NCBI GenBank assembly: GCA_947600335.1
Contig: CANQGB010000003.1
Span: 1-47,923, forward strand
DNA from: an uncultured Bacilli bacterium
GTDB lineage: Bacteria > Bacillota_I > Bacilli_A > RF39 > UBA660
Direction: 5' to 3'
Length of the DNA: 47,923 nucleotides
This document shows positions 1-47,923 of this stretch, piece after piece (the stretch's first letter is position 1; each line of letters starts with the position of its first letter). Under the pieces are notes generated by a model. That model was not told where the DNA came from, made no database searches, and worked only from the letters and a program-made list of their open reading frames with translations. The position numbers and the translations under genes are program-made.

Positions 1-397
1 CACACGCAAACCCTTATAAATAAAGGAAAAAATAGAAAAGTGTCTTCACTGCACTCAAAGAGTAGCCTTAATTAGAACTTTAGCTTTAAATCCTAACATT
101 CTTTTACTAGATGAACCATTTAATGCTTTAGATTATCAAAGTAGGCTGGCGGTTAGTAACGATGTGTATGAAATAATTAAAAACGAAAATCAAACAGCTA
201 TTATGGTTACTCACGATTTAGCCGAAGCTATTAGTATGGCCGACAAAATATATGTCTTATCTAAAAGACCTTGTCGCATAAAAAAATATTATGATATCCA
301 TTTAGAAAACAAACAAGACCCCATCACTAACCGAAAAGATAAAAAATTTATGGAATACTATGACCAAATATGGAAAGATTTAGATATCAATGTCTAA
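1..397 (+). pseudogene. 3' part of ABC importer ATPase (SsuB/TauB/NrtD type), reading frame broken near left edge
   Basis: From about base 56 one frame reads as the C-terminal half of an ABC ATPase: QRVALIRTLALNP, Walker B ILLLDEPF, D-loop NALD and H-loop VTHD, ending in TAA at 395-397. In this frame there is a stop at 17-19, and the signature motif expected just before QRV (LSGGMK) is missing. Bases 1-54 in frame 1 read like the residues that normally precede the signature (KGKNRKVSSL). So the frame shifts, with loss of roughly the signature codons, near 48-56. The adjoining permease, overlapping by 8 bases, identifies the system as the nitrate/sulfonate/taurine importer family. The break may be a real inactivating lesion or a sequence-end artefact, because the gene also runs off the window. 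The longest clean start-to-stop frame is 164-397. Confidence 0.7.
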
Positions 398-1178
398 AGA
401 ACATAAACTATATTTAAAAAAGATTAAAAACAATAAAATAATTGTTGTAAGTATTCAAATTTTTATTGCAATCGGCTTTATCATTCTTTGGCAAGTCTTA
501 TCCGACCATAAAATTATAAATCCCTTTATCTTTTCTAGTCCTAAAAAAATATTAGAAACTACTATCTCTTTATATCATAAATATAATTTAATCGACCATA
601 TTATAACAACTTTATATGAAACTATAATTGCCTTTTCTTTAGGAATTGGTCTTGGTTTTATTATCGCAATACTTCTTTATGAATGCAAAACTTTAGCTAA
701 AATAGTCGACCCTTTTTTAACGATGATAAATAGTTTACCTAAAGTAGCTTTAGGACCTATCATCATTATCTGGTGTGGAGCTAATACTAAATCAATTATT
801 GTTATGGCTTTACTTATTAATTTGATAATCAGTATTATTACAATTTACAATGGTTTCTTAAATACCGACAATTACAAAATTAAATTATTAAAATCTTTTA
901 AAGCTAGTAAATTGCAAATTTTAACTAAAGTTGTTATTCCTGAATCTTTTAGTACAATTATTTCATCATTAAAAATAAATATTGCTATGTCTTTAATCGG
1001 AATAATAATGGGTGAATTCTTAGTTAGTAAAAAAGGTCTAGGTTATCTCATTATTTATGGAACACAAGTATTCAATTTAAATATTGTTATGAGTGGCATT
1101 ATCATTTTAATTTTTATTTCATTTATTCTTTATGAAATAATGAATCTTTTAGAAAAAATCTTAATCAAAAACAAATAA
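390..1178 (+). CDS. ABC transporter permease, SsuC/TauC/NrtB family (BPD_transp_1)
   Basis: This 262-residue inner-membrane permease belongs to the nitrate/sulfonate/taurine class of ABC importers. It shows an N-terminal membrane segment (about 18-38), further hydrophobic spans between about 64 and 160, and one near the C-terminus (about 225-250). The cytoplasmic coupling region (about 165-215) carries the expected KSFKASKLQILTKVVIPES, which fits the EAA loop of this family. The start overlaps the stop of the ATPase gene in ATGTCTAA, typical translational coupling. No substrate-binding lipoprotein is visible here and would lie upstream of the window. The substrate cannot be deduced. The gene is followed by a hairpin terminator. 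Confidence 0.88.
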   Translation: MSKEHKLYLKKIKNNKIIVVSIQIFIAIGFIILWQVLSDHKIINPFIFSSPKKILETTISLYHKYNLIDHIITTLYETIIAFSLGIGLGFIIAILLYECKTLAKIVDPFLTMINSLPKVALGPIIIIWCGANTKSIIVMALLINLIISIITIYNGFLNTDNYKIKLLKSFKASKLQILTKVVIPESFSTIISSLKINIAMSLIGIIMGEFLVSKKGLGYLIIYGTQVFNLNIVMSGIIILIFISFILYEIMNLLEKILIKNK

Positions 1179-1210
1179 CCATGTCTAAAAAGCATGGTCT
1201 TTTTCTTTTA
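1178..1210 (+). terminator. Rho-independent terminator of the ABC importer operon
   Basis: ACCATG (1178-1183) pairs with CATGGT (1193-1198) around a 9-base loop, followed by CTTTTTCTTTT. It overlaps the end of the convergent DUF4097 gene and may serve both strands. Confidence 0.7.
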
Positions 1211-2095
1211 ATTATTAACTTTAATATCGCCACAATTGTTTTCTATTTTTAATGTAATATCAGATTTATTAAAATTATTGTTAATAGCTATTTTTCCTAA
1301 ATCGGTTTTCGCATCAATAAATATCTCATTGGTATTTCCAATTTTTATATCGCCATAGTCATCTTTAATGGAGGAATCTTTCTTTAAATTAACATTATTT
1401 ATTTCTATCTTACCACAGTTATTTTCTAAATTAAGATAGTTATTAACTGCGTTAATTTTTATATCACCATAACTATTTTTAACTGTTACATCATTTACAT
1501 TAGTAATTTTCACATCGCCACAATCTTCATTTATGTTAGACACATTAGCTTTTTCTATTTCGATATCACCATAATTGTTCTCTACATCAACTATATTGCC
1601 ACCTAGTATTTTAACATCGCCACAGTCTTCTTCTACATTGATATCTGTACTTAAAAATTCATCAACAAAAATATCGCCATAGTCATTTTTAATATTAATA
1701 TTGCCATTAAAATTTTCGGGTAAATAAATTTCGATTCGCGCACTTTTTTGGTTAAAACAAAAACCTATACAACTTTTTTCATTGGCTTGCACCTTCAAAA
1801 TATCCAAACTAGTTTCTACCTTAATATAATCTGGTTCGCCATAAACTATCGCCCTAATGTTTTCGGTATCAGACTTTTTTATTACAATCTCACTTGTAGT
1901 GGAATCTATTATAATTTTATTAAATGATTCTTCATAAGTTTTATCTAGTACCAATTCCTTACTACTTTGTAAGCCAAATCTAAAACCTTTAAATTTAAAA
2001 TCACTTTGTAACAAACCAACAAAAAATATCGAAAGAGCTATCAAAATAATAGTTAATACAATAATTAAAGCTATAATTCCCTTTCTACTTTTCAT
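1208..2095 (-). CDS. Membrane-anchored DUF4097-type beta-solenoid protein
   Basis: This 295-residue protein has one N-terminal membrane segment (about 8-30, after MKSRK), so it is probably anchored with the rest outside. From about residue 110 it consists of a repeating unit of about 17-20 residues centred on (Y/C)GD(I/V)-x-I, at least nine times, as in DUF4097 (putative adhesin / beta-solenoid) proteins. The residue before GD alternates Tyr, Cys, Tyr, Cys, Tyr, Cys, Tyr, then Leu and Cys. It overlaps the end of the upstream XRE-membrane regulator gene by 11 bases, the usual pairing in Bacillota, where DUF4097 proteins sit beside small membrane regulators. The biochemical role is unknown. Confidence 0.8.
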   Translation of the reverse strand: MKSRKGIIALIIVLTIILIALSIFFVGLLQSDFKFKGFRFGLQSSKELVLDKTYEESFNKIIIDSTTSEIVIKKSDTENIRAIVYGEPDYIKVETSLDILKVQANEKSCIGFCFNQKSARIEIYLPENFNGNINIKNDYGDIFVDEFLSTDINVEEDCGDVKILGGNIVDVENNYGDIEIEKANVSNINEDCGDVKITNVNDVTVKNSYGDIKINAVNNYLNLENNCGKIEINNVNLKKDSSIKDDYGDIKIGNTNEIFIDAKTDLGKIAINNNFNKSDITLKIENNCGDIKVNN

Positions 2096-2732
2096 CTTTG
2101 GAACTCCTTAACATAAATATTAATTTGAGAATTTCTTCAAATAAGCCAAATAAAACCCATATTATCCAAGTTAAATGCCAGGCCATTGTTTTAAAACTAA
2201 TAATTAAGTATATAATTGTTACGATTATGGCCACTATATGGGAAATCTGATTTCTTAATTTATCCATATCTGTTTCTTCAGGAGTTTTTACTTTTTTATA
2301 TCTAATACACACATAAATTATTATACCTGTTGCTATTCCACAAATAAGTAAGAATATAGAAGATGCTACGATAGGATTCATATTCATTACTGGAATTGCA
2401 ATCATTATCCATACAACAGATAGAAAAAACAATCCTACACTAATAGCTATTCCTTTAGCTTTCTTACCCGTCTTAAATCTTTCATCTTCTAAATCACCAT
2501 GAGATTCAGCATTTTTAGAAATTTCCTTGTCCTTTAACTCAATAAATAATTCATTTGGGGTAATGCCATACAATTCACACAAAGGAGCCACTTTATCTAA
2601 ATCAGGCATACTTTGGTCGGTTTCCCACTTGGAAACTGTTTGTCTTGTTACATTTAATTTTTCTGCTACTTCTTCTTGAGATAATTTTATATTCTTTCGC
2701 AATTTATATAATCTTTCGCCTAAATTATTCAA
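2085..2732 (-). CDS. XRE-family regulator with C-terminal membrane domain
   Basis: An N-terminal helix-turn-helix (LSQEEVAEKLNVTRQTVSKW, with the following PDLDKVAPLCELYGITPNELF) is joined to a C-terminal part with about four hydrophobic spans. This makes a membrane-tethered repressor-like protein of 215 residues. I chose the TTG at 2732: it lies 5 bases after GAGGTGA (2738-2744), and a TATAAT (-10) sits at 2754-2759. An upstream in-frame ATG at 2762 would precede the likely transcript start. The gene overlaps and is co-transcribed with the DUF4097 gene, which it probably regulates together with itself (inference from pairing). Confidence 0.85.
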   Translation of the reverse strand: MNNLGERLYKLRKNIKLSQEEVAEKLNVTRQTVSKWETDQSMPDLDKVAPLCELYGITPNELFIELKDKEISKNAESHGDLEDERFKTGKKAKGIAISVGLFFLSVVWIMIAIPVMNMNPIVASSIFLLICGIATGIIIYVCIRYKKVKTPEETDMDKLRNQISHIVAIIVTIIYLIISFKTMAWHLTWIIWVLFGLFEEILKLIFMLRSSKDEK

Positions 2733-2840
2733 TTTTCTCACCTCATGCCTTGAATTATACATTTTATTTTAGTTACATTCTACCTGTTTAAGTTGGAAAT
2801 TTGTCAACTAACATTAACATTTCAGCTTTTCTTACCTAAA

Positions 2841-3887
2841 TTACATTTTATTTATATATTCCTTCAAAGCTAATGGTACATATCTTGGACCCCTAATAGC
2901 CCTTATTCCTAAATCATTCAATTTTTTAAAAGACAATTTATCTTTTTCATATCTAGTTATTAATGTTATTTTCATCGCTCTTTGTATTTTTATATTTTCA
3001 TCTTGATAATCATAAGGCATATTTACTTCTTTGACTTTAAACTTATACATAATTGCTGAATAAGGTTCGGCCACATATATATAAACAATATCCCCTATTT
3101 TAATATCTGTACTTTGTTTCCACATTATTGTCTTATTCTCTTTTAAGGCTTTCTCAATATCAAAATACTTGGGATTAGCCGGAATTATCCACTCATTTTT
3201 TACACAATATTTATTTGTAACGGTGGTAAATGCATGACTCTTCTCAATTAAACTTAATATCAATTCATCAGTTGAAGTATCATCCAATATAATTGAAATC
3301 CAACTTTTCTTATTCATATGATAAGCCGGATAAAAGCCATCCAACTTTAATAAACCTTCTATCTCCCCAGGTTCTAGTTTTATGTTAATTATCTCTATTT
3401 CGCCCTTAGCTTTTTTATCTAATTTATTTTTATCAAGATTCATGATTATGCCATACCATTTTTTACTATCTTGATTTTTAAAAGTAGCATACCCAGGAAA
3501 CTTTTCCCATTCAAATTCAGGCTCATCCCCATACTTATCTTTTATGGCTTTGGCTATTCTGTTAGATTGTTCATAGATAAAATCTTCTTTAATAAAACAA
3601 TTATCTTTAATATCTTTTAAAATGTTTTCAAATTCTTCTTTCACACGACTAGCAAAAGAACCGATAGTACCTTCCACCCGAAAATTAGTATATTCTTCAC
3701 CAAATGCTAAATCATAAACTTTACCCTTAATTATACCGGCATTATTTATTTCAATATCCACTCTAAAACTATTATCCATGATATTTTTAGAATACTTATA
3801 TGAAGATTTATCTTTTTTAAATCCATATTCAATGATTTTATTAACATCCATTTTTGTCCTTCTAAATAATTCTTCTTCCATAGTCAT
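2841..3887 (-). CDS. YjbR/MmcQ-like domain fused to EVE-like (PUA-fold) domain
   Basis: This 348-residue soluble protein has two recognisable parts. Residues about 110-220 resemble YjbR/MmcQ DNA-binding-fold proteins (FEWEKFPGYATFKN, KKWYGIIMNL, YPAYHMNKKSWISIIL and a following DDTSTDELILSLIEKSH). Residues about 225-348 (WIIPANPKYFD, then WKQSTDIKIGDIVYIYVAEP and the closing GPRYVPLALKEYI) look like an EVE-type PUA-fold domain, a class known to read modified bases. The first 100 residues are unassigned. The ATG at 3887 has AGGAG nine bases upstream. It follows the RhuM gene by 29 bases on the same strand, so the two are probably one operon. EVE proteins often sit in defence loci, but a defence role here is inference only. 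Confidence 0.62.
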   Translation of the reverse strand: MTMEEELFRRTKMDVNKIIEYGFKKDKSSYKYSKNIMDNSFRVDIEINNAGIIKGKVYDLAFGEEYTNFRVEGTIGSFASRVKEEFENILKDIKDNCFIKEDFIYEQSNRIAKAIKDKYGDEPEFEWEKFPGYATFKNQDSKKWYGIIMNLDKNKLDKKAKGEIEIINIKLEPGEIEGLLKLDGFYPAYHMNKKSWISIILDDTSTDELILSLIEKSHAFTTVTNKYCVKNEWIIPANPKYFDIEKALKENKTIMWKQSTDIKIGDIVYIYVAEPYSAIMYKFKVKEVNMPYDYQDENIKIQRAMKITLITRYEKDKLSFKKLNDLGIRAIRGPRYVPLALKEYINKM

Positions 3888-3916
3888 CTTATCTTACTCC
3901 TAAAAATTATCGTTCA

Positions 3917-4936
3917 TTATTCTATTAGTTTAATGTTTTGAGTTTCCACTAATAATTCATCAAAATCAGATATATATTTTTTATCCTGTACAACCCTATA
4001 TTTTTCATATTCAGCAAGTGCTAATTTATCGGCTATTTCTCTTGTAACTTTACCATTATCTTTCAAAATGTTATATTCATTTAAATTTAAGAACATTTCT
4101 AACTTATCTTTCCATTCTTGCATAGATATAATATGACCTAATTTCACTTGTCGCTCGGCAAAATCTAAATACATAGATACAAGATTATTTAGTTCTTTAA
4201 TTTCATCTTGAGTTAAATAATTTTTAGCCACTACAACATCAGTTTCCAATATTTTACCATCAGGAGCATTTTTCCAAGTTTGAAGCCCCATATTATCTTT
4301 TTGTGAATCAACTCGTGCTTTTATAATTTCCGGTGCAGTCTTTCCAGTAATAGCAAAATGTAGTTTATTTTGAACATTTTTATAAAACTCTTTCGTAATT
4401 TCACTATTTTTATCATAATCATAACTACACTCTTTATAAATATCGGTAATTTTTTGATAAAATCTTCTTTCACTAGCTCTAATTTCTTTAATTTTAATTA
4501 ATAATTCATCAAAGTAATCTTTACCAAATTTTGGTCCATTCTTTAATAATTCGGTATTTAAAACAAATCCTTTTTTAATATATTCCTTTAAAGTATTAGT
4601 TGCCCAGATTCTAAAATCTGTTGCTTCTTTTGAATTAACCCGATAGCCGACTGCAATAATAGCATCTAAGCTATAAAAATCATACTCACGCTCAACATTA
4701 CGATTTCCCTCTTTTTGAACTTGTCGAATTTTTCGATTAGTTGCACTTTTTATTAATTCTTTTGAATTATATATTTCATTCAAATGATAACTGATTGTAT
4801 TAGGCTTAACATTAAATAACTCAGCCATTGTTTTTTGAGTTAGCCAAAAATCTTCATTGTCATATAAAACTTCAATAGTTTTATTATTATTTTGACTTTG
4901 ATATAATACTAGTTCTTTTAAATTTTCAATCTTCAT
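3917..4936 (-). CDS. RhuM family protein (virulence RhuM / Fic-associated type)
   Basis: This 339-residue protein is typical of the RhuM family. It has an N-terminal HTH-like segment (WLTQKTMAELFNVKPNTISY), the family-typical REYDFYSLDAIIAVGYRVNS, then RIWATNTLKEYIKKGFVLN and a long helical C-terminus with LHFAITGKTAPEII. RhuM proteins occur widely as accessory genes in genomic islands, and their biochemistry is not established. AGGGGATTTTAGT precedes the ATG. The YjbR/EVE fusion gene follows 29 bases downstream. The family suggests a laterally mobile locus, and the base composition does not obviously differ from its neighbours. Confidence 0.85.
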   Translation of the reverse strand: MKIENLKELVLYQSQNNNKTIEVLYDNEDFWLTQKTMAELFNVKPNTISYHLNEIYNSKELIKSATNRKIRQVQKEGNRNVEREYDFYSLDAIIAVGYRVNSKEATDFRIWATNTLKEYIKKGFVLNTELLKNGPKFGKDYFDELLIKIKEIRASERRFYQKITDIYKECSYDYDKNSEITKEFYKNVQNKLHFAITGKTAPEIIKARVDSQKDNMGLQTWKNAPDGKILETDVVVAKNYLTQDEIKELNNLVSMYLDFAERQVKLGHIISMQEWKDKLEMFLNLNEYNILKDNGKVTREIADKLALAEYEKYRVVQDKKYISDFDELLVETQNIKLIE

Positions 4937-5096
4937 ACTAAAATCCCCTCTAAAATGTTAATATTTATTTATCTTCAACAACAGTATACATATTATAAAA
5001 CATTATTTCAATTTTTTAAATTATAGCACGTACATCACTAATCTTCCAAATATTTATCGCCATTTTAAAATAATTGTTTTAAATAATAAATTCATG

Positions 5097-5126
5097 AAAA
5101 AATCCTAATTTTCTTTAGGATTTTTA
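5097..5126 (-). terminator. Hairpin terminator (works on both strands)
   Basis: AATCCTAA (5101-5108) pairs with TTAGGATT (5115-5122) around a 6-base loop, flanked by AAAA on the left and TTTT on the right. It lies 60 bases beyond the stop of the small HTH gene. Confidence 0.7.
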
Positions 5127-5186
5127 ACTAAAAATATCTTTATTAAACATTTATTTAGAAAGTTAAATACATTCAATTATAATTTT

Positions 5187-5435
5187 TTATTTCTTAGAAA
5201 CCTTACTATATTTTAATAAATCACTAACATCACATTGTAATACAAAAGCTATCCGAGCAAGCATATCTAAATCAATTCTTGTAACTTTATTATTATAATA
5301 ACGATTAACTAAATCATAATTAGTAGCAATCATATTACATAACTTATTTCTACTTATTCCTTTTTTATCAAGAATCTCTTTTAAATTTATTTCAATTTTT
5401 CCATAATCTCTTAAAATATACACACTATCATTCAT
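5187..5435 (-). CDS. Small Cro/C1-type HTH protein
   Basis: This 82-residue protein has a compact DNA-binding fold: KEILDKKGISRNKLCNMIAT, a loop YDLVNRYYNNK, then DLDMLARIAFVLQCDVSDLL. This matches the HTH_26/Cro-like family of stand-alone regulators. I chose the ATG at 5435 because GGAAAGGA ends 8 bases before it. The longer frame from 5465 has no such site and would encode the ribosome site as protein. The gene is monocistronic, with a hairpin terminator 60 bases downstream. Its target is unknown. The neighbouring structured leader and the RhuM gene are the nearest candidates. Confidence 0.75.
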   Translation of the reverse strand: MNDSVYILRDYGKIEINLKEILDKKGISRNKLCNMIATNYDLVNRYYNNKVTRIDLDMLARIAFVLQCDVSDLLKYSKVSKK

Positions 5436-5615
5436 AAGCATATTCCTTTCCAAATTATTATTCATTATTAGAATATAAAATATACTTATATTATAATTTT
5501 TTTATAATAAAAATACATTTCCCTAAAAAACTATATATAAAATATATTAAGCATATATATTTGTGCAAAATTCTATATATATTTATTATTTATATATTTT
5601 TATATAAATTTTTCA
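5436..5615. other. Extremely AT-rich spacer between divergent genes
   Basis: Between the small HTH gene and the promoter of the Asn-rich protein gene lies a run of almost pure A/T with many TATATA steps (about 5500-5610). I see no gene, tRNA or hairpin terminator in it. It probably carries upstream promoter elements for both directions. Confidence 0.5.
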
Positions 5616-5644
5616 TTTAAAATTATCCGAAATAATGCTATAAT
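5616..5644 (+). promoter_or_regulatory. Predicted promoter with extended -10, for the Asn/Gln-rich protein gene
   Basis: TTTAAA (5616-5621), 17-base spacer, TATAAT (5639-5644) preceded by TG one base before (TGCTATAAT). The predicted transcript would start near 5651, about 170 bases before the start codon at 5825. Confidence 0.6.
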
Positions 5645-5650
5645 ACTATT

Positions 5651-5824
5651 AAGAGTAAAGGAGGTATTTATTAGATTAAAAAATCTTTTAACTGCATTAA
5701 CACTCTTTATAATAAGATATTATATAAAAATGCAGTATTAAATATGTTCATCTATTTCCCAATATATTTATAATAGATGCAACAACAATAACTAATGTGA
5801 TGTACATAAGCGTAGGAGGTATTT
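5651..5824 (+). promoter_or_regulatory. Structured 5' leader with a duplicated ribosome-binding site
   Basis: The leader holds AGGAGGTATTTAT twice: at 5659-5671, with no ATG/GTG/TTG in place after it, and at 5814-5826, where it leads to the real ATG. Between them ACTGCATT (5691-5698) and AATGCAGT (5729-5736) form a perfect 8-base inverted repeat around an AT-rich loop. A 23-codon open frame could follow the first site only by starting at ATT (5670). No known riboswitch class is recognised. Confidence 0.45.
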
Positions 5825-7204
5825 ATGAACAATTCTAACAATCCATTTAACAATAACAATAGAATTACACCACAACAACCAAATAATAATCTGAATGGGA
5901 ATATAACATCTACACCATTACAAAGTAGTACATTAAATCAAAATAATATTCCAAGTCAACCAACTAATAATTTTAATCAAAAAAATAGTGAGTATTCATC
6001 TAATAACCTAAATAATATGAATTCTACTCCGATTAATAACATAAATAATATGAACCCTAAGACTGTTAATACTATGTCTATTAATCAACAAACAAATCCC
6101 CAACAATTTCAAAATTTGAACAATAATTTGCAAAATCAATCATCAAACCCTAATTTTAATGATGAAGATTTATTAAAAGCATTTATTGGAAACAACTATG
6201 ATAAAATTAATCCTAAAACATTTAATTTTGCTGGATTCTTTTTTACGACATTTTATATGTTTTATAGAAAAATGTTTTTATATAGTATCCTTTTAGTCAT
6301 AGTTAATTTAATAATATCAAATTTTATTATTCGAAAAAGTACTGTTGCATATATAATTGTCACAATTTTATTCGGAATAATAATTGGTCTTTTTGTTAAT
6401 AAAATTTATATATATTATGCCAAGAAAAAAATTGCCAAAATAAAATTAGAAAATCCTCAAAAAAATCTGGAAGAACTAAAAAATATTTGTTCTACTAAAG
6501 GTGGAACCAGCTTTATAACCATGTTTTTAGGAATTGGTGCTCAACTAGGTATTGCCTTAATTATGATTATAATTATGATGTTTATGGGCTTAAATAGTTT
6601 ATTTAGTCCTAACATTAACGATAACAATAATAGTGCAAATGATAAAGATTCAACAAACACAGGAACTTTAGTAGAAAACGTAACCATTAGTGGTTATTCT
6701 TGCTTTGGCACAAAATGTACTATTTCAATTGAAGACTCAAATGGGACTATGACTAATTATGTAATGAATTCAGATGATGGAGAATTTTTTAATACTTTAA
6801 GTGACTATACAGATTATATTAAAGTCAATATATATTACACATCTAAAGGAAATGAAAAAACTATTTCTAGCTATAAAATATATTTAAAATCAAATAATGA
6901 AGATATAAGTTCTATAAAAACTGAAAATGAATTAAGAGATAAAATAGGACTATATTCTATAGGTACTCATACAGATACATTTACTCTAAAAAAAATAGGA
7001 ACACCCGGTTTTGGTTATAAAGACAACGTTCCCTATACTTATACCACTTATATATTTGTTGATAATCAAAATGTAGAATATGAAATGAAATATATTAATT
7101 CAAATGGTACTCTAAATTTAACTGTTGGTAACAAATATACCGTAACTTTTGAAGTAACTGAAAATACATTTGATTATGAATTTAATATTAAATCAGTTAA
7201 ATAA
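5825..7204 (+). CDS. Asn/Gln-rich membrane protein with DUF2628-like core and extracellular C-terminal domain
   Basis: This 459-residue protein has three parts. Residues 1-110 are a disordered stretch dominated by Asn, Gln, Pro, Thr and Ser, with repeated NNMN/INN motifs. Residues about 130-265 are a membrane core beginning NFAGFFFTTFYMFYRKM, which resembles the DUF2628 motif (F-x-W/A-A/G-FFF...YRKM), with two spans, a basic loop and a third strongly hydrophobic span. Residues about 285-459 are a hydrophilic, beta-rich tail that starts with a Cys pair (YSCFGTKC) and looks extracytoplasmic. Low-complexity Asn/Gln-rich N-termini before this core recur in AT-rich gut Bacillota. AGGAGG lies 5 bases before the ATG. 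The gene is followed by a terminator. Function unknown. Confidence 0.75.
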   Translation: MNNSNNPFNNNNRITPQQPNNNLNGNITSTPLQSSTLNQNNIPSQPTNNFNQKNSEYSSNNLNNMNSTPINNINNMNPKTVNTMSINQQTNPQQFQNLNNNLQNQSSNPNFNDEDLLKAFIGNNYDKINPKTFNFAGFFFTTFYMFYRKMFLYSILLVIVNLIISNFIIRKSTVAYIIVTILFGIIIGLFVNKIYIYYAKKKIAKIKLENPQKNLEELKNICSTKGGTSFITMFLGIGAQLGIALIMIIIMMFMGLNSLFSPNINDNNNSANDKDSTNTGTLVENVTISGYSCFGTKCTISIEDSNGTMTNYVMNSDDGEFFNTLSDYTDYIKVNIYYTSKGNEKTISSYKIYLKSNNEDISSIKTENELRDKIGLYSIGTHTDTFTLKKIGTPGFGYKDNVPYTYTTYIFVDNQNVEYEMKYINSNGTLNLTVGNKYTVTFEVTENTFDYEFNIKSVK

Positions 7205-7209
7205 ATATG

Positions 7210-7244
7210 ATACCCCTAATCCACAAAATTAGAGGTATTTTTTT
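7210..7244 (+). terminator. Rho-independent terminator
   Basis: An 11-base stem with one mismatch (7210-7220 with 7228-7238, loop CCACAAA) is followed by seven T. It ends the 5825-7204 transcript. Confidence 0.85.
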
Positions 7245-7259
7245 GTCCAAAATTTAACT

Positions 7260-7766
7260 TTAAGCTATTACAAACGCAATCGTATTACAAATAACTCCAA
7301 TCAAAAACATTACCCCTGTAAACAAATCAGTTTTATCTCTTTCTATTTTATAACGGCTTAAAAAAGTAATACAGTTATAAGCACATAATAAACTAACAAC
7401 CGATGTCATAGAAGTATCTTTAAAAAATGAGATTATTACTAAAATAATCGAAAATAAAGCCATGCCAATAACACCATATTTCATCGATTTTAAATGCACT
7501 AACTCTGTTAATTTGATAATATTCTCTTCACTCTTTTTAGCTATATCTTTTTCTTCTATCTTCTCTCCAGCGAGAATCTCATTAATACTTACATCTAATA
7601 TTTCACTAAGCGGTTTAAGTAAAGACATATCCATTAAACATAATCCTCTTTCCCACTTACTTACTGCATTTTTAGTAATTCCCAATTTCTCGGCTAATTC
7701 CTCTTGTGTTAATTCTTTTAATTTTCTTTGCTTCGCAATAAACTTGCCAATTTTTTCTTGATTCAT
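7260..7766 (-). CDS. XRE-family regulator with C-terminal membrane segments
   Basis: This 168-residue protein has an HTH at residues about 10-60 (ELTQEELAEKLGITKNAVSK, then WERG, with following LLKPLSEILDVSINEILAGE) and three hydrophobic spans from about residue 95 to the end. The HTH and the LAGEKI linker match the product of the next gene at 7843-8343, so the two are tandem paralogues. I chose the ATG at 7766, eight bases after AAGGGAG. The longer frame from 7802 places that site inside the coding region. These HTH-membrane proteins usually control their own or neighbouring membrane genes. The target is unknown. Confidence 0.82.
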   Translation of the reverse strand: MNQEKIGKFIAKQRKLKELTQEELAEKLGITKNAVSKWERGLCLMDMSLLKPLSEILDVSINEILAGEKIEEKDIAKKSEENIIKLTELVHLKSMKYGVIGMALFSIILVIISFFKDTSMTSVVSLLCAYNCITFLSRYKIERDKTDLFTGVMFLIGVICNTIAFVIA

Positions 7767-7842
7767 AAATTTTCTCCCTTCGAGAAAAACTATACCATTC
7801 ATAACTTACTATTTAAACATACTAATGGTTTACCCTTATTCT

Positions 7843-8343
7843 TTAATCAACTTGTTTATAGGCCATTTTTTCTATATATGTTTTTTTCCTATTATTTTCC
7901 CATATTCCATAACTAAAACCAACAATCATAAAAATATATTGTATTCCATTATCTTTTATAAAACCATAAATTATAAAGCCAACAATTATAATCATGGCCA
8001 AAGTTAATTCTAAAAAATGGTCTTTATCCCATTTATTACTAAAATATTTAATCTTTTCTTGTAAAGTAAATGAACTATTTTCTAATGCCTTAAATAAATT
8101 ATCATCAGCTTGCTCTCTAAACATTTCTTCCTTAATTTTTTCACCCGCAAAAAATTCATTTAAAGTTATTCCTAAAACATTGCATAATTTTTTATATAAA
8201 GATACATCTGGTAAACATATACCATTTTCCCACCGACTTACAGACTTATTAGTTACGCCTAACTTTTCTGCCAATTGTTCTTGCGTTAATTTTTGTTCTT
8301 TTCTTAAAATCGCGATAAAATTACCAATTTTTTCTTGGTCCAT
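7843..8343 (-). CDS. XRE-family regulator with C-terminal membrane segments (paralogue)
   Basis: This 166-residue protein has an N-terminal HTH (KLTQEQLAEKLGVTNKSVSR, then WENG, PDVSLYKKLCNVLGITLNEF) with the shared FAGEKIKEE linker. Two hydrophobic spans near residues 113-145 follow, then a basic tail. The AGGAAGGAG ribosome site precedes the ATG. It lies 76 bases upstream of the paralogue at 7260-7766 on the same strand, as expected from tandem duplication. The two have diverged strongly in the membrane half, which suggests different sensing or partner roles. Confidence 0.82.
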   Translation of the reverse strand: MDQEKIGNFIAILRKEQKLTQEQLAEKLGVTNKSVSRWENGICLPDVSLYKKLCNVLGITLNEFFAGEKIKEEMFREQADDNLFKALENSSFTLQEKIKYFSNKWDKDHFLELTLAMIIIVGFIIYGFIKDNGIQYIFMIVGFSYGIWENNRKKTYIEKMAYKQVD

Positions 8344-8433
8344 AATTTTACTCCTTCCTAAAAAAGATTATATATAAATACTCAAGCAATTAACAGGACA
8401 CCAAACGAGAGTTTTACCAAATTTAAATTTATT

Positions 8434-9288
8434 TTATGTATTCTTTAACTTTTCATTCGCTCTAATAATCATAAATATAGACATAGCAGTATTTATTAAA
8501 CATGCCACAAATCCCATTATGCTAGTTGTTATCATTTTAAACTCACTATCATTTGTACCAAATTGGGATACCATTGCCACTTCCAGAGAAATCATCGAAA
8601 TCATCGCCACAGTTAAATTAACACATTTACTTGCGGCTAAAATGGGTCTTTTATCTTTTCGATATTTAATCACATTTATAATTGCAGTTATTATTAAATA
8701 AAAATCATAAATAGCAACCAGATAAATAATAAATCCGGCATAAGTAATTTCTTGATTTTGTTTAATAATTAAAATAATCATTCCTGACAATATTAAATTT
8801 AAAAATAAAAGTATTATCCCTGTTAATTTAAGTTTTTTGTATTCATTATTTAAATTTTGACCAATTTCATTTTTAATGTCTTTCACAATAGATAACTTCA
8901 TTAAGCATAAAACTAAGTAGTAAACTGCAAATATAATAAACCACCAAGACATATAGTATATTCCTGTTCCTAACTTTAAAATACCATAAATGAAATGAAA
9001 GAAAGTAGCAACCGCTAGATTAAACTTTGTTATTAAAATTTCTTGTTCTTTATAAAAAACATAAGGCTTAGAGTTTTTAATTATCTTATTACTAAATTTA
9101 CATATTTTCCAAAACCAAATACAAAACATAATTAAAGCATAGGTCGATAAAAGATAACTTATATAAGCAAGAGGTGTATTTTCTAAATGACAACTAAAAA
9201 CATAAATAAGCAAACCAAAAGCCAAGTTAAATAGTATGAATCCAATTATTTTATTGGGCCAAAATAATTTGTTTAATATTTTTTTCAT
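8434..9288 (-). CDS. Polytopic membrane protein of unknown function
   Basis: This 284-residue protein has about eight hydrophobic spans spread over its length, separated by short basic loops (for example SKCVN and KYRKDKR near residues 210-222). I do not recognise the family. There is no signal peptide distinct from the first membrane span, and there are no charged catalytic motifs in the membrane segments. It lies just upstream, on the same strand, of the XRE-membrane gene at 7843-8343 (90-base gap), so it may be regulated with it. Confidence 0.6.
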   Translation of the reverse strand: MKKILNKLFWPNKIIGFILFNLAFGLLIYVFSCHLENTPLAYISYLLSTYALIMFCIWFWKICKFSNKIIKNSKPYVFYKEQEILITKFNLAVATFFHFIYGILKLGTGIYYMSWWFIIFAVYYLVLCLMKLSIVKDIKNEIGQNLNNEYKKLKLTGIILLFLNLILSGMIILIIKQNQEITYAGFIIYLVAIYDFYLIITAIINVIKYRKDKRPILAASKCVNLTVAMISMISLEVAMVSQFGTNDSEFKMITTSIMGFVACLINTAMSIFMIIRANEKLKNT

Positions 9289-9321
9289 AACTTCACCTCT
9301 ATCTATATAATACCATTAAAT

Positions 9322-9345
9322 AAAAAAAAGGAAGAATATTCTTCC
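9322..9345 (-). terminator. Rho-independent terminator of the 9356-10002 unit
   Basis: The perfect palindrome GGAAGAATATTCTTCC (9330-9345) is followed on the minus strand by eight T. It lies just past the stop of the 131-residue membrane protein gene. Confidence 0.85.
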
Positions 9346-9355
9346 AAGTAAATAA

Positions 9356-9751
9356 TTAATCTTTATTACTTTTTAAATATGAATAAATTGGATAATTAAG
9401 TACACAAATAAGTAAACCAACAATCCCAGTAGCAATACCGATTATTAAATCAGTTTGAGTTGGATTGCCTACCATTACTTTACTCATACCAAAGCCCATT
9501 ACTAATGCCCCAACTATACCAATAAACCATGTAAATACAATTCCCCAATTTATCGGGGCATGTTCTTTTTTAGGGTGACTACTACGATACACTGGAATAA
9601 TACAAAGAAGAATAATAAATCCTAAAATTGCTACTACAACACCTGCCTTAAATAAGTTCCACTCCGGTATTAAACACATCGTCAAACCTATTGCAAATAC
9701 TAAACCACCAATAGTTCCTAAAATTATTTCTAATAAAGTTTCTTTTTTCAT
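9356..9751 (-). CDS. Small four-helix membrane protein, internally duplicated
   Basis: This 131-residue protein has four hydrophobic spans in two similar halves. In the first, LGTIGGLVFAIGLTMCL is followed by VAILGFIILLCIIPVYR. In the second, IGIVGALVMGFGMSKVM is followed by IGIATGIVGLLICVLNYPIY. This indicates a duplicated two-helix unit. It follows the VVGGYKKIE-repeat gene by 23 bases and shares its terminator, so the two form an operon divergent from a TetR regulator. I do not know a function. Similar small membrane proteins occur beside the VVGGY protein in other Bacillota (from memory, not checked). Confidence 0.7.
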   Translation of the reverse strand: MKKETLLEIILGTIGGLVFAIGLTMCLIPEWNLFKAGVVVAILGFIILLCIIPVYRSSHPKKEHAPINWGIVFTWFIGIVGALVMGFGMSKVMVGNPTQTDLIIGIATGIVGLLICVLNYPIYSYLKSNKD

Positions 9752-9774
9752 TAGTTATCTCTATACTCCTTTAT

Positions 9775-10002
9775 TTATTTAATTTCATCTTGAATTTCTT
9801 GGGTTATTTTTGAATATTTATGTTGTTCTTGTTGTAATCTTTTCTTCGCTTCTTCTATTGTTTCATCATCTTCCTTTAAGAAAGTATCGACAAATTTATC
9901 TTCTATCTTTTGGTAACCACCCACAACTGTATCTTCAATTTTTTTGTAACCACCTACTACAGCTTTTTCAATTTTTTTATTAGCATCTACGATTTTAGAC
10001 AT
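9775..10002 (-). CDS. VVGGYKKIE-repeat small protein
   Basis: This 75-residue, highly charged protein has a tandem repeat KIE-x2-VVGGY-(K/Q): KKIEKAVVGGYKKIEDTVVG, then GYQKIEDKFVDTFL. A coiled-coil-prone Glu/Lys-rich tail follows. This repeat is common in short hypothetical proteins of lactobacilli, clostridia and other gut Bacillota, usually next to a TetR regulator and a flavodoxin, as here. No enzymatic motif is present. The ATG is preceded by AGGAAG. It is the first gene of the two-gene unit facing the TetR gene, so it is the likeliest regulated target. Confidence 0.75.
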   Translation of the reverse strand: MSKIVDANKKIEKAVVGGYKKIEDTVVGGYQKIEDKFVDTFLKEDDETIEEAKKRLQQEQHKYSKITQEIQDEIK

Positions 10003-10026
10003 CCATATTTCTTCCTTTCAATAATT

Positions 10027-10038
10027 AGACACTTGTCT
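10027..10038. promoter_or_regulatory. Probable TetR operator, copy 1
   Basis: AGACACTTGTCT is an inverted repeat (AGACA/TGTCT around two bases). Its right half TTGTCT (10033-10038) forms the -35 of the tetR-side promoter. A second copy of the core GACAYTTGTC lies 69 bases away. Confidence 0.6.
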
Positions 10039-10061
10039 TTTTTTTACAATTTTAATATAAT
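10033..10061 (+). promoter_or_regulatory. Predicted promoter of the TetR-family gene
   Basis: TTGTCT (10033-10038), 17-base spacer, TATAAT (10056-10061). The -35 hexamer is half of the operator palindrome, so bound repressor would block it. Confidence 0.6.
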
Positions 10062-10095
10062 CTATTTAAAAGTGAAAAACAATCAACAATTTATC

Positions 10096-10105
10096 GACAT
10101 TTGTC
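10096..10105. promoter_or_regulatory. Probable TetR operator, copy 2
   Basis: GACATTTGTC, with the same inverted-repeat core as copy 1 (GACA-N2-TGTC), sits in the 5' leader of the tetR-type gene 11 bases before its ribosome site. Two copies in one divergent spacer suggest autoregulation. Confidence 0.55.
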
Positions 10106-10129
10106 CAATTAATACAAGGAGTGAACTAT

Positions 10130-10666
10130 GTGAATACACCAAATAATAAAAGAAAAAAAGAAACAAGAGATAAAATTAGTAAAGTATTTATAACTTTATT
10201 ACAAACTAAAGAAATAAATGAAATCTCCGTTACTGACATTTGTAAGCATGCTAAAATAAATCGTTCTACTTTTTATGTTAATTATCTTGATATTTATGAT
10301 TTAGCAGACAAAATCGGGCAAGAATTAGAACAAGATGTGTTATCTTTATATCAAGAAGAAAGAGATACTAATCATAATTCAAACGATTTTTTAAAACTTT
10401 TTAAACATATAAAAGATAATCAAATATTTTATAAAACCTATTTCAAATTAAAAATGGACCAAAACCTTATTACCCAAGAATACGATTATCATTTATCAAA
10501 AAAATTATATGATGATAAATACATTGATTACCACATGGAATTTTTTAAGGCTGGACTTAATGCTATTATTAAAAAATGGCTTGATAATAACTGTCAAGAA
10601 TCTCCCGAAGAAATCGAAAATATCTTAAAGAGTGAATATTTAACCAAACATAATATTCAAAACTAA
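10130..10666 (+). CDS. TetR/AcrR-family transcriptional regulator
   Basis: This 178-residue protein starts with the TetR HTH: DKISKVFITLLQTKEINEIS, then VTDICKHAKINRSTFYVNYL. The variable C-terminal ligand domain is all-helical. I chose the GTG at 10130: AAGGAG (10116-10121) lies eight bases before it. The earlier in-frame GTG at 10121 overlaps that ribosome site, and the ATG at 10128 meets a stop at once. The gene diverges from the VVGGY/membrane protein pair and is convergent with the flavodoxin gene, whose stop is only about 15 bases away. Two matching palindromes in the spacer indicate autorepression and control of the divergent pair. Confidence 0.85.
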   Translation: MNTPNNKRKKETRDKISKVFITLLQTKEINEISVTDICKHAKINRSTFYVNYLDIYDLADKIGQELEQDVLSLYQEERDTNHNSNDFLKLFKHIKDNQIFYKTYFKLKMDQNLITQEYDYHLSKKLYDDKYIDYHMEFFKAGLNAIIKKWLDNNCQESPEEIENILKSEYLTKHNIQN

Positions 10667-10680
10667 ACTGCTATTATTCA

Positions 10681-11184
10681 TTAAAGCCAATTTTCTATTT
10701 TGTTTCTTGAATTTACACATTCAGTTCCTTTTATAGCCATATTATCATTTAAAATAGTGGCCCCTGGACATATTTTCTTAATATCTTCTACAACATTAGC
10801 TAATCCTGAACCTTCATGAGTTGTTACTATTCTTACTATTTTACCTGTAAAATCTAAATCTTTGATGGCCGTTTCTATTTCTGGTGCGAAACTACCCCAA
10901 TAGACTGGTGTCATAATATAAATTACTTCATATTGCGAAATATCATTTATCTTATTTTTTATCGGAGCATTTCCTACTCTTTGTTTTGCTTCTTCAATAC
11001 ACTTATTATATTCCTTACTATACGGTATTAATGGTTCTACTTTAAATAAATCAGCTCCCACAATATCCCTTACATATTCCGCAATATATTCCGTATTTCC
11101 TTTATTAACGTACCCTACAGCATAATTTTCATCTGCTCTTGAAAAATAGATAACCAAACTTTTCATATTTTTAAATTCACTCAT
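10681..11184 (-). CDS. Flavodoxin family protein
   Basis: This 167-residue protein has a flavodoxin fold: SLVIYFSRADENYAVGYVNK followed by GNTEYIAEYV (phosphate-binding loop), PLIPYSKEYN, MTPVYWGSFAPEI (isoalloxazine loop) and a late VTTHEGSGLANV segment. These longer flavodoxins carry FMN and serve as small electron-transfer or reductase proteins. The partner is unknown. AGGAGA precedes the ATG. It lies 38 bases beyond the pentapeptide-repeat gene on the same strand and is convergent with tetR. The VVGGY protein, TetR and flavodoxin grouping recurs in other Bacillota (from memory). Confidence 0.85.
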   Translation of the reverse strand: MSEFKNMKSLVIYFSRADENYAVGYVNKGNTEYIAEYVRDIVGADLFKVEPLIPYSKEYNKCIEEAKQRVGNAPIKNKINDISQYEVIYIMTPVYWGSFAPEIETAIKDLDFTGKIVRIVTTHEGSGLANVVEDIKKICPGATILNDNMAIKGTECVNSRNKIENWL

Positions 11185-11222
11185 ATTTAAATCTCCTTAT
11201 CTTATTATTAATTTTAATTTCT

Positions 11223-11777
11223 TTAATCTTTTATTTTAATTCCCAATATTGTAGCTAAATCCATAGCTTGAAAACTATTAACAGTTAAACCTCTTAAATC
11301 TTCTATCTTAACCAATATATTCGAAATATCACAAGTTCTAAAATCAAGATGCTCTAATTTTGTATTACTAAAATCAGCTCCCATTAACTTACAATTATCA
11401 AAAGTTGTCTTATTAATAGCTTCTAAAGCAATAAAATTACTTTCACTAATATCACAATCACTAAAGTTCACCTTATTTAAAATACTCTCTGATAAATTAC
11501 TATACCGCATAGAACAAGCTTTAAATGAAACATTCTCTAAATGAATATTCATCATATTCGTACCAATAAATTTTGAATTAATATAAACATTGCCCTTACT
11601 TATAAACTTGGAGTATATTGCATTGGAAAAATCACAATCTATAAACTGGCATTCTAAAAAATATATATTAGATAAATCATGCTTAGAAAAATCGACATTT
11701 TTAAATATACAATTTACATAGTCATTATAATTTTCTTCAAAAATCATATTTTCAAAAGTTTCATCTTTACATTTCAT
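11223..11777 (-). CDS. Pentapeptide-repeat protein (Qnr/MfpA-like right-handed beta-helix)
   Basis: In this 184-residue protein most of the length is pentapeptide repeats of the A(D/N)Lxx type: CIFKN VDFSK HDLSN IYFLE CQFID CDFSN, and later CDISE SNFIA, MGADF and others. It ends with LRGLTVNSFQAMDLATILGI, the closing motif seen in Qnr/MfpA-type proteins that mimic DNA and protect gyrase. I chose the ATG at 11777, eight bases after GGGAGGG. The longer frame from 11801 lacks a site. It is the gene after the histidine kinase (46-base gap), so it may belong to the antimicrobial-response operon. Gyrase protection is inference from the family. Confidence 0.78.
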   Translation of the reverse strand: MKCKDETFENMIFEENYNDYVNCIFKNVDFSKHDLSNIYFLECQFIDCDFSNAIYSKFISKGNVYINSKFIGTNMMNIHLENVSFKACSMRYSNLSESILNKVNFSDCDISESNFIALEAINKTTFDNCKLMGADFSNTKLEHLDFRTCDISNILVKIEDLRGLTVNSFQAMDLATILGIKIKD

Positions 11778-11823
11778 TTTAATAGCCCTCCCATTTTCCA
11801 AAAATATTAATCTACTATCTTAA

Positions 11824-12705
11824 TTATATTTTGACTTTTATAATTAAACAATTATTTTTATAAATGGCTTGAATTTCTCCACCTATTAAATCTATTAGCT
11901 GTTTAGCAATAGATAATCCGATTCCATTCGATTTCTTAGCACTCCTAACAGTATAATACCTATCAAATATCTTTTCCAAACTAACATTGTCTAATCTAGT
12001 TGTTTTATTAGAAAATTCTATTACTCCATCATTATATAATTTAACATTAAAATCTTTTTCACTATACTTTATAGCATTAGAAATAATATTTTCAAATATT
12101 CTTTTTACCATATTTTTATTAGTATATCTCATAATTTTTTCATTACAAATACTTATACTCGGACTTATATTATTTTTCTTAAACAAATCATAAAAACCAA
12201 CCATAGTATCTTCTAAAATATCATTAATACAGATATTTTCTTTAGTTAACTCTTTTTCAATATCTAAACTTTTAGAATAATCAAAAAGTTGTTCCGTAAG
12301 TTCAATTAAATCTTCAACTTTTCCATCAATAATTTTAAGATACTCAATTTGTTTTTTAGTAAGATTTTTACTATCTAATAAATCAAGATAACCCCTTATT
12401 GCTGTAAGAGGTGTTCTTAAATCATGAGATATATTAGTAATCGAAGACTTCAGTTCTTGATTCCCATTTTTATATTCTAATTCCAGTTTTCTTAAATCTT
12501 TTAAATTTTTATTCAAATTCTTAACAAAGTTTTTTAAGGTTTTATCATTAGTATTAATCGTAATTAAATTATTCGTATCTGATTTTATAATACTTGTTAA
12601 CGATTCACTTATATTTTTTATTTCCTTTTTTAATATGTATATTTTGACTATTAAAAAACTAGAAATAATTAAAACTATGAAAAATATATAAAACCAAATA
12701 CTCAT
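11824..12705 (-). CDS. Sensor histidine kinase, single membrane span, no large sensor domain
   Basis: In this 293-residue kinase, residues 1-25 form one membrane span, followed by a linker of about 60 residues. The dimerisation domain has ISHDLRTPLTAIRGYLDLLD (H94 is the phosphorylation site). The ATPase domain has the N box FENIISNAIKYS, the F box LEKIFDRYYT and the G box SNGIGLSIAKQL. The usual D-x-G box between N and F boxes is missing (NDGVIEFSN instead), as in a known subset of Bacillota intramembrane-sensing kinases. With almost no extracytoplasmic loop, it probably senses through the membrane or the adjacent ABC exporter. The cognate response regulator is at 14542-15198. Confidence 0.88.
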   Translation of the reverse strand: MSIWFYIFFIVLIISSFLIVKIYILKKEIKNISESLTSIIKSDTNNLITINTNDKTLKNFVKNLNKNLKDLRKLELEYKNGNQELKSSITNISHDLRTPLTAIRGYLDLLDSKNLTKKQIEYLKIIDGKVEDLIELTEQLFDYSKSLDIEKELTKENICINDILEDTMVGFYDLFKKNNISPSISICNEKIMRYTNKNMVKRIFENIISNAIKYSEKDFNVKLYNDGVIEFSNKTTRLDNVSLEKIFDRYYTVRSAKKSNGIGLSIAKQLIDLIGGEIQAIYKNNCLIIKVKI

Positions 12706-12719
12706 TAATAATCGCCTTT

Positions 12720-13553
12720 CTATTTTAATTCTTTTTTCTTAAATAACCTAAGTCCTATCCCTGTAAATATTACTATATTTGCTAAAGAATATAAAGAAAT
12801 TTTTGCTAAATTAGGTTTGATTCGTCCAGCAATTTGATACATTTGACCAGCCGGATTAACATCCGCCAAAAATTGATATATCTTTCTTGCATTTTCACTA
12901 GGATAAAAAGGATTAGGTTCTTCTATATATTTAAACTCCATCGTGTCGGCATTAGTTATTTGGCCCTTTTGAATATATTCTGTTTCACTTAAAATACTAA
13001 AACAAGTAAGAGCCCCAATCATTAAAACTACAGTTAAAACAATATTTATGATGGTACTAATGGTTTGATTGGATATCAACATTGTAATAAAGGTAAATAT
13101 ACTCGAATAAGTAATTATAGTTATAAAAATACAACCAATTAATTTGAATAATACTGTTAAAGACATAGTAATCTTGCCAAATAAGGGAATCCCTAGAACT
13201 ACAATCACTACCAAAAATATAATATAAGCCATTAAACTGACAAGCGAAACAATTACTAAATTTGATAAATAGATATTAGCTCTATTATGACCGATACTAA
13301 TCTTATTTCTTAATGTTCCATCAAAATACTCTATTCCTAAAAATATGCTAGTAAAAATCGCACTGGCCATTCCAATAACAGTTGAATAATTTAACATAAG
13401 TTGTTCTACTTCTATTACTTTTCCATACTTATTCACATCAAGCCATTGGGTATAACACATAAATAAAGCTAAACCTATACTAAAGACTAAAAATGTCCAA
13501 AATACTTTATTTTTTCTTAATCTCGTAAAACCAGCATTTAATAACCTAATCAT
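12720..13553 (-). CDS. ABC-2 type exporter permease
   Basis: This 277-residue permease has six hydrophobic spans: one near the start (KNKVFWTFLVFSIGLALFMC), then spans around 60-75, 105-130, 140-165, 175-195 and 250-270, with a long extracytoplasmic loop before the last. It resembles permeases of the bacitracin/lantibiotic self-protection and resistance class. I chose the ATG at 13553: it overlaps the ATPase stop as ATGATTAG and has AGAGGT seven bases upstream. The gene sits between the ATPase and the kinase, so it is the membrane half of the exporter. Confidence 0.85.
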   Translation of the reverse strand: MIRLLNAGFTRLRKNKVFWTFLVFSIGLALFMCYTQWLDVNKYGKVIEVEQLMLNYSTVIGMASAIFTSIFLGIEYFDGTLRNKISIGHNRANIYLSNLVIVSLVSLMAYIIFLVVIVVLGIPLFGKITMSLTVLFKLIGCIFITIITYSSIFTFITMLISNQTISTIINIVLTVVLMIGALTCFSILSETEYIQKGQITNADTMEFKYIEEPNPFYPSENARKIYQFLADVNPAGQMYQIAGRIKPNLAKISLYSLANIVIFTGIGLRLFKKKELK

Positions 13554-14460
13554 TTGCATTACCTCTAATTAAATTCATATAGTAATTTTCTAAAGATTCT
13601 TCTTGTTCATGAATCTCATCTACTTCTAAATTTCTCTTGGCAAGTTCTTTAATGAATTTAGACAAATTATAGTTTCCATAAACATATATTGTCTTTTTAT
13701 CTATCACTTCGTAAGGCATATTTTTTTCTTCAAAATATTTAACAAATTCTTCTAACTTATCAACTTTTAGGATAAGTTTATGATTCATCCTTTTTATAAG
13801 TTCTTCCTTACTTATCTCTTTAATAATAAACCCCTTATCTAAAAATCCATAGTGGGTGGCCACTTTAGACAATTCATCTAAATAATGACTAGATATTAAA
13901 ATAGTTATTCTTTTTTCTTTATTTAATTTTAAGATTAATTCTCTTATTTCAATGATTCCTTGGGGGTCCAGTCCATTAATCGGTTCATCTAAAATCAAAA
14001 AATCTGGATTAGTAACTAAAGCCATCGCAATTCCTAATCTCTGTTTCATTCCTAAAGAAAATTGTTTAACTTTCTTCTTACCTATATTTTCTAATCCCAC
14101 CAATTTTAATAAGTCATCTATTTCTTCAAAACTTGGCATCCCTACTAATTGGGCTTGAATTAACAAATTATCTTTAGCCGACAAATCTTCATATATAGAA
14201 GGGCTTTCGATAATCGCTCCCATTCTTTTTCGCACACTCGATATAGCCCTACTATCATTCTTAATACCATAAATTGTATAATTTCCACTTGTCGGTTCTT
14301 GTAGACCACAAATAATTCTTATTAAAGTAGTTTTACCGGCTCCATTTTTACCAATAAGACCATATATTGAACCTTTTTCGATATGCATATTTAAATTAGT
14401 TAATGCTTTAAAATTTTTATATTTCTTTAAAAGATTATTTGTTTCTAAAACTAACTCCAT
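13546..14460 (-). CDS. ABC exporter ATPase (bacitracin/lantibiotic-resistance type)
   Basis: This 304-residue ATPase has Walker A GLIGKNGAGKTTLIR (34-48), signature FSLGMKQRLGIA, Walker B FLILDEPINGLD and H-loop SSHYL. A C-terminal extension of about 80 residues is typical of BcrA/LanF-type export ATPases. It couples to the following permease, and both lie between a response regulator and its kinase, the standard arrangement for antimicrobial-peptide sensing and detoxification. The promoter region in front carries four phased TTAA repeats and a weak -10 (TAGAAT, 14485-14490), suggesting activator-dependent expression. The exported compound is not deducible. Confidence 0.9.
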   Translation of the reverse strand: MELVLETNNLLKKYKNFKALTNLNMHIEKGSIYGLIGKNGAGKTTLIRIICGLQEPTSGNYTIYGIKNDSRAISSVRKRMGAIIESPSIYEDLSAKDNLLIQAQLVGMPSFEEIDDLLKLVGLENIGKKKVKQFSLGMKQRLGIAMALVTNPDFLILDEPINGLDPQGIIEIRELILKLNKEKRITILISSHYLDELSKVATHYGFLDKGFIIKEISKEELIKRMNHKLILKVDKLEEFVKYFEEKNMPYEVIDKKTIYVYGNYNLSKFIKELAKRNLEVDEIHEQEESLENYYMNLIRGNAND

Positions 14461-14497
14461 AATCTTTCTCCTTTCTAAACATCTATTCTAATTGAAA

Positions 14498-14541
14498 AAT
14501 GTTAAGAAAACAGTTAACAAAATGTTAAGATTTTATTAAGA
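14498..14541 (-). promoter_or_regulatory. Four phased TTAA repeats, probable response-regulator binding array
   Basis: TTAA cores begin at 14502, 14514, 14525 and 14536 (steps of 12, 11 and 11), each within a (T/C)TTAA(C/T)A(T/A)TTT-like context on the minus strand. They fill the spacer between the response-regulator stop and the exporter ATPase gene, upstream of a TAGAAT (-10, 14485-14490) that has no good -35. Spacing by one helical turn is what OmpR-family regulators usually recognise. Confidence 0.55.
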
Positions 14542-15198
14542 TTATTCCTTTATTTTAAACCCTAATCCCCAGACAGATTCTATATATTCATTCTTGGTAT
14601 ACTTTCTAATTTTCTTTCTTAAGTTGCTAATATGAACTCTTAACGAATTTTCATCACAATCTTCGGTATCAATACTTATTAAATCTAATAATTTATTTTT
14701 GGTAATCACCTGAGTAGGATTTAAAAGTAATTGCTTTAAGATTGCATATTCAGTCTTAGTTAAATTTATCTTGTGTTTAGAAACAATAAGGGTACGATTA
14801 TCGAGTAGTAATTCCAATTCTTTATACTTCAAAGTTTGAGCCTTAACAGTTTTGTCTCTTAGTTGGACTTTTATTCTAGCTAGTAACTCACTACAATCAA
14901 AGGGTTTAGTTATATAATCATTAGCCCCTTTTAATAAACAATTTACTTTATCCTCACTTGATATTTTAGCCGACAAAACTATTATTGGCGTCTCATTTAC
15001 TTTTTCAATTATTTCTTCCCCATTAATTGCTGGCAACATTAAATCAAGTAATATTAAATCATATTTTTCTTTTTCCAAGAGCAACAATGCTTCAGTTCCT
15101 GAATATGCATTATCTACCTCATAAGCTTCTTTTTTTAATAATTCCTGAATTATATTATGAATACTAATATCATCTTCTACAATTAAAATCTTGGCCAT
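14542..15198 (-). CDS. OmpR/PhoB-family response regulator
   Basis: This 218-residue regulator has a receiver domain with the acidic pair EDD (8-10), phosphorylation site D52 in ILLDLMLP, Thr/Ser position VLSAK and KPF. A linker and winged-helix DNA-binding domain follow (LTKTEYAILKQLLLNPTQVI, then SLRVHISNLRKKI and VWGLGFKI). The GAAGGTGA ribosome site precedes the ATG. It is the first gene of the RR, ABC ATPase, permease, kinase order, and its stop abuts the repeat array that probably is its own binding site. Confidence 0.92.
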   Translation of the reverse strand: MAKILIVEDDISIHNIIQELLKKEAYEVDNAYSGTEALLLLEKEKYDLILLDLMLPAINGEEIIEKVNETPIIVLSAKISSEDKVNCLLKGANDYITKPFDCSELLARIKVQLRDKTVKAQTLKYKELELLLDNRTLIVSKHKINLTKTEYAILKQLLLNPTQVITKNKLLDLISIDTEDCDENSLRVHISNLRKKIRKYTKNEYIESVWGLGFKIKE

Positions 15199-15262
15199 AT
15201 ATTATCACCTTCAAAAAAATTTTTCTAACACTTACTTGATTAATAAGCTATCACTATTTTCC

Positions 15263-17872
15263 CTATTCATCTTTAAAAAACTTAGCAATGACCGGTTTTA
15301 ATATTTCCATTATTATAAACGATACAATATTAACTAAAATTACAAACAGTAATTGAGAAATCGTTATTAATGTTAAACCAAAAATCTTTCCTATTGGAGT
15401 TAAAAATACTAATAACTGAACTAATAACAACCCTAAAATACCTATATTTAAATATTTATTACTAAATAATCCTCTTTTATATATTGGCTCTTTTAAAGCC
15501 CGACAATTATAAGCAAAAACAAATTCATTAATAATGATACTCAATAAGGCTAAAGTTTGAGCAATTACCGTTCCTAAATACAAAAAATGGTAATAAACAT
15601 ACAAACTAATAAAAGTTTCAAGTACAACTGATATTATTAAAAATGCCCTAAAAAAACTTGTAAATATTCTTTTGCTTAAACCATTAGGTTTTCGATGCAT
15701 CACATCTTTCGAAGCCGCTTCAAATGCCAAAGTTATCGATGGAATAGTATCAGCCACCAAATCAATATATAATACATGAATAGCCGAGATAATTGGATGA
15801 CCACTTAATAAACCAAATAAGATAATTAATATTTCCGTAAAATTACTTGATAAATTATAGAGCACATTAGTTATAACATTGTCATATATTCTTCGTCCTT
15901 CTTCAACTGCTGTAGTTATTGTATTAAAACTATCATCTAATAAAATAATATCTGAAACATCTTTAGTAACATCTGTTCCACTTTTACCCATTCCAATTCC
16001 AACATTAGCTAATTTAATTGCTGGTGAATCATTTACTCCATCACCTGCCATTGCAACAACTTTTCCTAATTTTTGGAAGGCTTTAACTATTCTCAACTTA
16101 TTCTCCGGACTTACTCTAGCAAATACAGAATATTTCTTAATATACCTAACTAATTCTTCATCGGTAATTTTATCTAACTTAGTTGCATCCAAACATTCAG
16201 CATTACTTTGACAGATACCTACTTCTTTAGCAATCGCTGTTGCCGTAAGTAAATTATCTCCCGTAAGCATAATTGGTCTAATCTTGGCATTTAAACAAGT
16301 TTGAATAGATTCTTTAATATTATCTCTAATCGGGTCTTTTAAACCAACCAAGCCCACTAATACTAAATCATCTTCTTCGTTAAAATAATCATCTACTTTT
16401 TCAATATTTTTCTTAATTGGCTTATAAGCAAAGGCCAAAACTTTTAAAGCATCTTGAGCCATAGTTGCATCAAATTCTTTATATAGCTTTTCTATCTCTT
16501 TTGACAAATTCACAATTTTATCTTCTACTAATACTTTGGTACATTTATTTAATATGGCTTCAAATCCACCTTTAGCATATAAAACTTTTTTTCCATCCAT
16601 TTCATAAACAAAACTCATCATTTTTCGATTAGAATCAAATGGTAATTCCATAATTTTTTTATTATTTAAAGTTTTAATATCATTTTCTTGCAAATAATTC
16701 TTTAACGCAACATCGACAGCATCACCATTATAATTGTTACTTTCATCAATCACCGCCGTATTACAATACGCTATAATATCAATCAATTTGGGATAATTTT
16801 TGATTTCTTTTAATTCTATCCTTTTACCATCTAAAAATACTTTCGTAACTTCCATTTTATTTTGGGTTAAGGTTCCCGTTTTATCACTACAAATTATTTC
16901 CGTTGCCCCTAAAGTTTCAATAGCCTTTAAATTTCTGACAATAGCATTTTTCTTCGCCATTTGACTTACACCAATCGAAAGAGTAGCCGTAATAGCAACA
17001 GGTAAGCATTCGGGTACACTAGCTACAATCATAGAAATACAAAGCATTATAATATTTAAAAAACTATAATTATTGATTAAACCATATATCAAAACAAAAA
17101 TTACTAAAAAACTGGCCACCATCGTTATAAATTGACTTATTTTTTGAATTTTCATTTGTAAAGGTGTTATTGGTTCTTCTTTACTATCCATACTTGAAGC
17201 AATTTTTCCTAATTCGGTATTCATTCCGGTAGCCACGACAATCGCTTCAATTTTACCAGCCACTAAAACTGTTCCCGAATAAACCATATTTTTTCTTTCG
17301 GAAAGCGAAACATCATTAATAATAACATCTTTTACTTTATCAACACTTAAACTTTCCCCCGTTAATAATGATTCATCAACCTTACCAAAATAACTTTCTA
17401 CAACTCTTGCATCAGCCGGAATTTTATCCCCTGCTTCTAAAAATAAATAATCTCCTACTACTAAATTCTTAGCATTAATTTCTTTATATTTTCCATTTCG
17501 TTTAACGGTAACATAATTAGTCGAATACTTTTTTAATTTTCCAATTGCATCCTCAGCTTTATATTCTTGTAAAAAGCCCATAAAACAATTCAACAAAGAA
17601 GTACCTAATATTACTATCGGCTCTAAAAAATCACTTTTAGTAATTATGGCATATATCAAAGATAATACTCCAACCACTAATAAAAGAATCACCATTATAT
17701 TTTTAAATTGATTAAAAAATATTTGAGTTTTAGTTTTTTTATTTCTTTCAATAAGTTCATTTTTTCCATTTATCTTCTGTAATTTTTTAACTTTTTCTAA
17801 AGTCAAACCATTTTTTTTAATATTCAATTCTTTATAAATCTCATCAATTGTTTTTTTATATGCCTCATTCAT
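15263..17872 (-). CDS. P-type ATPase, Ca2+-type (IIA/IIB)
   Basis: This 869-residue pump has all P-type parts: N-terminal cation-ATPase domain, actuator loop LLTGES, M4 motif VPECLP, phosphorylation site SDKTGTLTQ (D330), MLTGDN, and the hinge MAGDGVNDSPAIKLANVGIG. C-terminal spans close the protein. The size and M4 motif fit class II Ca2+ pumps of Bacillota. At the ion sites, M5 keeps SSNFTE (Asn and Glu), but M6 reads YIDLVADTIP where SERCA pumps have a WVNLVTDGLP-type sequence. So one Asn is Asp and one Thr is Ala. M4 has Cys where most have Gly (PEGLP). Ion specificity is therefore likely Ca2+ but not certain. GGAGGTG precedes the ATG. Confidence 0.88.
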   Translation of the reverse strand: MNEAYKKTIDEIYKELNIKKNGLTLEKVKKLQKINGKNELIERNKKTKTQIFFNQFKNIMVILLLVVGVLSLIYAIITKSDFLEPIVILGTSLLNCFMGFLQEYKAEDAIGKLKKYSTNYVTVKRNGKYKEINAKNLVVGDYLFLEAGDKIPADARVVESYFGKVDESLLTGESLSVDKVKDVIINDVSLSERKNMVYSGTVLVAGKIEAIVVATGMNTELGKIASSMDSKEEPITPLQMKIQKISQFITMVASFLVIFVLIYGLINNYSFLNIIMLCISMIVASVPECLPVAITATLSIGVSQMAKKNAIVRNLKAIETLGATEIICSDKTGTLTQNKMEVTKVFLDGKRIELKEIKNYPKLIDIIAYCNTAVIDESNNYNGDAVDVALKNYLQENDIKTLNNKKIMELPFDSNRKMMSFVYEMDGKKVLYAKGGFEAILNKCTKVLVEDKIVNLSKEIEKLYKEFDATMAQDALKVLAFAYKPIKKNIEKVDDYFNEEDDLVLVGLVGLKDPIRDNIKESIQTCLNAKIRPIMLTGDNLLTATAIAKEVGICQSNAECLDATKLDKITDEELVRYIKKYSVFARVSPENKLRIVKAFQKLGKVVAMAGDGVNDSPAIKLANVGIGMGKSGTDVTKDVSDIILLDDSFNTITTAVEEGRRIYDNVITNVLYNLSSNFTEILIILFGLLSGHPIISAIHVLYIDLVADTIPSITLAFEAASKDVMHRKPNGLSKRIFTSFFRAFLIISVVLETFISLYVYYHFLYLGTVIAQTLALLSIIINEFVFAYNCRALKEPIYKRGLFSNKYLNIGILGLLLVQLLVFLTPIGKIFGLTLITISQLLFVILVNIVSFIIMEILKPVIAKFFKDE

Positions 17873-17951
17873 GTAACAACACCTCCGTCTTAAATCATCA
17901 AGTTATCACTAACTATTTTATATCTTTTTCTTAACAATCTAATTATACTAC

Positions 17952-17980
17952 AAAAAAAGCAAACCTTATATACGGTTCAC
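17952..17980 (-). terminator. Terminator between the SNF2 and P-ATPase genes
   Basis: GTGAACC (minus, 17980-17974) pairs with GGTTTGC (17965-17959) with two G-T pairs, followed by seven T. A TATAAT for the P-ATPase gene follows immediately (17942-17947). The rest of the 257-base spacer shows nothing clear. Confidence 0.6.
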
Positions 17981-18129
17981 TTCTAAAAATCTAATTCTCC
18001 AACTTAGAAAATAATCAACAATTAAATATAACTCATAATTTAACAAATAACTAAAAATATAACCAAAAAATATTTAACTTTTTTCATAACTTACTCCAAT
18101 TTTTTATAAATATTATATCAAAAATCTTC

Positions 18130-21100
18130 TTAGGATTTTACTAATTCATCTTCATTATCCATTGTTAATAAGTTTTGAATATCTTTCTCTGTTAATTTTG
18201 AGAAAATATTTTGGTCTCTATCAGCATCCTCGATTAAAGCATCACTCAATACTTTTTTCTTATTTTGCAGTTCTAAAATTCGTTCTTCAATAGTTCCTTT
18301 ACAAATTAGTTTAATAACTTCAACTGTGTTAGTTTGACCGATTCGATGGGCTCTATCAGTAGCTTGATTTTCTACTTGTGGATTCCACCATAAATCTAAG
18401 TGAATAACTACATCCGCACTTGTTAAATTAAGTCCTGTTCCACCGGCTTTTAATGTAATTAAGAAAACATTTGTGTCATCATTATTAAACTTATCAACTA
18501 ATTCCATTCTTTTTTTCGATGGCACACTACCATCTATTACATAGGAAGTAATATTATTTTTATCAAACTCTCTTTTGACAATATCTAAAGCAGTTTTAAA
18601 ACTAGTAAATAAAAGTATCTTATGTTCATTTTCAATAATGCCTTTAACAATCTCAATTAAATTAGTTATTTTAGCACTACCACCCGTATAATTTTCATAG
18701 ATAATACTAGGATCAATACATAATTGCCTTAATTTAGTCAATAATTGTAATATTTTAAAATTACCTTTTTTAAAACCTTCTGTTCGTAATATTTCATCTA
18801 GTTCTTCCCGCGTTTTTTTAAGAGTTGCTACATAAATTTTCTTTTGTTCTTCATTTAAATCAATGCTAATATTATTTTCAATTTTAGGTGGTAATTCCTT
18901 AACAACCTCTTTTTTTCTTCGGCGTAAAATAAATGGTTTTATTTGTTCTTTCAAACTATCCAAATTTTTCAAATCATCTTCTGTTATATCTTTAATATTA
19001 TATTTTTGTTGAAAACGAGTAATCTCAGCCAAATATCCTGGCATTATAAAATCAAAAATACTCCATAATTCCATAACGGAATTTTCTAAAGGCGTACCTG
19101 TTAAAGCAATTTTAGTATTAGCATGCAAATTTTTAACTACCTTAGTCATTTGGGCATTACTATTTTTAATAGTTTGAGCTTCATCAATGACGACTAATTC
19201 AAAATTAATATTGTTATATATTTCTTTATCTTCTCTTACTAAACCATAAGTAGTAATTAAAACTTGAACATCATTTAATTGTTCTAATTCTTGTTTTCTA
19301 ACCTTTTTATTCTCGGCAAAAACTTTATATTTTAAATCTTGTCCAAATTTATCAAATTCATTTTTCCAATTATAAATTAAAGAGGTTGGAGCAACAATTA
19401 AAAACAAAGCATCCTTTTTTTCTTTAACAATTTCTTTAATTAAATAAATAAGTTGAATTGATTTACCTAAGCCCATTTCATCAGCTAAAATACCGCCAAA
19501 ACCACATTTATAAATATTATAAAGCCATTTAACTCCAATTTCTTGATAATCACGCAAGATTTTTTTATCTTCTGCACTTAAACTAATTGGCAAATCTTTA
19601 TAAGAATTAAAGTTATTTATTAATTGGTCAAATAAATTATTGGTTTTAATAATATTATATTTCTTACTTTTTAAGCTATCTAAATAAATTGCTCGATACT
19701 TAGGAATAACCCCATGACCATTTTTAATATCCTTAGTTGATAAATCCATCGTAGCTACTAAATTATCAAATTGTTCCAAATCTTCGTTACTTAAATTTAA
19801 AAAGTCGCCACTTTTCATTCGATAATATTTTTTCTTTTGTCTAAAAGCATCTAAAACTGATAATATTTCTGACTGCGGAATACTACCTAAATCAAAGTCA
19901 TAACTCATAATATTATCTTCCCCAATACTAAAGCTAGAACGAATATTATTTTCGCGAATAATTTTAGCATTTTTTAAATTTTCGGTAGTAAATACTTCAT
20001 AATCATTAGCTAGGTTTTGAAAACCTTCTTCTAATAAATAAACCATCGTATCAATATCATCTAAATATATTTTATTATTATCAATTTTAAATCCTAAATC
20101 TAATAAAGTTTTAATAACCATATTTTCCGTTTCAATATCTCGTAAAACAACGGAATTTTCTTCAAAATAAGCTATTTCTTGTTCTTGATAAACAAATACA
20201 GGATTACAGAAAATAATATCTTCCTTAATATCAAAATAAAGTTTAGCTTGTGGTTTAACTCCTAAAATTATCTCATTTTCTACTGTTTTATCTAAAACAA
20301 CATTATTTTTAATAATTGGCATTATACTTTCTTTAAAAGATGGAAAATCTTCTTCTAAAATAGTTATATCTTCCACTTCATTTTCATTCATTAAAGAAAG
20401 TATTTTTGAAAACTTATCTGGTAAAATATACAAGGTATCATTTTGAACTACATATTTGTAATCACTAGTTAGAGCAATTATGTTATCATCCACAAAAGAT
20501 AAATTATATTCCACATTTTCTTTCTTAAAGTTTAATTTAAAAGGATTACCTTCTTCAATTTTATTAATAACTCCATAACCTTCTATCATAAATTCTTTAT
20601 TGCGCAGTAGATCAATAAAAGCTGAAAATTCTTGAGCTTTGATACTAAAGTTTCGATAATTATAATAATAATTTTTATTATTTATTTTTGATAAATACTT
20701 AATTATAGCTTCATCCTCTTTTGAAAAAAAGAAATTTCGGGGATTATAAGTTAATTCTTTTCCAAATTTTAGTTCTTCCCGTTCTTCATTATAAACACTT
20801 AAAAATTCTGATAGTCTAATATTTAAATTATACATTTTTTTCTCACCGATTTTAAAATTTAAATAAACTAAATCATCATAATAGCTTTGAGAAAAAGTTA
20901 AACTAACATCTATGTGTAATTGTTTTTTGACATTATTAATTTTATTTATAGGGGAAGAAAATTCTTTTAAAAGCATTTTGGATAAATAAATTTTTTTATC
21001 TTCTAAGGCCATCTCAAAAATATCATCATGATATTCGATAAGACAAGCAGCAACATGCTTACAACTAGAAGCTTTTTTAAACTGCGGACAATCACATGAA

Positions 21101-21309
21101 GCTGAAACAATTTCCCCATTACTTATTTTAATATTTACATCATAACTTTTATTATAATCGCGTTCGCTTTCAACCATAAAATTATGCGAATAAACTCTAT
21201 TTTCGCATTCTGAATCTAAATAATCTATATCACCATAATAGTTTCTTCCTTTAAGGTAATTTTCAAAGCCGACAAAATCGCGAATTTTAATTAAAATATC
21301 ACTTTGCAT
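18130..21309 (-). CDS. SNF2-family helicase/translocase with N-terminal SWIM zinc finger
   Basis: This 1059-residue protein has an N-terminal SWIM finger: Cys72-x-Cys74, then Cys83-x-His85 (SASCDCPQFKKASSCKHVA). A long bacterial-SNF2-associated region follows (about 90-570). The ATPase has motif I ADEMGLGKSIQ, motif II VIDEAQTIK, motif III LTGTPLENS, and in the second RecA lobe LITLKAGGTGLNLTSADVV and ATDRAHRIGQ. Such proteins move on double-stranded DNA and remodel protein-DNA complexes, and the bacterial role is poorly known. It is probably transcribed alone. An 85-base gap separates its start from the end of the UbiB-like gene. Length is normal for the family. Confidence 0.92.
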   Translation of the reverse strand: MQSDILIKIRDFVGFENYLKGRNYYGDIDYLDSECENRVYSHNFMVESERDYNKSYDVNIKISNGEIVSASCDCPQFKKASSCKHVAACLIEYHDDIFEMALEDKKIYLSKMLLKEFSSPINKINNVKKQLHIDVSLTFSQSYYDDLVYLNFKIGEKKMYNLNIRLSEFLSVYNEEREELKFGKELTYNPRNFFFSKEDEAIIKYLSKINNKNYYYNYRNFSIKAQEFSAFIDLLRNKEFMIEGYGVINKIEEGNPFKLNFKKENVEYNLSFVDDNIIALTSDYKYVVQNDTLYILPDKFSKILSLMNENEVEDITILEEDFPSFKESIMPIIKNNVVLDKTVENEIILGVKPQAKLYFDIKEDIIFCNPVFVYQEQEIAYFEENSVVLRDIETENMVIKTLLDLGFKIDNNKIYLDDIDTMVYLLEEGFQNLANDYEVFTTENLKNAKIIRENNIRSSFSIGEDNIMSYDFDLGSIPQSEILSVLDAFRQKKKYYRMKSGDFLNLSNEDLEQFDNLVATMDLSTKDIKNGHGVIPKYRAIYLDSLKSKKYNIIKTNNLFDQLINNFNSYKDLPISLSAEDKKILRDYQEIGVKWLYNIYKCGFGGILADEMGLGKSIQLIYLIKEIVKEKKDALFLIVAPTSLIYNWKNEFDKFGQDLKYKVFAENKKVRKQELEQLNDVQVLITTYGLVREDKEIYNNINFELVVIDEAQTIKNSNAQMTKVVKNLHANTKIALTGTPLENSVMELWSIFDFIMPGYLAEITRFQQKYNIKDITEDDLKNLDSLKEQIKPFILRRRKKEVVKELPPKIENNISIDLNEEQKKIYVATLKKTREELDEILRTEGFKKGNFKILQLLTKLRQLCIDPSIIYENYTGGSAKITNLIEIVKGIIENEHKILLFTSFKTALDIVKREFDKNNITSYVIDGSVPSKKRMELVDKFNNDDTNVFLITLKAGGTGLNLTSADVVIHLDLWWNPQVENQATDRAHRIGQTNTVEVIKLICKGTIEERILELQNKKKVLSDALIEDADRDQNIFSKLTEKDIQNLLTMDNEDELVKS

Positions 21310-21394
21310 AAAAAACCACTTCCAAAGTATTAAAATACATACTTAGTTTAACAAACAGCTAAAGGAAATGCAACAGTAACTATTTAATTCTACA

Positions 21395-22861
21395 CTATGG
21401 CTTTTGGTAATGATATAACAGTCTTTTGTTTTTATTTACCGATTCTTCACTATAAGTAGCTTTAATAAGTTCTAATGTTTCTTTAAAATTTAGAAGTGAT
21501 GACTTTAAATTATCACGCATTTTAGTATCTGAACAAACTTTGGCGACAGTATTAACAATCCCATTTTCCAGCGTATTTTCTATATATTTTGGAGCTAGAT
21601 TGATTCCATCAACAATTAATTCTTTACAATCTTTTAAACTTCTTTTAATTAAATATTCAACTGTTAATTCTTGTAACAATTCTATAGCACTATATCCATT
21701 TTCTGTAAAATTACTAATACCATTTAAACATAGAAATGCTTTGGCCATGCTAAATAAAAAATTAGGTGGCACAAACTCATATTTTAAACAAACATTAATC
21801 ATATCAATAAAGTAAAAAGTCACTTCTTTAGTTTTTACTTGCTCACTATATTTTTTACAATCTTCCTTAAATAACTGTTTCTTTTCATCTGACATATTTC
21901 CATATTTAACTAACATTTCATATAGTTCTTCATAATTTCCTGAATAGGCTAATAAGAAAAACTTTCGACATAATTTGGCATCTTCTTCACTTAAAACAAA
22001 TAATAATCCCATATCTAAGAAGAAAATATTGCCATTTTCATCAATACAAATATTACCACTATGGGGATCACCATGAAAGACAATTGGTTTATCATTAAAC
22101 ATTGCCCAAAAACTTGATTTAATATAACTATTTAAAGCTGTAATAATTTTTCTTTTATTATCTTCTGTTAAAGGCATTTTATTAACAGTCGGCGTCTTAA
22201 TATATTCCATTACAATTATATTTTCCGTACAATAATTTTCATATAATGCTGGAACTTTTATTAACTTTGTATCTTTTACTTTGCCATTTACTACATTAGC
22301 AAATTTTTGATAAGTTCTAATATTTTGACATTCGTTAGTAAAATCAGTTTCTTGTTTAATCCACTCTAAATATAAATCTAAAGCATGGTCGCCTCCAGTA
22401 TAATTGCCAAAACTTATTATTTTTCCAAATTTATGAACTATTTTTCTAATCTTTTCTATATCATCTTCAATATTTCTCGTAACATCTTTTCTTTTTATTT
22501 TAATAGCAACTTCTTCCCCAGAATTTAACATAGCTCGGTGAACTTGTGATACTGAGGCTGAACCTAGAGGTTCTTTTTCGATAAAACTAAATATACTACT
22601 TAAATCATTGCCATACTCTTGTTTTAATATTTTTTCTATTTCTTCATAACTTATCGGATTACAATTATCACAAATGGATGATAACATTTGTCTATCTTTT
22701 TCTGTAAAAATGTTACCATAATTTTGAGTAGCCAATATTTGAGCCAACTTTATATATACAATTCCCATTTTCTCGGCAAATTCTTTTACAACAATTCCAT
22801 TATTTTTTCGCAGAATAAATTTATTAAATAATAATTTAGTTATTTGCCAATATAAGTCCAT
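21395..22861 (-). CDS. UbiB/AarF/ADCK-family atypical kinase-like protein
   Basis: This 488-residue protein has the ABC1/UbiB landmarks: an N-terminal KxGQ-type motif (KLAQILAT here), Ala-rich loop PLGSASVSQVHRA in place of the protein-kinase Gly loop, VAIKIKR, catalytic loop VFHGDPHSGNICID and DFG-equivalent LDMGL. Family members act in quinone or lipid metabolism, often as ATPases. In a Gram-positive genome without a visible quinone pathway the role is open. The KxGQ Gly is Ala. I chose the ATG at 22861, since GGAAGTGG (22867-22874) precedes it; the longer TTG-started frame at 22876 would include that site. It lies 99 bases downstream of the MATE fusion on the same strand. Confidence 0.88.
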   Translation of the reverse strand: MDLYWQITKLLFNKFILRKNNGIVVKEFAEKMGIVYIKLAQILATQNYGNIFTEKDRQMLSSICDNCNPISYEEIEKILKQEYGNDLSSIFSFIEKEPLGSASVSQVHRAMLNSGEEVAIKIKRKDVTRNIEDDIEKIRKIVHKFGKIISFGNYTGGDHALDLYLEWIKQETDFTNECQNIRTYQKFANVVNGKVKDTKLIKVPALYENYCTENIIVMEYIKTPTVNKMPLTEDNKRKIITALNSYIKSSFWAMFNDKPIVFHGDPHSGNICIDENGNIFFLDMGLLFVLSEEDAKLCRKFFLLAYSGNYEELYEMLVKYGNMSDEKKQLFKEDCKKYSEQVKTKEVTFYFIDMINVCLKYEFVPPNFLFSMAKAFLCLNGISNFTENGYSAIELLQELTVEYLIKRSLKDCKELIVDGINLAPKYIENTLENGIVNTVAKVCSDTKMRDNLKSSLLNFKETLELIKATYSEESVNKNKRLLYHYQKP

Positions 22862-22925
22862 TTTAACCACTTCCAAATAAATTGAAATTATTATACTTTA
22901 TAAACTTATTCTTTACAATATACCT

Positions 22926-22947
22926 AAAAAAAAAGGCATTCGCCCTT
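22926..22947 (-). terminator. Rho-independent terminator of the MATE fusion gene
   Basis: On the minus strand AAGGGC and GCCTTT pair around GAAT, and the T run continues to 22926. It lies 14 bases past the stop. Confidence 0.8.
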
Positions 22948-22960
22948 CTTTTAAATATTG

Positions 22961-24934
22961 CTATTTCTTAATATTTTTAATATATTCACATATTAAATCA
23001 GCAGTTTGTTCTTTACCAATACTAGAATCAATACATAAATCATAGTTATTTAAATCTAACCAATTTTCTCCCGAAATCAATTCATAATAACTAGCCCTAT
23101 TCTTATCTGACTTGATAATATTTTTCTTGGCTTCCGCTTTAGTATCATGATACATATCCATAACATTTTGAATCCGATAATCCATTGGAGCATAAATCAT
23201 TATTTTAACTAAATTTTTATTATTCTTTAAAACATAATCAGCCGCTCTACCGACAATGACACATGAACCTTTTTGAGCAATCATTTTAATTGCCTTTTCT
23301 TGGGCCACAATTGCATATTTAACTGGTGAAGATGTCAAATACAAATCATGTAATACATTTTGACTTTGATTAATATTCGATACAAATTCTTTATCTAAAC
23401 CACTTTCTTGCGCAGCAATCGCAATCATTTCTTTATAATAGCAAGGAATATTTAACTTTTGAGCCACTAATTCCCCAATTGCTTTTCCTTGACTACCATG
23501 ACATCTCGCAATGGTAATAATCACTCCTTGTTGAGTTTCTTTTAAACTGCTTTCAACATAATTATTTTCCGTGTTTCTATCCAAATGTTTAAAGAAATTA
23601 ATAATTAAGACAACTGTTACTATTAAACCAAGAAAATCCGCAATCGGAGCAGCAATTAAAGCTCCTTTTATTCCCATATATTTCGGTAAAATTATAACTA
23701 ATGGTACAAAGAAAACAATATCTCTAGCTAATGATACTATTGTTGCTTTTAAAGGTTCTCCAACTGCTTGAAAAAAGATAGAACACATTTTAATTAAACA
23801 GGTAAATGTTACTAAAATTAAGAATATTCTAAATGTTAACACAGCAAATTCCATATATAATTCTTCACTTGAACCAAAGATTTTAATAATTACACTCGGA
23901 CATAATTCAAAAACAAGAGTTGATAACAAGCCAATAATCGTTGAAACTATCACAACTGTTTTAAAAGTTTCTTTAACTCGAGCCATATTCTTAGCTCCAT
24001 AGTTATAACCTAAAATTGGTTGAGCTCCTAAAATAATCCCGACAATGATATTTATGACTATTGAAAATACTTTCATAGTAATTCCAATTACTGCGATGGG
24101 AATGTCAGCCCCATATTTACTTAAAGCGCCATATTTAGCTAACATTATGTTACAAACTAAAGAAATAATAACAATACTCATTTGGGTAATAAAAGTAGAT
24201 ACTCCTAATTTAATAACATTTTTAAAAACATTCATATCTAATTTAAAACTATCTAAACATAATTTAAAAGTCTTAGTTCGAGTATAGTAATAAATGGAAA
24301 TTAATAACGTTGCTATTTGACCAATTATGGTCGCATAAGCTGCTCCTTTAATACCCCAATTTAAACCAAAAATAAATACTGGATCTAAAATAATGTTAAT
24401 AATAGCCCCACTAGCTGTTGCTAACATTGAAAATTTTGGTGACCCATCGGCTCTAATGACAGCATTCATACTATTTCCTAACATATAAACGGGAATAGCT
24501 GCTAAAATAATATTATAATAATCTCTAGCCAAAGCAATACTTTTTTCACTTGCACCAAATAAATATAATAAATTATCCCGAAAAATAAAACCTAAGAATA
24601 AAAAAATTATACTTATAATAAAAGATAATAAAATACTATTTCCAATCGCTTTATGAGCATTCTTAGTATCTTTTCGCCCTTGACATAAAGATAAATATGC
24701 GGCTGAACCATCACCAAAACACCAAGCAAATGCTACCGCAATAATCGTAATCGGATAAACAACACCTGTCGCGGCATTGCCTAAATAACCTAAATCACTA
24801 TTACCAATAAAAATTTGGTCAACAATATTGTATAATGAACTAATAAGTAAAGATAAAACACAAGGAACAGCAAACTTAAAAAGTAATTTACCTATTTTTT
24901 CATGACCTAAAAAATTATTATCTTGATTTTTCAT
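22961..24934 (-). CDS. MATE efflux transporter fused to a cytidylate-kinase-like domain
   Basis: This is a 657-residue two-part protein. Residues 1 to about 450 are a 12-span MATE transporter (N-terminal KLLFKFAVPCVLSLLISSLY; the second half begins near KNVIKLGVSTFITQMSIVII). Residues about 470-657 are a cytidylate-kinase-like (AAA/CMK-like) domain: VIITIARCHGSQGKAIGELV (P-loop region), IPCYYKEMIAIAAQESGL, GSCVIVGRAADYVL, then a lid-like ASYYELISGENW stretch. MATE pumps export cationic drugs by H+ or Na+ antiport. The role of the attached domain is unknown. The same fusion is known in gut Bacillota annotations (memory, not checked). GGGAGG precedes the ATG. The 5' leader holds a promoter followed by a terminator hairpin (see 24980-25068). 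Confidence 0.88.
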   Translation of the reverse strand: MKNQDNNFLGHEKIGKLLFKFAVPCVLSLLISSLYNIVDQIFIGNSDLGYLGNAATGVVYPITIIAVAFAWCFGDGSAAYLSLCQGRKDTKNAHKAIGNSILLSFIISIIFLFLGFIFRDNLLYLFGASEKSIALARDYYNIILAAIPVYMLGNSMNAVIRADGSPKFSMLATASGAIINIILDPVFIFGLNWGIKGAAYATIIGQIATLLISIYYYTRTKTFKLCLDSFKLDMNVFKNVIKLGVSTFITQMSIVIISLVCNIMLAKYGALSKYGADIPIAVIGITMKVFSIVINIIVGIILGAQPILGYNYGAKNMARVKETFKTVVIVSTIIGLLSTLVFELCPSVIIKIFGSSEELYMEFAVLTFRIFLILVTFTCLIKMCSIFFQAVGEPLKATIVSLARDIVFFVPLVIILPKYMGIKGALIAAPIADFLGLIVTVVLIINFFKHLDRNTENNYVESSLKETQQGVIITIARCHGSQGKAIGELVAQKLNIPCYYKEMIAIAAQESGLDKEFVSNINQSQNVLHDLYLTSSPVKYAIVAQEKAIKMIAQKGSCVIVGRAADYVLKNNKNLVKIMIYAPMDYRIQNVMDMYHDTKAEAKKNIIKSDKNRASYYELISGENWLDLNNYDLCIDSSIGKEQTADLICEYIKNIKK

Positions 24935-24973
24935 TCTCTAACCTCCCTCTTTTAATGAAAATCTTACCTAATC

Positions 24974-25018
24974 CTAAACAAAAAAAATACGCAAAAACAT
25001 TGTCTTGTTTTTACGCAT
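24974..25018 (-). CDS. Possible 14-codon leader peptide of the MATE fusion gene
   Basis: An ATG at 25018 opens a frame for MRKNKTMFLRIFFV and stop TAG (24976-24974). It starts about 15 bases into the predicted transcript and lies directly over the terminator hairpin, as leader peptides in ribosome-mediated attenuators do. There is no clear Shine-Dalgarno sequence, so translation is uncertain; the frame could also be accidental. Confidence 0.3.
   Translation of the reverse strand: MRKNKTMFLRIFFV
24980..25017 (-). terminator. Intrinsic terminator inside the 5' leader of the MATE fusion gene (candidate attenuator)
   Basis: TGCGTAAAAACA (25017-25006) pairs with TGTTTTTGCGTA (24999-24988), including two G-T pairs, around AGACAA, and is followed by eight T. 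It lies downstream of a promoter and 46 bases upstream of the gene's ATG. So it should stop most transcripts unless disrupted. Confidence 0.65.
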
Positions 25019-25039
25019 TTTGCTGGATCAGACTAGTTA

Positions 25040-25068
25040 ATTATATAACCAAATTCCAAAATTTTCAA
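25040..25068 (-). promoter_or_regulatory. Predicted promoter of the MATE fusion gene
   Basis: On the minus strand TTGAAA (25068-25063), 17-base spacer, TATAAT (25045-25040). The likely transcript start is near 25033. It lies beyond the terminator of the giant gene, so the MATE gene has its own transcript. Confidence 0.65.
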
Positions 25069-25103
25069 ACAAAAATTTTTAAATTTTAGCATTAATTAAG
25101 TAA

Positions 25104-25139
25104 CAAAAAACACAAGACAACTAAATATCCTGTGTTTTT
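25104..25139 (-). terminator. Rho-independent terminator of the giant surface-protease gene
   Basis: On the minus strand AAAAACACAGGA pairs with TCTTGTGTTTTT (one G-T pair) around a 10-base loop, followed by a T-rich tail. It starts just after the stop at 25144. Confidence 0.85.
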
Positions 25140-25143
25140 AAAA

Positions 25144-28100
25144 TTATTTTAAGGTTGGATAACCATTACTTGAAACAGTATCTAAATTCCAGATAGTTTC
25201 ATCAAAATGTAATGTATCTTTGTAGAAATTTTTATCATGAACATTTTTTTCTGTTGCCACATCTAGTTTTCCTTTAGTAGCATCTGTTACTCGTGAAAAA
25301 CCAATAGCACCAGCATATTCATAACAATTTTCTAATGTATTCAAAATAGTACTTTCTACAGTTCCTGTAAATTTATAAGGAACAAAATCTTCATCATTTT
25401 TTGTATAGCCAGTCATTTTACCAAAAGCAATCGAATTTTTAATTCGTGGTGCATTATAAATATTTCCCACAAATCCCGCATTATATATGCTATCTGCTTT
25501 ATTTCGATTGTCACTAGTTTTTATAACATCAACCTTAGAAACAACATTTTCAACTAATCCACCTAATTGTAAGGCTCCAACAATGCCTCCATTTTCAGTA
25601 TTAAAGCATTCAATGGTTCCTTCAACATAAACATTTTTAATTGAGCCACCATATTTTCTACCAATAAATGTCGAAATATACACTCCCGTACCTTTTACTT
25701 TGGCATTTACTACACTAATATTTTCAAATGCAGAATTTTTATCATCAACAGCTACAACTGGTGCAACACGATGTTTACCTTCTAAAGTAATATTTTCAAA
25801 GCGCATATTTTTAAATGTCGCTCCGTTAGAATTATTAGCAAAAGCTGAAACATTTTCCCATTCTCCAGCATTAGGTTTTATATTCGTAAAATCTTTAATT
25901 CTCAAGTTAGATACACTACCTTCAAAATCATTAAATAATGTATATCCCTTTAAATTTTTAATTGTATAATTATTACCTTCTAATTTTCCCGTAAACGTTT
26001 CTATTATTATAGCATCTATACCAAATATATTAGTAAAAGTTCTACCCTCAAAATCTAAATCAGCAGTTAATTCATAATATTTATCGGGAGCATCACTAAT
26101 TTTTAAGAAATCATCCACAGTAGCTATTTCAATCTTATTTATAATATTAATATCTGAATTAGTATCTAATTTACTATTTAAAGATGGTAATTTACCACTT
26201 TCCACTTTACTTAAATTCCAAATATTGGCATCCCAACCTAAAGTATTTGTATAGAAATTATTAGTTAAACCATTTGTTCTAATAGAAGTTATTTTATCTT
26301 TGAAACTATCAACATCTGTTCTATTTAAAGTTGAAAGTCCAAATGGTTCTTCTAATTCGTAATTATTTTTAAAGTTATTAAACATGTCTTTACCACTACG
26401 GCCATCAAACTTATAAGCATGAGTACCATTTCCTAAAGAAATTGAGTTTTCGATCCGGCCAGTATTCAAAATTTGGCCAATGAAGCCACCACCCATGGCA
26501 CCTGTTGCCGTTACATCAACTTTACTTAAACAATTTTTAATAACTGTGCTACCTTCAGCCCAGCCGACAAAGCCTCCAACATCATTGTGACCTTTTATGG
26601 TACCTAAAGCATAACTATTAGTAGCAATCGAATTATCAAATTGACCGAAGAATCCTCCTACTGCATTACCTGTAGCATCAACATTTCCATTACTTGAACA
26701 TTCTTCCACTATCATTTGGGTTCCATAACCAGTTAAACCACCAGTTCTATCAGTACCACTTACATTGACAGTGTTAATATGAACATTTTTCATATAGCTT
26801 CTTGAAGCACTACCAATTAAGCCACCAGCTTGTTTCGCACTCGTTGTAATATTAATATTATTAGCTGCGACATTGGTAATTTGAGAATTACTTATAACTT
26901 TAGCTAAAGCCCCACAATCTATCTCAGCAGTTATTATACTTGCATTCTCGATATTTAAATTTGTTACACTAGCATAAGTCAATTTCGCAAACAATGGTAA
27001 TTTAATTCCAGTTATTATATGATTATTACCATCAAGTGAACCATAGAAGGCTTCTCTAATAATAGCATTTCCTTCAGTAATACTAGAAACATCAATATCA
27101 TTATCTAAAATAAATTCTCCATGTAAATTACTTTCAATTAAATTTCTAAAATCTTCAGCATTCTTAATGTGAATTTTATCGACATTAGTATTAAAAATAT
27201 CTGATTCAAAATCATTCGTAATTCTCTTAATATGACCATAAATCATTTGTCTAAATATTGCCATACTACTTGTCTTACTATTTTGAACATTATTTGCAAT
27301 ATCATTTTTAACTTTAGTTTCAATTTCTTTCATTAAAGTATCTTTATTCAAATAAGTACTATTATTTAATTTTTCTTCAATTTTCTTATATCTATCTAAT
27401 TGATATTCTTTCCAATTCTTATAGTTACTTACAGCTTTTAAAGCTTCTAAATCAGTTTTATAACCCCATCCTGCATAAGCAGAATATCCGTCATAACCAA
27501 AGTCAGCTAACATTTGATAAGCAATTAAAGTCCAATTGCCTTTTTCGACTAGTCCATTATCATTATGAACTACATACCAATTAGCACTACCTAATAAACT
27601 AGTTCCCTCTCGTGGAATAACAATCTTATTATCCCATAAGTCACTAATATTTTTTAATTTCATCTTTTTAAAGTCTTCAGCCGTTTTGGTAACCAGTTTC
27701 GTACTAATATTAGTAATTGTTTCTTTATCATTTAATTTAACATCCGTACTTGTTTCTTCAACAACTCTTGCTATTTTACTTTGTTCTTCCGGAGTTAATT
27801 TTAAGAATACTTGCGCTTCTAAATAATCTAAAGCTGCATATACATCAAACATCTTTTTATAGAAATCTTCAATTTCTTCTCTTGTATTAATTCGCTCAAA
27901 ATTAAAGTTTGTGGCAATATTAGTATCAAAATTATAATCATATGTATAATTTGGAACTATGCCATATTCGCCAGCACCTTGAGTTAAGAATCCATCTGTA
28001 AAGTATTCAGCATTAGCTCCCGCTCTTCTTCCTGTTCCATCTAGGAAAGTATTTCCATCTTGATTGTGAATAGCTTCATGCGTAAATATTGAATAGAATG

Positions 28101-31100
28101 TTAAAGCCGAATAAATCCAATAAATATCGGTACCATTAGCATAAGCCGAAGCAGCACTATGAACTGTATACTTATTTAAAACCTCAAAGAAAGCTTTATA
28201 TACTGGTTTAACATTTTCTTCATTAGACCAATTCTTATTTGAAGTTTTATCGTAGTTAATCATTGTTCGGCTAACCATATTGCCATAACCTTTTTCACTA
28301 GTTACACCAGCAATTGAATCATAAAATTTAGTTGCTTTATCAGCAAATTGTGTTAATAAAGTCATTCTTTCAGCTTTCGTAGTTTCTGCAAAAGTAGCTT
28401 TACCTAAAGCATTTAAATATTCATGTTCATCCAAGTTTCCAACCATTATACAAGTTGGAATACCTAAGATATATAAATCTTCACCATGATAAGATAAAAT
28501 TGGTAAAATCAACAAATCTCTAGCTTTTAAGTGATCCCAAACTCGATAACGTATTTCCGGATGTCTTTCCGCTTGAGCTTCATAAACAGTACCTGAATAA
28601 TTATCAACAATCCAACTAGCTGGATCATTCTTATACTTATCAATTGTTAAATTCTTTATAAAGTACTCTATAAATGGACCAACACTAAGATCATTAGTTA
28701 AAGGTTTAATATATTTATTAAAATAACTTGGTAGCTTACTTTCCTCATTTATCATTCTTTCCTTATCGCTTGCCATATCTACCATTGTCAAACTTACAGA
28801 TAATGGATTTAATTTATCACTAAAAATATTTCCATCAAAATAAACGATATCACTAATATTAATTCCACCTATTTGAATATTATAGAACCGATCATAATAA
28901 TTATAAGCATATAATAATTTTTCTAAAGTATAATTATTTTCTAAATCTTGAATAACTTTATTTTCTAATATTTCATTTAAGACTGATATACTATACTCAT
29001 CCACATTAGCTAATAATTTTAAAGCAAAACTATCAGCATTATCTTTAACATGAGCATAATTTTCAACAAAAATTCGAGATTCAGTTTCACTAGTCAAAGA
29101 TGCTATATTATTAACATAATTTAATTTTTTTATCCTATCAACTATATAACTATAAACCTTTGATTTAGTATTAATCAAATATTTGCTATACATATAATCG
29201 ATATCTAGTTCATTAATATCATATACGGCTATTCTATCCCCACTATCTTTTAAAGATACATGATAAACAGCTGTATCATCATCTTCAAATATAACTCTAA
29301 TAGTTTTTATAGTTGATTTATTGTTTTGAGCTAAAGCTACTACTTGATTTCCATTTGCATCATAAGCATATACATCTTTAATAACTTTTGTATTTAAAAT
29401 ATGATTAACATCTAAGATATTTCCATCTTCTACATAATACTTAGCATCATAGAAAGGCATTAATTTATACATATTATGATAAGCAATATTACGAGTTGCA
29501 TCATAATTAGCTAAATTTTTAATTCGTGCTAAATCTGGAATAAATATGCCATCAACTGTATTACTTTCCATTTTAGCATTATCTGTATTTTGATATGCTT
29601 TTAATGTTGGATATTGTCCAGAACTTACTTGTGATAAATCCCAAACATCTTCACTCCAACCTAAAGTTTTAGTATAGAATTCTTTGGTTTTTAATTGTTC
29701 TGGAGTAACAACTTTTATACCTTGTATATTTTCTTGAGACACCATATTTGATGTCGATAACTCATATACCTTCGTAGACTTATCACTTATTTTAGAATTT
29801 TGATAAGAACCATAAACTTTTAACCCATAACCATCAAGCTTAGCTTGAGATAAACTAATACAATTTGTTAAGGTAAGGCCTTTTGGATGTCCAACAAAGC
29901 CTCCTCGTGAACCACCTTTACCATTATAATTAGTCATAACATTGGTATAGAAATTTTCAATGATACTATTATCATAAGCTTCACCTACAACTCCACCAAC
30001 TGCATCATTATTCGCATTAAGAGTTCCAGATATAAAACCATTTTTGATCGTAGTTGTATACATCATACCAACTATGCCACCTAATCTTTTAGCGCTTCCT
30101 ACATTAACATTAGTTGCTGAGATATTCTCTAATTGGCTATTTTTTATAATTCCACCAAATAATCCTGAACCAGCATCATTTATAGTACTAAGTTGAACAT
30201 TCTTCATGTGAACATTTTTAATCGTGGCATTTGTTATATTATTAGCAAGTAAACCATTTGCATTAGCCCGAGAATCTATAATTACTAAATTCTCAATCGT
30301 AGCATCTTTTAAACTATCAAATAATGGAATAGACATATTTTTAATAGTATGACCTTGGAAATCGATTGTTCCTGTAAATTCTTGTGGAATTATCGCCTTT
30401 CCTGAAGTTATATTTTTAGCATCAAAATCCGCATTAACTTTATAAGAACCATCTGGATCTTGTTTAATAAGTTCTATTAAAGTATCAACATCTATATTAC
30501 TTGCTATATCACCATTAATACTACCAAAAGTAATTTCTAATTGATTAATTCGACTATTTCCGTTATATTGAACAACATTATCATAATCTAAAATGAATTT
30601 TAACAAACCATCTTCTATTTTATAATCTTTAATTGTTGTATAGAAATCTCTATCATCTTTTAAGTTAACTTGAACAATATACTTACTTAAATCTTGTAAA
30701 TCAGCAATATTAACATTCGAAATCTTTTCAACTTTATTACCTTTTTGCGTAAATAATGTCATACCTAAAACGTTTTTCATTTCTAAGAAACGTTCACCAA
30801 TATTCATTTCTTCACTTAAGATTAATTCATTTGTAATTTCATTTTTACCATTTTCTAAAGTATTCGTATCTAAATCATAATCAACAAATACTTTAAAAAT
30901 ATAGTATTCACTAGTTGTTTTCTTAAATGTTAAAGTATTTTCTCCAACTATAACATCATCATTAGCTACAACAACTCCTTGTTCATTTAAAACATCAATT
31001 TTACCTTTAGTAAATGAATTATCTGTATTTTCTAAATTAAACTTAGCTGTAATAGTCGAATCTTCATTTTCTGTATAACCAAAATTAGTAGCTTTTGGTT

Positions 31101-34100
31101 TATCCTTTAATACCTCGATTTGAACTTGATTATTTTCTTTAATTTCTAAATGTTTATAATTTTCTAAAACAATAGATTCAATTTTAATATCTTTTACTCC
31201 AGCTTCTTTATAACCATCAATTATAACTTTATAACGGTTATTTTCAGATTCTAAAGTATATAATTTACCATTAATTATAGCTTCAATTGGCTTAAACATA
31301 CTAATATTAGTACTAGCAAAAGATAATTCAATTTTCTCATCTTTAGCCAAATATTTTTTCGTTGTAATATCAAAAACTTTTAATTGATAATCAGATATTA
31401 ACTCGACAATTTCACTTGCTAAAACCTCACGATATTGATTTTCCTTATCCTCTTTATTGGTATCTCTATCATATTCAATTTCCATCTTTAAACTATATGG
31501 TTCAGCATTATCAACCGCGAAAGTTACACTATGAGAACCAGGTTCAATAGCTTGAGTCTTAACTGACTTATCACTATTTTTCGTAAGAATAGCTTCTCCA
31601 CTTACAAAACTATCATCATTATCAGTTAATGTATAATAAATCGTTACCGTACTATCATCTGTATTATCTTCTTGATCATCAATAGTTATAGTTGGTTTAT
31701 CTTTTAATACTTCGATTTGAACATTATTTTGGCTAGTTATTTCAACACCATCACTATAAATAAATTTTTTCGCTTTTAATTCTTTAACTCCAGCTGTTCT
31801 AGTAGCCTCTTCTAAAATTACTTGATATAAATTATCGCTTAATTTTATAGCAATACATTCTTCATTATTTACTAAGATTCTAGCAATATCTTCTGATTTA
31901 TTAGTATTTACTCTATAAGTAAGAGCTACTTTTTCACCTTTATTAAAATATACTTTTTCCGTTTTAACCTCTTCAATATCTAAACGTGTTTGTGCAGTAA
32001 CCTCTTTAGTAACAACTAATTCTTCACCACCAACTGCATCCTCAAGACAACTGTAAGAAGCAATTACTTTAACATAATATTTCTCAGTAACTTCTGTTGG
32101 TAAATCCCTATTAAATTGTTTATTTTCAATCTCTTCTTCAGTAAATACGTATCTCGTAATTTCCTCATTATTAGCATTAAATAAAATTACATTAACCCCT
32201 AAAATAGTTTTATCATAGTCGGTTATATCAAATTGAACATTCAATAAATTATTAACAATATCCTCATTTGTTTTAATTTCTGAAATAATTGGTGCTCTTT
32301 TGATTATTGTTAATTTAAGAACATTATCATTATCTATTTTAAAACTTTTACCATTGTCTAATATAATTTCTTCTAATTTAAATTCATTTTCGCCTAAATT
32401 TTCAATTCCTTCTTTTACAGTAATTTCATAATGATCTTGAACCTTTTGAATATCATCATATCTATGACCATTTATTATTACAGCACTTGGTTCATGACTT
32501 GTACTATTAGAACTTACAAAGCCAAGTTGGAAAGCAGCATTTTTTTCAATTGCCATTAATTCTTTACCATTTTGATATGCTTTAAAGCTTCCTACTTTAA
32601 ATTGATAATCAATATTAAATTGTAAATCTTTTGTAACTGTTAAAGCCCCCGTATATTTATCTTTATCAGAAAAATCAGCATTTGTTAAATCGTATTCAAC
32701 CACAATATTTGCTTCATACTTTTCACCATCTACCGCTGGAACAGTTACTTTATTTTGACCATTAGTAATATTTTGAACAACTATTTCTTTATCATTTGAA
32801 TCAGTAATTACAATCCTAGCTTTCGTAATACTAGCATCCTTATCATTTAAATCAAAAGTAATATCTAATTCTTCATTTAAGAAATTTTCTCCTACTGACC
32901 AATTCTTAATTTCTGGAATTTCTTTTAATACATCGATATTAACATCTTTAGCTGTTTTAATTACTTTTTCATTATTTAAAATAACTTTTTCAATATTAAT
33001 ATTTTGAATGCCAGCTCTATCACTTGCTTTTAAAACTACTTGATATGTCCCATCGCTTAAAGTCTCAACTTTATAAGTAGTTCCATTAATAACAACATTT
33101 TCTATTGTAGCCCCATAACTAACATCAGCTGCAAATTTCAAAATAACTTCCGCATTTTTTTCATAAGAATAATTATCTAAACTAACATTAGTAAATGTTA
33201 TTTCATAGTCTAAAGTTTTTTCTAATTTTTGCACTAATAAAGTTAAATCGGTAATGGTTATTTTATTATCACCATTCATATCAGCATTTTCTATGTAAGC
33301 TTTATCAATATTTTCAGAATTAATTAAATAAAGTTCTAAAAGCTCAGCATCAGCATAGTTTACCTCATAATCACCATTTAACTCACCAAGTAATGAATAA
33401 TTGACTGCTAAAGCAACCACCGTTCCAACAAATTGTAGAGAAACTAAGCCAATAGTTGTAAAGAATAAGAAACTATGAAGATTAGTCTTATTATTTTTAT
33501 TTTTATTTTTCTTTTTTATAAACCAATAAGCTAAAACTCCTATTTCAAGGGCAATAACACTTATCACTATTACATAACGTATTTCATTCTTTTTACTTAC
33601 TGCTTTTATATCTTCTATTTCAGTTTTTTCATTTTTATTTGTATTTCTATCATTAGTTGTTGAACTATCCCCACTATTAACATTATTTTCAGTTTTGTTA
33701 TCTTTGTTATCAGTATTATTAGTATTATCATCTGTTCCAATTGTTGGAATAGTTTCTTGAACCTTTATGGCTGAGATAACGGCCTTTTCATTAAAAACAT
33801 TTAAATCTGCTTTACCTTCTGATACCGCTACATCGGCAAAAGTTACTTCCGTATCTTGGGGTAAAATATTATCCCTAACTTTTAAACGAATTTGAACAAT
33901 TTCACTTGGATCTTTAACTCCAACCCGATTAATAGCCACTAATTCTTGGGTATTCGGATTATATTTTAAAGATTCCCACCCATTTAAAGAAATAAAATCA
34001 CTTTGATATACTTTTTCAAAAATGTTTTCATCATAGACCAAAGTAGCTTTATATGCATTAATACCCTTTTCAACATCATTAAAAGTATGCATTTTAAAGG

Positions 34101-34239
34101 TAATTAAAATTTCTTCACCACTTTTAACTTCATAAGAGTTACTAACTGCACTTGCCTTTATTTCAGTTTTGGCCTCGGCTTGTATAAAAGGAACCAAAAC
34201 CCCTAATATTATAAATAGTTTAATTATTGACTTCTTCAT
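25144..34239 (-). CDS. Giant membrane-anchored surface metalloprotease, M26 (IgA1 protease/Zmp) family, with cohesin- and dockerin-like domains
   Basis: This is a 3031-residue protein. In order: signal peptide (1-23); cohesin-like beta-domain (about 25-160); Asn/Asp/Thr linker (160-215); membrane span (221-241), short basic loop KKKNKNKNNK, second span (255-282); dockerin-like pair of Ca2+ loops (about 284-342, LNGDYEVNYADAELLELYL and DMNGDNKITITDLTLLV); four beta-repeats of about 200 residues (345-1150); a GLUG/M26_N beta-helix segment (about 1260-1550); protease domain with HEAIH (2054-2058) and a glutamate 20 residues later in GANAEYFTDG; then two further GLUG beta-helix segments to the end, without an LPXTG. 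The three beta-helix segments each close with W-x-L-S/D-x-V-x-S-G/N-x-x-P-T/S-L. The topology (outside, in, outside) makes the two-span hairpin the anchor. GGGGGA precedes the ATG. Substrate unknown; host glycoprotein or immunoglobulin is inference from the family. Confidence 0.88.
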   Translation of the reverse strand: MKKSIIKLFIILGVLVPFIQAEAKTEIKASAVSNSYEVKSGEEILITFKMHTFNDVEKGINAYKATLVYDENIFEKVYQSDFISLNGWESLKYNPNTQELVAINRVGVKDPSEIVQIRLKVRDNILPQDTEVTFADVAVSEGKADLNVFNEKAVISAIKVQETIPTIGTDDNTNNTDNKDNKTENNVNSGDSSTTNDRNTNKNEKTEIEDIKAVSKKNEIRYVIVISVIALEIGVLAYWFIKKKNKNKNNKTNLHSFLFFTTIGLVSLQFVGTVVALAVNYSLLGELNGDYEVNYADAELLELYLINSENIDKAYIENADMNGDNKITITDLTLLVQKLEKTLDYEITFTNVSLDNYSYEKNAEVILKFAADVSYGATIENVVINGTTYKVETLSDGTYQVVLKASDRAGIQNINIEKVILNNEKVIKTAKDVNIDVLKEIPEIKNWSVGENFLNEELDITFDLNDKDASITKARIVITDSNDKEIVVQNITNGQNKVTVPAVDGEKYEANIVVEYDLTNADFSDKDKYTGALTVTKDLQFNIDYQFKVGSFKAYQNGKELMAIEKNAAFQLGFVSSNSTSHEPSAVIINGHRYDDIQKVQDHYEITVKEGIENLGENEFKLEEIILDNGKSFKIDNDNVLKLTIIKRAPIISEIKTNEDIVNNLLNVQFDITDYDKTILGVNVILFNANNEEITRYVFTEEEIENKQFNRDLPTEVTEKYYVKVIASYSCLEDAVGGEELVVTKEVTAQTRLDIEEVKTEKVYFNKGEKVALTYRVNTNKSEDIARILVNNEECIAIKLSDNLYQVILEEATRTAGVKELKAKKFIYSDGVEITSQNNVQIEVLKDKPTITIDDQEDNTDDSTVTIYYTLTDNDDSFVSGEAILTKNSDKSVKTQAIEPGSHSVTFAVDNAEPYSLKMEIEYDRDTNKEDKENQYREVLASEIVELISDYQLKVFDITTKKYLAKDEKIELSFASTNISMFKPIEAIINGKLYTLESENNRYKVIIDGYKEAGVKDIKIESIVLENYKHLEIKENNQVQIEVLKDKPKATNFGYTENEDSTITAKFNLENTDNSFTKGKIDVLNEQGVVVANDDVIVGENTLTFKKTTSEYYIFKVFVDYDLDTNTLENGKNEITNELILSEEMNIGERFLEMKNVLGMTLFTQKGNKVEKISNVNIADLQDLSKYIVQVNLKDDRDFYTTIKDYKIEDGLLKFILDYDNVVQYNGNSRINQLEITFGSINGDIASNIDVDTLIELIKQDPDGSYKVNADFDAKNITSGKAIIPQEFTGTIDFQGHTIKNMSIPLFDSLKDATIENLVIIDSRANANGLLANNITNATIKNVHMKNVQLSTINDAGSGLFGGIIKNSQLENISATNVNVGSAKRLGGIVGMMYTTTIKNGFISGTLNANNDAVGGVVGEAYDNSIIENFYTNVMTNYNGKGGSRGGFVGHPKGLTLTNCISLSQAKLDGYGLKVYGSYQNSKISDKSTKVYELSTSNMVSQENIQGIKVVTPEQLKTKEFYTKTLGWSEDVWDLSQVSSGQYPTLKAYQNTDNAKMESNTVDGIFIPDLARIKNLANYDATRNIAYHNMYKLMPFYDAKYYVEDGNILDVNHILNTKVIKDVYAYDANGNQVVALAQNNKSTIKTIRVIFEDDDTAVYHVSLKDSGDRIAVYDINELDIDYMYSKYLINTKSKVYSYIVDRIKKLNYVNNIASLTSETESRIFVENYAHVKDNADSFALKLLANVDEYSISVLNEILENKVIQDLENNYTLEKLLYAYNYYDRFYNIQIGGINISDIVYFDGNIFSDKLNPLSVSLTMVDMASDKERMINEESKLPSYFNKYIKPLTNDLSVGPFIEYFIKNLTIDKYKNDPASWIVDNYSGTVYEAQAERHPEIRYRVWDHLKARDLLILPILSYHGEDLYILGIPTCIMVGNLDEHEYLNALGKATFAETTKAERMTLLTQFADKATKFYDSIAGVTSEKGYGNMVSRTMINYDKTSNKNWSNEENVKPVYKAFFEVLNKYTVHSAASAYANGTDIYWIYSALTFYSIFTHEAIHNQDGNTFLDGTGRRAGANAEYFTDGFLTQGAGEYGIVPNYTYDYNFDTNIATNFNFERINTREEIEDFYKKMFDVYAALDYLEAQVFLKLTPEEQSKIARVVEETSTDVKLNDKETITNISTKLVTKTAEDFKKMKLKNISDLWDNKIVIPREGTSLLGSANWYVVHNDNGLVEKGNWTLIAYQMLADFGYDGYSAYAGWGYKTDLEALKAVSNYKNWKEYQLDRYKKIEEKLNNSTYLNKDTLMKEIETKVKNDIANNVQNSKTSSMAIFRQMIYGHIKRITNDFESDIFNTNVDKIHIKNAEDFRNLIESNLHGEFILDNDIDVSSITEGNAIIREAFYGSLDGNNHIITGIKLPLFAKLTYASVTNLNIENASIITAEIDCGALAKVISNSQITNVAANNINITTSAKQAGGLIGSASRSYMKNVHINTVNVSGTDRTGGLTGYGTQMIVEECSSNGNVDATGNAVGGFFGQFDNSIATNSYALGTIKGHNDVGGFVGWAEGSTVIKNCLSKVDVTATGAMGGGFIGQILNTGRIENSISLGNGTHAYKFDGRSGKDMFNNFKNNYELEEPFGLSTLNRTDVDSFKDKITSIRTNGLTNNFYTNTLGWDANIWNLSKVESGKLPSLNSKLDTNSDINIINKIEIATVDDFLKISDAPDKYYELTADLDFEGRTFTNIFGIDAIIIETFTGKLEGNNYTIKNLKGYTLFNDFEGSVSNLRIKDFTNIKPNAGEWENVSAFANNSNGATFKNMRFENITLEGKHRVAPVVAVDDKNSAFENISVVNAKVKGTGVYISTFIGRKYGGSIKNVYVEGTIECFNTENGGIVGALQLGGLVENVVSKVDVIKTSDNRNKADSIYNAGFVGNIYNAPRIKNSIAFGKMTGYTKNDEDFVPYKFTGTVESTILNTLENCYEYAGAIGFSRVTDATKGKLDVATEKNVHDKNFYKDTLHFDETIWNLDTVSSNGYPTLK
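30790..33207 (-). repeat. Four tandem repeats of about 200 codons in the giant protease gene
   Basis: Units begin near residues 345, 545, 752 and 951. Each has a first half with a (E/K)K-x-(A/E)-x-(I/V)-x-L-x-F strand, an INGxxY strand and a V-x-I-E-V-L-K-(D/E)-x-P closing strand. The second half carries LNVQFDITD-like and KxRVVI-like strands. They probably act as an extended stalk holding the protease domain away from the membrane. Confidence 0.65.
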
Positions 34240-34282
34240 AACTATCCCCCTAATTTACTGCATTAAAATTTAATTTGTAACT

Positions 34283-34310
34283 ATTCTACCATAAAATTAC
34301 GAATTTACAA
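34283..34310 (-). promoter_or_regulatory. Predicted promoter of the giant protease gene
   Basis: On the minus strand TTGTAA (34310-34305), 16-base spacer, TAGAAT (34288-34283) with TG one base before (TGGTAGAAT). The expected leader is about 37 bases. Confidence 0.5.
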
Positions 34311-34395
34311 GCATTTTATTTCTTAAACGTTACTCCTTAATTATACCAATAACTTAAATATTTTAATACATTTATAAATCATTTTACATTCAATT

Positions 34396-35982
34396 TTATG
34401 GCCTTTTAAATCTTTTAATTATATTTTCAGCCACTTGTATTCCATCTATCGCCGAAGTTGTAATTCCACCCGCATAACCAGCACCCTCACCACAAGGATA
34501 AATACCTTTTACATTGCTTTCATAAGAATCATCCCGGATAATTCGAATTGGTGAAGAAGTTCGACTTTCAATTGCCGCTAAAACTACATCATCTGCATCA
34601 AAGACTTTAATTTTTTTACCAAATTCAGGAATAGCTTCTAATAATGCTTGAACCATAAAATCAGGTAAAATCCCTCTTAGATTAGCCAGTTCATAATTAC
34701 CTTTCATTTTAGGCATTATTTCCCCAATCCTTTGAGACTTACGATTCATTTTAAAGTCTTGCCATAATTGCACAGGTATTTTTCCCTGACACAACCCCCA
34801 GACCTTCGCTTCTAAATCACGTTGAAATTCTACTCCAGCCAAAAGATAATCAGGATAATCTTCTGGACTTACAGTTATCACAATCGCACTATTGGCAATT
34901 CCACTATCTCTTTTGTAATAACTCATTCCGTTAATAGCTAATCTCTTTTGTTCACTTGAAGCATTGACTACATAACCACCGGGGCACATACAAAATGAAT
35001 AAACTCCCCGCTTTTCTTTCGTTGTATAAGTCACTTTATAACTGGCATTACCTAAAAACTTAGCATATTTCCCAAATTGATTCACATTAATATCTTCTTG
35101 CTTATGCATAATTCTAATTCCTACGGCAAAAGGTTTATTAATCATCGCTAAATCATGTTCTTTTAGCATATAAAATGTATCTCTAGCACTATGGCCAATC
35201 GCTAAAACTAAGACATTACAAGCAATTTTTTCATTATCATTGACAATAATTTGTTCTAACTTTCCATTTTTAATCACTAAATCTGTTAATTGAGTTTGAT
35301 AACGAATTTCTCCACCCATTTCAATTATTTTTTTCCGCATATTTACCACGACTTTTCTTAAAATATCCGTACCAATATGGGGATTATACTCATACATAAT
35401 CTCAGCCGGTGCACCACATTCAACTAAGATTTCTAGCACTTTCTTGCCTAAATGTCTTTTATCTTTCACCAATGTATTTAACTTTCCATCCGAAAAAGTA
35501 CCAGCTCCTCCTTCACCAAATTGCACATTGCTATTAACATTTAATTTCCCAGTTTGCCAAAAATCTTCGACATCAATGCTTCTTTCTTCCACTTTTTTTC
35601 CGCGTTCAATAACTAAAGGTTTATAGCCAGCCCAAGCCAACATATAAGCCGTAAACAAACCAGCTGGGCCACTTCCTACAACCACAATTCTATTTAAAAG
35701 TTCTTCATTACCTGACTGAGCCATTTGATATTCTTCATTTAGGACTACTAAAATATCTTCAGAATTCCACTTTTTTTCCATTAATTCAGCATTTTTAACC
35801 TCTAAATCAATTTCATAAACAAAATATATTTGCTTTTTATCTCTAGCATCCAAAGATTTTTTATTGATTTTAATATCTTCAATCTCACTAAAAGGAATTT
35901 GGAGTTTTTGAGCCACCTTTTTTTGTAAATACTCGGGACTATCTTTTAAAACCGGCACTTTAATTTGTCTAACTCTAATCAT
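34396..35982 (-). CDS. FAD-dependent oxidoreductase, COG2509 type
   Basis: This 528-residue protein has an N-terminal domain of about 95 residues (starting IRVRQIKVPVLKDSPEYLQK) that is typical of COG2509 proteins. The FAD dinucleotide fold follows: VVVGSGPAGLFTAYMLAWAG, VIERGKKVEER, the glycine-rich FGEGGAGTFSDGKLNT, CNVLVLAIGHSARDTF, and a late GIYPCGEGAGYAGGITTSAIDG. Substrate unknown; the family is predicted to be a dehydrogenase of a cell-wall or cofactor-related compound, without firm evidence. Its start overlaps the stop of the next FAD gene as ATGATTAG, so the two are translationally coupled and probably act on a shared pathway. Confidence 0.85.
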   Translation of the reverse strand: MIRVRQIKVPVLKDSPEYLQKKVAQKLQIPFSEIEDIKINKKSLDARDKKQIYFVYEIDLEVKNAELMEKKWNSEDILVVLNEEYQMAQSGNEELLNRIVVVGSGPAGLFTAYMLAWAGYKPLVIERGKKVEERSIDVEDFWQTGKLNVNSNVQFGEGGAGTFSDGKLNTLVKDKRHLGKKVLEILVECGAPAEIMYEYNPHIGTDILRKVVVNMRKKIIEMGGEIRYQTQLTDLVIKNGKLEQIIVNDNEKIACNVLVLAIGHSARDTFYMLKEHDLAMINKPFAVGIRIMHKQEDINVNQFGKYAKFLGNASYKVTYTTKEKRGVYSFCMCPGGYVVNASSEQKRLAINGMSYYKRDSGIANSAIVITVSPEDYPDYLLAGVEFQRDLEAKVWGLCQGKIPVQLWQDFKMNRKSQRIGEIMPKMKGNYELANLRGILPDFMVQALLEAIPEFGKKIKVFDADDVVLAAIESRTSSPIRIIRDDSYESNVKGIYPCGEGAGYAGGITTSAIDGIQVAENIIKRFKRP

Positions 35983-37183
35983 TACTTATACTCTCCCCAG
36001 CTAGAATACCACTCATCCAAGCAAAACCTAAATTGTAACCACCACAATCACCATCAACATCGACAATTTCTCCGATTAAATACAAGCTTTTTACTTTCAA
36101 AGATTCCATAGTTTTAACATTTATCTCGGTTAATGGAATGCCCCCACTACAAACTTGAGCACTATCAAAATCATTAGTTCCTGCTACTAAAAAAGGAAAA
36201 CTTAGAATCATTTTAGCTAATCCCCGCTTATCCACATCGCTCCATTTAACATCAACTGGCACTTTTGCTAATTTCAAAACTAAATTGACTATCTTATAGT
36301 TTAAAAAGCCCTCTAATATATTACTTAAATTATATTTATTTAATTTTTGTTCTTGTTCGTCCATAAATGCTATAAAATCATCAATATTGCCCTTAAACCA
36401 AGGCACAAAATTAATTTCGATTACTTCTTTTTTCTTTTGGACTAAACCTTTAGCCACCAAACCACTTAAATTAAAGGTACAAATACCACTTAAGCCATAA
36501 TCGGTAAACTGTACTTCACCATGTTCCGATTTAATTACTTTATCATTTTCTTTTAATTTTAAAACAACCTCGCTTCTTACCCCAGCCCAATCTTTATAAA
36601 AATTATCTTGACCTTTTAATTGAACTAAAGATGGTAAAACCTCTACCAATGAATGACCTAAACTTTGTGCTAAATTATAGCCATTTCCATCACTACCGGT
36701 CTTACTAGCGGCTTTGCCACCCGTTGCTAATATAACTTTTTTAGCAGTATAAACATTCTTCGTAGTTTTAACCACAAACTTATCCTCTTTTTTAATATCT
36801 ACAACATACTCATCTAAAACAAAATTTACTTTTAAGTTATGAGCCGTATTTAAAAGCACATTCAATAAACTAACTGCTTGATTAGAATAGGGATAATAAT
36901 AACCATTAATCACTTTTGAAACTAAACCCAAACTATCTAAAAAAGGTAGAACTTTATCTTTACCATTTAACCATATCTGTTCCCCTAAACGAATATCCTT
37001 TGAATGATACTTATCAATACTTTGCAATTCATTCCAATAATTAGCCCGACCATTACCTGTTAACAATATTTTTTTCCCACATTTGTTATTTCTTTCAATA
37101 ATCGTTACTTTAAATCCTCGCCTAGCTAAAACAATTCCCGCAGTCAAACCAGAGGCTCCACCACCTACAATAATTACATCCAT
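35975..37183 (-). CDS. BaiN/HI0933-like flavoprotein (NAD(P)/FAD-dependent oxidoreductase)
   Basis: In this 402-residue protein the FAD-binding N-terminus is IIVGGGASGLTAGIVLARRG, then KCGKKILLTGNGRANYWN (most relatives have GNGRCN; here Ala). VILATGGKAASKTGSDGNGY follows, and the C-terminal signature LYLIGEIVDVDGDCGGYNLG with FAWMSG closes the fold. The family includes BaiN, a bile-acid-inducible flavoprotein, and aminoacetone-oxidase-like proteins, but most members are uncharacterised. It is the upstream half of a two-gene unit with the COG2509 gene. The divergent 41-residue protein gene starts about 90 bases away. Confidence 0.88.
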   Translation of the reverse strand: MDVIIVGGGASGLTAGIVLARRGFKVTIIERNNKCGKKILLTGNGRANYWNELQSIDKYHSKDIRLGEQIWLNGKDKVLPFLDSLGLVSKVINGYYYPYSNQAVSLLNVLLNTAHNLKVNFVLDEYVVDIKKEDKFVVKTTKNVYTAKKVILATGGKAASKTGSDGNGYNLAQSLGHSLVEVLPSLVQLKGQDNFYKDWAGVRSEVVLKLKENDKVIKSEHGEVQFTDYGLSGICTFNLSGLVAKGLVQKKKEVIEINFVPWFKGNIDDFIAFMDEQEQKLNKYNLSNILEGFLNYKIVNLVLKLAKVPVDVKWSDVDKRGLAKMILSFPFLVAGTNDFDSAQVCSGGIPLTEINVKTMESLKVKSLYLIGEIVDVDGDCGGYNLGFAWMSGILAGESISND

Positions 37184-37235
37184 AATAATTCACCAATTCA
37201 ATTATAACAAAAATCTAGTGCTTTTTAAATTTTCG

Positions 37236-37244
37236 TGATATAAT
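37236..37244 (+). promoter_or_regulatory. Extended -10 promoter of the small basic protein gene
   Basis: TGATATAAT, with TG at 37236-37237 and TATAAT at 37239-37244. There is no good -35, as usual for extended -10 promoters. It lies 16 bases before the GGGAGGTG ribosome site. Confidence 0.5.
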
Positions 37245-37275
37245 TCATACATGTATTTAAGGGAGGTGCACTTAA

Positions 37276-37401
37276 TTGAAAACTTTAAAGAAAAACTTAC
37301 CTGATGGCGTAAAAAAGAAATTTTCCACTGTAAAAGGAGTTAAAGTAAGACTTATTAATAAAAACTTAAAGAAAAATAAACCTAAAAAAGAAACTAAATA
37401 A
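37276..37401 (+). CDS. 41-residue lysine-rich basic protein, TTG start
   Basis: A TTG start at 37276 lies seven bases after GGGAGGTG (37261-37268). The frame gives 41 codons ending in TAA: MKTLKKNLPDGVKKKFSTVK followed by GVKVRLINKNLKKNKPKKET and a final K. About 40% is Lys/Arg, there are no acidic stretches, and it is soluble-looking. A dedicated promoter and a terminator whose stem overlaps the stop make this a compact single-gene unit, which supports it being real. The family is not recognised. A nucleic-acid- or ribosome-binding role is possible from charge alone. A longer antisense frame (37272-37517, minus) here is a shadow. Confidence 0.7.
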   Translation: MKTLKKNLPDGVKKKFSTVKGVKVRLINKNLKKNKPKKETK

Positions 37402-37422
37402 AACAAGGTATTTAGTTTTTTT
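37391..37422 (+). terminator. Terminator of the small basic protein gene
   Basis: A 10-base perfect stem (AAACTAAATA with TATTTAGTTT, 37391-37400 and 37409-37418) around AAACAAGG, then a T run to 37422. The left arm includes the first bases of the stop codon. Confidence 0.85.
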
Positions 37423-37484
37423 ATTGCCATATTTTCTTTTCCATAATATAATATGCTAGAATTTTTTAAAGGTGCGGTGAAATC

Positions 37485-38144
37485 ATGAATTTTTGGGAAA
37501 ATATAGATTACAATCAATCTTATTTATATACTAACAATCTCTCATATCCTAATTTTATGCAAAGTATATATATAACTAAATCTTTTGATAAACAAAATAA
37601 CAAAGACTTATATTATTTAAGAGCTTATGCTAATAATAATCATGACTTAATCGACCAAGGCTATCTTTACTTTACTATTAATTTAAAGAATAAAGAAAGC
37701 AAATACATTGGTACTTATGTTAATCCTAAATACCGTAACCTAGGCATTGGTTCTTTATTACTTGCCACTTGGATTCAACTATGTTTAAATAATAACTTAG
37801 AATATTTATGTGCTAATCGTAAACAAAGAAAGCCATTTTTACTCTATCTTTTAAAAACTTTTAAATTTGAACTTGATAATCCCTCCCTTTATTTAACTCA
37901 TTCTAAAACAATCTATATCTGTCAAAACTATTTTAACAATGAAAAAGCCCTTTTATTTAAAAATAATAAAGAAAAAGAAGTTTTTCAAAATTGTAAATTA
38001 TTTAAAATGGATAATTATCTAATACTTGATAGTTTAGATAATTCGGCCCAAATTATTGACCAAATAATCCCCGTGTTAGTATATAAAGCCCACGATAATG
38101 AAGCAACTTTTAAACATGCTCTTAAAATTTTTAACCAACATTAA
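37485..38144 (+). CDS. GNAT-family N-acetyltransferase
   Basis: This 219-residue protein carries the GNAT acetyl-CoA motif: YVNPKYRNLGIGSLLLATWI, where the R-x-x-G-x-G loop binds CoA. The preceding strand (KYIGTYVN) and following helix fit motif A. The C-terminal 80 residues are not typical and may be family-specific. The acceptor substrate is unknown. GGTGAAATC precedes the ATG. It is followed by a terminator and then the sortase gene. No functional link to the sortase is evident. Confidence 0.75.
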   Translation: MNFWENIDYNQSYLYTNNLSYPNFMQSIYITKSFDKQNNKDLYYLRAYANNNHDLIDQGYLYFTINLKNKESKYIGTYVNPKYRNLGIGSLLLATWIQLCLNNNLEYLCANRKQRKPFLLYLLKTFKFELDNPSLYLTHSKTIYICQNYFNNEKALLFKNNKEKEVFQNCKLFKMDNYLILDSLDNSAQIIDQIIPVLVYKAHDNEATFKHALKIFNQH

Positions 38145-38158
38145 TTGTTAGTTTTTTT
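38133..38158 (+). terminator. Terminator of the GNAT gene
   Basis: AACCAACA (38133-38140) pairs with TGTTAGTT (38146-38153) with one mismatch, followed by TTTTT. The stem includes the stop region. Confidence 0.6.
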
Positions 38159-38202
38159 ATAAATTTTACTTTTTCTGCCACAATAAAAATAGGTGAAAAA
38201 GC

Positions 38203-39009
38203 ATGACCAAACATTACAATTATAAATCTATCATCTTTTTAGCTATTGCCATTGTATTTTTAGGTTTCTCCCTCATTAACTTATATGAATGGTTTACTGA
38301 TAACCAAAAAACTAAAATAATAGAAACTCATATAAATATCACTCCCAAAGAAGAACATCCAAATAATGACAACTTAATCTTAATCAATCCTCCAGAAAAT
38401 CTAAGTGACCCTTACTGGCTTTATCAAGATACGCCTTTTTTAAATATCGATTTTACGCCTTTAATTGCGGAAAATAGAAACACCCAGGCTTGGATTCAAG
38501 TAAATGGTACTAAAATAGACTACCCTGTCGTTCAAACAACCGATAATGAATATTACTTAACCCATTCTTTTGATAATACTTTTAATAAAGCGGGTTGGAT
38601 TTTTGCTGATTTTCGCAACAACTTTATAAACTTAAACAACAATACAATTATATATGGTCATCGTCGCTTAAATGATTCCATGTTTGGTAGTTTAAAATAT
38701 GTCCTAACCGATGAATGGTTTAACAATCAAAATAATCATTTAGTTAAAATATCGACACCTACTAATAATACCATTTGGCAAATCTTTAGTGTCTATGCCA
38801 TACCCGCCGAAAGTTACTATCTCACAGCCTTTTTTCCTAACAATTTAGAATATCAAAACTTTTTACAAGCCATCACCAAGCACAGTAAATACGACTTTGG
38901 TACTACCATTAACTATCAAGATAAAATTCTTACTCTTTCTTCTTGCCAAGATGATTTAGGCAACCGCATCGTAGTTCATGCTAAATTAATCAAAAAAGAA
39001 ACTCGGTAA
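38203..39009 (+). CDS. srtB: Class B sortase
   Basis: This 268-residue protein is anchored by an N-terminal membrane span (about 9-30), followed by a linker and the sortase domain (about 85-265). The catalytic triad is visible: His153 in IYGHRRLNDSMFGSL, Cys248 in LTLSSCQDDL and Arg255 in GNRIVVHAKL. The SSC...R-VVHAKL pattern, the extended helix region before the His and the IQVNGTKIDYPVVQTTDNEY start are class B features. Class B enzymes recognise NP(Q/K)T(N/A/G)-like signals. The convergent gene 39029-39766 encodes a protein ending in exactly that kind of signal (NPQTAD). The ribosome site is AGGTGA. It covalently attaches surface proteins to the cell wall. Confidence 0.9.
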   Translation: MTKHYNYKSIIFLAIAIVFLGFSLINLYEWFTDNQKTKIIETHINITPKEEHPNNDNLILINPPENLSDPYWLYQDTPFLNIDFTPLIAENRNTQAWIQVNGTKIDYPVVQTTDNEYYLTHSFDNTFNKAGWIFADFRNNFINLNNNTIIYGHRRLNDSMFGSLKYVLTDEWFNNQNNHLVKISTPTNNTIWQIFSVYAIPAESYYLTAFFPNNLEYQNFLQAITKHSKYDFGTTINYQDKILTLSSCQDDLGNRIVVHAKLIKKETR

Positions 39010-39023
39010 TCAATCATACCGAG
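39002..39023. terminator. Bidirectional terminator between sortase and its likely substrate gene
   Basis: CTCGGTA (39002-39008) and TACCGAG (39017-39023) pair around an 8-base loop. A T run follows on the minus strand (from the AAAAAA before it), with a weaker one on the plus strand. The stem includes the sortase stop codon. Confidence 0.75.
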
Positions 39024-39028
39024 ATTCT

Positions 39029-39766
39029 TTAAATATACAATTTTTTTAAATTATAGAAAACTGTTCCTAATCCCATCGTACCAATTAAAAGACTTAATCC
39101 GATATAGTCAGCAGTTTGTGGATTAGTTGGAGTTTCAAACATATTTAATACTTCTTGTAAAACTAATTCATCACCTGAATTAATTGTTCTAATCATTCCA
39201 TTCATTTCTATAATAGCATCCTTAGAATCATCAGGAACCCATAAAGTTGGAGCATTTTCTTTTTCTGTTGTATTTACAATCTTAGTATCATTATCCATTT
39301 TTAAATGCGATACTTCTGTAACTCCTTTACCTTGAGATAATTCTATTCCTCCAAAACCATTACCAGATACATCAATAGTTCCTTCTAATTTAATAGTACC
39401 TCCATTTACTAATAAAGCTGCATTACCTCCTGTTAACTTAATATTCCGGAAAGTAGCTTGCGTTTTATAAACTTGGAAAATATAAATTCCACTCCAAATT
39501 TTATTATCGCTAGAACCATTATCACCAAAAGTACCAACATACTTAACTGTATGACCTTTACCATCAATAACTACTGGTCTTAAAATATTAATTTTTTCCG
39601 TTGTATTAATATCTTCGCCAAGAATTATTTCGGTTACTTCATTATTACTTAAAGCTGACTTTAAATCTGCTTGATTATGAACAGTCACACTACTAGCTGC
39701 CTTAACTTTCAAAAATGGAACGACTAATAACATTATAAATATACTTAAAAAAATTGACTTTTTCAT
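39029..39766 (-). CDS. Wall-anchored beta-helix surface protein with NPQTAD sortase B signal
   Basis: This 245-residue protein has a signal peptide at residues 1-24 (ending in KVKAAS). Residues about 28-200 form a short right-handed beta-helix of pectate-lyase type (VTVHNQADLKSAL, EIILGEDINTTE, RPVVIDGKGHTVKYVG, FRNIKLTGGNAALLVNGG). The C-terminus is a sorting signal: NPQTAD (39107-39124), hydrophobic IGLSLLIGTMGLGTVF, basic tail KKLYI. NPQT-type motifs are the class B sortase target, and srtB is convergent just 20 bases away. Enzyme activity is not evident, as the fold alone is common in adhesins and carbohydrate-binding proteins. Confidence 0.85.
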   Translation of the reverse strand: MKKSIFLSIFIMLLVVPFLKVKAASSVTVHNQADLKSALSNNEVTEIILGEDINTTEKINILRPVVIDGKGHTVKYVGTFGDNGSSDNKIWSGIYIFQVYKTQATFRNIKLTGGNAALLVNGGTIKLEGTIDVSGNGFGGIELSQGKGVTEVSHLKMDNDTKIVNTTEKENAPTLWVPDDSKDAIIEMNGMIRTINSGDELVLQEVLNMFETPTNPQTADYIGLSLLIGTMGLGTVFYNLKKLYI

Positions 39767-39835
39767 ATATATCTCCTTTCTAAAATTAGTATGTTTAAAA
39801 ATAAAGGAAATATACCAAAAATTGTCGAATTTTGT

Positions 39836-41134
39836 CTACTTATAACCTTTAAAATCTATTTGACTATAACGAATCATTTCGTATTTATCTTTTAACAAAT
39901 CATAAAGTTCCATCTCAGTTTTATTTAAATTCTCATACCAAAAATAATACTTAATATCTCGCCACTTATTCACCTTTAATAATCTCTCAATATCTAAAAT
40001 CGAAAAAAAATTCACTTGCGATTTTAAAAGTTCATAACCATTATTATTCAGTAAACGATTTAAATTTTTAATATTATTACAATTATTAATTCGACCAATA
40101 ATACAACCATTTTTCTTTAATAGTTTCTTAATTTTTTCTAAAAACTTCTCCGGATTTTTTACCTGTTCTAAACAATTACCTATTAAAATACAATCATATT
40201 TTTTCTTAACTTTGCTTAAATTTTGATAAACATGAGCAAAATGTGAGGCAATATTTCTTTTAGCTTGATTAATTTCAACACCTTCGATAGAAATATTCTT
40301 ATATTGATACTTTAAAGCCAAAATAGTTGAACCAATACCACAATTAAGTTCCAATACCTCTTGATATTCTTCCATTAAACTAAATGATTTCAAATCATCA
40401 AAACAAAAAGTATTAAAATGCCATTTATTTATAAAATATTCTCGATTTTTATTTAAAATAGGATAAAACTTAGTTAAATCCTTCCGAAAAGCTGTTCCTA
40501 AATAATGAAAAATAAACGCATCATGACATAACATCAATTTATAACCCAAATTAATAATTCTCAAACTTAAGTCATTATCTTCAATATAACCTGGACTATA
40601 ATTTTCATCTAAGCCCTTTAATTTCGTAATAACCTCTCTTTTAATTAATAAACAAAAGCCAATTAAAAAATTTTTTTCTTCCCACTTATCTTTATTAGAA
40701 ACATTGTTTAACTTAGCTAGTTGTTGCATTTCTTCCATATCTTTAAAATTAAAATTTACCCCTTGCCTATTTTCCTGATTATTACAAACTGCCCCGACTG
40801 CTCCAATCAAGGAATCACTTTCTAAGCAAATTTTTAAATTTTTAAGCCAATTTTCTGTAACAATCGTATCATTATTTAAAAGCAAAATATCATTTTCCGA
40901 CGCACACTGAATACCTTGATTACAACCTTTAGGAAAACCTTCGTTTTTATCATTTAATATAATTTTCCATTTATCTTGCTTCTTAAGCCACTCGTGTGTT
41001 CCATCTGTAGAATTATTATCAACTATTACTAATTCGTAAGTATCTAAATCTGTATACTTTAAAATACTTTCGATACAGGCTTTTGTATAATCTAAATTAT
41101 TATACGTTAAAATAATAATAGAAGTTTTTCGCAT
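39836..41134 (-). CDS. GT2 glycosyltransferase fused to a C-terminal methyltransferase-like domain
   Basis: This is a 432-residue two-domain protein. Residues 1 to about 230 are a GT-A family 2 glycosyltransferase: SIIILTYNNLDYTKACIESI, VIVDNNSTDGTHEWL, LLLNNDTIVTENWL (DxD-equivalent), GLDENYSPGYIEDNDLSLRI. Residues about 255-400 resemble a Rossmann SAM methyltransferase: VLELNCGIGSTILALK (motif I with Cys in place of the usual Gly), IEGVEINQAKRNIAS, CILIGNCLEQVKNPEKFLEK. Such fusions decorate surface polysaccharides or glycoproteins. I chose the second ATG (41134), five bases after GGGGA; the first ATG is only two bases from it. Confidence 0.85.
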   Translation of the reverse strand: MRKTSIIILTYNNLDYTKACIESILKYTDLDTYELVIVDNNSTDGTHEWLKKQDKWKIILNDKNEGFPKGCNQGIQCASENDILLLNNDTIVTENWLKNLKICLESDSLIGAVGAVCNNQENRQGVNFNFKDMEEMQQLAKLNNVSNKDKWEEKNFLIGFCLLIKREVITKLKGLDENYSPGYIEDNDLSLRIINLGYKLMLCHDAFIFHYLGTAFRKDLTKFYPILNKNREYFINKWHFNTFCFDDLKSFSLMEEYQEVLELNCGIGSTILALKYQYKNISIEGVEINQAKRNIASHFAHVYQNLSKVKKKYDCILIGNCLEQVKNPEKFLEKIKKLLKKNGCIIGRINNCNNIKNLNRLLNNNGYELLKSQVNFFSILDIERLLKVNKWRDIKYYFWYENLNKTEMELYDLLKDKYEMIRYSQIDFKGYK

Positions 41135-41181
41135 CATATTCCCCTCATTTAAGTATATGAAAGAAAAATTAAATATCTTAA

Positions 41182-41895
41182 TTAACTTAACTTATTAAAT
41201 ATATTACTTAAACTATCGTGAATAACTAAATTAGCCAAATTATCATAACTAGTGACCGTTTTATTTAAAATAACTAAATATTTACCATTAAACAACCTAA
41301 CTAAACTACTTGCGGGTTCCACTGTTAAAGAGGTTCCAGCCACGATTAACATCTCCGCCTTAGTTATCAAATCTATTGCTTCCTCAAAACAATCGGGCAA
41401 GGCTTCTCCATATAAAACTACATCTGGCTTAATTAACCCACCACAAGCACATTTATAAGAATTACTCTTATCAAAAAGGTATTCCGCTGAATAAAATTTA
41501 TGACATTTAAGACAATGATTTTGATAAATCGTTCCATGAATTTCATAAACTTTTTTATTACCTGCTTTCGTATGCAACCCATCAATATTTTGGGTAATTA
41601 TGGCTTGCAATTTTCCCTTATCTTCTAACTTTTTCAAATATTTATGCGTAATATTAGGTTTGGCCCCTAAAGAATTCATACTACTGCGATAAAATTCATA
41701 AAACTCTTCCGGATGATTCTCCAAAAATTCTCTACTTAACATATATTCAGCAGAATATTTAGTTTTTGCATTATATAATCCATCAGGACTTCGGAAATCT
41801 TTAATACCACTTTCGGTAGAAACTCCAGCCCCACCAAAGAAAACAATATTAGAACATTCATCAATCATTTTTTGTAATAATTCTAGTTTTTCCAT
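41182..41895 (-). CDS. NAD-dependent protein deacylase, sirtuin (Sir2) family
   Basis: This 237-residue enzyme has the sirtuin motifs in order: FFGGAGVSTESGIKDFRS (NAD loop), AIITQNIDGLHTKAG, catalytic His in YEIHGTIYQNHC, zinc finger Cys pairs (CLKCH, then CACGG), PDVVLYGEALPDCF, and VAGTSLTVEPAS. It removes acyl groups from lysines using NAD+. The frame opens at 42060, but the real start is ATG 41895 with GAGGTG eight bases upstream, and the upstream part has no ribosome site and reads as junk. Gene length is normal for bacterial sirtuins. The divergent neighbour at 41993 begins 98 bases away. Confidence 0.92.
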   Translation of the reverse strand: MEKLELLQKMIDECSNIVFFGGAGVSTESGIKDFRSPDGLYNAKTKYSAEYMLSREFLENHPEEFYEFYRSSMNSLGAKPNITHKYLKKLEDKGKLQAIITQNIDGLHTKAGNKKVYEIHGTIYQNHCLKCHKFYSAEYLFDKSNSYKCACGGLIKPDVVLYGEALPDCFEEAIDLITKAEMLIVAGTSLTVEPASSLVRLFNGKYLVILNKTVTSYDNLANLVIHDSLSNIFNKLS

Positions 41896-41992
41896 AAAAC
41901 ACCTCTTTTTATAATAAATATAACAAAACCAAAATTTGAATTCAATAACATAAATCTCCCCACTTTGGCCATAATAAAAATAGGTGACATAA

Positions 41993-42670
41993 ATGGAAAT
42001 AATAATGCGTTCAATTACTATGTTTATAATTCTTTTCTTGATTGTAAAAATTATGGGCAAAAAGCAAATTAAAAATTTAACTTTATATGATTATGTTTTA
42101 AGTATTACGATTGGCTCTATCGCTGCTGATAGTATAATTAGCTTAGACACGCCTTTACAAGATGGTATTCTTGCTTTAATTATCTTCAGTATTATTGGTT
42201 ATCTATCATCGCTTCTATCTTATCATAATCACACGGTTGAAGAAATAATTGATGGTGAACCTCTAGTTTTATTTGAAAATAATAATTTTAATTATGACAA
42301 CTTAAAAACCGCGAAATTAAGTGTAGCCAAAGTTTTAGAAAATTGTCGACTTAAAGGCTGCTTTGATATTAATGAACTAGAATGTGCGATTTTAGAACCA
42401 TCTGGGGACATATCTATTCTTTTAAAAGACAAATCTCAACCAATCACAAGTAATGACTTAAAAAGCAATATTCAAAAAAATAGTAAAAAACAATCTTTAA
42501 ATTATTTAATAATTGTCGATGGTATTATCAATGAAAATGAATTAAAAAAAGCAAAGAAAAACAAATCTTGGCTCAATAAATATTTAAAAGAACACAAAAA
42601 AAAGATAGAAAATATTTCTCTATTATCTATCGATAAAAATGATAAAGTAACTTTATTTAACCGTAACTAA
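41993..42670 (+). CDS. YetF-type membrane protein (DUF421)
   Basis: In this 225-residue protein, the N-terminal half has about three membrane spans with the family's conserved MGKKQIKNLTLYDYVLSITI and GSIAADSII. The C-terminal half (about 85-225) is a cytoplasmic DUF421 domain (VEEIIDGEPLVLFEN, then ELECAILEPSGDISIL and later LNYLIIVDGIINENELKKA). YetF relatives occur in sporeformers and other Bacillota, and their function is not established. AGGTGA lies five bases before the ATG. It is monocistronic with its own terminator. Confidence 0.85.
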   Translation: MEIIMRSITMFIILFLIVKIMGKKQIKNLTLYDYVLSITIGSIAADSIISLDTPLQDGILALIIFSIIGYLSSLLSYHNHTVEEIIDGEPLVLFENNNFNYDNLKTAKLSVAKVLENCRLKGCFDINELECAILEPSGDISILLKDKSQPITSNDLKSNIQKNSKKQSLNYLIIVDGIINENELKKAKKNKSWLNKYLKEHKKKIENISLLSIDKNDKVTLFNRN

Positions 42671-42686
42671 TAAAAGTTGCTTTTTT
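42663..42686 (+). terminator. Terminator of the YetF-like gene
   Basis: GTAACT (42663-42668) pairs with AGTTGC (42675-42680, one G-T pair), followed by six T. Confidence 0.65.
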
Positions 42687-42802
42687 ATTTTTAATAATCT
42701 TCTTGCAACCGCTTTTGAATGATTAAACTTTTTATTAAAATCATTATTTACTAATACTAAAAACTAAAAAGTATATTTAAACAATTTAGCAACATTTTTA
42801 TT

Positions 42803-43450
42803 TTATTCATCAATAAAATCTTTTAATTTCTTGGTATTTCTAGGATGTCTCATTTTAATTAATGCTTTTTGTTCCTGCTTAACAATTGTATTTTTAGAGC
42901 ATCCAAATATTTCGGCTACCTCTTCTAGTGTTTTTTTATGGGCATCATCAAGACCATATCGTAATAAAATAATTTGTTGTTCTCTAGAAGTCAAACATTT
43001 CAAAGCTTCACGAACAATATCTATTTTCATTTCCGATATTACATCCTCTATCAGTTGTTCAGCATCTGTTCCAATTATATCTTCAATCTTCATATCATCG
43101 CCGTCTTTATCTTTACCAATTGGCTGCTCAAAACTTAATACATGACTATGTTTATTATATTTAATTAAGTCTCGCCTTATTTGATTTTCAATTGCAACAG
43201 CAATGTATGAACTAAAGCCCTCTATTGCTCTTTCATTATAATCAAATTTATTAATAGCATTTAAGAGACCTTCCGTACCAGCTGACATTAGTTCTTCAAA
43301 TGTTAAACCTTTTCCTAGATACTTTTTAGCAAAAAATCTAACCAATCCGCTATTACATACTGTTAAAACTTCTAAGGCTTCTTTATCCTCAAGTTCTCGC
43401 CACGCTTTCAAACAATTTTTAGTTTCATCCAATGTTAATCTTCTAGCCAT
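42803..43450 (-). CDS. Sigma-70 family sigma factor, coupled to the Myb-repeat gene
   Basis: This 215-residue sigma factor has region 2 at about residues 25-90 (LVRFFAKKYLGKGLTFEELM, then SAGTEGLLNAINKFDYNERA and FSSYIAVAIENQIRRDL, the -10 recognition and melting segments). A short linker follows, then region 4 at about 150-205 (LTSREQQIILLRYGLDD, then LEEVAEIFGCSKNTIVKQEQ). Region 1.1 is absent and region 3 is reduced, so it is an alternative factor, not the housekeeping one. The length and motif wording resemble sporulation- or accessory-type sigma factors of Bacillota. I chose the ATG at 43450, which overlaps the Myb gene's stop as ATGGCTAG. The two are therefore made together, and the Myb-repeat protein may be its DNA-binding partner or regulator. 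Confidence 0.85.
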   Translation of the reverse strand: MARRLTLDETKNCLKAWRELEDKEALEVLTVCNSGLVRFFAKKYLGKGLTFEELMSAGTEGLLNAINKFDYNERAIEGFSSYIAVAIENQIRRDLIKYNKHSHVLSFEQPIGKDKDGDDMKIEDIIGTDAEQLIEDVISEMKIDIVREALKCLTSREQQIILLRYGLDDAHKKTLEEVAEIFGCSKNTIVKQEQKALIKMRHPRNTKKLKDFIDE

Positions 43451-44504
43451 TATTTCCACCACTATTTTTTAAAGATTTTGTCAATTTCTTTTGATAGCCT
43501 AATTCCTCCGCTTTAAAACTAACTGCCCCTGTTGTTCTTCCCAGTACCTCAGCTATTTCTGAATAAGTCATCGTTTTATAATTTTCTCTTAAATACTTTA
43601 ATTCTTTACCTTTCCAATATTGAGGAAGCATATAACTATAACCCATATTTCTCAGTAAATTAGCAATTGCTGATTCACTTCTATTTATAATTTTAGCAAT
43701 TTCTAAATAATTCTTACCCGATTTAAATAAAGATACGGCTTGCTTGATTTCTTCTTCTGTCCATTTACGATACCAAAGTGGATTTTCTTTAATATCTCTC
43801 ACTCTTTTTTCTTTTAACCATTCAGGTTCAATACCAAGCATATTCTTTTCAACACATCTTGAATCCCATTCATTTTGATTATTTTCTAAAAAAAGCATTA
43901 AATCATTCCATGTAATAACATAATATGACATATTATTAGTTAATTTTTTCTTTTTTAAATTCAAACCTAAATCAACCCAAGTAGTAGTAATTCTATCACG
44001 ACTTACATTAAGCAAATCACACATATCAGAAACTGTAATAAAGTCATAATTATTTTTAATCATAGGTCCTAATCCCATTCTTACTGCTTTTACTTTTAAT
44101 GAAAAAACCGTTCTTTTTAATGTTTGGGCAATTTTTTCAATAGGCTTAGTTCCCCATAAATCTGATAATAATACTTCTTCCTCTTTTGTCCATTTTCTTC
44201 TGTCTTGAATTAAAGTTATTCCCAATTTTCGAGCCTTTATATAAATTGCATTTTCTGTTTTATTCATAATTTTAGCTATTTCCGAATAATGAAATTTATC
44301 AGACAATAATTTTAATGTTTCGATTTCTTCATTTGTCCACTTATTAGAGGTAGGTATATCTAATCCATTTTGTTCAGCCACTCTACAAACTGCATACCAT
44401 GAACAATTAAACTTTTTCTTCATACTATAAGGAGACTCTTTTCCCCAATTACTAATTATATATTGTATTTCTTCATCAGTAAATTCTCGCTTTTGACCAT
44501 TCAT
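43443..44504 (-). CDS. Five-repeat SANT/Myb-like HTH DNA-binding protein
   Basis: This 353-residue protein is built from HTH repeats of about 45 residues, three before and two after a central segment. The repeats start at FTDEEIQYII, WTNEEIETLK, WTKEEEVLLSDLW, WTEEEIKQAVSLF and WKGKELKYLREN. Each has the second-helix pattern (I/Y)xEIA(K/E)(I/V)(L/I)xR(T/S)xxA(I/V)xxKAxxLGY. The central part (about 150-235) carries another HTH (ITVSDMCDLLNVSRDRITTT). This resembles bacterial SANT/Myb-like and GcrA-type regulators. The ATG at 44504 is eight bases after AAAAGG. It overlaps the sigma-factor gene by eight bases. Five DNA-contacting units imply a long binding site. Confidence 0.78.
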   Translation of the reverse strand: MNGQKREFTDEEIQYIISNWGKESPYSMKKKFNCSWYAVCRVAEQNGLDIPTSNKWTNEEIETLKLLSDKFHYSEIAKIMNKTENAIYIKARKLGITLIQDRRKWTKEEEVLLSDLWGTKPIEKIAQTLKRTVFSLKVKAVRMGLGPMIKNNYDFITVSDMCDLLNVSRDRITTTWVDLGLNLKKKKLTNNMSYYVITWNDLMLFLENNQNEWDSRCVEKNMLGIEPEWLKEKRVRDIKENPLWYRKWTEEEIKQAVSLFKSGKNYLEIAKIINRSESAIANLLRNMGYSYMLPQYWKGKELKYLRENYKTMTYSEIAEVLGRTTGAVSFKAEELGYQKKLTKSLKNSGGNNG

Positions 44505-44689
44505 AGACATCGCCTTTTTATTATTTTTTTAAATCTTTCATTTATGTAACTTAACCTAATCATTATATAATTTTTTATTCATAATTTAAGTGTTATTATA
44601 TATCAAAGTCCAAAAATTTTAAATAAATTTTTCCTAATGATATTAATAAATTAAAATAAAATTCGAATAGCTTGACTAATAAATATTTA

Positions 44690-45529
44690 CTATTTTATTA
44701 ATGATTTAAACAAATCTTCATAAATTTTATTAGCATCTAATTGTTTTATAAATGTTATTTTATGCCTATCATGAGTAAAAGTAAAAGTATTATCTTTATT
44801 AATAATCGGGCAACTTATTTCCATAGTTTGAAACCATTTATTATTTATCATATAAGCAATAGCCCCAATATCCCAAATAGGATATCTTTTATGTGGACCC
44901 CAAAATCGATTATAAAACTTATCACATAAATAATCACACAACTCATTTTTACCGCCAATTTCTGCATAAAGTTCATAAATTGATGTCATTAAATTTGATG
45001 TTATCGGAGAACATGGAACAACTGTTAATTTTACTTTGGAATAAAAAACTGTTTTTACTGCTTCAACATCTTGTCTGAAATTAAAATCTTTATTATCCCC
45101 AAACAAAAAATTTGTTCCATTCCAAATTATTTCAATTTTATTAATAATTTTTGGCTCTTTTGTTATAGCCAGTGCAATATTTGTTAAACAACCTATCGCA
45201 ATTATATATACTTTATCATTTTCCATTGCGAGTTCAATTATTTTATCTACTGCATCACTAGTATCTAAATAACCATTCGTTAAATAGCCTCTACTGCCTT
45301 TATAAATTAAGCTTTTATCAGATATACCAAGATAATTAAATATTTTACATGTTTCATCATAACTATCATCTATTGAATCAAATACACTTTTTTTATAGCC
45401 ACTATGTTTAAATGGAGCTATCGTGATTGCTTTAATATCAAACATATCTTTATTTTTTAATAGATATGATATTGCAAATAAGTCATCTGCTTCATTAAAT
45501 GTATCTGTATCCAAAATTATTTTTTTCAT
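44690..45529 (-). CDS. Nucleoside hydrolase-family protein (IU-NH-like)
   Basis: This 279-residue protein has the nucleoside hydrolase metal-binding start DTDTFNEADDLFA, with two residues more between the first DTD and DD than the canonical DTDPGIDD. A later VYIIAIGCLTNIALAI matches the LGPLTNIA-type segment, followed by WNGTNFLFGDNKDFNFRQDV and a closing WDIGAIAYM (substrate-binding Asp region). Enzymes of this family cleave the N-glycosidic bond of nucleosides. The base preference is not deducible. It is preceded by the same promoter-leader element as the GNAT gene at 46938-47387. No RBS is very strong (around 45540). Confidence 0.82.
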   Translation of the reverse strand: MKKIILDTDTFNEADDLFAISYLLKNKDMFDIKAITIAPFKHSGYKKSVFDSIDDSYDETCKIFNYLGISDKSLIYKGSRGYLTNGYLDTSDAVDKIIELAMENDKVYIIAIGCLTNIALAITKEPKIINKIEIIWNGTNFLFGDNKDFNFRQDVEAVKTVFYSKVKLTVVPCSPITSNLMTSIYELYAEIGGKNELCDYLCDKFYNRFWGPHKRYPIWDIGAIAYMINNKWFQTMEISCPIINKDNTFTFTHDRHKITFIKQLDANKIYEDLFKSLIK

Positions 45530-45570
45530 AAAAATACTCCATCCTATTATGTAGATTACTAGTACAAAAA

Positions 45571-45680
45571 TATGTTTTTTAATTTGACAAATAAATCAAT
45601 TTCAGTCTATAAAAATTATAGCATAAACTTTATAAGTTTAAAACTCGAGTTATCATAGTTAAAATTTGATATCACCATGA
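45571..45680 (-). repeat. Duplicated promoter-leader element, copy 1
   Basis: About 110 bases align with 47422-47530 with roughly three quarters identity by eye and one gap. It contains an extended -10 (minus strand TGCTATAAT, 45623-45615), a conserved upstream block with CTCGAGTTTTAAA and TTTGATATCA-like parts, and a conserved downstream leader TTTTTATAGA-N-TGAA..TTGAT-N-TAT-N-TGTCAA. It ends 41 bases before the nucleoside hydrolase start codon. Confidence 0.7.
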
Positions 45681-45745
45681 TTAAACTAACTCATTTAAAA
45701 ACAAACTATTATGTTTTAGTAATAGTTTCTTTATGTCATAAACTA

Positions 45746-46020
45746 CTAAACTTTATCATAATGAGTCCACATTCTAATAATATGAATTTCTTTTCTTTCT
45801 TCATCTACTTCATAAACAATTCGATGCTGTCTATTAATTCTTCTAGAATATAATCCTGATAATTCACCAGTTAATTTTTCATATGATGGTGGATAACAAA
45901 AAAATTTTCCATCATTAGATTTAATATATTTTTACAATTCTTATCAAGATTAGCATTTTTTAGTTTTAATTTATCTTTTTCTGCTTGTTTAGAAAATTTA
46001 ATTGTATATAAACTTACCAT
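45746..46020 (-). pseudogene. yoeB: YoeB/Txe-family mRNA interferase toxin, one-base frameshift
   Basis: The first frame reads MVSLYTIKFSKQAEKDKLKL and on to KNILN before shifting, meeting a stop at 45871-45873. Another frame continues with the family's C-terminus: YEKLTGELSGLYSRRINRQH, then RIVYEVDEERKEIHIIRMWT and HYDKV, ending in TAG (45748-45746). Adding one base in the A run near 45920-45925 restores a single frame of 91 residues, the normal YoeB length. Its ATG overlaps the antitoxin stop by seven bases. YoeB cuts mRNA in the ribosome. The lesion may be a real loss or a homopolymer sequencing error; the antitoxin is intact. Confidence 0.85.
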
Positions 46021-46271
46021 TCTTCATCCTTTTCATATTTTTTAGCAGACTCCCAATTTTCATTTTTTCTTATGTTATTAATATCATCTACATACCCTGG
46101 AATACTTGATAAAAATAATGTCTCTTCAATATTTTTCCATTCATCTTCAGATATTAATACAGCATTTTTTCCTTTATTATTTATAATAGTAATAGGATTA
46201 AAACCAACATTAACATCTGATATCAATTTGTATAGGTTTTCCATAGCATTAGTTATATTTATTGTACTCAT
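46014..46271 (-). CDS. yefM: Phd/YefM-family antitoxin
   Basis: In this 85-residue protein the N-terminal DNA-binding and dimer half (INITNAMENLYKLISDVNVG, then FNPITIINNKGKNAVLISED, EWKNIEET) matches Phd/YefM antitoxins. The acidic C-terminal tail (WESAKKYEKDEEW) is the toxin-neutralising segment. It directly precedes and overlaps the YoeB-type toxin gene, the standard antitoxin-first order. YefM binds and represses its own operon, so with a dead toxin it would still act as a repressor. Confidence 0.88.
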   Translation of the reverse strand: MSTINITNAMENLYKLISDVNVGFNPITIINNKGKNAVLISEDEWKNIEETLFLSSIPGYVDDINNIRKNENWESAKKYEKDEEW

Positions 46272-46350
46272 TATTAATCACCTCATTTGCATTGTAACGA
46301 CATCAAGTATCTAATAAAATTCAAAGATTAAATAAACATGCATTAGCATT

Positions 46351-46377
46351 AAAAAAGAAGAGTATTTAATATCTTCC
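46351..46377 (-). terminator. Probable terminator of the GNAT pair
   Basis: On the minus strand GGAAGA pairs with TCTTC-type bases around an AT-rich loop (46357-46377) and is followed by six T (46356-46351). The hairpin is weak but sits just past the 46408 stop. Confidence 0.5.
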
Positions 46378-46407
46378 AAAACATATTGATACGGGTGTAG
46401 AGGCTAT

Positions 46408-46857
46408 TTAACAACTTTTATCATATTGCATAAAATATCTAGTTTCAGTTGTTTCTTTTATTTTAAATCCTAATTTTTTGTATAAATTTAAAGCAAGAGT
46501 ATTTTCTTTATAAACCCATAAATAAACTTTAGAATAATTATTTAATATATTATTTAATATATTCGTACCTATTCCTTTTCTTCTATAATTTTTATCTATA
46601 TATAATTCGTTTAGTAAAATACCATCTTCATATTTTTCTAATAATAAACATCCAACTTTTTTGTTGTCGACAATAATAATCTCATAATCATCAATTTGTT
46701 TAGGAGTAGTAGTTTTAACATAATTAGTTATTTTTTCAATTTCTCCTTCAGGTAAGTCTTTCGCATAATCTAAAATGGTTGCTAATTTATAGGATTTTAA
46801 TAACTTTATATCATCTTTAGTTGCGCATTCTAATTTATAGGCTTTATGATTTTTCAT
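46408..46857 (-). CDS. GNAT-family N-acetyltransferase
   Basis: This 149-residue protein has the GNAT motif A ELYIDKNYRRKGIGTNILNN (R-x-x-G-x-G) and closing strand LWVYKENTLALNLYKKLGFK, both clear. I chose the ATG at 46857, since AGAAGGA lies about eight bases before it. The longer frame from 46935 adds 26 residues without a ribosome site. The acceptor is unknown. It lies 80 bases after another GNAT gene, and the pair shares one promoter element. Confidence 0.85.
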   Translation of the reverse strand: MKNHKAYKLECATKDDIKLLKSYKLATILDYAKDLPEGEIEKITNYVKTTTPKQIDDYEIIIVDNKKVGCLLLEKYEDGILLNELYIDKNYRRKGIGTNILNNILNNYSKVYLWVYKENTLALNLYKKLGFKIKETTETRYFMQYDKSC

Positions 46858-46937
46858 AAAAAAGTTCCTTCTCTCTTTATTAATTATATTAAGATTGAAA
46901 AGTTCAAACATACTCATTAAGAAAACATACAACAACT

Positions 46938-47387
46938 TTATAAATAAATAGTTAATGTTTCACTTGTTGTTTTAAAATTGCATTTTTCATATAAACGTTT
47001 AGCTTTAATATTATTACTCCACACGTTTACTTCTATTTTATCAGCATTTTTGGATATAGCCCACTTTTTAAAATATTCTATTAAAGATGTAGCAATTTTC
47101 TTATTACGGTAATTATTATCGATATATAATGCATCTAATTTAGCAATTATATATTTATATGTATCATCAACTGGTTTAATGATTCCATATAAATAACCTA
47201 CAACTTGAGCATTTTCTTCAGCAACAATAAGCAATTTATTAGAATCTTCAATATAATTTTCATACATATTAGTGACCGTAAAATTCTCATCGATTCCAGG
47301 GTCGTATTGTCTTTCATCTCTTATTAAAAGAGTTAAAAATTCATTTAATATTTTTACATCATCATAATTTGCTTTTCTAATATTCAT
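46938..47387 (-). CDS. GNAT-family N-acetyltransferase
   Basis: This 149-residue protein shows DALYIDNNYRNKKIATSLIE (motif A, with the second Gly replaced by Ala) and a closing WSNNIKAKRLYEKCNFK segment, both typical of small-molecule and protein N-acetyltransferases. A TAGGAGAT ribosome site precedes the ATG. It is the promoter-proximal gene of the pair, with the duplicated leader element upstream (47422-47530). The acceptor is not deducible. Confidence 0.85.
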   Translation of the reverse strand: MNIRKANYDDVKILNEFLTLLIRDERQYDPGIDENFTVTNMYENYIEDSNKLLIVAEENAQVVGYLYGIIKPVDDTYKYIIAKLDALYIDNNYRNKKIATSLIEYFKKWAISKNADKIEVNVWSNNIKAKRLYEKCNFKTTSETLTIYL

Positions 47388-47421
47388 TTATAAATCTCCT
47401 ATTAATAAATAGTAAAATTGG

Positions 47422-47530
47422 TGTATTTTTTAAATTGACATATACATCAATTCAATCTATAAAAATTATATCAAAATTTCAAACATTTTAAAACTCGAAC
47501 TATAATAGCCCGAGTTTGATATCATTATGT
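47422..47530 (-). repeat. Duplicated promoter-leader element, copy 2
   Basis: Aligned with 45571-45680. The extended -10 is TGATATAAT (minus, 47473-47465). In this copy the upstream block contains a nearly perfect inverted repeat with outer arms AAACTCG and CGAGTTT (47491-47517), centred on CTATTATAG on the minus strand. It ends 34 bases before the GNAT start codon at 47387. Confidence 0.7.
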
Positions 47531-47572
47531 GCCTAAAGAAAGAAGTACAACAACTTTGGACAAAAGAAATAG

Positions 47573-47923
47573 TTAGTAATATTTTCTATCTCTTGCATGT
47601 ACCCAAGCATCAGCTTCTTTTCTTCTAATTCTTTTAAATTCTTTTACTAATCTGTTATTTGCACTACTAACTTGTTTTCCTATATTGTTAGTTGAAAACC
47701 TATAATTTGATTCAGGTAAATGAATTAAAAGGTATTTTGCATAAGATCTTAAGTAAAAATTATGAATACCTTCAATTTCGTTCATAATTTCATCTGAGTT
47801 TTCTAAAGTACATCTTTTAACAAGAGTATAACAAAATGTTTGCTCATCTTTGGTTAATTTTAATTTTGCATATTTTTGTATATCAAAGTTAGGAATGTTA
47901 TTTTTGATTTTATTGAATTTTTC
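47573..47923 (-). CDS. C-terminal part of an unrecognised protein, running off the window
   Basis: An open frame of 117 codons, open to the right edge and ending in TAA at 47575-47573. The visible end is basic and helical, with Arg/Lys-rich EFKRIRRKEADAWVHARDRK and an earlier DEQTFCYTLVKRCTLENSDE. I do not recognise the family. An internal ATG (47785) would give 70 residues, but upstream codons continue in the same frame, so the gene probably starts beyond the window. It lies behind the second copy of the repeated element, in an accessory-type stretch. Confidence 0.5.
   Translation of the reverse strand, partial: EKFNKIKNNIPNFDIQKYAKLKLTKDEQTFCYTLVKRCTLENSDEIMNEIEGIHNFYLRSYAKYLLIHLPESNYRFSTNNIGKQVSSANNRLVKEFKRIRRKEADAWVHARDRKYY

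Follow-up and report, generated by a model that had tools for sequence, protein, structure and literature searches.

The window analysed here, a 47,923-nucleotide stretch from an uncultured Bacilli bacterium (GenBank assembly GCA_947600335.1, contig CANQGB010000003.1), encodes a giant predicted surface protease of the M26 family in which a cohesin domain, a membrane hairpin and a dockerin share one chain. The arrangement is real, conserved and undescribed in the literature searched, and it is likely to represent an M26 protease built from known modules in which a cohesin–dockerin clasp ties an anchor to the protease. We propose that an anchor part (signal peptide, cohesin and first membrane span) is joined to a dockerin–M26 part, and that the cohesin grips the dockerin made from the same gene; such a clasp would hold the protease on the cell surface even if the chain were cut at the membrane. 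We give this reading a probability of roughly 60%.

Domain organisation of the protease

The gene lies on the reverse strand, the stretch ahead of its ATG (AGGGGGAT) resembles a ribosome-binding site, and the protein divides as follows:

25144..34239 (-): complete M26 protease gene of 3,031 codons and a stop; predicted surface protease
34171..34239 (-): signal peptide 1, residues 1-23, predicted cut after AEA; read from the sequence
33760..34170 (-): cohesin domain, residues 24-160
33574..33759 (-): linker rich in Asn, Asp and Lys, residues 161-222, largely disordered in the model; ends without an LPXTG-like motif
33517..33573 (-): membrane span 1, residues 223-241, from hydropathy
33472..33516 (-): six-lysine loop, residues 242-256, predicted intracellular; would serve as the n-region of span 2
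33406..33471 (-): membrane span 2, residues 257-278; matches the stand-alone relatives' signal peptide, with a signal peptidase I site predicted after ALA-278
33211..33390 (-): type I dockerin, residues 284-343; two calcium-loop repeats whose recognition positions are occupied by Y-A and I-T
30820..33210 (-): stalk made up of four related units, ending at residue 1140
29560..30819 (-): M26 N-terminal region, about residues 1141-1560, end approximate; Pfam match 1119-1345
27193..29559 (-): M26 protease domain, about residues 1561-2349, outer limits approximate; Pfam M26_C 1671-2211; HEAIH 2054-2058, E2078
25147..27192 (-): C-terminal M26_N/GLUG stretches, about residues 2350-3031

A Pfam scan of the whole protein found M26_N and the type I dockerin, to which a piecewise scan added M26_C, GLUG repeats and a borderline cohesin. 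The M26 assignment is carried by the scores (M26_N 108.2 bits over a threshold of 27.7, M26_C 74.9 over 22) and by the HEAIH motif, which is followed 20 residues on by E2078, both at invariant columns in a 43-row alignment of relatives. The HExxH motif is present in 62/64 long fused relatives, in 29/29 long split or stand-alone M26 proteins and in 17/17 split loci holding more than 2,400 residues after the dockerin, a tally limited to the long loci as many of the split contigs end inside the protease. The exact 20-residue glutamate spacing occurs in 33 of the 64 fused proteins and in none of the 31 split loci, where the spacing differs. The N-terminal LPXTG by which metallo-IgA1 proteases are strictly defined is absent from this protein, and a Pfam scan of its whole length up to E 1 gave no G5 domain. 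A giant open frame that surfaced when the genomes of the order were searched proved to be an artefact of masked bases.

The dockerin scored 43.9 bits over 22.9 and has two calcium-loop F-hand repeats, the loop residues of which are conserved in 16 aligned relatives; the pairs Y-A and I-T stand at what we take, from type I dockerins, to be its recognition positions. Residues 24-160 have the fold and the sequence character of a cohesin, an identity decided by fold comparison after weak sequence results: the single domain searched against the PDB by sequence returned nothing relevant, and a 17-row profile gave weak cohesin matches (E 0.019-0.048) ranked below an unrelated match (E 0.012). A preliminary description, made from the sequence alone, had placed a cohesin-like domain (residues 25-160), a membrane hairpin, dockerin-like repeats (284-342) and a stalk of four repeats in one 3,031-residue M26 chain; the fold comparison and Pfam bear out the first and third of these, the stalk indeed consists of four related units, and the combination in a single chain is confirmed. 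Beside the protease gene, at 22961..24934 (-), a single open-reading frame joins a MATE transporter to a cytidylate-kinase-like domain.

Conservation of the layout among relatives

A search with residues 1-345 gathered 54 proteins including this one, whose precomputed Pfam lists hold M26_C in 53, Dockerin_1 in 50 and both in 49; by a simple hydropathy scan 52 of them have two spans downstream of the signal peptide, and P0043 and P0045 have one. The 288 genomes of the window's order were also searched by M26 alone, and 48 of the 54 M26 frames found there carry a cohesin in the same open frame. Twenty of those 48 frames were read by eye, and all 20 have the signal peptide, the hairpin and two dockerin repeats. 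The remaining six, which count against our proposal, comprise one at a contig end, one running into masked sequence and four unexplained, and a further 32 cohesin frames in these genomes are not M26. In a set of 74 M26 proteins, biased in that the N-terminal layout served as bait, both domains occur in 58 and the dockerin alone in 14 (12 of a stand-alone form, two with truncated starts); one protein has neither (P0072) and one, P0073, a cohesin without a recognised dockerin, the last again counting against the proposal.

Of 70 relatives, 16 have an LPXTG-like motif immediately ahead of span 1, 12 have a TG remnant and 42 have neither; this protein belongs to the last group, with a span and a basic tail in place and the sorting motif absent. 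The domain calls of the preliminary description and the missing LPXTG were right, but it had missed that the layout recurs in relatives and that some of those relatives carry LPXTG-like motifs.

The same two parts in neighbouring genes

Genome contigs were scanned with a dockerin–stalk alignment, and the cohesin was then located with the cohesin profile. The resulting 71 loci comprise 33 fused genes (31 plus two frameshifted), 31 split pairs, five loci cut by contig ends and two without a cohesin; L093 and L100, which had brought the split count to 33, look like frameshift-broken fused genes. Cohesin and dockerin therefore occur together, fused or in neighbouring genes, in 64/71 loci, and five of the other seven are those cut by contig ends. 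In every one of the 31 split pairs the cohesin gene lies directly upstream on the same strand, 134-210 nt separating its stop from the first dockerin codon, and in 30 the dockerin gene has a signal-peptide-like start (L054 is without one in frame). A second protein search likewise found 12 M26 proteases that start with a signal peptide followed directly by the dockerin, with no cohesin.

In 30/31 loci the split cohesin gene finishes with its own dockerin, and Pfam applied to 21 such genes gave Dockerin_1 in 21/21 and Cohesin in 18/21; since it is a dockerin that closes these genes, where a membrane span would be expected, the two halves do not correspond to a fused protein merely divided, a further point against the proposal. 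At locus L051 three cohesin genes follow one another, two of which end in LPKAG and a membrane span, the nearest being of this type with the cohesin–dockerin gene before it. At L049 there is a 1,263-residue protein with a cohesin and, at its end, dockerin-like repeats, together with a cohesin gene bearing LPQTG. Both L051 and L049 are small scaffold systems around M26 genes. Judged from these gene structures, the tail of the anchor part is exchangeable (sorting signal, plain span or dockerin) and the cohesin–dockerin pairing is constant.

A tree of 92 proteins, of which 69 are fused and 23 split or stand-alone, was built from 450 residues following the dockerin start. It needs six changes between fused and split forms, of which at least four are forced by well-supported (starred) branches, against a mean of about 21 with shuffled labels, on a data set whose stand-alone members include proteins with upstream DNA not seen and some of whose rows are long-branched or of odd composition. 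The two forms have interconverted several times, as one would expect if the halves did not have to be covalently joined. Elsewhere in the window a sortase (38203..39009, +) adjoins a protein that carries a pectate-lyase-like adhesive domain and terminates in NPQTA plus a hydrophobic stretch (39029..39766, -). A tblastn search of the 71 loci at E 1e-6 matched neither of the two, so that no conserved sortase neighbour was found.

Predicted docking of cohesin and dockerin

AlphaFold2 modelled the 324-residue module with pTM 0.71 and pLDDT 78.8, 51 residues being disordered. Either rigid half, the cohesin or the hairpin plus dockerin, makes up only about 42% of the residues, so a pTM of 0.71 needs both to be placed together, and the structure prediction that the preliminary description had called for thus fits docking. 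The control, the adaptor of L063 with its dockerin of the other kind, gave pTM 0.53 and pLDDT 87.9, although its short linker may forbid docking anyway, and docking was judged on pTM alone. Related bacteria encode both halves as neighbouring separate genes, and the pair here is therefore likely to snap together; from the pTM and the co-occurrence combined we predict that the cohesin binds the dockerin.

The recognition residues agree across the two forms, repeat 1 having Y in 68/70 fused and 24/24 split or stand-alone proteins and repeat 2 mostly V-T or I-T; in the adaptor gene's own dockerin I-N predominates (25 of the 30 first repeats found in 35 cohesin open-reading frames). The preliminary description had left three options open, namely a clamp within one molecule, a link between neighbouring molecules and the docking of other dockerin proteins. 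Co-occurrence in 64/71 loci favours the clamp, within a molecule or between products of the same gene, and the third option loses ground to the differing dockerin described below.

The hairpin as permanent anchor or cutting site

The two-span hairpin that the preliminary description took for a membrane anchor is present, but its second span reads as a signal peptide and may be cut. Span 2 ends in VVALA, six residues ahead of the first dockerin glycine, and follows a loop with six lysines, giving it the n-region (KKKNKNKNNK), hydrophobic span and ALA of a type I signal peptide; its position is that of the signal peptide at the start of the protein in the 12 stand-alone proteins and in 30/31 split loci. 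Given this match, the hairpin may serve for cleavage instead of anchoring the chain permanently, with signal peptidase I cutting, as we infer, after ALA-278. A small-x-Ala site 3-13 residues before the dockerin is kept in 67/70 non-redundant fused and 23/24 split or stand-alone proteins, whilst near the end of span 1 such a site is found in only 20/70 fused proteins. When the 22 residues before the dockerin were shuffled, small-x-Ala still arose in a mean of 51.5 and a maximum of 59 of 70, the count being weak against the shuffle because the region is alanine-rich; it can be taken as supportive, not strong, and the same place in separate genes is probably the better argument. As for the enzyme, the genome gave no match to PF10502, the standard signal peptidase family, which weighs against the proposal, but it encodes a TIGR02228-type (archaeal-type) signal peptidase on contig 10 along with five sortases.

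The best-surviving alternative, though we consider it unlikely, is that the chain stays whole, the hairpin being a permanent anchor and the cohesin–dockerin pair only folding the N-terminus into a rigid base on the membrane. A pTM of 0.71 equally fits docking inside one chain, and a divergent subfamily (17 of the 20 order proteins read) keeps the cohesin, hairpin and dockerin; there the first calcium loop follows span 2 at a distance of 0-4 residues, and only 7/17 have a small-x-Ala site. Cutting cannot then be general, and in that subfamily the chain probably stays whole. In the subfamily of the present protein, by contrast, the likeness of span 2 to stand-alone signal peptides and the near-constant small-x-Ala site both speak against an uncut chain.

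Other possible partners in the genome

The search for further cohesin- and dockerin-bearing proteins that the preliminary description had proposed was run on the protease's own genome. Profile and Pfam searches found no second cohesin, and a single other dockerin (contig C23, L003) on a protein that Pfam resolves as SH3 plus dockerin and that we call glucosaminidase-like from a reading of its sequence. The gene after it encodes a membrane protein with a cadherin-like domain. One cohesin and two dockerin proteins, in a genome about 91% complete from which a partner could be missing, do not make a cellulosome-like system, and a multi-enzyme scaffold in this genome was set aside as unsupported with one cohesin found. 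Dockerins occur in 236/288 genomes of the order and this M26-type cohesin in 70, so that most genomes with dockerins are without it; many dockerins in the order have no recognised partner.

It is accordingly improbable, in our estimate, that the cohesin serves to receive other dockerin proteins, chiefly the glucosaminidase-like one, with the protease's dockerin binding neighbouring copies. Scaffoldins carrying a cohesin plus a dockerin are classic, the split relatives have just such an adaptor and the genome does hold one other dockerin protein, but that dockerin has S-A at the recognition positions of both repeats against Y-A and I-T here, and the distribution over the order's genomes also weighs against such a role. 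That one or both domains are relics without a binding function is very improbable: dockerins are common in the order without this cohesin, yet both domains persist among relatives of 26-82% identity, with calcium-loop and recognition residues conserved, and through repeated fusion or fission.

Proposed mechanism

The clasp can be laid out in five steps. The two domains, the order in which they stand, and the occurrence of the same parts as separate adjacent genes in 31 loci are observed directly. From the topology, the cohesin and the dockerin would both face the outside of the cell, where the predicted model and the co-occurrence suggest that they dock. Signal peptidase I would then cut after ALA-278, leaving the cohesin on span 1 and a protease whose new N-terminus lies close to the dockerin; in relatives with an LPXTG the cohesin would instead be wall-linked by sortase. 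The clasp would finally present the protease at the end of its stalk and might permit later release, for example at low calcium.

Comparison with known systems

The M26 family consists of large surface enzymes, some of which cut IgA1, and the N-terminal LPXTG of these proteases poses a puzzle: sortase joins the residue before its cut to the wall and thus keeps the piece ahead of the motif, whilst the protease lies after it. One account gives the M26 IgA1 proteases an N-terminal LPXTG, a cut 56 residues after it and a G5 domain (PMC9637739), and two others call this LPXTG distinguishing or atypical (PMC7939560, PMC2705793). For the pneumococcal enzyme a further report gives a mature form of residues 154-1963, and it calls such enzymes covalently linked to the cell by sortase A (PMC7695701); the cut in the pneumococcal protein would fall, as we infer, just past its hairpin. 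Since sortase keeps the piece before its cut, it is difficult to see how the part after it could be linked covalently, and re-association of two pieces would resolve this. The family described here gives the puzzle a concrete, testable answer, the same two parts occurring in one gene and in two neighbours.

In its widest form the idea is tentative, and we hold it less firmly than the clasp itself. The M26 precursor might be a two-protein machine from one gene, in which an internal signal peptide is cut and the clasp replaces the peptide bond; the 'atypical N-terminal LPXTG' of the streptococcal IgA1/Zmp proteases might be a normal C-terminal sorting signal, belonging to an N-terminal anchor protein, and M26 proteases as a family might be anchored by re-association, not covalently. 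The step to streptococci would be one of analogy. Like the M26 IgA1/Zmp proteases of S. pneumoniae and G. haemolysans, the present protein has M26 homology, HExxH and an N-terminal anchor region ahead of the protease, and the LPXTG-like motif of its 16 relatives adds to the likeness. It differs in having no LPXTG, no G5 domain that was found, an added cohesin and dockerin, and a four-unit stalk.

The C. perfringens cohesins of NagJ and the GH33 sialidase (2jh2, 2vo8) have partner dockerins that sit on other proteins, unlike the present case, where both halves are in one chain or in neighbouring genes. A passage on multi-toxin complexes suggests the same placing of the partner dockerins (PMC12997984). 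In the titles, abstracts and passages covered, no M26 enzyme with a cohesin or a dockerin is described. Dockerin-bearing proteases as such are known from cellulosomes and mucinolysomes, among them an S8 protease of C. thermocellum, a cysteine peptidase of R. flavefaciens and Limousia peptidases (PMC12484212, PMC12997984). In these, as is proposed here, attachment of the protease to the cell runs or is believed to run through a dockerin and a cohesin; theirs is to separate scaffoldins, whereas here the cohesin is fused or adjoining and is the only one found in the genome. If our proposal is true, the protease would be a case of a cohesin–dockerin pair with which the product of a single gene clasps itself, and nature would here supply a compact protein coupler.
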